The position numbers were made by a program, and so were the translations under genes. Below the pieces are notes generated by a model, which saw only the letters and a program-made list of their open reading frames with translations, was not told where the DNA came from and did not search any database. Of a stretch of DNA of 49,250 bases, positions 1-49,250 are shown one piece after another. Within the stretch, counting starts at the first letter, position 1, and each line of letters begins with the position of its first letter. This stretch comes from Phycisphaerae bacterium (lineage in GTDB: Bacteria; Planctomycetota; Phycisphaerae; Sedimentisphaerales; SM23-30): positions 1-49,250 of the forward strand of contig JAEIOG010000030.1 in assembly GCA_016342495.1 (NCBI GenBank). Reading direction: 5' to 3'.

Positions 1-69
1 GCCCTGAAAATCTACACCAAAACCGGAAAACTACCAAAACTAGCCGACATATCTGCTTCACATGGCTAA
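1..69 (+). CDS. C-terminal end of an unidentified protein (partial)
   Basis: The first 22 codons of the window are open in frame 1 and end in TAA at 67-69, reading ALKIYTKTGKLPKLADISAS then HG. The stretch is basic and has no recognisable motif, so no function can be given. It could be a chance open stretch, because only 66 sense bases are visible. No terminator-like hairpin follows directly. Confidence 0.3.
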   Translation, partial: ALKIYTKTGKLPKLADISASHG

Positions 70-484
70 AGTGTTACATATATTTTAATATTTCTAGTAA
101 AAACCCTTGGTAGAGAGTTGTGTGTTGTGCGTGTAGTTGTTTTGTAGTATTTCAATTCTTATTATACAACTATATTTCTTTAAAAGGTGATAAAGATGGC
201 AACGAGGGTATTTGAAACATTTTTGACTGTCAAACAAGCATAGAATTGATTTTTTAGAGGTAGCTTTAAATTGTTGGCAAAGTTATAATATCGCGATAAT
301 TGAAAGAAACCAATTATTAGAGGCTCCCTATAGTATATATAACTGTTTGCCGGATATTGATTTGTAGCTGTTAGGCAGATAGTTTTGATGATTATAAAGA
401 TTTCTGTTTCAGTTCATCGTGTCAATGAGCTCAGGAATCATCTATACGGGGTTGAATATCCCGATTTTGTTAAAAGGAGTGTTT
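70..484. other. Intergenic region upstream of the TGA-interrupted secreted protein
   Basis: No convincing gene is seen in these 415 bases, which are strongly AT-rich. A 15-codon open stretch at 196-243 has a fair ribosome site (AAAGGTG, about 7 bases ahead) and would encode MATRVFETFLTVKQA; a leader peptide is possible but unsupported. TATAAT occurs at 284-289 without a convincing -35 partner. The region probably contains the promoter of the gene starting at 485. Confidence 0.4.
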
Positions 485-1939
485 ATGAGATTGTTGACAG
501 TAAAGCTGTTGGCGGCAATAGTGGTATTTGCCTTTTGTGCATTGCCGGTATTTGCTGGCTCAGTTGACAGCCAAACTTTCCAGCCGGAGAAAATTTCTGC
601 TTTTGATGCTGATATACCGGCTAATGTTAAAGGTTATATAATGCGGGGGCAGTATTCCCAAACCCAGCAACCTGGAAACGCCAAAGACAAGGATGTCAAA
701 GCCTATCCTGAAATTAAATCCGATAAAGCGATTTTTGGCTTTGTTATTCTAAATGCCAAAAAATGTTCTTATGTCATTGATGATACTCAAGGTAAAGGCT
801 ATGACAAATTAATTATTGATATTAATGCTGACCAGGATTTGACTAATGACCCGGTCCTGAAGTTGGATAAAAAATCACCCAGAGCAAAAGATTCAGCTCC
901 AGGCAGTATCCATTTTAAGCCATTTAAGCTTAAAGCTGATGGTTATGAAATTTCATTTTCAGCTAGTGCAGTGCCAGTTCCTGGCCGCGATTTGGGAACC
1001 ATCGATACTAATGCCCCAAAATCCTATAGCCTTATCCTGGTTTGTCAGGATGCGTATAAAGGTAATGTTTTAGTGAATGGTAAAAAAATTGACGTTTTTT
1101 ATACGCAAATTGGCAGTATGTCTGACTCCTTTTCTGGTTATTCGACTGCTCTTTTTATGTCGCCAGAATATGATTTCCAGCGTCTTAGTGGCAGAATGAT
1201 TCTGGATGGCAAATTTCTGGATTTTAAATTATCATCTGCTGGCGATAAACTTACAGTTGATACTTATAATGGCCCGATGGGACAATTGAAATTCAGTTTT
1301 GATGATAAAACTCCCAAAGTCAATTATATGACTATTAATTGCCAGGACGGCAAATCTATAAGAATCAAGCCTGAAATGTTCAAAAATAATTTTCTTGAAC
1401 TTCCTGTTGGGCAATATTTAATCAGTAGTGTTGGTATTAATCTCGATCATTATCAATTCGGCATGACCCATATCGGGCAAAGGGAACCAAATTCTACAAT
1501 TATCGCAGATAAACCATTGATAGTTGATCTTAAAAAAACCATGACAGTTGCTTTTGCTTTACCTAAAGAAGATGTTATTAATTTAAAGGCAAAAGAGTTT
1601 GATGTTAAAGTCAGTGCATATTTCTTTTCTCCAGAACTTTCCATGAGGCTTTCTGGTATTCGTGACCTTAGTAAGCTTGAACGCGAAATAAAAATGTCTA
1701 ACGGTCAAATGTATAAGGTTTATAACACCTTGCAGCCTGAGGTCAAAATTACCGATACTTCTGGCAAGGTCATTGCTCAGGGCCAAATGCCCTTTGGCTG
1801 AGGTGGCACCTGTGGCTACACGTGGCGTGTAGCAGAAGACCTCAATGCTTCTGGCAAGACTTTCACTATTGAAGCACTATATGACACTAAGGGTGTTATG
1901 GGAGTGATTTCTGGCAAGAAGACCATAACAGTCAAATAA
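485..1939 (+). CDS. Secreted protein with in-frame TGA; candidate selenoprotein
   Basis: This is an exported protein of unknown function. The ATG at 485 is chosen because AAAGGAG lies just ahead of it and a signal peptide follows (MRLLTVKLLAAIVVFAFCA, then LPVFAG). An earlier in-frame start at 419 has no such support. The body is rich in predicted beta strands with no domain I recognise. The frame meets TGA at 1799-1801 (codon 439) and continues for 45 sense codons to TAA at 1937-1939. The junction reads QMPFG-U-GGTCGYTWRV, putting the TGA residue four before a Cys. The distal part keeps a secreted beta-strand character (KTFTIEALYD, KKTITVK). A SECIS-like hairpin begins at the TGA itself. Selenocysteine insertion is the favoured reading. 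Alternatives are a recent nonsense mutation, or a functional 438-residue protein ending at the TGA. Confidence 0.6.
1799..1844 (+). promoter_or_regulatory. Candidate bacterial SECIS element
   Basis: The sequence can fold into a two-part stem-loop. Bases 1799-1804 (TGAGGT, including the TGA codon) pair perfectly with 1839-1844 (ACCTCA). An upper stem of 8 perfect pairs (GCTACACG 1815-1822 with CGTGTAGC 1826-1833) closes a TGG loop at 1823-1825. The upper stem starts 13 bases after the TGA and the loop 21 bases after it. Known bacterial SECIS elements have a stem just downstream of UGA, a small apical loop with an early G, and a loop 16-37 bases away; all three are met here. The assignment is by structure only. 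Confidence 0.6.
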
Positions 1940-1950
1940 ATTATTCAACA

Positions 1951-1990
1951 AGCTTTCCGCATCGATGCGGAAGGCTCTTGCTTTTATCTT
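1951..1990 (+). terminator. Rho-independent terminator after the secreted protein
   Basis: The 18-base perfect palindrome TTCCGCATCGATGCGGAA lies at 1955-1972. The stem extends outward to 1951 and 1976 with one wobble, and a T-rich stretch (CTTGCTTTT) follows. It sits 12 bases past the TAA at 1939. That placement suits transcription ending after the TAA rather than at the internal TGA. Confidence 0.65.
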
Positions 1991-2049
1991 ATAGATGGAT
2001 TATTGTAATTTTCTCTGGCAGAATAAAACAATAATTAAAGAGAAAATAA

Positions 2050-2343
2050 ATGGATTTTTTAGATTTTATCCCTACTGATATTTTTGAATTTATTGGTATA
2101 ATAGCTGGTTTAGTTGCCAGTGTAGTGATTTCTTTTCAAGTTAATAAAGAATGGCGTGATAAAAATCCCAGTAGTTTATCGCTGATTTTTATTGTTGGTT
2201 GGCTCTTAATATTTTTATTTTGGCTACTTTATGGCATTCGCTTCAGGGCTATTGCACTATGGCTACCTAATTGCTTTGCGGTAGTGTTGCAGTCTTTATT
2301 ATTGATTGCAGTGATAAAAAAGAACCCCAAAAAAGATATATAG
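2050..2343 (+). CDS. SemiSWEET / PQ-loop family membrane protein
   Basis: This 97-residue protein has three predicted membrane helices (about 14-30, 43-62 and 72-91), the size and layout of a bacterial SemiSWEET half-transporter, which dimerises to move small sugars. Family-like features are IGIIAGLVASVV in helix 1, the K-x-P-SSLSL loop, WLLYGIR after helix 2, and an Asn in LPNCFAVV at the start of helix 3. The Pro-Gln pair that names the family is replaced by SFQVNKEW, so transport may differ or be lost. The ribosome site is weak (AAAGAGAAAATAA). The gene stands after a terminator and is followed 21 bases later by the zinc-ribbon gene, so the two may be cotranscribed. Confidence 0.7.
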   Translation: MDFLDFIPTDIFEFIGIIAGLVASVVISFQVNKEWRDKNPSSLSLIFIVGWLLIFLFWLLYGIRFRAIALWLPNCFAVVLQSLLLIAVIKKNPKKDI

Positions 2344-2364
2344 ATTTGTTTTAAGAAAGGAATT

Positions 2365-2751
2365 ATGATGGGAAGAACTGTTAAATGTCCGAAATGTGAT
2401 GCTAATATGGCTAAACTGGATTATGAAGGTATCTACGTTAATCGTTGCCCAGATTGCAAAGGCTTGTGGTTTGATGCTTTTGAACTTCAGGAACTGAAAA
2501 AGCTTAAAGGTAGCGAAACAATTGATCTGGGCGCTAATGACAAAAGTAAAGAAAATGATGAAAACCGCGGCATAGATTGCCCGGTTTGCCATACCCAGAT
2601 GATTAAAATGGTTGATATCGAACATCACATGAAATATGAAGCCTGTACGGTATGCTATGGCGTATATTTTGACGCTGGAGAATTTAAAGAATATAAGCAT
2701 GAAACGCTGATGATGAGCTTGAAAAAGATGCTGTTAGGCAAGGGGATATAG
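2365..2751 (+). CDS. Tandem TFIIB-type zinc-ribbon protein
   Basis: This 128-residue soluble protein carries two copies of the zf-TFIIB-like zinc ribbon. Cys 8, 11, 28 and 31 form the first site (CPKC...CPDCKGLWFDAFEL). Cys 72, 75, 94 and 97 form the second (CPVC...CTVCYGVYFDAGEF). The 'G-x-W/Y-F-D-x-x-E' tail after each second Cys pair is the family signature. The role of this family in bacteria is not settled; zinc binding is the safe prediction. AAAGGA lies just ahead of the ATG. The TAG stop is directly followed by the ATG of the next gene, showing tight coupling. Confidence 0.8.
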   Translation: MMGRTVKCPKCDANMAKLDYEGIYVNRCPDCKGLWFDAFELQELKKLKGSETIDLGANDKSKENDENRGIDCPVCHTQMIKMVDIEHHMKYEACTVCYGVYFDAGEFKEYKHETLMMSLKKMLLGKGI

Positions 2752-3150
2752 ATGCGATTAGACCACATAGCAATATGGACCAATGATCTGGAATGTTTGC
2801 GCAACTATTATGTCAAGTTTTTTAATGGCGTTTCCAACGAAAAATATACCAATGAGGAAAAAGAGTTTCATAGCTATTTTATCTCTTTTGATTCAGGCGC
2901 GCGGCTGGAAATTATGACTATGCCAACCGTGTCTTCTAATCTAAATGATACGAAAGAACATCAGCACACTGGCCTGATTCATTTAGCTTTTGAGCTGGAT
3001 TGTGTTGCTGATGTTGATGCAAAAGCAAAGGTATTAATCGAAGCGGGTTTTGAAATTCTGGATGGGCCGAGAATTACCGGTGATGGCTATTATGAATTTG
3101 TGACTCTGGACCCGGATAATAATCGGGTAGAAGTTACTGCATTGCCATAA
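2752..3150 (+). CDS. VOC (glyoxalase I/bleomycin resistance fold) family protein
   Basis: This 132-residue protein consists of one vicinal-oxygen-chelate domain pair. It opens with LDHIAIWTNDLE and ends with FVTLDPDNNRVEV. Likely metal ligands in the usual four positions are His5, Glu53 (RLEIM), His77 (LIHLAF) and Glu127 (RVEVT). Lactoylglutathione lyase is the archetype, but the length and sequence fit the broad YwkD-like group whose substrates are often unknown. The start codon abuts the stop of the zinc-ribbon gene. Without structural or enzymatic data the substrate should not be named. Confidence 0.8.
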   Translation: MRLDHIAIWTNDLECLRNYYVKFFNGVSNEKYTNEEKEFHSYFISFDSGARLEIMTMPTVSSNLNDTKEHQHTGLIHLAFELDCVADVDAKAKVLIEAGFEILDGPRITGDGYYEFVTLDPDNNRVEVTALP

Positions 3151-3169
3151 ATGACTGGAGAATAGAGCA

Positions 3170-4093
3170 ATGATGCGTAAATTTATCGTGTTAGTGATAG
3201 TATTATTTGCAGGGTTTTGCTGGGCACAGGAAAATAAATCCTCACAGATTACTGGCTATATCAAGTCCAAAAAGCTGGATGAAGCATCGGGTTTGGTTGC
3301 CAGCCGTATTCATAAGAATGTGCTTTACAGCCATAATGACTCTGGTGATGTCGCCAGAATCTTTGCCTTAAAAACCGATGGTATGATTTTAGCTCAATAT
3401 CTTTTGAAAGATGTCAAAGTCAGGGATGTCGAAGAGATAGCTATTGGCCCAGGGCCTGTTAAGGGCATAAATTATATTTTTTTAGCGGATATTGGTGACA
3501 ATAACGCTGTCCATGATAATATCAGTGTTTATCGTTTCCCAGAGCCCAACGTGCCATCTGAACCTGATGAATCAGCCGATGCAAGAGCAAAAAAACAGGT
3601 TGATAAGCTCCATTTAATTGAGAAATTTGACACACTTAAATTTATCTTCCCTGATGGCAAACGTGATGCCGAAACTATGTTTGTTGATCCGCTTAATAAA
3701 GATATCTGGATTGTTTCAAAACGTGAAAAAAAATCTCGGGTTTATGTTTCACGTTATCCTCAATTGATTAAAGAAATCAATAAACTTGAGTTTATTACAG
3801 AACTTCCTTTTAATTTTGCCACCGCTGGTGATATAAACTCCGATGGTTCAATTGTATTGATAAAAAATTATGTTTTGTTGGCTAGATATGACCGCCAGCA
3901 GGGCAAAAGTTTAGACCAGGCGTTCAAGGCTGACCCTCAATATATTTCAATTATGCCCGAACCTCAGGGTGAATCAGTTTGTTTTTCAGCAGATGGCAAA
4001 TATTATTATACTATCAGCGAATTTATTGAAAAGTTTCACAAGAAGACGGGTGTTCCTGTTTATAGGTTTGGGTTAATGGATTCTAAAAAGTGA
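3170..4093 (+). CDS. Secreted propeller-like protein of unknown function
   Basis: This 307-residue protein has a clear signal peptide (MMRKFIVLVIVLFAGFCWAQ, likely cut after WA-Q). The mature part has features of exported beta-propeller proteins: DEASGLVASR, LYSHNDSGD, VRDVEEIAIGP, YIFLADIGDN, and a later KRDAETMFVDP repeat-like segment. I recognise this as a widespread family of secreted proteins with an 'E-A-S-G...HNDSG...DIGDN' pattern, sometimes compared to esterase-like phytases, but without an established reaction. GGAG lies about 10 bases ahead of the first of two adjacent ATG codons. It follows the VOC gene by 19 bases and ends in TGA before a pair of hairpins. Confidence 0.65.
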   Translation: MMRKFIVLVIVLFAGFCWAQENKSSQITGYIKSKKLDEASGLVASRIHKNVLYSHNDSGDVARIFALKTDGMILAQYLLKDVKVRDVEEIAIGPGPVKGINYIFLADIGDNNAVHDNISVYRFPEPNVPSEPDESADARAKKQVDKLHLIEKFDTLKFIFPDGKRDAETMFVDPLNKDIWIVSKREKKSRVYVSRYPQLIKEINKLEFITELPFNFATAGDINSDGSIVLIKNYVLLARYDRQQGKSLDQAFKADPQYISIMPEPQGESVCFSADGKYYYTISEFIEKFHKKTGVPVYRFGLMDSKK

Positions 4094-4114
4094 AACATAG
4101 GGAAGAAGCCGCGG

Positions 4115-4149
4115 ATAAAAAAGTAGCTGATCATAATAATGATCAGCTA
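4115..4149 (-). terminator. Terminator for the minus-strand diguanylate cyclase gene
   Basis: An 11-pair perfect hairpin (TAGCTGATCAT 4124-4134 with ATGATCAGCTA 4139-4149) is flanked on its left by an A-run, which is a T-run when read on the minus strand. It lies about 100 bases beyond the stop of the minus-strand gene. On the plus strand it lacks a T-run but may still slow transcription coming from the secreted-protein gene. Confidence 0.55.
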
Positions 4150-4159
4150 GGAGTGGAAT

Positions 4160-4179
4160 CGCAGACGTGTGTGTCTGCG
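4160..4179. repeat. Short inverted repeat in the convergent gap
   Basis: CGCAGAC (4160-4166) and GTCTGCG (4173-4179) form a 7-pair hairpin with a six-base GTGTGT loop between two convergent genes. There is no T-run on either side. It may help separate the two transcripts. Confidence 0.4.
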
Positions 4180-4252
4180 TATTGTAGTTGATTGTGTGGC
4201 ATTGCAACCCCCATTGACTGAATATGCTAACCTGTCAATTATACTTATATCT

Positions 4253-5722
4253 CTATGTTGTTGTCAAGTTAACTTTTGAGATTTTTATCTGATTTTTCCC
4301 AGCGGCTTTGGCATCAAACAGAGCATTGTCGGCGTCGCTCATAAAATCTTCGATACTCTGGTTGTGCTGGTATTGCCCCAAACCTATGCTAACAGACACT
4401 TTTAGCTTCTGGCCATCAAAATCAACCAGATCTTCGGCTACAATGCTATTAATACGTTCTGCCAAATGGTAAGCTTCTTCCATGGATGTATTTGGTAAAA
4501 TTGCCGCAAATTCATCTCCGCCATAACGCGCCGCCATATCGGTATGACGGACACATTCCCGGATTTTATGCGATACATGTAAAATGACAGCATCGCCTGC
4601 GCGGTGTCCATAGGTATCATTAATTTGTTTCAGGCCATCAAGGTCAATCATAATCAACGAAAGGTTGCTTTTGTAACGCCTGGCCCGGTCACTTTCCCGC
4701 TGAAGTACCTTGTAGAACGTGCGATGATTTAATAAATTGGTCATGCTGTCGGTTTGGGCTTTTTTCTCTAATTGTTCATAAAGCTCAATGTTGGACATAG
4801 CCGAACCAACAATCTCGCATAGAAGTTGTACCGGAGGCAGGTCTATTCGGCTGTCAAAACTGTAATCATCGATTTTATCCGCCAAATTAAGGATGCCTAT
4901 AACTTTATTGCCACTCAGCAGTGGAGCTATCATGCAGCTATTGCTTTGATAATTTTTAGAAAAATCACGGATGGTGTCAATTCCCTGAAAATCCTTGATC
5001 AACTGGATTTTTTTGTCTCTTAGGGCCATACTCATTGGGCTGTCAAGATGTTTTTTTACATTTATAATCTTAGCTATTCTATAAGGGTGGTTATGTTGCA
5101 AAAGTCTTAAAATGTGGTTTTCACTATCATATGAATATAGTGAAGCAAATCTGGCTGAAATTAACTTGGGGATATACTTGATACAAACCTGGGCAATGGT
5201 TTCCAGGTCAAGGCAGTTTATCTGGCGCGACAGCAGGCTGATCTGATTAATTTTTTCCAGCACTTTTTCCTGGATAATCAGATTTGAGTCAGCGGTTGTC
5301 AATTGCTTACTTAAGGTTTTTACCTTATGGGTTAATTTGCGGTTATTGCTAATAAGATGGTTGGTCTTGCCAGAAAGGGCAGCGATACTTTTGCGGTAGA
5401 AATCAATCTTTTTGCTGAGGTGATTGGGGTTCTGGTTAAGAATATCATCGAAATAATCTGCAATATCTCCTGGTAATTCATTTTCACCTTCATATTGTAA
5501 AAGTACCAATAATGTTGAATTACTTTTGATACCTTCTAGTTGGGCACTTGAAGCATTAAGAGCTATATTGCTTTGAATCAGCACCAGTTCAGCTTCAATT
5601 GGTTCAATTGAGCCGATTTTATCCTGGCATGTCTGTAAATTTAGATCATGGGTTTTACAGTAGCATTCCAGTTCGGTGATGATCGCTGTGCTTTGGCCAA
5701 TATAGATGATTTTTTTGTTCAT
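4253..5722 (-). CDS. GAF-GGDEF diguanylate cyclase
   Basis: This 489-residue cytoplasmic protein should make cyclic di-GMP from two GTP. Residues 1-110 resemble a degenerate receiver-like domain, without the expected phosphorylatable Asp pattern. Residues 111-165 look like a coiled coil. About 165-315 is a GAF-type sensor (IAPLLSGNKVIGILNLADK). Residues 322-485 are the cyclase domain, with the active site GGDEF at 401-405 intact and an RxxD inhibitory site (RHTD, 392-395) exactly five residues before it, implying product feedback. The gene runs convergently to the secreted-protein operon and divergently from the small MerR gene. Being close to a flagellar locus, it may influence the motile-to-sessile switch; that link is inference from position only. 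Confidence 0.9.
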   Translation of the reverse strand: MNKKIIYIGQSTAIITELECYCKTHDLNLQTCQDKIGSIEPIEAELVLIQSNIALNASSAQLEGIKSNSTLLVLLQYEGENELPGDIADYFDDILNQNPNHLSKKIDFYRKSIAALSGKTNHLISNNRKLTHKVKTLSKQLTTADSNLIIQEKVLEKINQISLLSRQINCLDLETIAQVCIKYIPKLISARFASLYSYDSENHILRLLQHNHPYRIAKIINVKKHLDSPMSMALRDKKIQLIKDFQGIDTIRDFSKNYQSNSCMIAPLLSGNKVIGILNLADKIDDYSFDSRIDLPPVQLLCEIVGSAMSNIELYEQLEKKAQTDSMTNLLNHRTFYKVLQRESDRARRYKSNLSLIMIDLDGLKQINDTYGHRAGDAVILHVSHKIRECVRHTDMAARYGGDEFAAILPNTSMEEAYHLAERINSIVAEDLVDFDGQKLKVSVSIGLGQYQHNQSIEDFMSDADNALFDAKAAGKNQIKISKVNLTTT

Positions 5723-6083
5723 AAGTGTTTGGTTGATAATATTTTGTGCTTTTTGTTTGTTAAGGGCCTGCCAGTTGATGAGTTAAAGTATCATAGCTAT
5801 TGTTTTCTTTGGACATTTCAGATAGATTTTAAGATATAACGGCAATAATTGCCAAAAATTAAAGAAAAAAAGCAAAAAAATTTAAAAAAAGCGCAAAAAT
5901 TGCTGATTTAGGGTTGACTTCTTTTCAAAATAGTATATTTTACAAAATGTAAAATACGTTTTTTGGGCAGTTAATCGATATTGAACCTTGTGCAATTCTG
6001 GTTGATTTGTTCTGATTGTCTGTAGTTTTAATAAATAGATATGTTTTGCCTGGAATTGGCATAGCAACCGGAGTTTAATAGCA
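5723..6083. other. Divergent intergenic region between diguanylate cyclase and MerR genes
   Basis: No gene is seen in these 361 bases. The middle (about 5840-5900) is a run of A-rich sequence. The right half holds a promoter-like TTGACT (5914-5919), 16 bases, then TATTTT (5936-5941), with an inverted repeat over the -10 region. The minus-strand promoter of the diguanylate cyclase must also lie here, but I cannot place it. Confidence 0.5.
5914..5956 (+). promoter_or_regulatory. Promoter with overlapping operator-like palindrome, MerR gene
   Basis: TTGACT and TATTTT are 16 bases apart. The inverted repeat TATTTTAC (5936-5943), five bases AAAAT, GTAAAATA (5949-5956) overlaps the -10 element. 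A dyad placed at the promoter of a MerR-type gene suggests autoregulation. In classical MerR promoters the operator lies between -35 and -10, so this one is shifted downstream and would more easily repress. Confidence 0.45.
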
Positions 6084-6383
6084 GTGGAAACAATTGCAGA
6101 AAAGCTTAGAATCAACCCGCCGGTTAAAAGATATAAAATTGGTGAAGTTGCTAATTTTAGCGGTTTATCGCGTCAGACAGTGCATAATTATACTATTATG
6201 GGTTTGATAACTGAAAGTGACTGGTCTGAAGGTGGGCATCGTTTATATGATGAAGCTGTTTTTGCCCGGTTGGCTTATATCGACCAGTTAAAACGAAATA
6301 AAACCTTGCGTCAGATACGCGAATTGATAGCTGAGTATGACCGGACAGGACGTCCGCTTGAACTCAATGATCTAAATAACTGA
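6084..6383 (+). CDS. Small MerR-family transcriptional regulator
   Basis: This 99-residue DNA-binding protein starts at GTG, with GGAG about 11 bases ahead. The winged helix-turn-helix is clear: YKIGEVANFSGLSRQTVHNY (residues 18-37), then GLI, then GGHRLYDEAVFARLAYIDQL. A short helix follows (KTLRQIRELIAEY) and then the end, so there is no C-terminal sensor domain and no metal-binding Cys. It resembles the stand-alone short MerR proteins used as dimeric regulators without ligand. It sits directly before the flagellar locus on the same strand, so it may help control it, but that is inference. Confidence 0.85.
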   Translation: METIAEKLRINPPVKRYKIGEVANFSGLSRQTVHNYTIMGLITESDWSEGGHRLYDEAVFARLAYIDQLKRNKTLRQIRELIAEYDRTGRPLELNDLNN

Positions 6384-6422
6384 AATAATGGTTCGCCGAC
6401 CAGTTTTAGTAAAAGTAAATAA

Positions 6423-6508
6423 ACCCTGTTTTTCAGGGTAAGATATATAGCGAATTATTTTGAATAATTCATAAAAGACCCACAGCTAAGCAGCAAATGG
6501 ATTTGCTG
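6423..6508 (+). repeat. Three successive stem-loops ahead of the TPR gene
   Basis: Three separate inverted repeats lie between the MerR and TPR genes. They are ACCCTG/CAGGGT (6423-6428, 6434-6439), GAATTATT/AATAATTC (6452-6459, 6463-6470) and CAGCAAAT/ATTTGCTG (6491-6498, 6501-6508). The first could end the MerR transcript weakly. The third ends 4 bases before the TAAGG ribosome site of the next gene. None has a proper T-run. Confidence 0.45.
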
Positions 6509-6522
6509 TAATAAGGTATTGC

Positions 6523-9006
6523 ATGGAAGCGTCGCCGAATGACAATTTAACTTTCCGCCAAGCTATCAAAGGCAAGTGGCAAATGCCGTTATTTGCCTTT
6601 TCAATCATTCTTTTTGCCGCGGTATTGGTATTGGGTAAACCGGCTAAGCCTGCCAGTGATGGTTTCGACCAGAAACTTAAATCCCTTGAGCTTCTTTCTC
6701 AAAAGGAAGATTTCCAGCAATTCTATATTAATGCTGAGCAATTGCGTCTTGACCTGCTCGAAAAAGATTATGATATCACAGAACAGTTTGCCAAATTAAG
6801 GCTTTTGTCGGCTTCTACCCGCGTTTTGGATGTTTCAACACGTCAAGAGTTGTCTGTTAAGGCGAAAGTTGGCAATACCGGCAATTATAGTAATATTATC
6901 AAAGATTATGAGTATGCTCTGGATAAAGGAACCGTTCAAGAAGATTCTCCTGAGTTAGCCAAAATATACCATGATCTGGCACTGGCATATCTGAAAGTTA
7001 AAGATTACAACAAAGCTATGGCTACGATTAAAAGAGCCATTGAGGTCATGCCGAAATTTCGTTCGCGATACCTGCGTGATAATGTCGAAATGAACTCAAT
7101 TGTCAAGGTCGAAGATTATCTGAAAAAGAACCTTACCTTGCTAGAAGAAATTATGTCTAATGACAAATCAGACCCGGATGACAAAGCCTGGGCTTTTGTT
7201 ACTAAGGCAAATGTTTTATTGCAGAGCGACCGTGAAAAGGATGCTCTTGCGTGGCTTGATAGTATGGAAGATTGGGTAAGGAATTCTTCTTATGGTCCTG
7301 AAGCAAGATATCTGCGTGGTAAAGCTTTGCGTAGGGATGGCCAGATAGATAGAGCTGATGTTGAACTTCGCCAATTGCTGGATGAACTAAAAGACCGTGG
7401 CGATGTTTATGCTCAGACGGCTCTGGAGCTGGGAAATATTAGTTATGTTCAATATCGGGATTATGAATCGCGTATTTTTTATCGTAAAGTGGTTGATACC
7501 CAACTTGGTAAAGACTGGTATGTCGCCGGAAAATTAGGTTTAGCGAAATGTTCAGCATTACAGCAGCGATATGATGAATCAATTGCCAATTATACTGAAG
7601 TGATTGAGGAATATTTTAAGAATCCTGATAATATTGCTATGGCAAAACAGGATTTGCAAGATAGTCTAATGATATGGGCAGATCAGCTCAGTACGCAACG
7701 TCAATATTCTTTAGCGTTGAAGTTTCTTGATCTTGAGCAACGAATAGTTGATGCCAAAGATCATGATGCCGCTTATCGATATGCTATGGCTCATTCACGA
7801 TTGGCCAACAAACTTTTAACTGAATTTGAAATCGCCCAAAGTGAAATGTCTCAAAACGAAGATGCTGACCAGAACCAGCAGGAATGGGAAAATCAACAGC
7901 GTGAAATTGTTGCTAAACATTTCAGTATAGCGGGCCAGTATTTCTTAAAAGTCGCAGATTTATCTTTAAACAATGACCAGCTGTATAGCGACAGTTTGTG
8001 GGATTCAGCCAGCAGTTTTGATAAAGCCGGAGACCCCAAAAAAGCAGTCGAAGTGTGGACTCGCTATGTTCAGAACAATGAAGACAAAGAACGATGGCCT
8101 CGAGCAGTTTTTTATCTGGCTCAGGCTTATCAATCTATGACAGATTATGGCTCAGCAATAACACAATATGGGCTTTTGATTGAAAAATATCCGATGTCCC
8201 CGGCTGCCTATGATTCAGTTATCCCGATGGCTCAATGTTATCTAAGCAGACCAGAGTCAGATGGTGATGAGGCTCAAAAAAATATTGATGAAGCTCAAAA
8301 ATTATTGAGTTCAGTATTGAATAATCCAGTATTGACACCCAGGTCGCAGGAATATCAACAAGCGATGTTCGTTTTGGGTGAGCTTTATTATAAAATCGAA
8401 GAATATAAGATGGCCATAAATTTTCTGACCGAAGCAATCAGCCGTTATCCCGATAATCCTGATTTAGGCAAGGTGATGTTTCTGGTTGCTGACTCATACC
8501 GAAGAAATGGTTTGTCGCTGAATAAGGAGCTGGAAAATATGCCGGCTAATGACCCGGCGGCGGCTTTGACAAGAGATAAAATATTTGCTCAGCGAAGCCA
8601 GCAATTATCTCAGGCACTGGAATATTTTAATCAATCAGTGAATTTTTATGCAAAAATACCTGAAAGTAAATATTCTAAACGAGATAGGCTTTATTCAAGA
8701 TTGAGTTGGCTTCATCGTGCGGATTGTTTGTTTGACCTTGGTAATTATCGTCAGGCGACAGATTCCTACGAAGATGTTATATCGCAATTTGATAAGACCC
8801 CGGTGGCTTTGATGGCATTTGTGCAATTAATTAATTGCTACGTCAAACTAGGCCAGCCAGATGAAGCATCTATCGCTCTGAATAAGGCCAGTTGGCAACT
8901 TCAGGCAATGACCGATGAAACTATAGCTACCGGGCCTTTTGATATGACACGCCCAGAATGGCAAAAGTGGTTTCAATGGCTTAAAAAATCCAGTTTAGTT
9001 AATTAA
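6523..9006 (+). CDS. Large membrane-anchored TPR-repeat protein
   Basis: This 827-residue protein has one N-terminal membrane helix at about residues 22-40 (MPLFAFSIILFAAVLVLG), and the remainder is probably periplasmic. That part is almost entirely helix-turn-helix tetratricopeptide-type repeats, for example ELAKIYHDLALAYLKVKDYN, YAQTALELGNISYVQYRDYE and AVFYLAQAYQSMTDYGSAI. TPR arrays act as protein-binding scaffolds. YbgF/BamD-like periplasmic TPR proteins are a loose comparison, not an assignment. TAAGG lies 6 bases ahead of the ATG. It is followed 34 bases later by the FlgN-like gene, so a role in flagellar assembly is suggested by context. Confidence 0.75.
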   Translation: MEASPNDNLTFRQAIKGKWQMPLFAFSIILFAAVLVLGKPAKPASDGFDQKLKSLELLSQKEDFQQFYINAEQLRLDLLEKDYDITEQFAKLRLLSASTRVLDVSTRQELSVKAKVGNTGNYSNIIKDYEYALDKGTVQEDSPELAKIYHDLALAYLKVKDYNKAMATIKRAIEVMPKFRSRYLRDNVEMNSIVKVEDYLKKNLTLLEEIMSNDKSDPDDKAWAFVTKANVLLQSDREKDALAWLDSMEDWVRNSSYGPEARYLRGKALRRDGQIDRADVELRQLLDELKDRGDVYAQTALELGNISYVQYRDYESRIFYRKVVDTQLGKDWYVAGKLGLAKCSALQQRYDESIANYTEVIEEYFKNPDNIAMAKQDLQDSLMIWADQLSTQRQYSLALKFLDLEQRIVDAKDHDAAYRYAMAHSRLANKLLTEFEIAQSEMSQNEDADQNQQEWENQQREIVAKHFSIAGQYFLKVADLSLNNDQLYSDSLWDSASSFDKAGDPKKAVEVWTRYVQNNEDKERWPRAVFYLAQAYQSMTDYGSAITQYGLLIEKYPMSPAAYDSVIPMAQCYLSRPESDGDEAQKNIDEAQKLLSSVLNNPVLTPRSQEYQQAMFVLGELYYKIEEYKMAINFLTEAISRYPDNPDLGKVMFLVADSYRRNGLSLNKELENMPANDPAAALTRDKIFAQRSQQLSQALEYFNQSVNFYAKIPESKYSKRDRLYSRLSWLHRADCLFDLGNYRQATDSYEDVISQFDKTPVALMAFVQLINCYVKLGQPDEASIALNKASWQLQAMTDETIATGPFDMTRPEWQKWFQWLKKSSLVN

Positions 9007-9040
9007 ATGGTTTAATATCCTTAAATTGAAAGGATTGCAG

Positions 9041-9514
9041 ATGGACAAAACCGAACAAACAATTGAGGCAGCAGAAGAAATAATTTTGCTTTTGACCCAA
9101 CAAGATGATCTGTATCGGCAATTGCATGAACTTGCTTGTCAGCAGACTGTTTTAGTCGATGGCAAGAATCCGGAAATGTTGTTGAAAGTTCTGGCATCCC
9201 GACAGCGTTTGATCAATAAATTGACAGCTATTGACCAGAAGCTAAAACCCATTCGGAATAATTGGGATGAATTATTTTTGTCGTTGAATCCGCAGCAGAA
9301 ACGTCAGGTTCAGCAATTAGTCGATAGTGTCAAGCAGACTTTAGGCGATATCATCCAGCGGGATAAATGTGATACAGAAAAATTACATGCCTGCAAAGAT
9401 CAGGTTGCCAGTCAGATACGCAATGTCAATACTGGCCGTCAAATGAATAATATTTATGCTCAGGGTTCCACTAATGTTACCCGTAGCAGGTATCTTGATT
9501 TGCAATCAGAATAA
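9041..9514 (+). CDS. FlgN-like flagellar export chaperone
   Basis: This 157-residue all-helical protein has no membrane segment or signal peptide. The pattern (QQDDLYRQLHELACQQ, an early helical hairpin, and a C-terminal RQMNNIYAQG segment) matches the FlgN family, cytoplasmic chaperones for the hook-junction proteins FlgK and FlgL. I chose the ATG at 9041 because AAAGGA is well spaced before it; an in-frame TTG at 9026 would lie ahead of that site. FlgN proteins are poorly conserved, so the call rests on shape, length and its place in a flagellar operon. Neither flgK nor flgL is in the window. Confidence 0.65.
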   Translation: MDKTEQTIEAAEEIILLLTQQDDLYRQLHELACQQTVLVDGKNPEMLLKVLASRQRLINKLTAIDQKLKPIRNNWDELFLSLNPQQKRQVQQLVDSVKQTLGDIIQRDKCDTEKLHACKDQVASQIRNVNTGRQMNNIYAQGSTNVTRSRYLDLQSE

Positions 9515-9537
9515 TTTTTTTAAGTTAGAAGATTTAA

Positions 9538-10389
9538 ATGCAGCAGAATAATGCGACAAAACCTAAATTAGCCGACAATGCTGACCAGGCGATGGAACAA
9601 CTAGCTTCGATTATCGCTTCGTATAGCGAAATTACCGAACGCATGCAAAGTTCGCATCAGAAGTTGCAGGGCGAAGTTAAACTTTTGCGTGAAGAATTGC
9701 GCCATAAAAATGAAATGTTGCAGCGTAAAAGCCGGTTAGCGGCACTGGGTGAGATGGCCGCTGGTGTGGCTCATGAAATTCGCAATCCGCTCGGTGGTGT
9801 GCAATTATATGCTTCGCTTTTGGAAAAAGAATTAGTTGGCAACGAAGCTTCATTGCAATGGGTTCGAAAAATTATCAAAGGCGTGCGTGGCCTGGATTTA
9901 ATTGTTAATGATATGCTGACATTTACCCAGGATAGTTTTTGTGATAAAACCGAAGTTAATTTTACTGCTTTGCTGACGGAGGTGCTGGATTATGCCAGAC
10001 CTCAGATTCGTTCCAAAAATACCAGGATTGATATTACAGATGTTGCCAGTAATCTGGTGGTAAATGTCGATTTGAATATGATGACGCGCATATTATTGAA
10101 TCTTATATTAAATGCGGTTGACGCTGCTGGTGATAGTGGCAATGTTGTTATCAAAGCTGGTCCTCATAAAGCTAAAGATTATAAGGTTTTTGTCAGCGTA
10201 AGTGACGATGGCTGTGGAATTAAGCCTGAGGCACTAAAGAAAATTTTTAATCCGTTTTTTACGACTAAAGACAGCGGTACTGGCCTTGGCCTGGCGATTG
10301 TGCATAGATTAATCGAATGTCATAATGGCTTGATTAGTGCTATCAACAATAATTCCGGTGGAGCGACGTTCACCATCTTGCTGCCTTAG
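9538..10389 (+). CDS. FlrB/FleS-type sensor histidine kinase
   Basis: This 283-residue kinase has no membrane segments, so it works in the cytoplasm. A helical N-terminal part (about 1-65) leads to the HisKA helix, with phospho-acceptor His79 in [10 protein letters not shown]. The ATPase domain follows with N-box [11 protein letters not shown]1 DDGCGI, F-box NPFFTTK and G2 GTGLGLAI, all intact. Cytoplasmic kinases paired with an NtrC-type regulator inside flagellar loci are FlrB/FleS-like and phosphorylate the sigma-54 activator for middle flagellar genes. The regulator gene follows 20 bases later. The stimulus is unknown; in relatives it reports assembly of the basal body. Confidence 0.85.
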
Positions 10390-10409
10390 AATATTAATAG
10401 GAAATAGTT

Positions 10410-11786
10410 ATGGCTAATATATTGATAGTTGATGATAAAGAAATGATGCGGGATTCTCTCCAGGCGATTCTGGTTCATGGCGACCATGAGGTAGTTGCTT
10501 GTGAGAGTGCTATTGAAGCCTTGAACCAGGTACGCAAGTTTCCTTTTGACCTGATAATCAGCGATCTTAAAATGCCGCAAATGGATGGCCTGGCTTTTAT
10601 TGACGAGCTTCGCAATAGCGGTATCGAAATCCCTTTGATTATGATGACCGCCTATGCTGATGTTTCCACTGCTGTTCAGGCGATGCGAAAAGGAGCTTTT
10701 GATTACATCCAGAAGCCTTTCGATGCTGACGCAATTTCAGTTCTGGTTGACAAAGCTTTAGAACACAGCCGCATGTTAAATGAAAACGAAGCATTGCGGG
10801 TTGATGCCACTGACTGGCAAAGAGGTAAAGAATTTATTGGCCAATCAATGGTTATGCAGCAGGTTATGAATAAAGTGTCGCAGGTTGCCCGCACTAATTG
10901 CACTGTTTTGATTCGCGGCGATTCTGGGACAGGTAAGGAAATGATCGCTCGTGCGATTCACAGCCAAAGCCCTCGAACAACAAAGCCTTTGCTATGTGTC
11001 AATTGTGCAGCTTTATCGAGTACGTTATTGGAAAGTGAACTTTTTGGCCATGAAAAGGGTGCTTTTACTGGTGCAGACCGGGCTCGCAAAGGCCGTTTTG
11101 AATTAGCTGATGGCGGCACTTTGCTTTTAGATGAAATATCCGAGATGGATTTGCAATTGCAGGCCAAGCTCTTAAGAGTCTTGCAGGAACGCGAGTTTGA
11201 ACGTGTAGGTTCAAGCGTAACCCGTCAGGTTAATGTTCGATTACTGGCAACGACTAATCGTGACCTTGAAAAATGGGTAGCCGAAGGTAAATTTCGCGAA
11301 GATTTATTCTATCGCCTTAATGTAGTGCCGATATTGCTGCCTAACCTGGCTCAGAGAGTTAGTGAAGACCTTGAATTATTATGTGATTATTTTCTGGAAC
11401 GCTTTGCCCAGCGTGAAGGAGCAACTAAACGTCATCTTAGCAATGAAACTTTGGCAATGCTGAAGAAATATCACTGGCCTGGTAATGTTCGTGAGCTTGA
11501 AAATCTTATGGAAAGAGTTTCGATTCTATGTACATCAGAGATTATTACCCCTGATTTAATAGAAGGTTGGTTGACTTTTAATGATCAGCCAGCAGCTAAT
11601 ATCGATGCTACTATAATCGACATGTCGGAGCCAAAGCCCCTGGCCCTGGTAGAACGTGAAGTTATAGAATCTACCTTGCGACAATTTGATGGCCATCGCC
11701 AAAAAACTGCTGAAGCCTTAGGCATTGGGCTGAGGACTCTGGGAATGAAACTAAAAAAATGGCAACAGGAAAAAGCTGCTGTCTAG
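10410..11786 (+). CDS. FlrC/FleR-type sigma-54-dependent response regulator
   Basis: This 458-residue activator has three domains. The receiver (1-120) has Asp9/Asp52 in the acidic pocket and Lys102 in YIQKPFD. The AAA+ domain (about 143-375) has Walker A GDSGTGKE at 170-177 and the sigma-54-contacting loop GAFTGA at 217-222. A Fis-type helix-turn-helix lies at the C terminus (HRQKTAEALGIGLRTLGMKL). GAFTGA is perfect, so it should remodel sigma-54 RNA polymerase in its phosphorylated state. It pairs with the upstream kinase, and a near-consensus sigma-54 promoter lies about 150 bases beyond its stop in front of flgB, the obvious target. The sigma-54 gene itself is not in the window. Confidence 0.9.
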   Translation: MANILIVDDKEMMRDSLQAILVHGDHEVVACESAIEALNQVRKFPFDLIISDLKMPQMDGLAFIDELRNSGIEIPLIMMTAYADVSTAVQAMRKGAFDYIQKPFDADAISVLVDKALEHSRMLNENEALRVDATDWQRGKEFIGQSMVMQQVMNKVSQVARTNCTVLIRGDSGTGKEMIARAIHSQSPRTTKPLLCVNCAALSSTLLESELFGHEKGAFTGADRARKGRFELADGGTLLLDEISEMDLQLQAKLLRVLQEREFERVGSSVTRQVNVRLLATTNRDLEKWVAEGKFREDLFYRLNVVPILLPNLAQRVSEDLELLCDYFLERFAQREGATKRHLSNETLAMLKKYHWPGNVRELENLMERVSILCTSEIITPDLIEGWLTFNDQPAANIDATIIDMSEPKPLALVEREVIESTLRQFDGHRQKTAEALGIGLRTLGMKLKKWQQEKAAV

Positions 11787-11931
11787 CGCATTTATTGCTC
11801 AAAGGCGCAAAAAACACCTATAGTAAATGTGTTTCAGATCGAAATGTCAATAAAATGTATTATGCGTAAGTTATTATAAAATAACAAGATAAGGAATGTT
11901 TTCCTGTTAGTGTAAACTGATTATTAAGATA

Positions 11932-11955
11932 GTGCCAATTGGCACAGTTTTTGCT
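11932..11955 (+). promoter_or_regulatory. Sigma-54 promoter of the flgB operon
   Basis: TGGCACAGTTTTTGCT at 11940-11955 matches the sigma-54 consensus TGGCAC-N5-TTGCW, with GG and GC exactly ten bases apart. The -24 half lies within a perfect 14-base palindrome, GTGCCAATTGGCAC (11932-11945). The start point should fall near 11966, giving a leader of about 48 bases to flgB at 12014. The gene just upstream encodes a sigma-54 activator with an intact GAFTGA loop. Confidence 0.85.
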
Positions 11956-12013
11956 CTTAGTTGTACCAGTGTATTGTATGCACACAATGTGAAATGAATT
12001 TTGGAATAGAGAA

Positions 12014-12448
12014 ATGATTTTTGAAAGCTTACTAAATCGCGGTTCGATGCCTGTCTTGCAGCAGGTTATGAGTTTTACCGAAGCTCGTCACGAAGTATTG
12101 GCAAACAATGTCAGTAATTTCGATACCGTTGGCTATAAAATGCAGGATTTGGCCAAAGATGAATTTTTTGCTGAGCTGAATCGTGCAATTAAACAGCGTG
12201 ATGCTGGTGGTGCCGGGGCTCAGCTTGAAATGCGTAATACAAGTAATATAAAATTTAACAATAATTCATTGAGAGCCAGTGTGCTTGAATCTGAAAGTAA
12301 TAATATTCTTTTCCACGATAAAAACAATCGTTCTGTAGAAAAACAGATGGCAGAGATGGCCAAAAACACTATAATGCATGATGTTGTAGCTGAATTGCTA
12401 AGAGGCAAATATAATGGTTTGCAAACAGCGATTCGCGGCACACTCTAA
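12014..12448 (+). CDS. flgB: Flagellar proximal rod protein FlgB
   Basis: This 144-residue rod protein is exported without a signal peptide. The rod-family signature ANNVSNFDTVGYK lies at residues 30-42, and the C terminus (MAEMAKNTIMHDVVAELLRG) forms the other strand of the axial coiled coil. FlgB joins the MS ring and FliE to the rest of the rod in the periplasm. It is the first gene behind the sigma-54 promoter. The ATG is preceded by AATAGAGA, a weak ribosome site, and flgC starts 14 bases after the stop, the classic flgB-flgC-fliE order. Confidence 0.95.
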   Translation: MIFESLLNRGSMPVLQQVMSFTEARHEVLANNVSNFDTVGYKMQDLAKDEFFAELNRAIKQRDAGGAGAQLEMRNTSNIKFNNNSLRASVLESESNNILFHDKNNRSVEKQMAEMAKNTIMHDVVAELLRGKYNGLQTAIRGTL

Positions 12449-12462
12449 TAGAGGGTTAATAA

Positions 12463-12858
12463 ATGTTTTCAGCAATTGACATATCGACTTCAGGACTTGC
12501 CGCCCAGCGGGTGCGCATGAATACTGTTGCGATGAATATGGCTAATATCGACAGCGATAATCCTGATGGCACCGGGCCTTACAAAAGAAGAAGTGTGATT
12601 TTTGAAGTGGGAATGGGGCCAAATAATCAAAAAGATGGCGTACATGTTTCAAAAATTGAGCAGGAAGATAATTTCCGTATGGAATATGACCCAAACCATC
12701 ATCGTGCTGATGAAAATGGTTATGTCAAGATGCCTGCCATCGATCAGATGACTGAAATGGTCAATATGATGGAAGCTGAACGTGCTTATCAGGCGAACAT
12801 GACTGCTATGGAAGTTACCAAAGGTATGATTACAAGTTCATTGAGACTTTTGGCATAG
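12463..12858 (+). CDS. flgC: Flagellar proximal rod protein FlgC
   Basis: This 131-residue rod protein has the N-terminal pattern IDISTSGLAAQRVRMNTVAM followed by NMANIDS, and a C-terminal coiled-coil part with MMEAERAYQANMTAMEV. Both ends are typical of FlgC, and the length is normal. It builds the proximal rod with FlgB and FlgF in the periplasm. A ribosome site (AGAGGG) lies ahead of the ATG, and fliE follows after 12 bases. Confidence 0.95.
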   Translation: MFSAIDISTSGLAAQRVRMNTVAMNMANIDSDNPDGTGPYKRRSVIFEVGMGPNNQKDGVHVSKIEQEDNFRMEYDPNHHRADENGYVKMPAIDQMTEMVNMMEAERAYQANMTAMEVTKGMITSSLRLLA

Positions 12859-12870
12859 AAAGATACTTAA

Positions 12871-13191
12871 ATGGTAGATAATCTAAATAATAATATAGGT
12901 GCACAAAGACTTCAGCAGTTAAATGCCAATTTACAGGCCAAAACTGGTGGCAGTACCGAAACGGCCAAAAGTGCTGATTTTCAATCGATACTCAAAAACA
13001 GTATCGATGAAGTAAATCGCTTACAGCAGGACGCTGAAAAGGCTACTACTGAATTGGCTACCGGAAAAACCGATAATGTCGCTGAAGTTTTCTCTGCAAT
13101 CAAAAAAGCTGACCTGGCTTTTCAGACTTTGATGCAGATGCGGAATGAATTAATGGACGCATACGACGAAATTAAACAGATGCGAGTATAA
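12871..13191 (+). CDS. fliE: Flagellar hook-basal body protein FliE
   Basis: This 106-residue protein is helical throughout. The C-terminal pattern KADLAFQTLMQMRNELMDAY is the family's best conserved part, and SADFQSILKNSIDEVNRLQQ is the usual central helix. FliE adapts the MS ring of FliF to the rod and is the first substrate of the export gate. It lies in the standard place after flgC. An 80-base gap with no hairpin separates it from fliF. Confidence 0.92.
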   Translation: MVDNLNNNIGAQRLQQLNANLQAKTGGSTETAKSADFQSILKNSIDEVNRLQQDAEKATTELATGKTDNVAEVFSAIKKADLAFQTLMQMRNELMDAYDEIKQMRV

Positions 13192-13271
13192 TATACTAGT
13201 TATTAACTTTGTTTTTTCAGCGTATACCGATATGGATATTGGTGCTGACAAAACACTAATTTGAAAGGCAA

Positions 13272-14975
13272 ATGGGAATGGAGTTCCTTCGCCGAGTAAT
13301 ATCAAATATAAAAGCGCAACTAGCAGGGCTAAACACATCTCAAAAGATGGTTTTAGCTTTGTTGTCGGTAATTCTGCTTATTTCTTGTTTCTGGATGGCA
13401 AATGTCGCCTCGCAGCAGGAAATGGTTTCACTTTATCCTACCCCATTGACTAATGAAAAAGTAACAAATCGTATTATTGGCCAGCTTGATTCTATGAATA
13501 AAACCTATGAATTAGATAATGGCAATATCAGAGTGCTCAGAACTGAAAAAGATGAAATTAAAATGAGGCTGGCTTCCGAAGGCAATTCACCAGAGGGTAT
13601 GGACCTTAGCTATGAAGAAGCCATGGGCTCCAGCAGTTTGCTGGAACCGGCTCATGTTTATATGGATAGAAAATTGAAATATAAACAGGCTGAATTGGCT
13701 AAGATGATTAAAAAATACAAGGGAGTAGAAACCGTTGATGTTATTATTAATGAAGGTGGCCAACGCCGTTTGAATAATGTTACACCAGTTGCTACCGCTT
13801 CAGTTATGATAACGACTTATGGCAATAAAATCAGTGCTAAAAATCTCGCCGGTACCGTTGCTTCCCAGGTTAGTGGTGCAGTCCCCAGACTCAAACGTCA
13901 GGATGTAAAAGTTGTCGTAGATGGCAAGCATATTCCGGTTTTAGCCGAAGATGAACAGTATGCTGATGACAAAATCGAACGAAAAAATAATTGGGAATTT
14001 TACTTCCGCAATAAAGTTGTAGAAGGTTTACAAATTGCAAATGCTATTGTCCAGGTCGATATTCAGCCTGACGATACCGAAGTCAGCACAACAACTGTCA
14101 AGTATATGGATCCCGATAAAGAAAGTGGATCGGTAATATATACCAGTGAGAAAGTTGGTTCTGAAGATCTTAGCGAAAATATAATTGAAAATAATGAACC
14201 TGGTATTATCGCTAATGCCTCTGAACCTTCCGTTGCATCTGGCTCAGGAAATAAAACCGAAAGCTCTGAAAACACCACGAAATCTGTTGGCCATATTGGC
14301 AAAGAAGAAAAACAGGAATTCAAAAAGCCCGGAGACATTCCGCAAGAATCTCGTTTTGCTACAGTTACTGTCCCTTGGGATTATTTTAAAATTATTGCCA
14401 AAAATGAAAATGGCACAGAAGATCCTAAACCTGATGAATTAAAACTTATCGCTGAACGTGAATTGCCTACACTCAAAAAAAGGGTGATGGCAATGATGGG
14501 CGTTCCCGATGCTTATGCTGAAAATATTCAAATTTTCCCCGGTTATTTTGAAGGGACAGTCGGCGCTATTGCTCAGCAGCAGATAGCCACTAATCTTGCC
14601 ACCCAGAGTTCCGGGTCATTTAATATTCCTGATTTAATGAAGAGTTATGGCAAAGAAATAGCAATTTCTACATTGGCATTGGTTTCATTATTGATGGCTT
14701 TGATGATGGTTCGCAAGGCAGCTGGCCCGGTTGAAGTTACCGAAGATGAAGCAGCCGCTTTGATGAGTCAGCGTGAAAGGCCAATGGATGTTATTGGTCT
14801 TGAAGAAGGTGGTTTTGTTGATGAAGATGGCTTCAATGGCCTGCTAAGCGGTATGGAACTTGATGAAGATACCGTTAGAAGTCAGCAGATTCTCCAGCAG
14901 ATCAAGGAAATGATTGAAGAATCTCCAGAATCAGCTGCGATATTGATTGGTAACTGGATTAGCCAGGAATCTTAG
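13272..14975 (+). CDS. fliF: Flagellar MS-ring protein FliF
   Basis: This 567-residue inner-membrane protein has two membrane helices, about residues 26-45 (MVLALLSVILLISCFWMANV) and 462-482 (EIAISTLALVSLLMALMMV). Between them are the ring-building motifs (GNSPEGMDLSYEEAMGSS, then YMDRKLKYKQAELAKMI) in the periplasm. The cytoplasmic tail ends in RSQQILQQIKEMIEESPESA, the helix pair that binds FliG. The central segment (about 300-350) is Ser/Glu/Asn-rich and probably disordered. AAAGG lies 4 bases ahead of the ATG; a second ATG is six bases further in. Confidence 0.95.
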   Translation: MGMEFLRRVISNIKAQLAGLNTSQKMVLALLSVILLISCFWMANVASQQEMVSLYPTPLTNEKVTNRIIGQLDSMNKTYELDNGNIRVLRTEKDEIKMRLASEGNSPEGMDLSYEEAMGSSSLLEPAHVYMDRKLKYKQAELAKMIKKYKGVETVDVIINEGGQRRLNNVTPVATASVMITTYGNKISAKNLAGTVASQVSGAVPRLKRQDVKVVVDGKHIPVLAEDEQYADDKIERKNNWEFYFRNKVVEGLQIANAIVQVDIQPDDTEVSTTTVKYMDPDKESGSVIYTSEKVGSEDLSENIIENNEPGIIANASEPSVASGSGNKTESSENTTKSVGHIGKEEKQEFKKPGDIPQESRFATVTVPWDYFKIIAKNENGTEDPKPDELKLIAERELPTLKKRVMAMMGVPDAYAENIQIFPGYFEGTVGAIAQQQIATNLATQSSGSFNIPDLMKSYGKEIAISTLALVSLLMALMMVRKAAGPVEVTEDEAAALMSQRERPMDVIGLEEGGFVDEDGFNGLLSGMELDEDTVRSQQILQQIKEMIEESPESAAILIGNWISQES

Positions 14976-14997
14976 AGTTTACGTTTATAACTGGTAA

Positions 14998-16044
14998 ATG
15001 AAATTATTTAATTGGAATAGTGAAATGGCAGATATTGCAGAAATGAAAATCCCTGGGCTTAAAAAAGCAGCTATACTCCTGCTTTCAGTTGGTCAGGACA
15101 GTGCTTCGGCTATTCTTTCCCGTCTCAAACGTGATCATATAGAAGAAGTGTCGCGGGCACTGGCCGAAATGGAATCTGTCGGCTCAAAAGAACAAAGTTC
15201 TGTTTTAGGTGAATTTTATAATTTAGCACTGGCTCGCCTGAATATGGAACACGGCGGATTAGCTTATGCTCAAACATTGTTGGAAAAAAGTCTTTCTTCT
15301 GAGGATGCCAGCGATATTATTATGCAGGTAACTCAGACTATTCAGCAGACACCTTTCCAGTTTTTACAGAAAACTGATGCTCAGAATATCCTTACTTTTA
15401 TTCAGGATGAGCATCCTCAGACTATTGCATTGATTCTGGCTCATTTGCAGCCTCAAAAAGCAGCTGAAATCCTGCAGGGCTTAGCTCAACAAAAACAGGT
15501 TGAAGTTATTAAAAGAATATCGAGTATGGATCAAACCAATCCTGAAGTTATTAATGAAGTGGAAAAAGGTCTTGAATCACGGCTTAGCGATATTGTATCC
15601 CAGACATTTGACAAAGCTGGTGGCGTAGATAGAGCTGCCGAAGTGCTTAATCTGTCTGATCGTTCCACTGAGAAAGGTATTTTGGAAAATCTTGAAACTG
15701 ATGATCCGGATCTGGTTGAACAGATTCGCCGTTTGATGTTTGTCTTCGAGGATATTATCCTGGTTAATGACAAAGGTATTCAGTCTGTGCTTAAGGAAGT
15801 TGATAATGACGAACTGGCAATGGCATTGAAGACCGCCAGTGAAGAATTGAAAAATAAAGTATTCGGCAATATGTCTGAACGTGCTGCCCAGTTGATTACT
15901 GAAGATATGGAATATATGGGGCCGGTAAGGCTAAGCGATGTAGAAAATGCTCAGCAGAAGATCGTAGATGTTGTTCGCCGTTTAGAAGATGCTGGCGAAA
16001 TTATTATTGCTGGCCGTGGCGGCGATTCAGAATTAGTTGTTTAA
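14998..16044 (+). CDS. fliG: Flagellar motor switch protein FliG
   Basis: This 348-residue rotor protein has three armadillo-like domains. The N-terminal domain (IPGLKKAAILLLSVGQDSAS) docks on FliF. The middle domain carries DEHPQTIALILAHLQPQKAA, the EHPQ motif that contacts FliM. The C-terminal torque domain has VDNDELAMALKTASEELKNK, with the charged residues that face MotA, and ends with VVRRLEDAGEIIIAGRGGD. All signature parts are present, so the switch should work. It starts 22 bases after fliF; MADIAEMK at 15025 is a possible later start. Confidence 0.95.
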   Translation: MKLFNWNSEMADIAEMKIPGLKKAAILLLSVGQDSASAILSRLKRDHIEEVSRALAEMESVGSKEQSSVLGEFYNLALARLNMEHGGLAYAQTLLEKSLSSEDASDIIMQVTQTIQQTPFQFLQKTDAQNILTFIQDEHPQTIALILAHLQPQKAAEILQGLAQQKQVEVIKRISSMDQTNPEVINEVEKGLESRLSDIVSQTFDKAGGVDRAAEVLNLSDRSTEKGILENLETDDPDLVEQIRRLMFVFEDIILVNDKGIQSVLKEVDNDELAMALKTASEELKNKVFGNMSERAAQLITEDMEYMGPVRLSDVENAQQKIVDVVRRLEDAGEIIIAGRGGDSELVV

Positions 16045-16061
16045 TTTAAGCGAGTAAAAAA

Positions 16062-16772
16062 GTGAATGTAGTTAAAGCTTCACAATTTAATACTAATACC
16101 AAAGAGGTTTTTAATTTTCGTGATGTGGCCCATGAAGCCTTAAACATTATCGAAACTGCCAAAGCCCAACGTGAAAAAATGCTCAGTGACGCTTCGGCTC
16201 ATTTAGATTCACAGCGTAATCAAGCCGTTGAGGCTGCCCGCAAAGAAGCTTATGAAAAAGCTTATGAAGAAGGAAAAAAACAAGGACTGGAAGATGGCAA
16301 AAAAGAAGGTTATGACAAGGCCTTAGCTGATACTCGTGACGCTTTTGTTAAATGTGGCAGTGAAGTATTAAGTTCATTCAAAAATGCCATGGTTCAATAT
16401 GACCAGATCAAACAGCAGCTTCTTTGGCAGGCTGAACAATCCGTTGTTGCTCTGGCCATTGGTATAGCTGAAAAAGTGATTGAAACCGCAAATATTGATT
16501 CGAATAAGGTAGCAGCTGACAGCGTTAAAAAAGCTATTGCCATGGTTTCACGTACAACCGACCTGATTGTAAAGGTTAATCCCAATGATATTCAACATTT
16601 GGAATTGATGCTCGAAAATCAGGAAAATGTTTTAGGGAAATATGAAACAATAAAATTTCAAATGGATGAAACTGTTGCCCCCGGTGGCTGTATCGTTGAA
16701 AGTGAGTATGGCCAGGTAGACTCTGGCATTGATACCCAAATGAATCGTATCGCCCAGGAACTGATGATGTAA
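16062..16772 (+). CDS. fliH: Flagellar export stator protein FliH
   Basis: This 236-residue protein starts at GTG. A charged helical region (about 62-90: YEKAYEEGKKQGLEDGKKEG) shows the small-residue repeat typical of FliH. The C-terminal part (about 120-236, WQAEQSVVALAIGIAEKVIE) resembles the V/F-type ATPase E/delta subunit. FliH links the export ATPase FliI to the C ring and membrane gate. The order fliG-fliH-fliI supports the call. The nearest upstream purine stretch is GCGAGTAAAAAA, so translation may depend on coupling with fliG. Confidence 0.9.
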   Translation: MNVVKASQFNTNTKEVFNFRDVAHEALNIIETAKAQREKMLSDASAHLDSQRNQAVEAARKEAYEKAYEEGKKQGLEDGKKEGYDKALADTRDAFVKCGSEVLSSFKNAMVQYDQIKQQLLWQAEQSVVALAIGIAEKVIETANIDSNKVAADSVKKAIAMVSRTTDLIVKVNPNDIQHLELMLENQENVLGKYETIKFQMDETVAPGGCIVESEYGQVDSGIDTQMNRIAQELMM

Positions 16773-16823
16773 ACTTATGCACATATTACTAACTAAAATT
16801 GTTGATAACTGGAAAAATATTAA

Positions 16824-18257
16824 GTGAAAGAAGTATTTGCACACAATTTTGAACAGCGAATTAAAATGGTTCACTGTTCCATGCCCATGAAGATAAGTGG
16901 GACTATCACGTCTTTGACAGGATTGACTGTCGAGGTTCGTGATTTTGCTGCGCCGGTTGGGGCATTGTGTCAAATTACCACTCGCAATGGTGACACGATC
17001 AAAGCTGAACTTATTGGATTCCGTGGCGAAATGTCTGTTATGATGACTCTGGAAGAAATGACAGGAATTTCTGTTGGTGATAAAGTTATATGCTTAAAAC
17101 CCCACACTGAAGTTCCGGTTGGCCCCGAATTGCTCGGCAGGGTTATTGATGGACAGGGGCATCCGATTGATGACAAAGGCCCGCTTATGTGTCAGGTTCG
17201 CCGTGCGACCGAAGCTGAAACGTTAAAACCTTTGCAAAGAGGCAGAATCGACACGCCAATTTCAACTGGCGTCCGTGCGGTCGATTCTGTATTAACTTGT
17301 GGCTGTGGCCAACGTATGGGTATCTTTGCCGGCCCTGGTGTTGGCAAAAGTGTGTTGCTGGGGATGATCGCTCGATATACTTCCGCTGACGTTAATGTCA
17401 TAGGTTTAATTGGTGAACGAGGTCGCGAAGTTCGTGAATTTATCGAAAGAGACCTTGGACCAGAAGGTATGGCTAAATCTATTGTTGTCGTCAGCACTTC
17501 TGATGAACCTGCTCCGCTAAGAGTAAAAGCAGGATTCGTAGCAACGACAATCGCAGAATACTTCAGGGATCAGGGCAAGGATGTGTTATTGCTTATGGAT
17601 TCGGCTACGCGTATTGCGATGGCTCAAAGACAAATTGGCCTGGCAATGGGGGAACCGCCAGCTACTAAAGGTTATACGCCAAGTGTTTTTGCGATTTTAC
17701 CGAAGCTTCTTGAACGCAGTGGTAAATCATTAAAAGGCAGCATAACAGGTTTTTATACGGTTTTAGTTGAAGGTGACGATCTTACCGAACCAATCGCCGA
17801 TGCAATGCGGTCTATTCTCGATGGACATCTGGCCCTGTCGAGAAAGCTTGCCAATCGTGGTCATTATCCTGCGGTGGATGTTTTGGAAAGCATCAGCCGG
17901 GTAATGCCCGAAGTTACCGATGAAAATCAACGTCAAGCCGCCAGGATGGTAACGCGATTGATGGCTATTTATCGCGACATTGAAGATCTGGTCAATATCG
18001 GGGCCTATGCCCCTGGCACTAATATTGAATATGACTTAGCTGTCCAGAGCAAAAACCTTATTGATGATTTTCTAAGACAGCAGATTAGCGAAAGTGTTAA
18101 TTTTAATCAGGCCAAAGAAGCTCTAACCCAGCTAGATGCCGCTATAATGGAATTGTCGCTGACTATTCAAGGTCGTCAGGCGGATACAGCGTCCATGAAT
18201 CGCCAAAATACTAATGGCCCATCGGCCAGCCCTGTTAATGCTGGAGGGATGCGATGA
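16824..18257 (+). CDS. fliI: Flagellum-specific export ATPase FliI
   Basis: This 477-residue ATPase is related to the F1 beta subunit. Walker A GPGVGKS is at 170-176, and Walker B DVLLLMDSATR, GERGREVREFIE and the catalytic-region motif ERSGKSLKGSITGFYTVLVEGDD (split by chance of wording here into ERSGKSLKGS and ITGFYTVLVE) are present. It is cytoplasmic, forming a hexamer under the export gate with FliH and FliJ. The start is taken as GTG at 16824; an ATG at 16866 is a possible alternative, since no strong ribosome site precedes either. Its last four bases overlap the ATG of fliJ (ATGA). Confidence 0.95.
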   Translation: MKEVFAHNFEQRIKMVHCSMPMKISGTITSLTGLTVEVRDFAAPVGALCQITTRNGDTIKAELIGFRGEMSVMMTLEEMTGISVGDKVICLKPHTEVPVGPELLGRVIDGQGHPIDDKGPLMCQVRRATEAETLKPLQRGRIDTPISTGVRAVDSVLTCGCGQRMGIFAGPGVGKSVLLGMIARYTSADVNVIGLIGERGREVREFIERDLGPEGMAKSIVVVSTSDEPAPLRVKAGFVATTIAEYFRDQGKDVLLLMDSATRIAMAQRQIGLAMGEPPATKGYTPSVFAILPKLLERSGKSLKGSITGFYTVLVEGDDLTEPIADAMRSILDGHLALSRKLANRGHYPAVDVLESISRVMPEVTDENQRQAARMVTRLMAIYRDIEDLVNIGAYAPGTNIEYDLAVQSKNLIDDFLRQQISESVNFNQAKEALTQLDAAIMELSLTIQGRQADTASMNRQNTNGPSASPVNAGGMR

Positions 18258-18718
18258 AAAAATTCCAGTATAGACTAGAACCACTGTTGAAATTACGCAA
18301 ACAACTGGAAGATCAGAAAAAGCGTGCGGTTGGCGAATTACTTAGCGATATTAATAAACAGCAGCAGCAGGCATTGGATATGGCCGACCAGATTACCCGG
18401 CAAAGCTCAACTTTAAGAGATCAATTTGCATCTGGCACAGTTGACGTGCAGTGGATTAGTTATTATCAAGGCTATGTTACCAATGTACGCCGTAGCATAA
18501 ATACTAAAATTGAAAATGTAAAACATACTCAGCAAAAACTTCATGGTGCCCGAGTAGAATTAGCCGAAGCTGCCAAACAAACTAAAATTCTGGAAAAACT
18601 CAAAGAAAATCAGTTGAACACTCATACTGCCGAGCTTAATAAACAGGAGACCGCAGACCTAGATGAAATCGCTACCGGTAAATATTGTCGTAAAATAGAG
18701 GGCTGGGAAAATGGGTAA
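18254..18718 (+). CDS. fliJ: Flagellar export protein FliJ
   Basis: This 154-residue protein is a long antiparallel coiled coil beginning FQYRLEPLLKLRKQLEDQKK, the standard FliJ opening. FliJ sits in the centre of the FliI hexamer like the gamma stalk of F1 and helps energise export. It overlaps fliI by four bases, implying translational coupling, and overlaps the next gene by eight bases. Sequence conservation is low across the family, but the position is diagnostic. Confidence 0.92.
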   Translation: MKKFQYRLEPLLKLRKQLEDQKKRAVGELLSDINKQQQQALDMADQITRQSSTLRDQFASGTVDVQWISYYQGYVTNVRRSINTKIENVKHTQQKLHGARVELAEAAKQTKILEKLKENQLNTHTAELNKQETADLDEIATGKYCRKIEGWENG

Positions 18719-19361
18719 AAAACTATTAATAGCTCTTGGTGTCTTAGTTAGCTTACATGTTGTCGCTTTGGTGGGTTTAGCTATTGTCGGTCTAGTTGGC
18801 GGTAAGTTCGATCATGAAAAAATGAAGCAATACATAGCTACCTGGAATGGCGAAATTTTGGTTCCTTATGTAGAAGAAGTCAAAGTTGAAGAAGTCGTAG
18901 AATCTCCTCAGGATGCCAAAGCCCGAATTGCCAAAGCCCAATTCGACAATGAAATGATGACCCGTGATCTGGAAAAAAACACTCAGAATCTACAAAATCT
19001 CCAGTTTGCCGTAGAACAGGCTCGAATTCAACTGGCAAAAGAACAGGAAAAATTCATAGCCGAACGCGACGCTTTTGAAAATAAAATAGCCGAACATAAT
19101 GATAAAGTGAAAAGTGAAGGTTTCCAAAAAGCTTTAAAATATTATTCCAACATTAAATCAAAACTGGTCAAAGAAGATTTTATGGTAATGCCCGAAGATG
19201 AGGTTGTACGTTACCTTGGCGAAATGAAGGCTGACATCGCCACCGAAATATTAAATAATTTCAAGGCCCCGAACGAACAGGCCAAGCGTGTACTATTACA
19301 AAAAATGCTCAATGACTATAAAACTATAGAAGTAGCCAATAATAAAACTGGGGACAACTGA
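18711..19361 (+). CDS. MotE-like membrane-anchored coiled-coil protein (MgtE_N-like)
   Basis: This 216-residue protein has one N-terminal membrane helix (about residues 4-28, LLIALGVLVSLHVVALVGLA), a long coiled coil (about 70-140), and a C-terminal helical part with KALKYYSNIKSKLVKEDF and VRYLGEMKADIATEILNNF. The last part resembles the MgtE N-terminal helical repeat found in MotE-type flagellar proteins, which support FliJ- or MotB-related steps. It lies between fliJ and fliK with overlaps of eight bases on the left and one on the right (TGATG), so it belongs to the export/hook module. The exact role here is unproven. Confidence 0.6.
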   Translation: MGKKLLIALGVLVSLHVVALVGLAIVGLVGGKFDHEKMKQYIATWNGEILVPYVEEVKVEEVVESPQDAKARIAKAQFDNEMMTRDLEKNTQNLQNLQFAVEQARIQLAKEQEKFIAERDAFENKIAEHNDKVKSEGFQKALKYYSNIKSKLVKEDFMVMPEDEVVRYLGEMKADIATEILNNFKAPNEQAKRVLLQKMLNDYKTIEVANNKTGDN

Positions 19362-20908
19362 TGGCAACTAATGCTGTACAATCAAATAGCATCTTAAATG
19401 TGTTTAACAACCCAAACAAGAACAAGACTCATGCCAATGATAGTGCATTTGATCAAGTCCTTGATGCTGCTCGTCAGGAAACATCCACCAAAAAAGAGAT
19501 CCCGGATTCTACAGTTGATAAGAAATCCAAAGTAGATAATACTGATAATGCTAAAAATCAGCATGCCGAAAACAAAAATAATGAAAAGCCGGTCAATGAA
19601 TCCGAATCGACCAGCCAAACTGACAACACCGAAGCTCCCGAAAAGCTCGAATCCACCGGGCAAACTAATGAATCGGAAAATGATAAGCAGGATAATACCG
19701 ACCAACAGCAAACCGAAATTAACGAAGATAATACTTCTGACCAAAAACCAGTTATCAATGAAAATGTTCAATCTGACCAGGCTCAGCAGATGCTGAATAT
19801 GTTGGCTAACAGTAAACCTGAATCTAATGTTGTTCGTGAAGATGTAGACCGTCAGAATGCCGCTACCCAGCAGAATAATCTGACTGTTATTGATACCCAG
19901 GCCAAGCAAACTCAACAGCCAACTGCCCAGCAAAATATTCAGCCTGTCGTAAATACTCAACAAAATGTCCCAGCCACCCAAAATAATACTGCCGAAAACG
20001 CTGCCACCGAAAATCCCGCTCAATCCCAGGTCACCGAAGACCAGGTTACTCTCGAAAATCAGCCCAAAGGTTTTACTCAACAGCAATCCGCAGAATCTGA
20101 AACCACCGACCAGCAGGTCGCTCAAGATTCTTCTCAGGTAAAAGAATTTACCAATGATGAAAATAAGGAACAGAAAAAGTTAATAGTTCAAAATGCCGAA
20201 AAGTCCCAACAGGATATTGCTCCAACTGAGACTCGTGCCCAGAAAAGTAGCCAAAGACTCGCTGATCAGCAGATAAACGCTGATATTAATTACAGTCAAA
20301 ATACTCAGACCGTAGCTCAGGCTGCCGCATCGGTCACAATTGAATCTCAGGGCCGTTTCCAGTCGCAAAGGTCTTCCGAAACAGTTGATATTACTGAAAC
20401 AACAGCTACTCCCGGTAAACAGGTGGATATCCAGCAACTTCTGAATATTGATAAAACCGCCAAAGCCCCAGAAGTTAATATGCAGGACAATATCGACCAG
20501 ATCGTCAAAGCTGTCAATACTACTATCGGCAAGGATACTTCGGTTTTGACTATGCGTATGGACCCGCCTGAACTGGGTAATTTACGTGTTGAAATTAAAA
20601 TGGTGGGCCAGAATGTCGAGCTTCAGTTGCAGGCTACCAATGAAAAAACGCACCAGCTTTTACAGCAAAGTGCTCCCCAGCTTAAAGCTTCTCTGGAAGC
20701 TGCCGGTATGCAGAATCCCCAGATTAATATTCAATTAAGAATGGATTTGCAAAATAGTGATTCCAGCCCCCAGCAGCAATCTCAACAACAAGACCAACAA
20801 CAAAATCCCGATCAGCAGAGTTTCCAGGAACAGCAACAGCAGCAACAGGAAAACGATGCTAAACAGAACAATGAAAATGAATTCCAGCAGCTGAATTTCA
20901 GCGCTTAA
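19361..20908 (+). CDS. fliK: Flagellar hook-length control protein FliK
   Basis: This 515-residue protein has a long disordered first part (about 1-350) extremely rich in Gln, Asn, Thr, Glu and Asp. A folded C-terminal domain follows (about 380-460: LTMRMDPPELGNLRVEIKMV, LQATNEKTHQLLQQSAPQLK), which is the Flg_hook domain that triggers the substrate switch at FlhB. The tail is again a Gln-rich run. FliK is a secreted ruler, and the long unstructured part sets hook length. It overlaps the gene before by one base and is followed by flgD, the hook cap, as is common. Confidence 0.92.
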   Translation: MATNAVQSNSILNVFNNPNKNKTHANDSAFDQVLDAARQETSTKKEIPDSTVDKKSKVDNTDNAKNQHAENKNNEKPVNESESTSQTDNTEAPEKLESTGQTNESENDKQDNTDQQQTEINEDNTSDQKPVINENVQSDQAQQMLNMLANSKPESNVVREDVDRQNAATQQNNLTVIDTQAKQTQQPTAQQNIQPVVNTQQNVPATQNNTAENAATENPAQSQVTEDQVTLENQPKGFTQQQSAESETTDQQVAQDSSQVKEFTNDENKEQKKLIVQNAEKSQQDIAPTETRAQKSSQRLADQQINADINYSQNTQTVAQAAASVTIESQGRFQSQRSSETVDITETTATPGKQVDIQQLLNIDKTAKAPEVNMQDNIDQIVKAVNTTIGKDTSVLTMRMDPPELGNLRVEIKMVGQNVELQLQATNEKTHQLLQQSAPQLKASLEAAGMQNPQINIQLRMDLQNSDSSPQQQSQQQDQQQNPDQQSFQEQQQQQQENDAKQNNENEFQQLNFSA

Positions 20909-20924
20909 TTAACCTTTATTGGTT

Positions 20925-20939
20925 CCCGGTTTTGCCGGG
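20925..20939 (+). promoter_or_regulatory. Stem-loop abutting the flgD ribosome site
   Basis: CCCGG (20925-20929) and CCGGG (20935-20939) form a 5-pair GC hairpin with a TTTTG loop. The ribosome site TAGGAG begins at once after it. It is too short, and lacks a T-run, for a terminator; it could stabilise the mRNA end or tune flgD translation. Confidence 0.35.
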
Positions 20940-20951
20940 TAGGAGTATAAT

Positions 20952-21767
20952 ATGGTAGATGCTATTAGTTCAACAAATGCCAGTACAGCTCAGGTTGTTG
21001 CTGACAAATCTTCGATGGCAATGAGTACCGAAGACTTCATGAAGATCATGATTACTGAACTTACCAATCAGGATCCCTTTGAGCCAATGAAAAATCAGGA
21101 ATTGCTCAACCAGATGGCTACTTTACAACAGATTGAATCTAATGATAAGCTTAATAAAGCTAATTTGACTATGGTTGAATCTTTTCAAACTCTGATGGCT
21201 AGTCAACAGACTTTAATGGGTCAGCAGAGCCTCAGTACAGCCACTTCCATGATCGGCCAATTGCTAAGTGGTACCGATACCGATGGCAATAGTGTCGTAG
21301 GGCGGGTCACTGCTGTTAGTATGCTCGATGGTAATGTTATGCTCGAAATGGATACGGGCCAACGTATTCCTTATAATCAGATTACCAGGCTCGGTGGCTC
21401 CAGCACTCAGGATATTATTGGTGATATTGCTATCGGTGAAAGTATCAATGGAACTGATGTTGTTGGTCGTATCGAATCTGTTGAAATCGATGGCAGTGAG
21501 ATTAAATTACACCTTAAAGTCGCAGGCCAGGAAGAACTCGCTATGGCTAAACTTTCCAAAGTTAGCATCTTAAATGAAGATACCGCTGATTTGCTTGTTG
21601 GAACTAATGCCGAAGCAGGAGTCGTTAAAGGTTTGATTACCTCGATTCGCTGGTCTACTGACGATGTTTTGGTTAATATCCAAACGCCAGACGATGGTAT
21701 GCAGACGGTACCGATTAGTGAATTAACCAAAATCAGTGCTCCATCAACTGCAACTGTAACTGAATAA
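20952..21767 (+). CDS. flgD: Flagellar hook capping/assembly protein FlgD
   Basis: This 271-residue protein opens with the FlgD signature STEDFMKIMITELTNQDPFE followed by PMKNQELLNQMATLQQIE (about residues 25-64). A helical stretch and a long C-terminal beta-rich part follow; the C-terminal part seems duplicated (RVTAVSMLDGNVMLEMDTG and IESVEIDGSEIKLHLKV). FlgD caps the growing hook and leaves when the hook is complete. AGGAG lies just ahead of the ATG. flgE follows after 54 bases. Confidence 0.92.
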   Translation: MVDAISSTNASTAQVVADKSSMAMSTEDFMKIMITELTNQDPFEPMKNQELLNQMATLQQIESNDKLNKANLTMVESFQTLMASQQTLMGQQSLSTATSMIGQLLSGTDTDGNSVVGRVTAVSMLDGNVMLEMDTGQRIPYNQITRLGGSSTQDIIGDIAIGESINGTDVVGRIESVEIDGSEIKLHLKVAGQEELAMAKLSKVSILNEDTADLLVGTNAEAGVVKGLITSIRWSTDDVLVNIQTPDDGMQTVPISELTKISAPSTATVTE

Positions 21768-21821
21768 TAAAATAAAAAATATATAGTTTGTATCCCAGAG
21801 GATATTTAACGGAGAATTAAA

Positions 21822-23588
21822 ATGGGTTTGACATCATCATTATTTGCTGGCTTAACTGGAATGAAAACCAATGAGTTTCGTATGGACGTTATTGGTAATA
21901 ATATTGCCAACGTTAATACCACAGCTTTTAAGTCGTCGCGTGCTACCTTTGCATCACAATTTTATGACACATTAAGTTTTGGCTCTGCCCCCAGTGGCGC
22001 TACTGGCGGTTCTAATCCTATGCAGATTGGTACTGGTGTGCAGGTCGGTGCCATCAATGTCGATTTTTCCGAAGGTGCTCCTGAAACCACCGGCATTAAA
22101 ACTGACATGGCTGTTCAGGGACAGGGCCTTTTCGTCATGGAAAGAGCCGACGGTGCCCAGGTTTATACCCGCGATGGTAATTTTCAGTTTAACTCCGAAA
22201 ATTATCTTATGTCAGCTTCGGGTAATTTCCTCATGGGCTATGGCATTGATAATGACTTCAATGTTGTCAAAGGTTCTATGTCTCGTCTTAGAATCCCTCT
22301 TGGAGAAATCACCACAGCTAAATCAACTACCACAGCTTCCTTTGCTGGCAATCTCAATGCTGGTGGCGATGCAGTGATGGCTGTTGACGCAGGCGTACTG
22401 GTTCCGCGAGCAGATGTCAGAAGTGTTCTATCAAGTCAGGAAATTTATGATGGTGCTGCTGCCGCTACTGATGCTTCACTTTTGATTAATATTAATGATG
22501 ATGCTGGTTCACTTTTTTCCGAAGGTAATCTTATTTCTTTAGATGAAGCTAATAAAGGGAATAAAACGATGGACTCTGTGGAGTTTGAAGTTAGTGCCAC
22601 TTCTACTCTGGCAGACTTGATGACCTGGCTCGAAGGAGCTCTTGGCATAAGTACTGATTCTTCCTTGCCTGATTACACTGCCGCTGCTAATCCTTCTCCT
22701 AATCCCGGTATCTCTATTAGTGATGTTGCTGGCAGCACTTATCTTGAAATCGTTGGCAACATGGGTAATAATAATAAACTCGAGCCCGGCAATAAATATC
22801 TCAGTATTACTCAGGGCACCGCAGCCGCTGCTGTTACGCGTTCTGCCCCCATTAATTTAATTACCGATGTCGAGATGGTTAATATTGAATCGGCCCGAAC
22901 TACTTTCCGTGGTTATGATACTCTTGGTAATCCCATTGACCTTGATGTGACTTTTGTGTTGGAATCACCTAATGAATCTGGTGGGGTTAACTGGAGATTT
23001 TTCATTGAATCACCTGATGACTCTGATGACAGCCGTGTCTTAGGAACTGGCACGATAAAATTTGATGGCAAAGGTAATTATCTCGAAGCCAGTGATACCA
23101 GTGTGGTTGTTGATCGGGCATTTACTGGTGCTATTACCCCACAGTCAATTGGCTTAGATTTTTCCGGATTGAAAAGTTATGAAATGACTTCCAGTGCTGT
23201 CAGCTTATTAAGTCAGGATGGTTTCAAATCTGGTACACTTCAGGATTATTCTATCGGTTCTGATGGAACAATCACCGGTTCATTTACTAATGGCTTAACC
23301 AGAAGCTTAGGTCAGGTAATTGTCGCGACTTTTAGAAATTATGAAGGCCTTATCGCCCAAGGTAATAATGTCTGGATGAACGGACCGAATTCAGGCGATC
23401 CACTGATTAAACAACCTCAGGAATTAGGCGCTGGCTCGATTTCATCTTCATCGCTGGAATTAAGTAATGTTGATCTTAGTCGTGAATTTATTAATTTAAT
23501 TGTTTCCAGTACCGGTTTTTCCGCTTCATCCAGAGTTATCCAGACTTCCGATCAGCTTCTCGATGAATTGATCGCTATGACCCGGTAA
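21822..23588 (+). CDS. flgE: Flagellar hook protein FlgE
   Basis: This 588-residue hook subunit has the N-terminal MRMDVIGNNIANVNT-like signature (FRMDVIGNNIANVNTTAFK), the central 'AVQGQGLFVM' and 'YTRDGNFQF' motifs, and the C-terminal coiled-coil half (SLELSNVDLSREFINLIVSS). It is longer than the roughly 400-residue enteric hook protein; the extra length lies in the middle, where surface domains of hooks usually vary. GGAG lies 9 bases ahead of the ATG. flbD lies 88 bases further on, past a strong hairpin. Confidence 0.95.
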   Translation: MGLTSSLFAGLTGMKTNEFRMDVIGNNIANVNTTAFKSSRATFASQFYDTLSFGSAPSGATGGSNPMQIGTGVQVGAINVDFSEGAPETTGIKTDMAVQGQGLFVMERADGAQVYTRDGNFQFNSENYLMSASGNFLMGYGIDNDFNVVKGSMSRLRIPLGEITTAKSTTTASFAGNLNAGGDAVMAVDAGVLVPRADVRSVLSSQEIYDGAAAATDASLLININDDAGSLFSEGNLISLDEANKGNKTMDSVEFEVSATSTLADLMTWLEGALGISTDSSLPDYTAAANPSPNPGISISDVAGSTYLEIVGNMGNNNKLEPGNKYLSITQGTAAAAVTRSAPINLITDVEMVNIESARTTFRGYDTLGNPIDLDVTFVLESPNESGGVNWRFFIESPDDSDDSRVLGTGTIKFDGKGNYLEASDTSVVVDRAFTGAITPQSIGLDFSGLKSYEMTSSAVSLLSQDGFKSGTLQDYSIGSDGTITGSFTNGLTRSLGQVIVATFRNYEGLIAQGNNVWMNGPNSGDPLIKQPQELGAGSISSSSLELSNVDLSREFINLIVSSTGFSASSRVIQTSDQLLDELIAMTR

Positions 23589-23605
23589 TATAAATAGAAA
23601 ACCCC

Positions 23606-23647
23606 GGGCCTCGTAACAGGGGTGTTTATTCTGCTGTTGCGAGGTCC
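23606..23647 (+). terminator. Long stem-loop between flgE and flbD, possible terminator
   Basis: Bases 23606-23619 (GGGCCTCGTAACAG) pair with 23634-23647 (CTGTTGCGAGGTCC). This is a 14-pair stem with two G-T wobbles and a 14-base loop, followed by ACTTTTG. The stem is very stable for this AT-rich region, but the T-run is short. It may partly end the hook operon or act as an RNA stabiliser or processing site. Confidence 0.5.
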
Positions 23648-23676
23648 ACTTTTGAAATCAATTATGGGCTAAAATA

Positions 23677-23883
23677 ATGATTCCTGTAACCAGGCTCAAT
23701 GGCAAAAAATTTGTAGTTAACGCTTCTCAGATACGCTTCGTTGAATCTACCCCAGATACAATGATTACCTTAAATAGTGGCGATAAAATTATGGTCGCAG
23801 AAACCATGGACCAGATCGTCCATTTGGTTGTTCAGTATGAAAGGCAAATCCGCATCTTTGAACCACCCGCCAAGGCCCGATAA
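23677..23883 (+). CDS. flbD: FlbD family flagellar protein
   Basis: This 68-residue cytoplasmic protein matches the small FlbD family (IPVTRLNGKKFVVNASQIRF, EST-PDTMITLNSGDKIMV, then a C-terminal helix). This family is not the Caulobacter regulator of the same name. It typically lies between flgE and motA, as here. Its biochemical role is not well defined; it is associated with the flagellar motor or its assembly. No clear ribosome site precedes the ATG. Confidence 0.88.
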   Translation: MIPVTRLNGKKFVVNASQIRFVESTPDTMITLNSGDKIMVAETMDQIVHLVVQYERQIRIFEPPAKAR

Positions 23884-24000
23884 CTGGCTATGCCTTTTTA
23901 TTTATTTATAATTATAATTCAAAATGCTCTCTGTTTATATAGAGCTAACGAATGAAAATTTTATCCCTTAAAACAGGGATTATGGCGAAACATTAAAAAT

Positions 24001-24086
24001 TGTCATTCTCGCCTACGCAGGAATCCATCTTCATGAGCAAAAAATAAGGGATAACTTTCTTGATCCCTATCTGCAAGGAGATGACA
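24001..24086. repeat. REP/MITE-like element with TGTCATTC-type ends
   Basis: The left end reads TGTCATTCTCGCCTACGCAG then GAATCCATC. The right end, read on the other strand, begins TGTCATCTCCTTGCAGATAG then GGATC. The two ends form an imperfect inverted repeat of about 25 bases. Elements beginning GTCATTC(C)CGC with GGAATCC nearby are a widespread class of short palindromic bacterial repeats. No transposase is encoded in it. Confidence 0.5.
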
Positions 24087-24314
24087 CAATGATTTCATGG
24101 ATTATCCCCAAAGCCTTGCAGTGTATAAACTTATAGGAAGACATAATGAATAAATTCGCTTTTCACTATTAGTTTTTAGCTTTCAAACTGATTATCGGTC
24201 AGTTCGACTAATATATTATTTCCAAGATTGTTGTCTACACATCGATTCACATCGCTAAAATGCTATTTTTTTCTAAGCTCTTAACTGGATAATTCAGATA
24301 ATCCACATAATTGA

Positions 24315-24342
24315 TAAAATTCTAATCCAATATTGCCGATAA
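24315..24342 (+). promoter_or_regulatory. Sigma-28-type promoter for motA-motB
   Basis: TAAA at 24315-24318 is followed by 16 bases and then the exact -10 sequence GCCGATAA at 24335-24342. The flagellar sigma-28 consensus is TAAA-N15-GCCGATAA, so only the spacing is one base long. Transcription would begin near 24350, about 90 bases before motA. The sigma-28 gene (fliA) is at the end of the same locus. Confidence 0.7.
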
Positions 24343-24441
24343 GTAATCTGTGCGATTATAGGCCCTTTCTGCAGTTTGAAATCAGGGCACCATTTGATTA
24401 CTTAATTAAACCGCTTTTTTTATAGTGGAAACGAGCATTAT

Positions 24442-25227
24442 ATGGATCTGGCAACTATTGTTGGTTTATTGTTAGGCTTTGGTCTGGTAGGCTGGTCTAT
24501 TTTTGGCAATGTTGAAGGTGAAGTCGCTTTGGTATTTATCAATGTTCCTTCATTTTTGATTGTTATTGGCGGTGCTATCGCTTCGGTTATGATGGCCACA
24601 CCACTTGCGAGGTTCTTGAAAGCCGGTAAATTCTTTTCTAAAGCGGTTATGCATAAGGATAAATCTGTCCAGAAACTCATCGAAGATCTCGTTGGTTTTG
24701 CTGAAGTTGCCCGCCGTGACGGGATTTTATCCCTTGAATCCGCAGCAAAAGATGCTGATGACCCTTTTCTTGTTCAGGGAATTCAGATGGCCGTCGATGG
24801 CACCGACCCGGAATTGATTGAATCTATTATGACCAGTGAGCTGGATTCTATTGCCGACAGGCATGAGCAGGGCAAAAGTGTTTTTGACCTGATGGGCAAA
24901 TACGCCCCGGCTTATGGCATGATTGGTACCCTTGTCGGTCTGGTTATCATGCTTATGAATATGCAGGATCCTGCCGCTATTGGGCCTGCTATGGCGGTGG
25001 CTCTTATCACCACACTCTATGGCTCAATGTTTGCTAATATGTTTGCTTTACCTATTGCCGATAAGCTTGCTGTCCGCAGCGAAGAAGAATTGTTAATGAA
25101 AAGTATCATAATAAAAGGCATTATGGCTATTCAATCTGGCGATAATCCTCGTATTGTTGAGCGAAAACTTAAAACCTTCCTACCGCCATCTTTGCGGGGA
25201 ACGCCTGATGATGAAGGTGATGCCTAA
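24442..25227 (+). CDS. motA: Flagellar motor stator protein MotA (PomA/MotP-like)
   Basis: This 261-residue protein has four membrane helices (MDLATIVGLLLGFGLVGWSI; FLIVIGGAIASVMM; AYGMIGTLVGLVIMLMNM; AMAVALITTLYGSMFANMFA). A cytoplasmic loop between helices 2 and 3 carries the charged torque residues. The opening MDLATIVGLL and the segment DPAAIGPAMAVALITTLYGS resemble PomA/MotP, stators that often use sodium. Ion choice cannot be fixed from sequence alone. It is followed 39 bases later by motB, the usual pair, and lies behind a sigma-28-like promoter. Confidence 0.93.
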   Translation: MDLATIVGLLLGFGLVGWSIFGNVEGEVALVFINVPSFLIVIGGAIASVMMATPLARFLKAGKFFSKAVMHKDKSVQKLIEDLVGFAEVARRDGILSLESAAKDADDPFLVQGIQMAVDGTDPELIESIMTSELDSIADRHEQGKSVFDLMGKYAPAYGMIGTLVGLVIMLMNMQDPAAIGPAMAVALITTLYGSMFANMFALPIADKLAVRSEEELLMKSIIIKGIMAIQSGDNPRIVERKLKTFLPPSLRGTPDDEGDA

Positions 25228-25266
25228 TGGTTTGTGTTGAATTTATTTCTCGTAAGGGCTTGAAAA

Positions 25267-26016
25267 ATGGCTAAAAAAGAAAAAAAAGCCCCAGAAGGTG
25301 CTCCCGACTGGATGGTAACCTATGGCGATATGATGACTTTGCTGTTTTGCTTTTTCGTTATTCTCGTTTCGATGAGCGAAACGAAGCAGGATAAAAAATT
25401 TGCCAGGGTTATCGAATCTATTAAAACTGCTTTCGGTTACAAGGGTGGCATAAACTGGATACCCGCTGATATTACTCCTTCAAATTCAAATGTTAAGATG
25501 ATGCAGGAAATTATTATCAATAAATATAATGATAGCCCCGGTAAAACCAAGTCTCAAGGTACCGATGGTGTCAATGATACTAATGAAAATATCAGACCTG
25601 GTGTTATCGTTACTGATGGCTTGGTCTTTTTTGACGAAAAATCCGTCGCCTTACGGGCCGACCAGAAACTTGACCTCAGAGACTTTGCTGTTGAACTGAG
25701 AGGCAGGGATAATAAAATTTATCTACGAGGCCATGCGGTCCCCAGCGACAAATCTAAACATTATTCGGACCTTTTTGATCTGACATTTGCTCGGGCGATG
25801 GTGGTCAAAAATTATATGGTGAATGAGTGTGGTATTCGCGAAAGTCGGATAACCGTTGAAGCCTGTGGAGCAAATGAGCCACGCCGATCCCAGGCATATC
25901 TTGAAAAAATCAAGAAAAAGAACCGTTTAGTTGAAATTATCGAGTCATCAAAGAGTTTTAAGGTCTATGGCGTTGTTGATGCAGAAGATGTTCCAGGTGA
26001 TTTTGGTAGCGACTAG
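25267..26016 (+). CDS. motB: Flagellar motor stator protein MotB (PomB/MotS-like)
   Basis: This 249-residue protein has a short basic N terminus and a single membrane helix with the ion-carrying Asp21 in DWMVTYGDMMTLLFCFFV, then LVSMSE. The C-terminal OmpA-like peptidoglycan-binding domain (about 110-235) includes LRGHAVPSD and ACGANEPR. The residues after the Asp (MMTLLFCFFVILVSMSE) are like PomB/MotS, which couple to sodium in known cases, and unlike enteric MotB. It anchors the stator to the wall. The C-terminal domain is intact. Confidence 0.93.
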   Translation: MAKKEKKAPEGAPDWMVTYGDMMTLLFCFFVILVSMSETKQDKKFARVIESIKTAFGYKGGINWIPADITPSNSNVKMMQEIIINKYNDSPGKTKSQGTDGVNDTNENIRPGVIVTDGLVFFDEKSVALRADQKLDLRDFAVELRGRDNKIYLRGHAVPSDKSKHYSDLFDLTFARAMVVKNYMVNECGIRESRITVEACGANEPRRSQAYLEKIKKKNRLVEIIESSKSFKVYGVVDAEDVPGDFGSD

Positions 26017-26174
26017 TGGCAAAAAAAGGCAAAAATCTTATGAACCGACCATGGTTTATTTGGGAAAACGCTTTATTTGAGGCAAAATAATGCCGATTAT
26101 TAGTCATATCACGGGCAGTAATGGGCTCGAAAAAGCATTTTTTGACACAAAAAAGTATAAAAATGGAGAAAAAT

Positions 26175-26708
26175 ATGGCAAAAGAGCCAGTTGAAAAAGC
26201 AAAAGTTGATGCAGAAGAATTGCAAAAACCAAAATCCAAACTCAATTTAAAAATGGTTTTAATGGTTGTGATTTTGCTTGCCATTGAAGGTGGGGTATTT
26301 TTTGCGGTGGGCATTGGATCTGACCCAGATAAAACCGAAGCCAGCCAGGCAGAAATTGAGGCTACCAAAGATGCTCAAGAACCTACTACGGTAGGCATTT
26401 TGATTGCGGATAAAATGTCAATTGATAGTTATACTGGTGGTAGTGCCAAGATGATGATTCGTCTGGATGTCGCAGCATCGGTTGTTAAAGAAAAGCAATT
26501 GGAATTTACCGAGAAAGTTGCTGCTCATAGCGCCGAATTAAAAGATACTATTCGTATTGTGATTTCTTCGGCCCAGCCAGACGAATTAAAAGATGCTCAA
26601 AAGCAGGTAGTCAAACGTTCGCTTCTGGTAGAGATAGAAAAAATCGTTGGTCCAGACTATATCGAAGCAATTTTGTTTCCTGAATGGAGCTTGATAGAGA
26701 TGGATTAA
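26175..26708 (+). CDS. fliL: Flagellar basal body-associated protein FliL
   Basis: This protein has 177 residues from the ATG at 26175, chosen because GGAGA sits six bases ahead; in-frame ATG codons at 26121 and 26163 would give longer forms. After a charged cytoplasmic N terminus, one membrane helix (KMVLMVVILLAIEGGVFFAV) leads to a periplasmic FliL domain with ISSAQPDELKDAQKQVVKRS and VEKIVG-like EIEKIVGPDYIEAILFPEW. FliL rings surround the stators and help them work under load. A strong terminator follows, so the motA-motB-fliL group is its own unit. Confidence 0.9.
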   Translation: MAKEPVEKAKVDAEELQKPKSKLNLKMVLMVVILLAIEGGVFFAVGIGSDPDKTEASQAEIEATKDAQEPTTVGILIADKMSIDSYTGGSAKMMIRLDVAASVVKEKQLEFTEKVAAHSAELKDTIRIVISSAQPDELKDAQKQVVKRSLLVEIEKIVGPDYIEAILFPEWSLIEMD

Positions 26709-26743
26709 TATGGGTTAATATAAATAAAAAATATGTTAAAAAT

Positions 26744-26779
26744 GCTGGAAAGTCATGATTGATTTCCGGCTTTTTTTTT
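26744..26779 (+). terminator. Rho-independent terminator after fliL
   Basis: GCTGGAAA (26744-26751) and TTTCCGGC (26763-26770) pair with one wobble, and a run of nine T follows (26771-26779). This is a strong intrinsic terminator that separates fliL from fliN. Confidence 0.85.
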
Positions 26780-26995
26780 GTCTGGCCAATTTTTTGAAAA
26801 ATAATTAAAAAAAATCGAGAATAATTAAAGTTTTCTGTTTCAAAATTGCAACAAAACGATTATAAATGGAGATCGTGTCAGTACTTAGTCCCTTGGGAAA
26901 ATTATGCTTGATGCTGTAGAATTTTCTTAAAGTTAATATTTTATACTTTGGTCTTTCTAAATCTATTTATGTTAATGCCGGAATGAGGTTTTAGA

Positions 26996-27436
26996 GTGGA
27001 ACAGAACAACGATCCTTCTCAAAGCGATGGAATGGATGATGCTGAGTTAGAGGCGATGGTATCGCAGATCGAAGGTGTTATTGATCGGGGGCCTACTTCT
27101 TCGGTTCCTGAGTTGCCAGATTTTTCTGATATGCTTGAGCAGGCAGCTTCCAGCAGCATTGATATGCTTAATGATGTCGAGCTTAATGTGAAAATTGAGT
27201 TGGGCCGGGCCGAGATGGCTGTTGATGATATTCTCAAACTTAACAATGGGTCAGTGATAGAACTGGACAAATTAGCTGGTGACCCGGTTGATGTTCTGGT
27301 TAACGAGCAGCTAGTCGCCCGTGGTGAAGTATTGGTAATCAATGATAATTTTTGCGTACGTATCAATGAAATCGTATCAGGGGCAAATGGGCCGCAAAAT
27401 AAAGATGAGCAGGATGAAAATCCTCCTGCGGTATAA
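26996..27436 (+). CDS. fliN: Flagellar motor switch protein FliN
   Basis: This 146-residue protein starts at GTG behind a GAGG-type site. The acidic N-terminal region (1-60) is probably flexible. The C-terminal SpoA domain (about 62-135) is complete: [67 protein letters not shown]. FliN tetramers form the bottom of the C ring and bind FliH. fliM normally precedes fliN but is absent from the 287-base gap before it and from the rest of the window. Confidence 0.93.
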
Positions 27437-27553
27437 TCTATACTTGATAGTTTATTGGATTATTAATTTCGCCGAAAAGATTTTTAATCCAGATATTAAT
27501 ATAATCGATCCAGAATAAGCCGCAATGCGGTAAAAGCCAGGCTGAATGACCAT

Positions 27554-28384
27554 ATGCTTATTTTTAAGCTGAAATTTTATTCTACAACTATTGCGGCAGT
27601 GATGTTGTTGACTGTTTTTGCTATCAATTCTTTGGCGCAAAATGGTTTTTCTGCTAATGGCATTATTTCTGAGAGTGATTCTGAGCCGGTTAAGGCTTTG
27701 AAAACTGATGTTTCTGAGGATAATGTAAAAGCGGATTTGTCCATTACTGAAACAAAAAATCCTGTTCCTGCTGAGGCAGATACTGCTGAAAATTTAGAAT
27801 CGGCCAATGCTGGGCCTAAATCTATTTATGATAATAAAGTTGTTGGTGGTAAAAAGCCTCAAGTATCTCAAGGACAACAGCAGGATAATAATGAAGATAC
27901 GAAACCTAAGCCATTTTCTACCTGGAAAATGATGGGTTCTTTGATATTAGTTATTATTGTTATTTTTGGTATTGCTTTGGCTGTCAGGCGTTTTATGCCT
28001 GGGGGCAAAGTATTGGGCAATATAACAGCGGTAAAGGTATTGTCACGAACGGCGATTGGACCGCGTCAATCATTATGTCTGGTGCGTTTAGGTTCGAGAA
28101 TATTACTGGTTGGCCTGAGTTCCGGTCATATGACAACTTTACAGAGTATCGATGACCCTGATGAGATAAGCCGTATTATGGGTCTGATTGAAAGTGAATC
28201 TAATAGCTCGATAACAAATAGTTTCGGTAGTTTATTTAGTCGTGAATCCAGTCAATATGATGCCGAAGAAGATTATCAATCAGAAACCGAAGTAGATGAC
28301 AGCCAATTCGGCCAAAGCAATAGTGAGTTGGCTGGCTTATTGAAAAAAGTAAAAGGACTCGCAAAAATGCGTTCCAAACCCTAA
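27554..28384 (+). CDS. fliO: Flagellar export gate assembly protein FliO
   Basis: This 276-residue protein has a signal-peptide-like N terminus (LKFYSTTIAAVMLLTVFAIN), a low-complexity periplasmic stretch, then a membrane helix at about 126-144 (MMGSLILVIIVIFGIALAV). The cytoplasmic FliO/FliZ domain follows, with VLSRTAIGPRQSLCLVRLGS and RILLVGLSSGHMTTL. FliO helps assemble the FliP ring of the export gate. The position directly before fliP supports the call. No clear ribosome site is seen. Confidence 0.88.
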   Translation: MLIFKLKFYSTTIAAVMLLTVFAINSLAQNGFSANGIISESDSEPVKALKTDVSEDNVKADLSITETKNPVPAEADTAENLESANAGPKSIYDNKVVGGKKPQVSQGQQQDNNEDTKPKPFSTWKMMGSLILVIIVIFGIALAVRRFMPGGKVLGNITAVKVLSRTAIGPRQSLCLVRLGSRILLVGLSSGHMTTLQSIDDPDEISRIMGLIESESNSSITNSFGSLFSRESSQYDAEEDYQSETEVDDSQFGQSNSELAGLLKKVKGLAKMRSKP

Positions 28385-28440
28385 AGCCGATGCCAGGATG
28401 GCACAGGTTTGATTCGAAAATATTTTTAAGGATTTGTAGT

Positions 28441-29319
28441 TTGTCACGGAAGACAGAACTAAAATTTATCTCGCTGATTTTGTTAGTGTTGGTGTTGATG
28501 TCATGTGATGCATGGGCACAAGCTACTCCAACAGGAACAATTGACCCAGAGGCACCTTTAAATGTCTCTGGCACTTCTTCATTTGATCCGGTAGAAGCAA
28601 TTGATAATGCTACTAAACCGGAAAAACTGTCTTCCACCCTTGAAATTGTAATTATCATGACCGTTTTGTCGTTAGTCCCGGCAATTCTGGTGATGACAAC
28701 GTGTTTTACCCGCATTATTGTTGTGCTTGCTTTATTGAGGCAGGCAATAGGCACTCAACAGCTGCCGCCATCTCAGGTTATTACCGGTTTAGCATTGTTT
28801 ATGACTTTTTGTGTAATGGGTCCAACCTGGAAGCAGATAAATGCTGACGCGATTCAACCTTATGTTGATCCGCCAGCAGGGGTTGCGCAAATCGACCGAA
28901 CCGAGGCATTCAATCGGGCCAAGCTTCACATGCGGGATTTTATGATTCGCCAAATTGAAAATTGCGGCAATAGTGAAGATGTTTATATGTTTGTTCAGTA
29001 TGGCGATGTTGATGTGGCTATCGCTGAGAAAATCCGTATGGGTACGCTGAACTGGGAAGATGTTTCCATGACAGCTTTGATACCGGCTTTTATGACCAGC
29101 GAACTGAAACAGGCATTTTTGATGGGATTTTATATTTATCTGCCATTTTTAGTGATTGATATGGTTATAGCTTCAATTTTGATGTCAATGGGTATGATGA
29201 TGCTGCCCCCGGTACTGATTTCTATGCCATTTAAATTATTATTGTTTGTTTTAGTTAATGGTTGGAACCTGGTGGTAGGCACATTGATGGCCAGTTTTGT
29301 TAATAATCCGCCTATATAA
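28441..29319 (+). CDS. fliP: Flagellar export gate protein FliP
   Basis: FliP forms the core pore of the export gate with FliQ and FliR in the inner membrane. The TTG at 28441 is preferred because AAGGA lies eight bases before it and it gives a normal signal peptide (LKFISLILLVLVLMSCDAWA); an ATG at 28390 lacks a ribosome site and adds a 17-residue front. That gives 292 residues. Family signatures are VIIMTVLSLVPAILVMTTCF, TRIIVVLALLRQAIGTQQLP, LIPAFMTSELKQAFLMGFYI and LPPVLISMPFKLLLFVLVNG. All four helices are present. Confidence 0.94.
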   Translation: MSRKTELKFISLILLVLVLMSCDAWAQATPTGTIDPEAPLNVSGTSSFDPVEAIDNATKPEKLSSTLEIVIIMTVLSLVPAILVMTTCFTRIIVVLALLRQAIGTQQLPPSQVITGLALFMTFCVMGPTWKQINADAIQPYVDPPAGVAQIDRTEAFNRAKLHMRDFMIRQIENCGNSEDVYMFVQYGDVDVAIAEKIRMGTLNWEDVSMTALIPAFMTSELKQAFLMGFYIYLPFLVIDMVIASILMSMGMMMLPPVLISMPFKLLLFVLVNGWNLVVGTLMASFVNNPPI

Positions 29320-29378
29320 TCAAACTGACCGTTAAAAGAGTAGGTGTTTAAAATATTGTGAATTTCAGGAGATAAAAA

Positions 29379-29642
29379 ATGGATCATGCAACAGCTATGG
29401 AGATTGGACGTCAGACTTTGCTGTTAGCGTTTAAATTAGCGCTGCCTTTGTTGTGCGTAGGGCTGGTAATTGGTGTGATGATCTCTATTTTACAGGCAGT
29501 AACTCAGGTGCAGGAGATGACTTTGACATTTGTGCCAAAGCTGATCGCGATGGCTGTGGCAGCTTTGATTCTTATGCCCTGGATGTTTCAGCAGATAACA
29601 GATTTTGCGGTTGTAATGTTTGGGCCTATGGTAGTGCCTTGA
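29379..29642 (+). CDS. fliQ: Flagellar export gate protein FliQ
   Basis: This 87-residue protein has two membrane helices (LLLAFKLALPLLCVGLVIGV and LIAMAVAALILMPWMFQQIT) and the central SILQAVTQVQEMTLTFVPKL motif, all diagnostic. Four copies wrap the FliP-FliR core of the gate. AGGAG lies ten bases ahead of the ATG. The normal order fliP-fliQ-fliR is kept, but a 113-base gap with a short repeat separates it from the fliR start I favour. Confidence 0.95.
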   Translation: MDHATAMEIGRQTLLLAFKLALPLLCVGLVIGVMISILQAVTQVQEMTLTFVPKLIAMAVAALILMPWMFQQITDFAVVMFGPMVVP

Positions 29643-29648
29643 TTTTAA

Positions 29649-29676
29649 GTTAAAAGTTAAAAACTAAAAGTGAAAA
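29649..29676 (+). repeat. Degenerate heptamer repeat between fliQ and fliR
   Basis: Four head-to-tail heptamers follow each other: GTTAAAA, GTTAAAA, ACTAAAA, GTGAAAA. The first two are identical and the other two differ at two and one positions. The block lies outside any gene. Confidence 0.5.
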
Positions 29677-29755
29677 GTTTCGGTATTCGCTTTGCTCGTG
29701 GCTTTTGTTTGTCGGAGCGGTGCTGGTTTTGGTGAAGTCTAAATTAGGAATGCAA

Positions 29756-30544
29756 ATGGATTTTCTGACAGGTATAGTAAACATTTTTGAACAGGGTCCG
29801 GTTTTTGTGCTGGTTTTGTTCCGCATAGGCGGTTTGCTTACCTCTGCGCCAATGTTTAGCTCTGTAAGTATTCCTGTAAATATAAAGATATTTATCGCAT
29901 TAATATTGGCTATGATAATTTTCCCTGTGGTTCCAACGGTGACCTGGGCACCAGATTCATACCTGGTTTTAGCCATTGCGATAGGCTCGGAGATGCTTAT
30001 TGGCATTGCGATGGGTTTTGTGATTTCTTTAATAATGTTAGGTGTACAGCTGGGTGCCGAAATCATGAGCCAACAGATGGGGCTTTCAATGTCGCAATTA
30101 ATTGACCCGTCTTCTAATGCTCAAACTACGGTTATTTCCCAGTTTTTCTTATTGTTGGTTACTGTTATTTTTCTGATATCCAATGGCCATCTGGTTTTGA
30201 TTCAGGCATTGCGTAATACATTTGATGTGGTGCCTTTGATGGCTGGTTTTCATTCTCAGGCGGTAGTTGATACCATGATTGCTACAATTACAACAGCGTT
30301 TCAACTGGGCATTTGCATAGCAGGGCCAGGGCTGGTTGCGATTTTTTTGGCAACTTTGGCATTAGGTTTTATTTCAAGAACTATGCCCCAGCTAAATATT
30401 TTAGCGGCGGGCTTTCCTATAAGAATCGGCTTGTCTTTTGTGATTTTGCTGGTGACTTTAACTGCTGTCGTTGGCTTGTTTGATAATTATATGACGCTTG
30501 CCTTGCAAAGTATTGGTAATATGTTTTTAACTGATAGAGTATAG
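29756..30544 (+). CDS. fliR: Flagellar export gate protein FliR
   Basis: FliR is a single-copy gate subunit with six predicted membrane helices, which closes the FliP5 ring. I start it at the ATG at 29756 (262 residues, the normal family size) because AGGA sits six bases ahead; a TTG at 29705 would add 17 residues without support. Typical patterns are VFVLVLFRIGGLLTSAPMFS, EMLIGIAMGFVISLIMLGVQ, QMGLSMSQLIDPSSNAQTTV and LGFISRTMPQLNILAAGFPI. flhB starts 11 bases after its stop. Confidence 0.93.
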   Translation: MDFLTGIVNIFEQGPVFVLVLFRIGGLLTSAPMFSSVSIPVNIKIFIALILAMIIFPVVPTVTWAPDSYLVLAIAIGSEMLIGIAMGFVISLIMLGVQLGAEIMSQQMGLSMSQLIDPSSNAQTTVISQFFLLLVTVIFLISNGHLVLIQALRNTFDVVPLMAGFHSQAVVDTMIATITTAFQLGICIAGPGLVAIFLATLALGFISRTMPQLNILAAGFPIRIGLSFVILLVTLTAVVGLFDNYMTLALQSIGNMFLTDRV

Positions 30545-30555
30545 AAAGTAGAAAT

Positions 30556-31635
30556 ATGCCCGGTCAATCTGGCGAAAAAACTGAAGCCCCAACCCCAAAG
30601 CGGATACAGGAAGCGCGTGAAAAAGGTCAGGTCGCAAAAAGTGCTGATCTTTGTGCTGCTGTGGGTTTGATTGCCGGATTGTTGATTCTCAATTTTTATG
30701 GCAAGTCTATGATGGTCTCAATGATGGATCTTTTGACCGAATATTTGAGTGTTGATAAGATGCCTGCTACGGGGCAGTTGGTTCTGGATCAGGCCTGGCG
30801 TCAGGCGGCTATGCATTTTGCTGCCATCTTGGCTCCGATGTTGTTGATTTTGTTTGTTATAGCGATTGTGGTTAATTTGTTTCAAGTCGGTTTTATGTTT
30901 GTAAGTAAGCCTTTGACACCTTCGTTTGAAAAAATTTCACCTTTGGCAGGTTTCAAAAGAATGTTTTCGGCTCGCTCAGCGGTTAAGCTTATGATGAGTT
31001 TATTAAAAGTGACTATTATCGCTACGGTAGCTTATTTTACGATTAAGTCTTTGATGCCCGAAATAATGACAATTTCTTCGCTGGGCTTTATGCAGGTTTT
31101 AAGCGTAGGCGGGGGCATGGTTTTTATGCTGGGTATGCGATTGGCTTTGGTTTTGCTGGTGCTGGCTATCATTGATTATTCTTATCAGAAATATCAGATG
31201 ATTCAGGATCTGAAAATGACCAAACAGGAAATCAAAGAAGAAATGAAGCGCATGGAAGGTGATCCGATGATGAAGCAGCGGCGTCGCCAAATCGCTCGTC
31301 AACTTGCGATGCAGCGTATGAGCCAGGCGGTTCCGCAGGCCGATGTGATTGTGACGAACCCGACTCATTTTGCTATTGCACTTAAATATGACCCTAATGA
31401 AATGGACGCACCAAAAGTTGTTGCCAAAGGGGCGGACTATATGGCTAAGCGTATACGCGAAATCGCGATGGAAAATAATGTACCAATTATGGAACGTAAG
31501 CCGCTGGCTCGGGCACTTTATAAATCTTGTGAGGTTGGCGATTCTGTGCCGCCTGAATTATATAAAGCGGTTGCGGAAGTCTTAGCTTATGTATTTGAAT
31601 TAGCAGGAAAAGGGTTTAAACGCTCAATAGCGTAA
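30556..31635 (+). CDS. flhB: Flagellar export switch protein FlhB
   Basis: This 359-residue protein has the N-terminal opening GEKTEAPTPKRIQEAREKGQ, four membrane helices (to about 207), and a cytoplasmic domain with the self-cleaving NPTH site at residues 268-271, intact. Cleavage between Asn and Pro lets FlhB switch from rod/hook to filament substrates when FliK signals. The C-terminal part MERKPLARALYKSCEVGDSV is typical. The gene lies between fliR and flhA, as in most flagellar export loci. Confidence 0.95.
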   Translation: MPGQSGEKTEAPTPKRIQEAREKGQVAKSADLCAAVGLIAGLLILNFYGKSMMVSMMDLLTEYLSVDKMPATGQLVLDQAWRQAAMHFAAILAPMLLILFVIAIVVNLFQVGFMFVSKPLTPSFEKISPLAGFKRMFSARSAVKLMMSLLKVTIIATVAYFTIKSLMPEIMTISSLGFMQVLSVGGGMVFMLGMRLALVLLVLAIIDYSYQKYQMIQDLKMTKQEIKEEMKRMEGDPMMKQRRRQIARQLAMQRMSQAVPQADVIVTNPTHFAIALKYDPNEMDAPKVVAKGADYMAKRIREIAMENNVPIMERKPLARALYKSCEVGDSVPPELYKAVAEVLAYVFELAGKGFKRSIA

Positions 31636-31650
31636 TAACAGGAAATATCT

Positions 31651-33762
31651 ATGCCACCAACAATGGTCATAACCAGATCAAAACTTATATCAGCGTTTCA
31701 TAGCGTCAGGGGATTTGCTATCCCTATGGCAGCTATTTCGTTGATTTTTGTTATGCTGGTGCCATTGCCTTCATGGATGCTGGACCTGTTATTGGCGGCT
31801 AATCTGGCATTTGCCGCGGTTATTCTGCTGACAACGATTTATGTTAAGTCACCATTGGAGCTTTCGGTATTTCCTTCTTTATTGCTGGCGGCGACACTTT
31901 TTAGGTTGGTGCTTAATATTGCTACGACAAGGAAAATCCTTACCGCAGGTGATGGCGGCAGGAGTACCACAGCGGCATTGTCGGCTGCTGGTAATGTTAT
32001 TAAAGCATTTTCGGAATTTGTTTCCGGTGATTCTCTGGCTGTTGGTTTTATTATATTTTTGATTTTGATTATTATTCAGTTTGTAGTTATTACCAAGGGT
32101 GCAACACGTATTTCTGAAGTGGCGGCTCGTTTTACTTTAGATGGTATGCCCGGCAAACAGATGGCTATTGATGCCGACCTGAACGCCGGACTTATTAATG
32201 AAACCGAAGCGAGAAATCGTCGGGCCTCTATTTCCCAGGAAGCCGACTTTTATGGAGCTATGGATGGTGCCAGTAAATTTGTTCGTGGTGATGCTATCGC
32301 TGGTATCATTATTACTATTGTAAATATTTTAGGTGGGCTGATTGTTGGTTATACTTCTTTTGACTGGTCGATTGGTCAAAGTATGGAAGTTTTTACCAAA
32401 CTTACTATTGGTGATGGCCTGGTAAGTCAGATCCCAGCTTTTATCATATCAATTTCGGCTGGTTTTATCGTAACCCGTTCTACAGCTAAGAGCGATTTGG
32501 GGCAGGAAGTTATTTCTCAGCTTACCTCGAGCCCTAAAGCATTGGTGATGGCTGGTATATTTTTGGGTATGCTGACGCTGACAGAAATGCCCAAGCTGCC
32601 TTTGTTTGTTTTGGCTGCTTGTTGTATTGGTATTGCTTATACAATTGAATCAAGCAATAGAAAAACGGTTACAGCTACGGCCCAGGCCCAAAAGCAGGCC
32701 ACTGCCGCTAAGCCGACATCCGAACGTATCGAAGATTTATTGCCCGTGGACCGGATGGAAATGGAAATCGGTTATGGGCTGATACGTCTGGTCGATACCA
32801 AGCAGGGCGGCGACCTGCTCAATCGAATCAGTATGATACGCCGTCAAATTGCGTTGGAGCTTGGTATTATTGTACCTAGTATTCGTATTCGTGATAATGT
32901 GCGGCTGGGGCCAAATGATTATAGTTTAAAAATCAAAGGGGTTCAGGTAGCTTCTGGCAATGCTTATCCGGATCAGTTATTAGCGATGGATTCTGGAGCT
33001 ACTACTGGAAAAATAAATGGTATTGATACTACCGAACCGGCTTTTGGTTTGCCTGCGGTCTGGATAGCTACGGCTCGTAAAGATCAGGCTGAAATGATGA
33101 ACTATACGGTTGTGGATTGTTCAAGCGTTTTGGCAACCCATATAACTGAAGTGATTAAAACCCATGCATCCGAACTGCTTACCCGGCAGGATCTTGATGT
33201 ACTGCTGGATTCTGTTAAAGAACGCAGTTCGGCGATTGTGGAAGAAGTGCTCGATGGTCCACTGAAAGCCGTTGGTATACATAAAATTTTGCAGGCTTTA
33301 CTGGAAGAACGTGTCGCTATTCGCGATATGGAAACTATTCTTGAAACCTTAAGTGAATGGGGATCTAGGACTACTGATGCTGAAGTTCTTACCGAATATG
33401 TACGCAATGCACTGGCAAGAAATATATGTTTCCAGTATCGAGAACATGATGGTACATTGCGTTGCGTTACGCTTGACCCGACGCTTGAAGATTTGATTAA
33501 TCGACATATTGAGCGTACTGATCGTGGTAGCTTTTTGACTTTGCCGCCAGCTACAGCTAATCAAATAGCTCAGGCCGCAGTTAAGCAGCTGGAAAGACTT
33601 ATTATGACCGGGGCTGCTCCGGTTATGCTGACTTCGCCGCAAATAAGATCGGCATTAAGGAAATTGATGGCTGCGCATCTGCCAAATATAGCAGTGCTGG
33701 CTTATAATGAAATCGTTAAAGGTATAAATATTGAATCTGTTGGTATGGTAGTAATTGAATGA
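31651..33762 (+). CDS. flhA: Flagellar export gate protein FlhA
   Basis: This 703-residue protein has eight membrane helices in the first 330 residues, with the conserved FHIPEP-type region around KSPLELSVFPSLLLAATLFR and VITKGATRISEVAARFTLDG. A large cytoplasmic part follows (about 360-690) with ERIEDLLPVDRMEMEIGYGL and the C-terminal chaperone-docking region. FlhA forms a nonameric ring that receives substrates and couples the proton force to export. Its last four bases overlap the start of flhF (ATGA). Confidence 0.95.
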   Translation: MPPTMVITRSKLISAFHSVRGFAIPMAAISLIFVMLVPLPSWMLDLLLAANLAFAAVILLTTIYVKSPLELSVFPSLLLAATLFRLVLNIATTRKILTAGDGGRSTTAALSAAGNVIKAFSEFVSGDSLAVGFIIFLILIIIQFVVITKGATRISEVAARFTLDGMPGKQMAIDADLNAGLINETEARNRRASISQEADFYGAMDGASKFVRGDAIAGIIITIVNILGGLIVGYTSFDWSIGQSMEVFTKLTIGDGLVSQIPAFIISISAGFIVTRSTAKSDLGQEVISQLTSSPKALVMAGIFLGMLTLTEMPKLPLFVLAACCIGIAYTIESSNRKTVTATAQAQKQATAAKPTSERIEDLLPVDRMEMEIGYGLIRLVDTKQGGDLLNRISMIRRQIALELGIIVPSIRIRDNVRLGPNDYSLKIKGVQVASGNAYPDQLLAMDSGATTGKINGIDTTEPAFGLPAVWIATARKDQAEMMNYTVVDCSSVLATHITEVIKTHASELLTRQDLDVLLDSVKERSSAIVEEVLDGPLKAVGIHKILQALLEERVAIRDMETILETLSEWGSRTTDAEVLTEYVRNALARNICFQYREHDGTLRCVTLDPTLEDLINRHIERTDRGSFLTLPPATANQIAQAAVKQLERLIMTGAAPVMLTSPQIRSALRKLMAAHLPNIAVLAYNEIVKGINIESVGMVVIE

Positions 33763-35006
33763 TGAAAATAAAAACTTATAAAGCTGGTTCTATGCCTTTG
33801 GCATTGGCTCAGGTGAAAAAAGACCTGGGCTCTGATGCTGTTATTGTACACACTCGAACGGTAAAGAAGGGCGGGGTCTTTGGACTTGGTTCCAAAAGTG
33901 TCGTTGAGATTACCGCCCGCAAAGCCGGGAATAATCCTCCTGCGCGCAAAAGGCCGGCGAATCGGTTGGCGGACCTTTATGCCGGGAAAGTTAATACTGA
34001 TACTTTTCCTAAGGTCAATATCCGGGCTAATCCTTCCGTTCAGAACAATTCAAGGCTTAGTATCCCAATTCCTTCAGTAGAGCGGCCAGTTGATGATGGA
34101 GTGAAAAAAGAAATTTCGCAATTAAGGGAAATTGTCGAAAGTCTTGTGCGTGAACAGCGACAACTTCATGCTCCACAAATGCCCGAACAATTATTTGATA
34201 TGTATCTTGATCTGGTTCAGCGTGAAGTTGCTGACGAAATTGCCCGTGAACTTATCGACCATGTCCAGCGTGATATGACCGGCGATCAAATCCAATCGGT
34301 TGATTTGGTGCGTAATAAACTGGTTAATATCATGGACAATATGATAAGCACCGCCGGGCCGGTCTGTCCTAACTTAAATGGCAATGCCCGGGTTGTAGTG
34401 CTTATTGGGCCAACCGGAGTTGGTAAGACCACTTCGATTGCTAAAATAGCCGCTAACTTAAAGCTTAGGCAAAATAAAAAAGTCGGTTTGATTACCATTG
34501 ATACCTATCGTATTGGTGCGGTAGACCAGCTTCGGATGTATTCCCAGATTATAGATGTTCCTTTGAAAGTGGTTTTGACTCCCGGTGAGCTGCGCGGCGC
34601 GATTGATTCGATGAATGATTATGATTTTGTTCTGGTTGATACCGCAGGGAGAAGCCAAAAAGATGACCTTAAACTGCAAGAATTAAAGACTTTTATTGAT
34701 GCTGCTAAAGCTGACGAAGTTCATCTGGTTCTGTCAAGTACCGCCAATCAATCTCATATGCTCAGTGCCGCCGAACGTTTCAAAAGTATTGGCGTTGACC
34801 GGATAATTTTGACCAAGCTGGATGAGGCTATTAGTTTTGGTGTTATTCTTTCGGTTATGAAGAAAGTTGATGCTTCAATTTCTTATGTCACAACTGGGCA
34901 GGCCGTCCCTGATGATATTGAAGTCGCCGGAGGTCAGAAACTGGCTCGGATGATGCTGGGCCTCAATGATAATGTTCCAAAGAAATCTTCTGGTTATGTT
35001 GGCTAG
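33759..35006 (+). CDS. flhF: Flagellar biosynthesis GTPase FlhF
   Basis: This 415-residue SRP-type GTPase has a basic N-terminal segment (about 1-115), a helical N domain (about 116-205) and a G domain. The G domain carries G1 GPTGVGKTT at 217-225, then LITIDTYRIGAVDQLRMYSQ, DTAGRS and TKLDEA. FlhF sets flagellar position and number in polar flagellates, acting with FlhG. The four-base overlap with flhA implies translational coupling. The first of two adjacent ATG codons is used. Its presence with flhG points to controlled, probably polar, flagellation. Confidence 0.94.
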   Translation: MMKIKTYKAGSMPLALAQVKKDLGSDAVIVHTRTVKKGGVFGLGSKSVVEITARKAGNNPPARKRPANRLADLYAGKVNTDTFPKVNIRANPSVQNNSRLSIPIPSVERPVDDGVKKEISQLREIVESLVREQRQLHAPQMPEQLFDMYLDLVQREVADEIARELIDHVQRDMTGDQIQSVDLVRNKLVNIMDNMISTAGPVCPNLNGNARVVVLIGPTGVGKTTSIAKIAANLKLRQNKKVGLITIDTYRIGAVDQLRMYSQIIDVPLKVVLTPGELRGAIDSMNDYDFVLVDTAGRSQKDDLKLQELKTFIDAAKADEVHLVLSSTANQSHMLSAAERFKSIGVDRIILTKLDEAISFGVILSVMKKVDASISYVTTGQAVPDDIEVAGGQKLARMMLGLNDNVPKKSSGYVG

Positions 35007-35076
35007 AATTTTTTGGATCAAACAATTTATTTAATATTTTTGCTGTTACCAAAATATTGCAGGAGGGACGACAGCA

Positions 35077-35934
35077 GTGGATAAGACAATAGTAGATCAG
35101 GCCGAAAAACTCAGACTTATGGTCAGAGACCGGAAAAAGACCGCCCAGATTTTGGCTGTCACTTCTGGCAAAGGCGGTGTTGGTAAAACTTCAGTGGCGG
35201 CTAATCTGGCGATATGCCTGCGGGCTGCTGGTAAAAGGGTTGTTCTGGTTGATGCTGATCTGGGTCTTGCCAATCTTGATGTGCTTTTTAATATAAAATC
35301 ACGTTATAACCTGGCTCATGTGATTTCAGGTCGTCGCCATATTGATGAGATTATCCAGAAAGCTCCCGGTGGAGTAAAACTGGTTTGTGGTGCTTCAGGG
35401 TTAGCAGAGATGGCCGAATTAACCAGTTTTCAACGCCAAAGGATTATTCAGGAGTTGTCAACGTTGGAGTCCCAGGCCGATATTATAATTGTAGATACTG
35501 GTGCGGGTATTTCGCCTAATGTTTTAGCATTTTGTGAAAGTGCTGATCATACATTATTGGTAGCAACACCTGAGCCTACCAGTGTTACCGATGCCTATGC
35601 CATGATTAAGAGGTTGTCTCAGTCCGGTACTGGTGTCAAGGTTTCATTACTGGTGAATATGGCTCAATCACGCTTACAGGCGAAAAATGTTTATCAGCGG
35701 CTTTCAATGACTGCCAGAAAGTTTTTGGACATACCAATTTCTGACGCAGGTTTCATATTGAAAGATGAGCGAGTACCTGAATCGGTTTGTAATTGTGAAC
35801 CCGTGGTGCTGGCATATCCACGTTGTCAGGCCAGTTATTGCTTTTTGGCGTTGGCTTCAAAGATAAATAGGGGCTCGGATCGCTCGGCTTTAAATGATGG
35901 TTTCTTTAAAAAAGTTGTAAATTGGTTTTTTTAA
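35077..35934 (+). CDS. flhG: MinD/ParA-like ATPase FlhG (FleN/YlxH)
   Basis: This 285-residue ATPase starts at GTG behind a strong AGGAGG site. The deviant Walker A GKGGVGKT is at 31-38 and the partner motif VLVDADLGLANLDVLF follows; IIIVDTGAG is the Walker B part. FlhG counters FlhF and limits flagellum number. A DQAEKLR-type stretch at the N terminus resembles the helix by which FlhG stimulates FlhF GTPase. It follows flhF by 70 bases. Confidence 0.93.
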   Translation: MDKTIVDQAEKLRLMVRDRKKTAQILAVTSGKGGVGKTSVAANLAICLRAAGKRVVLVDADLGLANLDVLFNIKSRYNLAHVISGRRHIDEIIQKAPGGVKLVCGASGLAEMAELTSFQRQRIIQELSTLESQADIIIVDTGAGISPNVLAFCESADHTLLVATPEPTSVTDAYAMIKRLSQSGTGVKVSLLVNMAQSRLQAKNVYQRLSMTARKFLDIPISDAGFILKDERVPESVCNCEPVVLAYPRCQASYCFLALASKINRGSDRSALNDGFFKKVVNWFF

Positions 35935-36017
35935 TTAATTTTTACTAAACAAAAACAGGTAAAGTGTCGATATATGAGATTGTCGTATAATATTTTTTAC
36001 GAAAAGAGGGTGATTGC

Positions 36018-36311
36018 ATGACTACTCATGTCTTTGCTGCGGGCTTTGGCTTTCTGGCCTTTGCTGTCAGCCTTCTTATTGGAATGATTGTAAATAATAC
36101 TTATCAGACCGTTGTTTGGCGGTCTTTAAAAGTAATGGTGCTATTTTATATTCTAGGCTGCATTGTCTCAGCTATTGGTTTCAAGGTTATTCAGGAAAAC
36201 TTTGAAGCTGAGATTGAAGGTACTCAGGCGGAGTCTGAGTCGCAGACCGAAGAAACGCGGAGCGCAGGTGATCAGGAAGAGGAACTGGTAGAAATTTCCG
36301 GTCCCGAATGA
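36018..36311 (+). CDS. Small two-helix membrane protein with acidic tail
   Basis: I do not recognise this 97-residue protein. It has two membrane helices (about residues 5-26, VFAAGFGFLAFAVSLLIGMI, and 38-60, LKVMVLFYILGCIVSAIGFK). A strongly acidic, Glu-rich tail of about 37 residues follows, with no Cys or His pattern. It lies between flhG and fliA on the same strand, with gaps of 83 and 63 bases, so it is likely transcribed with the flagellar genes. AGAGGGTGATTGC before the ATG offers a ribosome site. Confidence 0.7.
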   Translation: MTTHVFAAGFGFLAFAVSLLIGMIVNNTYQTVVWRSLKVMVLFYILGCIVSAIGFKVIQENFEAEIEGTQAESESQTEETRSAGDQEEELVEISGPE

Positions 36312-36374
36312 TCTTATAGTTAATTGGTAATAATAACCTGCATATGCAATGCGAAATCCAGATTTGAGGTATTT

Positions 36375-37202
36375 ATGGAGAATGTCAAGGAGAAGACTCA
36401 AAAACTTACAACTAGAGAAGAAAAAGCTCTTCGTGAACAAGAAATGCTGTTAATTTGGCAAGAGTTCAAAGAAACTTCTGACCCTTTGCTACGCAATCAG
36501 CTGATGGAAGAATATCTACCACTGGTTAAGTATAATGCAGAGAGAATCTATTCGAAACTTCCCGATGAAGTTGAACTGGATGATCTTGTCAGCGCTGGTC
36601 TTTTTGGACTTATTGATGCTATTAAGAGTTATGACCTGTCTCGTGGTGTTAAATTCTCAACTTATTGTGCTCCACGTATTCGTGGTGCTATCTTAGATGA
36701 GTTGCGCAGCATGGACTGGGTTCCGCGACTGGTGAGGTCTCGTGCCCACAAGATGGATCAGGCCATGAAGTCCCTGGAAGCTGAAAAAGGCCGAACTGCT
36801 TCCGATGAAGAAGTAGCTAACCGCATGGGAGTATCTCAGGGTGAATTTGTCAAGCTCAAGCGTGACGCTACAGCTGTATCTCTGGTTTCTCTTAGTCGAA
36901 AATGGTATGAAACTGACAGCCAAAAAGATGTTTGTGAAATTGATGTCCTCGAAGATAAACGTGGACTGAACCCATTGCATGAAATCCAAAAACGCGATCT
37001 AAAAGATGTGCTTACCCGTGGGCTTACCCGTGCAGAAAAGCTCATTTTAATCCTTTATTATTATGAAGAAATGACCATGAAAGAAATCGGAGCTACTCTT
37101 GACCTTTCCGAGTCACGCGTCTCTCAGATGCATTCTTCAATTTTAGCCAGGCTTAAAGCCCAGGTTGGCCATAAAAAACAGGAAATTCAGGCTGAATACT
37201 AA
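36375..37202 (+). CDS. fliA: Flagellar sigma factor sigma-28 (FliA/WhiG type)
   Basis: This protein has 275 residues from the ATG at 36375, which has GAGG five bases before it; an earlier TTG at 36324 would add a 17-residue piece without support. Region 2 (ELDDLVSAGLFGLIDAIKSY, FSTYCAPRIRGAILDELRSM) and the DWVPR motif identify the FliA group. Region 3 (ASDEEVANRMGVSQGEFVKL) and region 4 (MTMKEIGATLDLSESRVSQM) are complete. It should read late flagellar promoters such as the GCCGATAA site before motA. No anti-sigma FlgM is in the window. Confidence 0.95.
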   Translation: MENVKEKTQKLTTREEKALREQEMLLIWQEFKETSDPLLRNQLMEEYLPLVKYNAERIYSKLPDEVELDDLVSAGLFGLIDAIKSYDLSRGVKFSTYCAPRIRGAILDELRSMDWVPRLVRSRAHKMDQAMKSLEAEKGRTASDEEVANRMGVSQGEFVKLKRDATAVSLVSLSRKWYETDSQKDVCEIDVLEDKRGLNPLHEIQKRDLKDVLTRGLTRAEKLILILYYYEEMTMKEIGATLDLSESRVSQMHSSILARLKAQVGHKKQEIQAEY

Positions 37203-37223
37203 CGGTAATTATTTAATATTTAT

Positions 37224-37362
37224 ATCCAGGCTGTTTATACAGCTTTGCCAGGGGGGCAAAATTGAAAGCAGCTGACTATTCGGTCAGCTAAACGATATAT
37301 CTGGATTTCGTTATACCAATTAACGAATTTGGGGCAGGAATCAAACACCTGCCTCTTTTTTT
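37224..37362 (+). ncRNA. Multi-hairpin structured element, possible RNA
   Basis: A closing stem ATCCAG/CTGGAT (37224-37229 with 37301-37306) encloses three perfect hairpins: GCTGT/ACAGC (37230-37243), TTTGCC/GGCAAA (37244-37260) and AGCTGAC/GTCAGCT (37270-37289). A further hairpin CGTTA/TAACG (37309-37325) and a rho-independent terminator (37331-37362) follow. The cloverleaf-like plan suggests a folded RNA. It does not match a tRNA, since the T-loop and the anticodon stem-loop sizes are wrong, nor any riboswitch I can recall. It could be the 3' end of the fliA transcript, a small RNA, or a leader. Confidence 0.4.
37331..37362 (+). terminator. Rho-independent terminator downstream of fliA
   Basis: GGGGCAGG (37331-37338) pairs with CCTGCCTC (37348-37355) with one wobble, and seven T follow. 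It is the likely end of the flagellar transcript or of the structured RNA just before it. Confidence 0.85.
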
Positions 37363-37551
37363 ATGCGCCAAAACAAGATGCTTAAGTTGTTTTTTTATAG
37401 ATACTTATGTGTTTCTTTTGTTGATTTTGTCTCTAGTATTTTGTTAGTCAGGATCAATTTATATTAAAAATCAGCATTTTATGTGATATTTTGGGATGGC
37501 TGTGCGTCTGGTTATATATACTCATATTAATATCTGTAGTTACTTTGATGC

Positions 37552-37579
37552 TTGACAGCAAATATCTATTGGTTAATAT
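37552..37579 (+). promoter_or_regulatory. Sigma-70-like promoter of the efflux operon
   Basis: A perfect -35 box TTGACA (37552-37557) is followed by 16 bases and TAATAT (37574-37579). Transcription should begin near 37586, so the run of ten G (37593-37602) falls in the first bases of the message. Confidence 0.55.
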
Positions 37580-37592
37580 AAGTGTTAGACTA

Positions 37593-37602
37593 GGGGGGGG
37601 GG
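37593..37602 (+). repeat. Run of ten G in the efflux operon leader
   Basis: Ten consecutive G follow TA and precede TGTGTAAAAAAA. Such a run is very unlikely by chance in this AT-rich DNA. It lies about 50 bases ahead of the ATG of the adaptor gene. Confidence 0.85.
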
Positions 37603-37653
37603 TGTGTAAAAAAACAGTTGTATGCAGCGGTAAATCTTGCTGAAAGGGATATA

Positions 37654-39012
37654 ATGCGTAAGTTTTTTAAGACCACAATTTTTTTGGTGATAATTTTGAC
37701 AATAATTGCCGTAGGTGCGGTTCAGTCAATGCTTGGCAAGAAGATTTCCTCAATTGATAAGCCTACTTCTGTGCGTTTAGAAACCGTTAGATTCGGCGAT
37801 CTTGTTGAAATTGTTACCGCTCCTGGCCAGATAGAACCGCGAAGCAAAGTAGATATTTCGGCAAAAGTCGCAGCTCGGATAGTTGAACTTCCTTTTGAAG
37901 AAGGCCAACATGTCAAAAAGGGGGATTTGCTAATCAAGCTTGATTCTAATGACCTGGAAAGCCGTCTGCGATCTGCTCAGGCAAGCTATCAGGGCCAGGA
38001 AGCTCAAATTCAGGTAGATAAAGCTAATATCGAACGTCAAAAAGCCAGTCTAAAAGCTACCGAAGCAACCTTGAATCAGGCTGAGAAGAATTTTCAGCGG
38101 CAAAAACAGCTTTTGGAGTCAAAAGATGTTAGTCAGGCAACCTATGATGAAATTGCGTGTCGGCTGGAAGAACAAAAAAACCAGTATGAAGCCGCCCAGC
38201 AGGGCTTAAAAGCCTCAGAATTAGGCCTTATTGTAGCTGAATACAATCTTCAAACTTCACTGGAAAGAATTGAACAGGCCAAAGATGAGCTTAGTTATGC
38301 CACTATCACCTCGCCGATGGATGGTATTGTCACGCGTATTAATGCCGAAGTTGGTGAAATGGTAATGACTGGTACAATGAACAATGCTGGCACAATAATT
38401 ATGCAGGTTGCGGATTTATCGCAAATGCTTTTGGTTGCCCAGGTCGATGAAGCTGATATTGGCAAGTTAAAGGTTGGACAAAAGACCAGGATCAGGGTTC
38501 AGGCTTTTTGGGGCCATGAATTTCAGGGTGCCGTTGATACTATCGCTCTTACCCATGACCGTTCGACTTCACAAACCAAATATTACAAAACTGAGATTAT
38601 TGTTGAAGCTGACTCTGAGCATCAATTATTTTCAGGCTTGACTGCTGATGTTGACATTGAAACTTTAAAGCATGAAAATATCATTAAAATTCCCACCCAA
38701 GCCGTTGTCTCTCGAAAAGTTGACGATTTACCCCTTGAGATTCGTCAGGACAATCCCAATGTCGATATGGCTAAAACGGAAGCTCTAATTGTATATCGCA
38801 TGGTTGATGGCAAGGCTGTCGCTACTCCGGTTGAAATTGGTTCCAGCGACATATCTCATATCATCATTAAATCAGGAATAAATGAAAATGATATTGTTGT
38901 CATCGGTCCATATAAAGTTCTGGGTACTCTTAAACATGGTCAAAAATTGATCGATGAAAAAGAAGCTGATAAAGATAAAGTAATCCCGGTTTTGCCAGAG
39001 ACTAAACCTTAA
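37654..39012 (+). CDS. MacA/HlyD-type periplasmic adaptor of an efflux pump
   Basis: This protein has 452 residues from the ATG at 37654 (AAAGGGA site ahead; a TTG at 37618 is less likely). The N-terminal membrane anchor (FFKTTIFLVIILTIIAVGAV) is followed by a lipoyl half-motif (VDISAKVAARIVELPFEEGQ, VKKGDLLIKLD) and a long coiled-coil hairpin (about 100-210). The second lipoyl half follows (YATITSPMDGIVTRINAEVG), then beta-barrel domains with PTQAVVSRK. It bridges the inner-membrane MacB-like complex and the TolC-like channel encoded downstream. The next gene starts 18 bases later. Confidence 0.88.
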   Translation: MRKFFKTTIFLVIILTIIAVGAVQSMLGKKISSIDKPTSVRLETVRFGDLVEIVTAPGQIEPRSKVDISAKVAARIVELPFEEGQHVKKGDLLIKLDSNDLESRLRSAQASYQGQEAQIQVDKANIERQKASLKATEATLNQAEKNFQRQKQLLESKDVSQATYDEIACRLEEQKNQYEAAQQGLKASELGLIVAEYNLQTSLERIEQAKDELSYATITSPMDGIVTRINAEVGEMVMTGTMNNAGTIIMQVADLSQMLLVAQVDEADIGKLKVGQKTRIRVQAFWGHEFQGAVDTIALTHDRSTSQTKYYKTEIIVEADSEHQLFSGLTADVDIETLKHENIIKIPTQAVVSRKVDDLPLEIRQDNPNVDMAKTEALIVYRMVDGKAVATPVEIGSSDISHIIIKSGINENDIVVIGPYKVLGTLKHGQKLIDEKEADKDKVIPVLPETKP

Positions 39013-39030
39013 TTTTTTACAGGATTTTAT

Positions 39031-39765
39031 GTGAGCAATAATACTTTAATTAAGCTTGAAGACATAATGCGAATATACAAAGTTGGCTCCGAAAGCATTC
39101 ATGCCCTTGATGGTGTTTCTGCTGAGATTGGCCAGAATGAATATGTCGCGGTTATGGGCCAGTCTGGATCGGGTAAATCTACGCTTATGAATCTGCTGGG
39201 TTGTCTGGATCGGGCGACTTCCGGCTCATATTTTCTGGATGGCAAAGATACTACCAAAATGAGTAATTCCGCTTTGGCTCATGCCCGCAATGAAAAAATT
39301 GGTTTTGTTTTCCAGTCCTTTGAATTATTGCCGCGTTTCAGTGCCATCAAAAATGTCGAATTGCCATTGATTTACGCTCGTAATGGATCATTCTTGCGTC
39401 GCAAAAAAGCTAAACGTGTTCTCCAGCGGGTGGGCCTGGCTGATCGCATGGATCATCGGCCCAATCAGCTTTCCGGTGGTGAAAAGCAGCGCGTCGCGAT
39501 TGCCCGGGCCTTAATTAATGACCCGAGCATTTTGCTCGCCGATGAGCCTACCGGTAATCTTGATTCCCGGACTTCCCGTGAAATCCTGGCTTTATTTGAT
39601 GAGCTATACCAGGATGGCCAGACAATCATCATGGTTACCCATGAATCCGATGTTGCCTGTCATGCCAAGCGAATTATCAGAATGCTTGATGGACGTATCG
39701 TTAGCGATTTGCCTGTCGAGCAGGATAAAGCTTATAAATATCGTGATGGAGGGCAAAGGCTATGA
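39031..39765 (+). CDS. MacB/LolD-type ABC transporter ATPase
   Basis: This 244-residue ATP-binding subunit starts at GTG with AGGA ahead. Walker [10 protein letters not shown] is at 43-51, the Q-loop is [12 protein letters not shown], the signature [15 protein letters not shown] is near residue 148, and Walker [13 protein letters not shown] and the switch His in MVTHESD are all intact. Group-specific features match the MacB/LolD/FtsE class that works with FtsX-fold permeases. It energises the permease encoded by the next gene, with which it overlaps by four bases. Confidence 0.92.
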
Positions 39766-41030
39766 AATATCTATTCACTTTCCCGATAAGATTTTTAAGG
39801 CTTATCATTCAGTCTGTGCAATTGGCCATGAGCCAGATCTGGTCAAATAAAATCCGTTCAGTTCTGACAACTCTCGGTATTATTATTGGCATTGCCTCAG
39901 TTACCGCTGTAATAGCAGCTCTTACTGGTCTTGAAACCAAGGTAATGTCTGAGCTGGAAACCTTTGGCATGAAGAATATCCATATTTGGCCGGAATGGCC
40001 GGATTCCGGACCGATGAAGCACGCTTCGTGGGCTCTTATTCGTTTTAAGCCCGATCAATTTGATGGGTTGCTGGATCATTGTCCTTCGGTTGAATGTTTT
40101 ACCAGGATGTCTGCTTTTAATGATACGGTTCAGCATGGTGATCGTTCGATTGAGAGTGCCAGTATTAATTGCGTTGATGCGGCCTGGATTAAAATGGAAT
40201 CCCGTGAACTGCTTTTTGGCCGACCGTTTTCAACTTTGGAAGAAATTCAGGGGCGGCAGGTCTGTTTAATTGACCCCAGGCTCAGGGATAAGCTTCATCT
40301 CGATAAAGATTGTATTGGCGACCTGATAACCATTGGCAATCTCAATTATCGAGTCATTGGTATTATTAAGGAAAAGCCGAAAAATTCTTTTGAAGGTATG
40401 GGTGGCCGCGGTGAAAACTTTGAAGTTTATATTCCGTTCATTCTTCATTATCAAATGCAGAAGCCATGGTTCAGGGTGATGGCTTCCAGTAAATCGCCGG
40501 AACTTTCTGAAGATGCCAAAGAGGAAATTACATTCTTCCTGCGGAAAACCCGCAGATTAAAACCGGGTTATCCCAATACTTTCAATGTTCAGACCGTTGA
40601 AAGCGGGGTTCAGACCTTCAAAAAAATCATGGGTTCCATTACCGCTGTCGCTGCCGGTATTGTTGGCATATCCCTTATTGTTGGTGGCATTGGCATTATG
40701 AATATTATGCTGGTTTCAGTTTCTGAGCGGACCCGCGAAATAGGTCTGCGAAAAGCCGTAGGAGCTAAAAGTTCCGCTATTTTAACTCAGTTTCTTATTG
40801 AAGCTGTCGTTTTGTGTTGCGTAGGTGGAGTTTTTGGCGTGGGCCTGGGCCATCTTATCACTCAAGCGGTCAAACAAATACCCAACGCCAATCTTGACCA
40901 GGCTTATATCCCCCCATGGGCGATTATGATGGCTTTTGCTTTCTCTGCTGGGGTGGGCATTTTCTTTGGCATGTTCCCGGCGGTTAAAGCTTCTAAACTT
41001 GACCCTATCGAGGCATTAAGACATGAATAA
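39762..41030 (+). CDS. MacB/FtsX-type ABC transporter permease
   Basis: This 422-residue permease has a first membrane helix at about 26-48 (IRSVLTTLGIIIGIASVTAV), a large periplasmic MacB_PCD domain (about 50-280), and three C-terminal helices with the FtsX patterns GIVGISLIVGGIGIMNIMLV and VSERTREIGLRKAVGA. The tail ends ASKLDPIEALRHE, a common MacB finish. It is a mechanotransmission-type transporter that passes substrate or force from the periplasm to the TolC-like channel. It overlaps both neighbours (four and eight bases), so the operon is tightly coupled. Confidence 0.92.
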   Translation: MKYLFTFPIRFLRLIIQSVQLAMSQIWSNKIRSVLTTLGIIIGIASVTAVIAALTGLETKVMSELETFGMKNIHIWPEWPDSGPMKHASWALIRFKPDQFDGLLDHCPSVECFTRMSAFNDTVQHGDRSIESASINCVDAAWIKMESRELLFGRPFSTLEEIQGRQVCLIDPRLRDKLHLDKDCIGDLITIGNLNYRVIGIIKEKPKNSFEGMGGRGENFEVYIPFILHYQMQKPWFRVMASSKSPELSEDAKEEITFFLRKTRRLKPGYPNTFNVQTVESGVQTFKKIMGSITAVAAGIVGISLIVGGIGIMNIMLVSVSERTREIGLRKAVGAKSSAILTQFLIEAVVLCCVGGVFGVGLGHLITQAVKQIPNANLDQAYIPPWAIMMAFAFSAGVGIFFGMFPAVKASKLDPIEALRHE

Positions 41031-42714
41031 ACATTTTATTAAATTATTGATACTTGTATTTATATTTGTTTTCGGTGGCTGTTTGAAGGTCATGGAATCC
41101 GACAAATTCCGCACTCTGGAAATCCCCGAAAGAAAATTGAAACAGATAGAAACACTTGATCTGGAATCGATGAAAGCCGATGATCAGGAAGGTTCCGCTG
41201 CAACAATTCAGCCGCCAGCTGAACTTATGCTAACCCTCGAAGAAGTCCGCTTAATTACTCTGGAAAATAATCTGGGATTAAATGCAGAGTTGATCTCTCC
41301 AACTATAGCAGCTGAAAATGTCAGAGCTGTGGAAGCTGCCAAATATGCGATTGTTTTTAATGCTGGAATCACCCATGCCAAAAATGATTCTCCAAATATT
41401 AATAAAGAAATCGTTGGTGCTCTCGGTAATACCAAGGTTGTTACTAGTATCAATGGTGTTAAAAGCGATCAAACCAATCTTAATATGGGGGTTTCAATTC
41501 CTTTGCAGACCGGTGGATCTATCAATTTCGACTTGAATGACAATCTTGGAAAGTATTATGGTGATGACCAGGTTGTAAATGGATTAATAATAGAAGGTGA
41601 CACTGATCGATATAGTACACCTTTGAGTTTTTCGGTCAGCCAACCATTGCTTAAAGGTGCCGGAAAGCGTGAATTTATGCACGGAATTCGGCTGGCAAAA
41701 TATAATCAAAGCAGTGTCTCTGCGGCAACTAAATTAGCGATAATCAATGTTCTCACCGCCGCTGATAGTGCTTACTGGGATCTTTATAAAAAAAGAAAGG
41801 TTTTAGAGGTTCGACAAAAGCAATACAGTCTTGCTCAGGTACAACTTGAAAAGGCTAAGAGGATGGTTGATGCTGGCCAAAGCCCTCAGGTAGAGGTTTT
41901 GCGAGCTGAGGCCGGGTTAGCTAGTCAATTATCTACAATTATCGCCGCTGAAAATGATTTACGAAAAAGCCAGCGTAATCTGAAGTTCATCATGAATAAA
42001 CCTGAGTTATCTGTCGATGGCCCCACAGTTCTTTTGCCCCATACAGATGCAGATCCCTTTTATTCAGCTTTCGATAGTGATAAGCTTGTAAGCTATGCCA
42101 TCGATAATCGTATGGAACTGTTGCAGCTGGAAATAGATATTGCCAAAAATTTAAGTGAAATTGCGAGCTTGCGTAATGCCGGCCTGCCCGAACTTAATTT
42201 TCAATATCGTTATCAGGTAAATGGTTTGGGCACCAGTAGAAGCGATGCTTATGAACTGCTGACCGACAAAGATTATGAAAACCACATGCTTGGTTTGAAT
42301 TTACGTTATCCATTCGGGAATAAAGCCGCTAAAAGTAATTTGCTTGCATCACTTTATCAGCGTAGACAGAAATTAGCTTCAATCCAGGACAAAGAAGCTA
42401 ATATCCAGCAGGAAGTGCTCAATGCTCTTGACTCTCTGGAAACTACCTGGCAGCAGATTCTGGCTAATCGCCAAAGTTCCATTCTTCAGGGTCGCCTTTA
42501 TCAGGCGGAGCTGAAACAATTTGAAGTTGGTACCCGGACATCAACTGAGGTTCTGGAAGCTCAGGCAAGTTTTGCTGATTCCCAAAGTGCTGAGTATACC
42601 GCTTTGGCTAACTATCAAATCGCATTGATTGATCTGGCCAAAGCCACTGGCACGCTATTGGGTGCCGCTAAAGTCCAGTGGGCTCCGGAAGTCCCTGATG
42701 TTGGTGTGAAATGA
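41023..42714 (+). CDS. TolC-type outer membrane efflux lipoprotein
   Basis: This 563-residue protein has a lipoprotein signal peptide (LLILVFIFVFGGC, lipidated Cys20). Two OEP repeats with long helices follow, including MMGVSIPLQTGGSINFDL-like NMGVSIPLQTGGSINFDL and VSQPLLKGAGKREFMHGIRL. VEVLRAEAGLASQLSTIIAA and TSTEVLEAQASFADSQSAEY are the matching helix ends of the two halves. It forms the trimeric channel of the tripartite pump. The acylated N terminus is like the NodT/OprM branch. It ends 26 bases before a convergent gene. Confidence 0.9.
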   Translation: MNKHFIKLLILVFIFVFGGCLKVMESDKFRTLEIPERKLKQIETLDLESMKADDQEGSAATIQPPAELMLTLEEVRLITLENNLGLNAELISPTIAAENVRAVEAAKYAIVFNAGITHAKNDSPNINKEIVGALGNTKVVTSINGVKSDQTNLNMGVSIPLQTGGSINFDLNDNLGKYYGDDQVVNGLIIEGDTDRYSTPLSFSVSQPLLKGAGKREFMHGIRLAKYNQSSVSAATKLAIINVLTAADSAYWDLYKKRKVLEVRQKQYSLAQVQLEKAKRMVDAGQSPQVEVLRAEAGLASQLSTIIAAENDLRKSQRNLKFIMNKPELSVDGPTVLLPHTDADPFYSAFDSDKLVSYAIDNRMELLQLEIDIAKNLSEIASLRNAGLPELNFQYRYQVNGLGTSRSDAYELLTDKDYENHMLGLNLRYPFGNKAAKSNLLASLYQRRQKLASIQDKEANIQQEVLNALDSLETTWQQILANRQSSILQGRLYQAELKQFEVGTRTSTEVLEAQASFADSQSAEYTALANYQIALIDLAKATGTLLGAAKVQWAPEVPDVGVK

Positions 42715-42740
42715 AGATAAAATCATATCCTTCGGGTATG

Positions 42741-43580
42741 TCACTGTCGTTGACGGGCCAGTTGCCCACAGGCCGCGGCTATGCTATTGCCTTTGCTGAA
42801 GCGAATCGTATTGGTAACCCCGGCATTATCCAAAGCGGCGTGGAATTTCATTAATTGATCGCGGCTGGCAGGGCGATGGCTGCACTTTTCATGGGCATTA
42901 AACTGCATCAGGTTTATCTGGGCATCCAGACTTTTGGCCAACTCAATTAATTTCCCCAGATCACTATCGCTGTCATTGATATTGGCGATAAGGCAATAGC
43001 TCAGGATAATCTTGCGGCCCACTTTATCACGATAATATTCCAGAGCATCACCCAATTGCTCGATACTGCAGCGATGGCCTGGGCCCATAATGGCTTTGCG
43101 GCCAATATCACTGGCACTATGCAGCGAAACGGTCAGATTTGCCGGCAGATTATCATCGGAAAACTTCCTTATCATGTCAGCTAAACCTACAGTGGAGATG
43201 CTGATATGCCTTTGGCCGATATTGTATTGCTTATGATCGTTAAGAGCCAGGACCGCGGCCTTGACATTAGCATAATTGTCCAGCGGCTCGCCCATCCCCA
43301 TGAAAACAATATTGTTTAGCGTCCCTTTTTCCCCTGTGATAATATCCAGCTGGGCCAGGATTTCTTCGCTGGTTAAATTACGCACGAAAGGGATGGTCGC
43401 CGTCGCACAAAAACTGCATTTGATCCGGCAGCCTACCTGACTGGAAACGCATAATGTCTGACGACTCTTATTAGGAATCAGCACCGATTCGATAATATGG
43501 CCATCGCCAGTTTCAAAGGCATACTTACATATCCCATCATCGCTTTTTTGCTTATAAATTATTTGCAATATCTTCTTCAT
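42741..43580 (-). CDS. RlmN-like radical SAM protein lacking the N-terminal domain
   Basis: This 279-residue radical SAM protein has the cluster motif CRIKCSFC (Cys51, 55, 58) and the RlmN-type patterns IVFMGMGEPLDNY and HISISTVGL. The C-terminal Cys271 (AAACGQLARQ) corresponds to the methyl-carrying Cys of RlmN. Compared with the full-length RlmN in this window it lacks about 60 residues at the front, the small helical domain that helps bind RNA. It could methylate another adenosine or RNA, or be Cfr-like; drug resistance cannot be inferred. It starts within the end of dacB (four-base overlap) and is coded on the minus strand. Confidence 0.8.
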   Translation of the reverse strand: MKKILQIIYKQKSDDGICKYAFETGDGHIIESVLIPNKSRQTLCVSSQVGCRIKCSFCATATIPFVRNLTSEEILAQLDIITGEKGTLNNIVFMGMGEPLDNYANVKAAVLALNDHKQYNIGQRHISISTVGLADMIRKFSDDNLPANLTVSLHSASDIGRKAIMGPGHRCSIEQLGDALEYYRDKVGRKIILSYCLIANINDSDSDLGKLIELAKSLDAQINLMQFNAHEKCSHRPASRDQLMKFHAALDNAGVTNTIRFSKGNSIAAACGQLARQRQ

Positions 43581-45028
43581 TCATTATCCATGCAATATTT
43601 AACTATCTGGTCGATAGTGCTGTTGCTGGCTGAAGGGCTGTTAGTCAGAATAGAAAAGGCCATCCAGCGTCCCTGTTTGTCCTGGCAATAGCCGCTGAGG
43701 GAATTGACCCCGCTGATCGAGCCGGTCTTGGCATAGATGCGGTTATCATATTCACTAAAGCGGCTGCGTTTGGCTAAGGTACCAGTTTCAGGGGTGGCAA
43801 AGGATTCCAGATAGACCGATGAGTTCTTATGTTTGTACATATAAGTTAATATGGTGGTCATTGCCTCGGCACTGATTTTATTATTATGGCTCAGACCGCT
43901 GCCATCATCTATTTTAAACTGGTCGACGGGGATATTAAGCCTTTGCAGGAAAGCTTCAATGTTTTTCCTGCCGCTTTCCCAGCTGCCCTGATTAACTATC
44001 TTATCGCTGTCGGGCCCGGGTGACCGGGTGCCGATGGTTTTGAATAAGGCTTCGGCGGCCAAGTTCAAACTGCGCTGATTGCACTGGTCCAAGACGGTGC
44101 TAAGCTGGGTCTGATGAATCAATAAGGTTTTAAAACCCTCTGGTGGGTTGTTCTGCTTATCGGTGATCTTCTTGATGATGAGCTTGCCCTGTATTTTGAT
44201 GCCATGCTTACTTAGTAGTCTCTCGGCCAGCACAAAGCCATGCAAGGCGCTGGGCTGATGGATGGCCAAATATATCGGTACGGTTCGTTTCGATTGGCAT
44301 TGGCCGATTAAGGTGACATTATTGCTATTGATCGCGCGCAAGGCCCCGACTTTAGTTGAACCTTTGGCGATAGTCTTGCATTTATTAGTGATATCTATAA
44401 ATTTGGTATCGGGCATAAGGCTGTACCTGGCCATCTGGCCGATCGCGGCGGGCTCAAAGAGGATATCGATGCAATTATCATTGAAACTCAGCCCGGCAAC
44501 CTCGGCGGCATACCAGCGATTGGCCTGATCGGGGTCCCAGCTCTTATGAAAGTATTTATTATCAAAGATACTGTCATCGATGATAAGGTTACCTTTGATG
44601 AAATCGATATTATTTTCCTTGAGCTTGGCCGCTAAGACATCGAAAACCTGAAAGATGTCCTGCCCGCGCTGCTCGGCTAAGACCGGATCGCCGATCAGTG
44701 GGTCGCCCGAAGCTATAACTGCCAGGTCATCGCCGGCTATGCCATAAAGGGTGTCATATTGGAAATCCGGGCCCAAAGTGTCCAGTGCCACCGCGGTAGT
44801 AATAATCTTCATATTGCTGGCGGGCTTCTGGGGCCGGTCGGCATTGAACTTATAAATCGTCTGGTCGCTGGCGATATCGCGAAAATGGATTGTATAAAGC
44901 GTGCGGCTGCGGTTCTTGGTACTGATGAGACCATCGATTTTGTCAGCGAGGCTGTCAGCTGTAGCTATTAGCGGGCTAAAGGCAATTAATGCCACGATTA
45001 ATCTAATTGTAAATCTCTTGTTTTGCAT
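43577..45028 (-). CDS. dacB: PBP4-type D-alanyl-D-alanine carboxypeptidase/endopeptidase
   Basis: This 483-residue exported peptidase has a signal peptide (MQNKRFTIRLIVALIAFSPL, then IATADS) and the three active-site motifs of the S13 family: SxxK in PASNMKI (Ser71, Lys74), SxN in SGLSHNN, and KTG in YAKTGSISG. It should trim or cut peptidoglycan cross-links in the periplasm. The first domain insertion typical of PBP4 lies between about 130 and 330. It overlaps the RlmN-like gene by four bases. G and C content is higher than in the flagellar genes. Confidence 0.92.
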   Translation of the reverse strand: MQNKRFTIRLIVALIAFSPLIATADSLADKIDGLISTKNRSRTLYTIHFRDIASDQTIYKFNADRPQKPASNMKIITTAVALDTLGPDFQYDTLYGIAGDDLAVIASGDPLIGDPVLAEQRGQDIFQVFDVLAAKLKENNIDFIKGNLIIDDSIFDNKYFHKSWDPDQANRWYAAEVAGLSFNDNCIDILFEPAAIGQMARYSLMPDTKFIDITNKCKTIAKGSTKVGALRAINSNNVTLIGQCQSKRTVPIYLAIHQPSALHGFVLAERLLSKHGIKIQGKLIIKKITDKQNNPPEGFKTLLIHQTQLSTVLDQCNQRSLNLAAEALFKTIGTRSPGPDSDKIVNQGSWESGRKNIEAFLQRLNIPVDQFKIDDGSGLSHNNKISAEAMTTILTYMYKHKNSSVYLESFATPETGTLAKRSRFSEYDNRIYAKTGSISGVNSLSGYCQDKQGRWMAFSILTNSPSASNSTIDQIVKYCMDNE

Positions 45029-45066
45029 AATAATTCAGATTATAACCAATCTCCCAAAAAAAATCA

Positions 45067-45096
45067 ACCACCCAGCTTGAAGCTGGGAGGGTTTTT
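45067..45096. terminator. Bidirectional terminator-like hairpin between divergent genes
   Basis: CCCAGC (45071-45076) pairs with GCTGGG (45082-45087), with two further outer C-G pairs across a mismatch. T-runs lie on both sides: TTTTT at 45092-45096 on the plus strand, and on the minus strand a run of eight T just past 45061. It may isolate the divergent transcripts or act in a leader. The C-rich/G-rich hairpin also resembles small REP-type repeats. Confidence 0.45.
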
Positions 45097-45136
45097 GGCT
45101 TGCTATTTTGGGGTCAATTGGGTTTAATATCGGGTT

Positions 45137-46150
45137 ATGGAAAAGTTAAAAGCAGGTATAATAGGATTAAAAGGTGATGGCGACGGGTTTTTGACCGCTT
45201 TGGCGGGCAATGACAGGTTTTCGGTGGTCGCTGTTTATGATGCTGACAAGAATCTGGCCGCTGAGAAAGCCGCTGATTTTGATTGTCAGGGCTATGATGA
45301 TCGTCGCCAGCTGATAATCGCAGAGGATCTGGATGTCTTATTACTGATACTACCGGACTATTTATGCGGCGAATGCCTTGGCGAGGCCGCAAAGAAGAAG
45401 ATTCATGTCTTAAAGGCCGCCCCGGCGGGCCGGGAGCTGACCGAATGTTATCAGTCAATCAAAATGATGGCCGGGCAGGGGGCCCAGTATCATATATGCA
45501 CCTTTAAGAGATTCGCCCCGGGCTATCGTTTTGCCAATCAGCTGTTGACTGGTAAGGCTATTGGCCGAATTTATCTGGCGCGGGCCCAGAAGTTCTATAA
45601 TTTCCCCGATTCTCTGGATTTTCGGGGCGACCTGAAACTTTCCGGCGGCGGGGTGCTGCTCAATGATGGCATGGAGATGCTGGATCTGATTACCTGGAAT
45701 ATGGGCGAGCCATCTCAGGTTTATTGTCAGCACAGTAACTTTTGTGCCAAGCGGTCGCTACCGCCTTATCTGACCGAAGATACTGCCGCGGTGCTGCTGG
45801 ATTTTCCCGATGGTGCTACTGCCAGTTTACAGTGCAGCTGGATGACCGGAGTTCAAAGCGAAAATATCCTGTTTCACGGCAGTGAAGGGTCGATTCAGGC
45901 CGGTGAGAATTATGTTAAATGCTATGATGTCAATGGTGACCTGACCGAAGAAGAAAACTTCGATATTGACAGGCAGCAGCTGATTCAAAGGCAGCTGGAG
46001 CATTTTGCCGATGGTATTATAGACCCGGAACTGCCGGCTCTGAGCAAAGCTGAAGCCCAGCTGCTCAATCTGGCGATAGTTCAGTCAGCGTATCTGTCGG
46101 CTAAGACCCGGATGCCGGAGTCTCTGAAGCGTTACGATGCCCTGATGTGA
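45137..46150 (+). CDS. Gfo/Idh/MocA-family oxidoreductase
   Basis: This 337-residue protein has an N-terminal Rossmann domain starting KLKAGIIGLKGDGDGFLTAL (the usual GxGxxG is altered to GLKGDGDG). A C-terminal alpha/beta domain follows with LSGGGVLLNDGMEMLDLITW and FPDGATASLQCSW, the family's substrate-side patterns. The conserved Lys of the 'EKP' motif falls in LKAAPAGREL, where the E and P are missing or displaced, so catalysis may be atypical. Members oxidise or reduce sugars and cyclitols with NAD(P). The substrate is not evident. rlmN follows after 43 bases. Confidence 0.82.
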   Translation: MEKLKAGIIGLKGDGDGFLTALAGNDRFSVVAVYDADKNLAAEKAADFDCQGYDDRRQLIIAEDLDVLLLILPDYLCGECLGEAAKKKIHVLKAAPAGRELTECYQSIKMMAGQGAQYHICTFKRFAPGYRFANQLLTGKAIGRIYLARAQKFYNFPDSLDFRGDLKLSGGGVLLNDGMEMLDLITWNMGEPSQVYCQHSNFCAKRSLPPYLTEDTAAVLLDFPDGATASLQCSWMTGVQSENILFHGSEGSIQAGENYVKCYDVNGDLTEEENFDIDRQQLIQRQLEHFADGIIDPELPALSKAEAQLLNLAIVQSAYLSAKTRMPESLKRYDALM

Positions 46151-46193
46151 TAATAAACAGTTAAAAACTTAATAGATAATATGAAATGATAAT

Positions 46194-47222
46194 ATGGAAA
46201 ATATACTCGGTTACAATAAAGATGAATTAAAGAGCTGGCTAAAGGCTAGTGGATTAAAGCCTTTTCGCGCTGATCAGATACTACAATGGATTTTCGACCA
46301 TGGCGCTACGGGTTTTGACCAGATGACCAATCTATCGAAGCTGGATCGGGATGTGTTAAGCGAATCTCTGGAGATATATTCCAGTGAAGTCGCCGAAGTG
46401 CTTAAATGCCACGATGGCACCGTTAAGCTTTTGCTTAAATGGCCAGATGGAGCCTTGACCGAGACGGTACTGATGTTCCATGGCGATGGCCGCCGGACAG
46501 TTTGTATTTCATCTCAGGTTGGCTGCCCGGTGGGATGCAGCTTTTGTGCTTCGGGACTGGATGGTTTGCAGCGGTCATTAACTGCCGCGGAGATGATAGA
46601 GCAGGTCATGTGGGCCCGACAGCAGCTCGATGATGAGGAACGGATCAGCAATGTCGTGCTAATGGGAATGGGTGAGCCCTTCGCCAATTATCAAAACGTT
46701 ATTGATGCTATTGGAGTGATTAACAGTGCCGATGGAATCAATATCGGGGCCCGGCATATCACTGTCAGTACTGTTGGCGTCCCGCACAATATTCGCAATC
46801 TGGCCGCCCAGCCTTTGCAGATCACTTTGGCCATCAGCTTACATGCCGCCAGCGATGAGCTACGTCAACAGCTGATACCCTGGGCCAAAACTTATAAACT
46901 GCTGGAGGTTTTCGGGGCCGTCGATGACTATTATAATGAAACTCATCGGGAAGTGACCCTGGAGTATGTAATGCTGGAAGGAGTGAACTGCCGGGAAGCC
47001 GACAGTCGCAAGCTGGCTCGCTGGGCCATCGATTATCGTTGCAATGTGAACCTGATTAATTATAATCCGGTTAAAGGTGTTGACTTCCAGCCGGCATCAA
47101 AGGCTACCGTCGACAAATTCATGAACAGCTTAACCCGCCAGGGCGTAAATGTTCATCTGCGTAAGAGCAAAGGCGGCAAGATAGCCGCCGCCTGTGGCCA
47201 GCTGAGGAAAAGGCATTTGTAG
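46194..47222 (+). CDS. rlmN: Dual-specificity 23S rRNA/tRNA adenine-C2 methyltransferase RlmN
   Basis: This 342-residue radical SAM enzyme has all RlmN parts. There is an N-terminal helical domain (1-90, PFRADQILQWIF). The CxxxCxxC cluster CPVGCSFC is at Cys111, 115 and 118. VVLMGMGEPFANY and HITVSTVGVPHNIR follow, and the C-terminal Cys334 (AAACGQL) carries the methyl intermediate. It methylates 23S rRNA A2503 and some tRNA A37 at C2. It is the complete copy; a shorter paralogue lies on the minus strand 3 kb upstream. Start ATG at 46194, with no strong ribosome site. Confidence 0.93.
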   Translation: MENILGYNKDELKSWLKASGLKPFRADQILQWIFDHGATGFDQMTNLSKLDRDVLSESLEIYSSEVAEVLKCHDGTVKLLLKWPDGALTETVLMFHGDGRRTVCISSQVGCPVGCSFCASGLDGLQRSLTAAEMIEQVMWARQQLDDEERISNVVLMGMGEPFANYQNVIDAIGVINSADGINIGARHITVSTVGVPHNIRNLAAQPLQITLAISLHAASDELRQQLIPWAKTYKLLEVFGAVDDYYNETHREVTLEYVMLEGVNCREADSRKLARWAIDYRCNVNLINYNPVKGVDFQPASKATVDKFMNSLTRQGVNVHLRKSKGGKIAAACGQLRKRHL

Positions 47223-47341
47223 AATCATTCCAAATGGGTATTAGCTTTGCTGGTGCGGGGTAGATTTTCCCTCTTGTCAAAGCATTTGATGGTGCTATAA
47301 TGCCCTGAATAATTGAATTCACTATTATGAAAGGCAAGAAT

Positions 47342-48451
47342 ATGGATTATTTAGCACCGCGCAGCGGCATTATGGATGCTTCGGGTATTCGCAAAATCTG
47401 GCAGTTGGCAGCGAAAATGAAAGACCCGGTGGATTTCAGTATTGGCCAGCCGGATTTCGATGCTCCGGCAGAATTGAAAGCTGCTGCCATCGATGCGATC
47501 AATCAAGGTAATAATGGCTATTCCCTTACCACCGGTTATGAACCTCTGCGGCAGCGTATCGCAGCGGATATTAGCGATAATATCGGGTGGGATAAGCCTG
47601 AAGTAATGGTTACCTGCGGAACTTCTGGGGCTTTGAATCTTATTTTTTGGGCTACCGTTGCTCAAGATGATGAAGTGCTGATCCCTGACCCATATTTTGT
47701 GATGTATAAGCATCTGGTGAACTTCAATGGTGGTAAATGTGTTTATGTTGATACTTATCCATCATTCCAGCTAAAGCCAGAACAGCTGGAAACCCTAATT
47801 ACACCCAGAACCAAGATTCTTATTGTCAATAGTCCGACAAATCCATCTGGTGCGGTCTATAATGAAGATGATCTCAGGAAAATCGCAGAGATCGCCCGCA
47901 AACATCAGCTTCTCATTATTTCAGATGAAATCTATAGCAGGTTTAGCTATGACAATGAAGCGGTTTCGATTGCTAAATATTATGAAAATACGATTATCGT
48001 TTCTGGTATGAGCAAAAGCTATGGCATTACCGGTTGGCGAATTGGCTATATCGCGGTGCCTTCACATCTGAAAGAAATGTTTGAGCGGATGGCCGCCATG
48101 CAGCAGTTTACTTTTGTCTGTGCGCCGACGCCTTTGCAGATGGCTACTCTGAAAGGTTATGATTGTGATATCACTCCATTGATTGATCAATACCGCAATA
48201 AAAGAGATATGGTCTATAATGGGCTTAAAGATGATTTTGGGCTGGTTAAACCCGGCGGAGCGTTTTATGCTTTTGTTCCGGCACCCGGTGGCAATGCAAC
48301 AGAATTTGTCAAAAAAGCAATCGCTAATGATGTTCTGGTGATTCCCGGCTCAGTTTTCAGTGCCAGAGATACTCATTTTAGATTAAGCTTTGCGACCTCC
48401 GATGAGAAGATCCAGAAAGGTCTGGAACGGTTGAGGAAGATTGCAAAATAG
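47342..48451 (+). CDS. Class I/II PLP-dependent aminotransferase
   Basis: This protein has 369 residues from the ATG at 47342, which has AAAGG seven bases before it; an in-frame ATG at 47327 is the alternative. Family motifs are FSIGQPDFDAP, the VNSPTNPSGAVYN phosphate/PLP pocket, ISDEIYSRF, and Schiff-base Lys225 in SGMSKSYGITGWRIGY. Aspartate or a related amino acid is the likely amino donor, since the sequence is AspC/AlaT-like, but the exact substrate cannot be told. It follows rlmN by 119 bases and ends at a shared terminator. Confidence 0.9.
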   Translation: MDYLAPRSGIMDASGIRKIWQLAAKMKDPVDFSIGQPDFDAPAELKAAAIDAINQGNNGYSLTTGYEPLRQRIAADISDNIGWDKPEVMVTCGTSGALNLIFWATVAQDDEVLIPDPYFVMYKHLVNFNGGKCVYVDTYPSFQLKPEQLETLITPRTKILIVNSPTNPSGAVYNEDDLRKIAEIARKHQLLIISDEIYSRFSYDNEAVSIAKYYENTIIVSGMSKSYGITGWRIGYIAVPSHLKEMFERMAAMQQFTFVCAPTPLQMATLKGYDCDITPLIDQYRNKRDMVYNGLKDDFGLVKPGGAFYAFVPAPGGNATEFVKKAIANDVLVIPGSVFSARDTHFRLSFATSDEKIQKGLERLRKIAK

Positions 48452-48508
48452 AAATGATTTTAATTGGGGGCGAGACCTGTTGCTAACGCTTGGGTTCTGA
48501 TAAATAAA

Positions 48509-48542
48509 AAAGGGCCTCGGAGATAATATTCTGAGGCCCTTT
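48509..48542. terminator. Bidirectional terminator between convergent genes
   Basis: AAAGGGCCTC (48509-48518) and GAGGCCCTTT (48533-48542) form a perfect 10-pair stem. Read on the minus strand it runs into TTTTTTATTT, a good T-run, so it serves the DUF1097 gene best; on the plus strand TTTAGATTTTA follows. Confidence 0.85.
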
Positions 48543-48563
48543 AGATTTTATTAGTATTTATGT

Positions 48564-49121
48564 TTATGCGGCGTCTTTATTTTCTTCTTTTTTGGCAGCA
48601 GGCATAACCATGGCTTCGTATTTGGTTCTGAATGTAACTGTTACCCAGCCAAATGCCAGACCAGTAACACAAGCGATCATTTCGGGAGCAGCGATTTCCA
48701 TGTAGCCCATTGAACCTTCAGCGATATATCCGGTCTTGAATGAGAAGAATACTGCAGAACCCATGAACCACGCAGGGATAAAGTCGAGAATTTTAATTTT
48801 TTCGACACACATAACTGGGATCACAACGACAAATACCGCGGCAGGTAGTCCAAATGTGCCAAGTCCACTGAATACTCCAGCCATCTCTATAATTGCGATG
48901 GAAGCACAAATACCACCAATATAGCCAATGATGGTCTTGCCAGCCATCTTAACCGAACAGCCACCCAGAAAATACATTGCCCATGATTGGAATGCAATCC
49001 AAACTACAAATCCCTTGCCTAGAACATCAGAACCAGACCAGATCATTGGGGCAAAGAACATCATAGCGGCAGCTTGAAGTGCAACGAAGATCGGAAATAC
49101 AATAAACTTTGAGAATGGCAT
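48564..49121 (-). CDS. DUF1097 inner-membrane protein
   Basis: This 185-residue protein has about five membrane helices (FIVFPIFVALQAAAMMFFAP, WIAFQSWAMYFLGGC, TIIGYIGGICASIAIIEMAG, FGLPAAVFVVVIPVM, MIACVTGLAFGWVTVTF). The phrase FVVWIAFQSWAMYFLGG and the general layout match the DUF1097 family (E. coli YcdZ is one member), whose function is unknown. AAGGAG lies seven bases ahead of the ATG, an excellent ribosome site. The C terminus is charged and cytoplasmic. It stands alone between a terminator and the window end. Confidence 0.85.
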   Translation of the reverse strand: MPFSKFIVFPIFVALQAAAMMFFAPMIWSGSDVLGKGFVVWIAFQSWAMYFLGGCSVKMAGKTIIGYIGGICASIAIIEMAGVFSGLGTFGLPAAVFVVVIPVMCVEKIKILDFIPAWFMGSAVFFSFKTGYIAEGSMGYMEIAAPEMIACVTGLAFGWVTVTFRTKYEAMVMPAAKKEENKDAA

Positions 49122-49250
49122 TGGTTACTCCTTGGAAAACTAAATTGTAATATAGAAAAAATATAAAAGAAACTTTGAGCCTGTTGCACAATGTTTTCAA
49201 ACCCAACCGTTTTGGGTCCGATGGCTGTTTGAGTGAGACGGCTCATTTTT
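49122..49250. other. Upstream region of the DUF1097 gene
   Basis: These 129 bases hold the ribosome site of the minus-strand gene, an AT-rich stretch that likely holds its promoter (49140-49170), and a 6-pair inverted repeat ACCCAA/TTGGGT (49201-49206, 49212-49217) that might be an operator. No gene is seen here. Confidence 0.4.

Follow-up and report, generated by a model that had tools for sequence, protein, structure and literature searches.

Evidence for an apparently undescribed family of planctomycete selenoproteins with a predicted Ig/macroglobulin-like domain

A review of May 2026 lists 119 families and subfamilies of prokaryotic selenoproteins (PMC13188914, Table 1). These have in common an in-frame UGA, a hairpin of the bSECIS type, the machinery for selenocysteine (Sec) insertion and frequently a nearby Cys, and their known folds are mostly thioredoxin-like or those of metalloenzymes. 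In the published bSECIS model the loop has 3-9 nt with a G in its first two positions, the stem has 4-16 bp, the spacing is 16-37 nt and the minimum free energy is -7.5 or lower (PMC13188914). The authors of deep-Sep state that for every known selenoprotein there is by now a Cys homologue, and that their own method may filter out selenoproteins that have none (PMC12013277). The glycine reductase selenoprotein A (GrdA) was long believed to lack Cys homologues, but these have since been reported (PMC12013277).

We have analyzed a gene of a Phycisphaerae bacterium, using a stretch of DNA of 49,250 nucleotides (the window) and the genome from which it comes. The gene resembles the catalogued families in its in-frame UGA, its hairpin, the Sec machinery of its genome and a Cys close to the UGA. 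In contrast to them, its Sec would lie on an Ig-like domain of an exported protein, and whereas the catalogued families have Cys homologues (PMC12013277), the tally that gave 98 members with TGA contained no member with Cys. The motif FG-U-GGTC, or more generally FG-U-GG-x-C (UxxxC), is absent from the 119 families (PMC13188914). The GUxG motif of hypothetical protein DG (NF049953) is formally compatible with G-U-G-G, but DG comes from Desulfosediminicola and has many Cys homologues (PMC12013277), and no NCBIfam model matches the planctomycete family. GrdA was likewise thought to be Cys-less, but it is a cytoplasmic CxxU enzyme subunit of unrelated sequence.

Six full-length and 35 domain members gave no match over the curated cut-off in Pfam or in NCBIfam release 20, and an Rfam scan matched no family. 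A search of the literature on Phycisphaerae selenoproteins found no paper; a member may have been listed earlier in supplements. An earlier note on this DNA, made from its letters alone, had named no family of such a form, and the catalogue, NCBIfam, Pfam and the literature turned up none either. This is apparently a large selenoprotein family of planctomycetes that had not been described before. A filtering of Cys-less families by deep-Sep would explain why it was missed.

The reading frame and its hairpin

The gene occupies positions 485-1939 of the forward strand, as do all features given below by position in the window. It begins with an ATG at 485, preceded by the Shine-Dalgarno-like sequence AAAGGAG (474-480), both read directly from the sequence, and encodes 484 residues including Sec439, with homologues that span the TGA. 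The coordinates were re-read and agree with the earlier note: there is a single in-frame TGA at codon 439 (1799-1801), followed by 45 sense codons and the stop codon TAA at 1937-1939. In this composition a frame would stay open over 45 codons by chance in about 4% of cases. The proposed pairing of Sec439 with a Cys was correct as to proximity but not as to spacing, since three residues lie between 439 and Cys443 (1811-1813), giving UxxxC. A terminator had also been placed after the TAA. A hairpin of 11 pairs is indeed present at 1951-1976, but it is a weak candidate because such matches are common by chance (two found against 1.3 expected). Further downstream lie genes for a small membrane protein with weak likeness to SWEET/PQ-loop proteins (2050-2343), a double zinc-ribbon protein of the TFIIB type (2365-2751) and a glyoxalase-fold protein (2752-3150).

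Folding the 52 nt that start at the TGA reproduced the RNA structure proposed in the earlier note, with a free energy of -19.4 kcal/mol (z = -1.7). The lower stem has six pairs, which include the TGA. In the upper stem-loop (1815-1833) nucleotides 1815-1822 pair with 1826-1833, forming eight pairs around a UGG loop (1823-1825) that lies 21 nt past the TGA and doubles as the codon of Trp447. In stem length, loop, spacing and energy this hairpin fits the bSECIS model. With the published geometry, an uninterrupted stem of equal or greater length is found at 57 of the 2164 TGA triplets in the window. The hairpin of a single sequence is thus only modest evidence for Sec and is not decisive alone.

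Comparison of relatives is decisive where the lone hairpin is not. Pairing in the upper stem reaches 94.8% over 36 distinct gap-free sequences, picked to hold a common register. There are 27 double-change cells in this stem, against 6.1 ± 1.8 in shuffled alignments and with none of 500 shuffles as high, and the covariation score is 0.346, compared with at most 0.098 for controls in which the register was slid. The same dependence can be read in the codons. Where the Ser before the Trp is TCG, the Arg after it is CGA or CGG in 26 of 26 members with a CGN Arg; where the residue before is Thr ACG, the Arg is CGT in 13 of 13 members. The choice of Arg codon therefore tracks the Ser or Thr codon at a silent position, and this cannot be explained by selection on the protein. 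A few divergent members (for example L056 and L067) are unpaired in the common register, and by eye a stem in a shifted register is possible. The relatives mostly form four or five of eight pairs in the lower stem, which thus shows no clear conservation. The suggestion of a SelB-type element is thus borne out for the upper stem but not for the lower.

Conservation of the UGA and the machinery to decode it

Residues 1-438, used as the query of a first homology search, matched two paralogues in the same genome and further homologues from three relatives. Each of these five continues beyond a TGA at the same codon, with the motif MPFG-U-[GA]GTCG[YF][TS]WR[VI]. The genomes of 84,980 species were then scanned with a DNA pattern in which this codon could be TGA, TGC, TGT or TGG. 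It found 24 stretches, of which 22 are labelled as Planctomycetota lineages, many of them Phycisphaerae, with TGA members. The other two (L044 and L047), which bear Cys, were rejected, being chance frames on contigs of actinobacteria that show no homology across the domain.

When the source genome was searched with a C-terminal domain profile (alignment A2), seven copies were found, the window's own and six more, each with one TGA. Among sampled genomes of the phylum the profile matches 47 of 392 (about 12%; E ≤ 0.01), and among those of the class it matches 59 of 397 (about 15%; E ≤ 1e-4), there with up to 11 copies per genome. In a tally at the codon level over the fetched Planctomycetota loci, TGA was counted in 98 distinct members and Cys in none; nor was Trp found at this codon among the relatives tallied there. 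Cys forms were sought by profile and loci tally in Planctomycetota and by the one DNA pattern in other phyla. The prediction that homologues would extend across the TGA thus held at the same codon, but the Cys or Trp alternatives that it envisaged are absent and essentially all members have Sec.

Four aligned relatives lack the TGA, having Gly GGA (L148, G667:C71), Thr ACC (L162), an insertion (L088, G108:C186) or a deletion (L132) in its place. In view of these losses Sec would seem dispensable in some copies. In L088, L148 and L162 the domain is otherwise well conserved, and none of the three has changed to Cys.

Other observations concern the diversity of the family. Five members (L124, L125, L126, L127 and L130) form a subfamily of about 180-230 residues with the sequence YG-U-GGGGWASV, in which Sec has no Cys at +4; their hairpin has a GGU loop (GGGCUUC-GGU-GAAGCCC). 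The source genome contains three tandem Sec-domain genes of a divergent EYG/EFG-U-GG type (L139:977-4531, contig G000:C26), and elsewhere in it three tandem pilin-like genes (RAFTLIELLVVISIIALLVSILMPALSKAR; L141:2388-5412, contig G000:C217) adjoin another Sec-domain gene. A tblastn search against plasmids gave no match.

The sources of TGA members include chromosome-level records (L046, L049), which makes an assembly error very unlikely. Among the three closest copies of the same genome, most differences past the TGA are at the third position of a codon (11/6/26, 10/11/24 and 9/8/23 for the first, second and third positions). It is scarcely conceivable that the TGA is an ordinary stop, a pseudogene lesion or a sequencing error followed by a frame open by chance: the chance of such an open stretch and the frequency of comparable stems would allow it, but an origin by chance or error is already refuted by a TGA that 98 distinct members in many genomes have kept, by a protein conserved beyond it and by silent covariation in the hairpin.

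Is the organism equipped to read this codon as Sec? Its genome assembly (5.4 Mb, 221 contigs, 95% complete) contains selB (L001), a tRNA-Sec with anticodon UCA (L009, 73.6 bits), selA (L024), which is on a different contig from the window's gene, and two selD genes (L025 and L026, on contigs G000:C10 and G000:C205). The search for the four sel genes that had been proposed as a check therefore found every one, and together they equip the organism to decode UGA as Sec. One of the selD genes (L026) likewise has a TGA within its reading frame, ...YAPCAG-U-VGKL..., as in SelD genes of the Sec type.

Across the phylum, selA was detected in 36 of the 40 genomes in which a domain match bears the TGA, compared with 242 of 392 overall (Fisher p = 3e-5, phylogeny being ignored). 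Among the four positive genomes in which selA was not detected, one (G341) has a strong tRNA-Sec and the other three are incomplete or weakly matched. In at least seven genomes (G070, G077, G089, G183, G246, G336 and G363) a member is found no more than about 2 kb from selA. In G183 a Sec-protein is followed by SelD (with a fused AhpD-like CMD domain), SelA and SelB, and in G070 a member sits between SelD and SelA. Most copies, including the window's, are not near selA. SelD proteins with a C-terminal AhpD-like (CMD) domain and a Cys-rich N-terminus were seen in the sel clusters of two planctomycetes (L138:3950-5551 and L134:8926-10545).

Even in Sec genes the UGA often causes partial termination, and a form of 438 residues may thus exist alongside the full-length protein. 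This leaves some room for a reading in which the UGA is read through or recoded otherwise, for example as Trp or Cys by near-cognate suppression, so that one gene gives two products. We consider this very improbable. The genome has the full Sec machinery, the family is enriched with selA and occurs in neighborhoods that hold selA, selD and selB, a hairpin of bSECIS type is present, and Trp or Cys is found at the codon in no relative tallied. Moreover, 17 of 50 members end with TGA as their last codon, so the code has not been reassigned.

The reading that the gene encodes a true selenoprotein, with Sec at UGA 439, is almost certainly correct. The sel genes, the TGA at the same codon in homologues and the covariation of the upper stem all support what had been put forward as a candidate; while the Sec machinery, the conservation of the UGA and the covariation in the hairpin are observed, we infer from them the insertion of Sec itself. 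In the mechanism we propose, SelA would charge tRNA-Sec(UCA) with selenocysteine, SelB would bind the hairpin that begins 13 nt past the UGA, and the ribosome would decode UGA 439 as Sec and proceed to the TAA. The product would then be exported, as suggested by its signal peptide.

Predicted architecture and possible roles of the Sec domain

The protein begins with a probable signal peptide (MRLLTVKLLAAIVVFAFCALPVFA; 485-556), identified by reading the sequence; its relatives start alike, and some have a lipobox at the N-terminus. It is probably exported or lipid-anchored. A beta-rich N-terminal part follows (554-1531), and no clear fold match was found for the N-terminal 322 residues. The AlphaFold2 model is all-beta, with a pLDDT of 86 and a pTM of 0.80. 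Structural comparison of model residues 327-461 using VIA-align gave, in the rows listed, Z scores of 8.3-10.1 to macroglobulin and other Ig-like domains, the best having Z of 9-10 and an rmsd of 2.1-2.8 Å over 86-104 residues with 7-19% identity. The C-terminal domain (1532-1936) is therefore predicted to be Ig/macroglobulin-like, and in the model Sec439 and Cys443 sit in a loop joining two strands.

At the sequence level, Pfam MG2 (PF01835) matched one relative among 23 members with E = 0.0074, and a search of PDB sequences with the domain profile gave only weak matches to Der p 2 (E ≥ 0.35). Although the predicted fold is that of macroglobulin (MG2/MG3) and other Ig-like domains, identity to these is low and no Sec is known in them. 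So common a fold gives no clue to function. In relatives the Sec domain is joined to varied parts (by eye, L090 has what resemble ankyrin repeats and L095 a hydrophobic tail), and it thus behaves as a C-terminal module. The family would then consist of extracytoplasmic proteins of planctomycetes whose common part is this Ig/macroglobulin-like domain with a [FY]G-U-GG-x-C loop.

What the Sec does can be suggested only tentatively. We favor an exposed selenolate that would carry out soft-metal or redox reactions at the cell surface, in most members together with the Cys at +4. This Cys is present in 82 of the 98 members and missing in 10, which counts against a simple selenenylsulphide mechanism; a selenenylsulphide could form in most members but is not what the whole family shares. 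The lack of Cys forms suggests that it is selenium itself that matters.

The chief rival, on account of the linkage to selA and selD, is that Sec serves selenium handling (storage, sensing or delivery) by an exported or lipid-anchored protein, rather than general redox or metal chemistry. The selA neighbors in at least seven genomes, the orders Sec-protein-SelD-SelA-SelB and SelD-member-SelA (seen once each) and the up to 11 copies per genome would all accord with such a role, and the absence of Cys replacements would be expected of it. Against this, most copies lie away from selA, and a selenoprotein gene whose function is unrelated may merely lie near the machinery on which its product depends. 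We regard selenium handling as an unlikely explanation.

Taken more broadly, the data may describe a Sec-only superfamily of surface proteins, with an Ig/macroglobulin-like domain in which selenium cannot be replaced by sulphur, amplified in Phycisphaerae to between 7 and 11 copies in a genome and linked by operon with selA, selD or selB in several genomes, that would act in extracytoplasmic selenium handling or in selenolate-specific chemistry. We offer this as a tentative picture. Since homology-based finders look for Cys/TGA pairs or for known families, a family without Cys forms is invisible to them, and its genes would be annotated as truncated at the TGA. The family would put Sec on an Ig-like domain outside the cytoplasm, and it suggests that the selenoproteomes of planctomycetes are larger than counted so far. 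A general question also becomes open to testing, namely which chemistry needs selenium so strictly that sulphur is no substitute.

Follow-up and report, generated by a model that had tools for sequence, protein, structure and literature searches.

A covarying hairpin behind an in-frame UGA points to an apparently undescribed family of exported selenoproteins in planctomycetes and their relatives

In a planctomycete contig of 49,250 nucleotides (the window, i.e. the whole stretch of DNA analysed), the UGA at positions 1799-1801 is almost certainly recoded as selenocysteine (Sec) through a hairpin which follows it within the coding region. The first-pass annotation had proposed a bacterial SECIS directing Sec to this codon. 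This core proposal is supported because the upper stem of the hairpin covaries, the genome holds the full set of Sec genes, homologues are linked to sel genes, and two distant homologues carry Cys in genomes where neither SelA nor tRNA-Sec was found. The gene belongs to what is apparently a so far undescribed family of exported selenium proteins, much multiplied in planctomycetes and relatives.

The gene and its in-frame TGA

Automatic ORF calling delivers a frame (419-1801) that closes at TGA 1799-1801. Behind this codon, 45 further codons stay open in the same frame up to the TAA at 1937-1939. The best start is the ATG at 485, with AAAAGGAG upstream of it; the resulting gene comprises 484 codons with the TGA in frame. 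The features discussed below are:

485-1939, plus strand: selenoprotein gene, 484 residues including Sec439; open through the TGA, homologues share the architecture
485-556, plus strand: probable signal peptide MRLLTVKLLAAIVVFAFCALPVFA; read by eye, with a predicted helix at residues 2-18 and signals, lipoboxes or anchors at the N-termini of homologues
1532-1936, plus strand: C-terminal beta-sandwich (residues 350-484) with Sec439 and Cys443, as predicted by AlphaFold2; matches to MG domains with Z up to 7.7
1799-1801, plus strand: TGA, very probably read as Sec439; of the motif matches that are true homologues, 125 of 126 share it, and the genome has Sec machinery
1799-1844, plus strand: lower stem (1799-1804 with 1839-1844), probably incidental; present in the predicted fold, not conserved
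1811-1813, plus strand: codon of Cys443, four residues past Sec (U-x3-C), invariant in three protein alignments
1815-1833, plus strand: upper hairpin of the SECIS, stem 1815-1822/1826-1833, loop UGG at 1823-1825; covariation

In the window protein, Sec439 lies in the context MPFG-U-GGTCGYTWRV. A general use of TGA as a sense codon was ruled out, as nine of the 39 window genes end in an ordinary TGA, with a second stop at most 11 codons further on. A neighbouring reading frame (3170-4093) encodes a probably exported protein of 307 residues, which has no Pfam match and an ordinary TGA at its end.

The hairpin downstream of the TGA

The pairing described in the first-pass annotation is exact, both for the lower (6 bp) and for the upper stem (8 bp), and so is the spacing of 13 bases between the TGA and the upper stem (1802-1814). 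The minimum free energy fold of 1799-1844 contains both stems plus two extra pairs and has an energy of -18.6 kcal/mol. That such pairing is unlikely by chance holds against synonymous recoding: only 114 of 20,000 synonymous resamples of the same peptide form all eight upper-stem pairs, and 0.6% match the energy of the hairpin. It does not hold for folding energy alone, which is unexceptional by itself (z = -1.70; 12 of 200 dinucleotide shuffles fold equally well); for a context of 111 bases, the folding z-value is -0.94.

The certainty comes from comparison. RNAalifold recovered just five of the eight upper-stem pairs; therefore, the named structure was counted directly. Among 61 homologues, the upper stem is paired in 92.8% of cells. 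The annotation had suggested searching relatives for compensating changes between 1815-1822 and 1826-1833, and had regarded freely broken pairing as grounds for rejection. Compensating changes were indeed found at five of the eight pairs (26 double-change cells in total, matched by none of 500 shuffles), pairing of the upper stem is not freely broken, and the signal disappears once the partner is displaced by 1-3 bases. In 121 homologues, the upper stem averages 7.54 of 8 pairs, compared with 4.99 expected from synonymous codons. Because of this covariation and this excess of pairs, we regard the hairpin as certain on the strength of the sequence comparison. The proposed two-part architecture with the stop codon inside a lower stem did not stand: 413 of 500 shuffles pair the lower stem equally well, which is the chance level, and it was rejected as a part of the element.

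The covariation can be followed in the codons, which change jointly: the combinations Ser TCG/Arg CGA (86 cases) and Thr ACG/Arg CGT (14) are accompanied by the rarer Glu GAG/Arg AGA (2) and Ala GCG/Arg CGC (1), and Tyr TAC/Val GTA alternates with Phe TTC/Glu GAA or Leu CTC/Glu GAG. This switching of codon pairs occurs in more than one subfamily. The window itself carries GGC...GCA where GGG...CCA is common, i.e. a G-C pair was swapped to C-G and pairing was kept. The same swap turns a nearly constant proline into alanine; the base-pair exchange was paid for in the protein. Together with the serine codon of the motif, where 97 of 103 cases use TCG, this example indicates that the RNA structure shapes the protein sequence.

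Bacterial SECIS elements (bSECIS) are expected to have an apical loop of 3-9 nt with a G in its first two positions, an upper stem of 4-16 bp, a distance of 16-37 nt between UGA and loop, and an energy of at most -7.5 kcal/mol (PMC13188914). The window hairpin has a 3-nt loop (UGG), a stem of 8 bp, a distance of 21 nt (1802-1822) and -18.6 kcal/mol for 46 nt; covariation was found for its upper stem, whereas the lower one is without such support. Like elements of the E. coli fdhF type, it lies within the coding sequence immediately behind the UGA, has a G within the first two bases of its loop and keeps the 21-nt distance; this likeness was drawn from the bSECIS consensus. Unlike in that type, the loop consists of the three bases UGG, which double as the Trp codon of the motif. 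A search of the window at Rfam gathering thresholds gave no matches.

Homologues and the codon at the Sec position

Whole-genome searches with the full protein detected homologues in 24 of 118 relatives, nearly all of which have a single in-frame TGA. A scan of contigs with the full window protein confirmed none, and an alignment of the Sec domain was used in its place. The scan, based on a pattern downstream of the Sec codon and hence blind to that codon, found 67 loci. Their MAGs bear the labels Planctomycetota (Phycisphaerae, Sedimentisphaerales, Pirellulales, Thermoguttaceae), Verrucomicrobiota, Lentisphaerae or uncultured bacterium. Over all loci, the codon at the Sec position is TGA in 125 of 131 motif matches; of the six others, five are apparently unrelated sequences, whereas L109 is a genuine homologue that has AGA instead. 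The sequence is conserved both upstream and downstream of the in-frame TGA. Within the order, a profile of the domain matches 59 of 161 genomes, with at most 11 matches in any one of them; in a sample of 392 genomes from the phylum, it matches 22. A plasmid search with a short form of the family gave no matches.

None of the fetched close homologues has Cys at the Sec position (125 have TGA). Three close homologues lack the TGA, namely L018 (near 2180; Gly GGA), L109 (at 1408; Arg AGA) and L153 (near 3680; altered loop), and their hairpins have decayed: of the 8 pairs, L018 retains 5 (by a manual count), L109 likewise 5, and L153 2. Our first impression that Cys forms are absent altogether was overturned by two distant homologues, in genomes G111 and G072, which have Cys at the aligned column. 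They lack the partner Cys, the hairpin motif is gone from their sequences, and neither SelA nor tRNA-Sec was found in the two genomes. The Cys homologues that speak for a selenoprotein are these two distant forms only. In G425 there is a further Cys match, but it is short and doubtful, and a fragment without a stop in G058 (L179) seems to be degenerate.

Export, fold and likely chemistry

We distinguish five subfamilies, which we name A to E; the window protein belongs to A, whose median length is 516 residues. In B, short forms have about 200 and long forms about 450 residues; in D, the Sec domain is followed by some 290 residues with several membrane segments. A DsbD-like electron relay in subfamily D was ruled out, since the membrane part has no conserved Cys. 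Judged by eye, the N-termini of homologues resemble signal peptides, lipoboxes or anchors, and on this reading of the sequences the proteins of the family look exported or membrane-anchored.

Two AlphaFold2 models are confident, with a mean pLDDT of 90.4 for the window protein and of 93.1 for the second one, and in both of them the Sec domain is a beta-sandwich in which Sec439 of the window protein directly follows a short strand of a beta-hairpin. Among the best structural matches are MG domains from complement and from A2M (Z of 7.7 and 7.4), values which may reflect nothing beyond a common arrangement. Whole-chain Foldseek matches are weak, and searching the solved structures by sequence yielded no informative match. 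Independent of the fold matches is a profile link to a planctomycete MG2 domain (hhalign probability 97.2%; GFSWEVP vs GYSWRVP), which is why common descent with planctomycete MG2 domains is plausible. The Sec domain resembles MG2 (PF01835) of alpha-2-macroglobulin and complement-type proteins in its beta-sandwich and its profile, but those MG2 domains carry no Sec or Cys in the loop and are parts of much longer proteins. Among 30 domains, the best E-value to PF01835 was 0.0092, and the gathering score was missed; by this measure the domain is a relative of PF01835 by profile, and possibly by fold, rather than a member.

In the folded protein, Sec439 and Cys443 would be presented outside the cytoplasm, both on one tight beta-hairpin within an MG2/Ig-like domain. 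The most likely chemistry, to which we assign about an even chance, would be that of a selenol-thiol redox pair with a putative selenenylsulfide (Se-S) bond. Both residues of the U-x3-C pair are invariant in three protein alignments of Sec-containing members, and a Sec near a Cys, with proposed redox chemistry, is also typical of the thioredoxin-fold selenoproteins with UxxC or CxxU motifs; these differ, however, in their fold and in the spacing of the pair. Quite possibly, though at somewhat less than even odds, Sec is inserted without a redox function and serves a secreted structural protein as a ligand of a metal or metalloid, or as a site of covalent attachment. Such a role would suit a beta-sandwich with adhesin- and complement-like matches and no redox fold, the large number of paralogues (as many as 11 matches in one genome), and the two distant homologues, which retain the Sec position as Cys but not the partner Cys; the invariance of the U-x3-C pair in Sec-containing members speaks against it. 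The non-thioredoxin fold and the unpaired Cys homologues likewise count against the selenol-thiol pair.

Selenocysteine machinery

The genome of the window encodes tRNA-Sec, SelA, SelB and SelD. A second SelD (G000:C205:18731-19654) has an in-frame TGA itself and is likely a selenoprotein of a known type. With the SelA search confined to the ten unclear genomes among the relatives, tRNA-Sec or SelA was found in 30 of 118 relatives, and the family is present in 29 of these 30. Among the 88 others, four have a single TGA copy, two a Cys form, and 82 lack the family; the association of TGA copies with the Sec trait has p = 4e-22, a value to be read with the relatedness of the genomes in mind, which are not independent.

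Linkage points in the same direction: in 32 of 67 loci, SelA, SelB, SelD or tRNA-Sec lies on the same stretch (at most 10 kb to either side). In G013, a family gene sits between selA and selB, and in G033 one sits between tRNA-Sec and selD. Genes of the 2-hydroxyglutaryl-CoA dehydratase D-component family adjoin selD in G033 (L135:10926-12545) and G013 (L137:5860-7074), and the SelD of L135:10926-12545 is fused with a carboxymuconolactone decarboxylase domain. A separate locus, L136 (G114:C436), contains in the frame of ORF 4366-5736 a deiodinase-like domain with an in-frame TGA at 4336 (SSYT-U-PPFTS) and a hairpin downstream of it; the domain is fused to a multiheme cytochrome, and the gene lies near tRNA-Sec and near clustered genes of the Sec family.

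Two observations count against recoding. One is the folding energy given above. The other concerns genomes G061, G099, G103 and G109, each with one TGA copy and an intact hairpin, in which neither SelA nor a confident tRNA-Sec was found; these genomes are 87-90% complete, and the tRNA-Sec score of G061 is borderline, at the cut-off. A stem downstream of a stop codon can promote readthrough, and the four genomes would agree with a leaky stop, or with Sec-free readthrough aided by the hairpin, in which the C-terminus is an optional extension. This is nevertheless very unlikely, as the family co-occurs and is linked with Sec genes, U-x3-C is invariant, the domain is complete only with the extension, and two homologues have Cys at the position. 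Even less credible is a true gene end at 1801, where automatic ORF calling stops, with the remainder a remnant, a sequencing error or a pseudogene; this idea is already refuted by the retention of TGA, frame and downstream protein in more than 100 homologues from many genomes.

SelB-driven recoding at such elements is established in other bacteria. For the window gene, the ribosome would reach the UGA at 1799-1801 with the hairpin 1815-1833 ahead of it, whose 8-bp stem carries the UGG loop at a distance of 21 nt; SelB carrying Sec-tRNA would presumably bind this hairpin, and Sec would be inserted. Translation would then continue for 45 codons and complete the C-terminal beta-sandwich. The functional element is most probably the upper hairpin, with the lower stem being incidental.

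Relation to known families

At their cut-offs, no Pfam or NCBIfam models matched the family members tested; E-values to the MG2 and FlgD_ig models were weak. The family is absent from an inventory of 119 selenoprotein families, in which the nearest listed motif is the GUxG of hypothetical selenoprotein DG, NF049953 (PMC13188914). This motif resembles the G-U-G-G of our family; NF049953 is, however, a different protein, whose model misses the family: it matched neither the window protein nor seven other members, and its sole match in the genome of the window lies elsewhere and is below the cut-off. We found no account of the family in the open-licence literature; a prior mention is possible in subscription papers or under GenBank names.

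Implications

Automatic annotation probably truncates the proteins of this family at the TGA, with loss of the conserved motif. Described bacterial selenoproteins are mostly thioredoxin-like or metal enzymes. Tentatively, we suggest that many planctomycetes use an extracytoplasmic selenium system, in which a Sec-bearing macroglobulin-like domain, present up to 11 times in one genome, is displayed by secreted and membrane proteins as well as by lipoproteins, with Sec so strictly needed that Cys almost never substitutes for it; this system may be a main user of their Sec machinery. A large exported beta-sandwich family, whose genes frequently cluster with selA, selB and selD and which has hardly any Cys forms, would extend the selenoproteome by a new branch, and it bears on the question why some bacteria retain the Sec trait.
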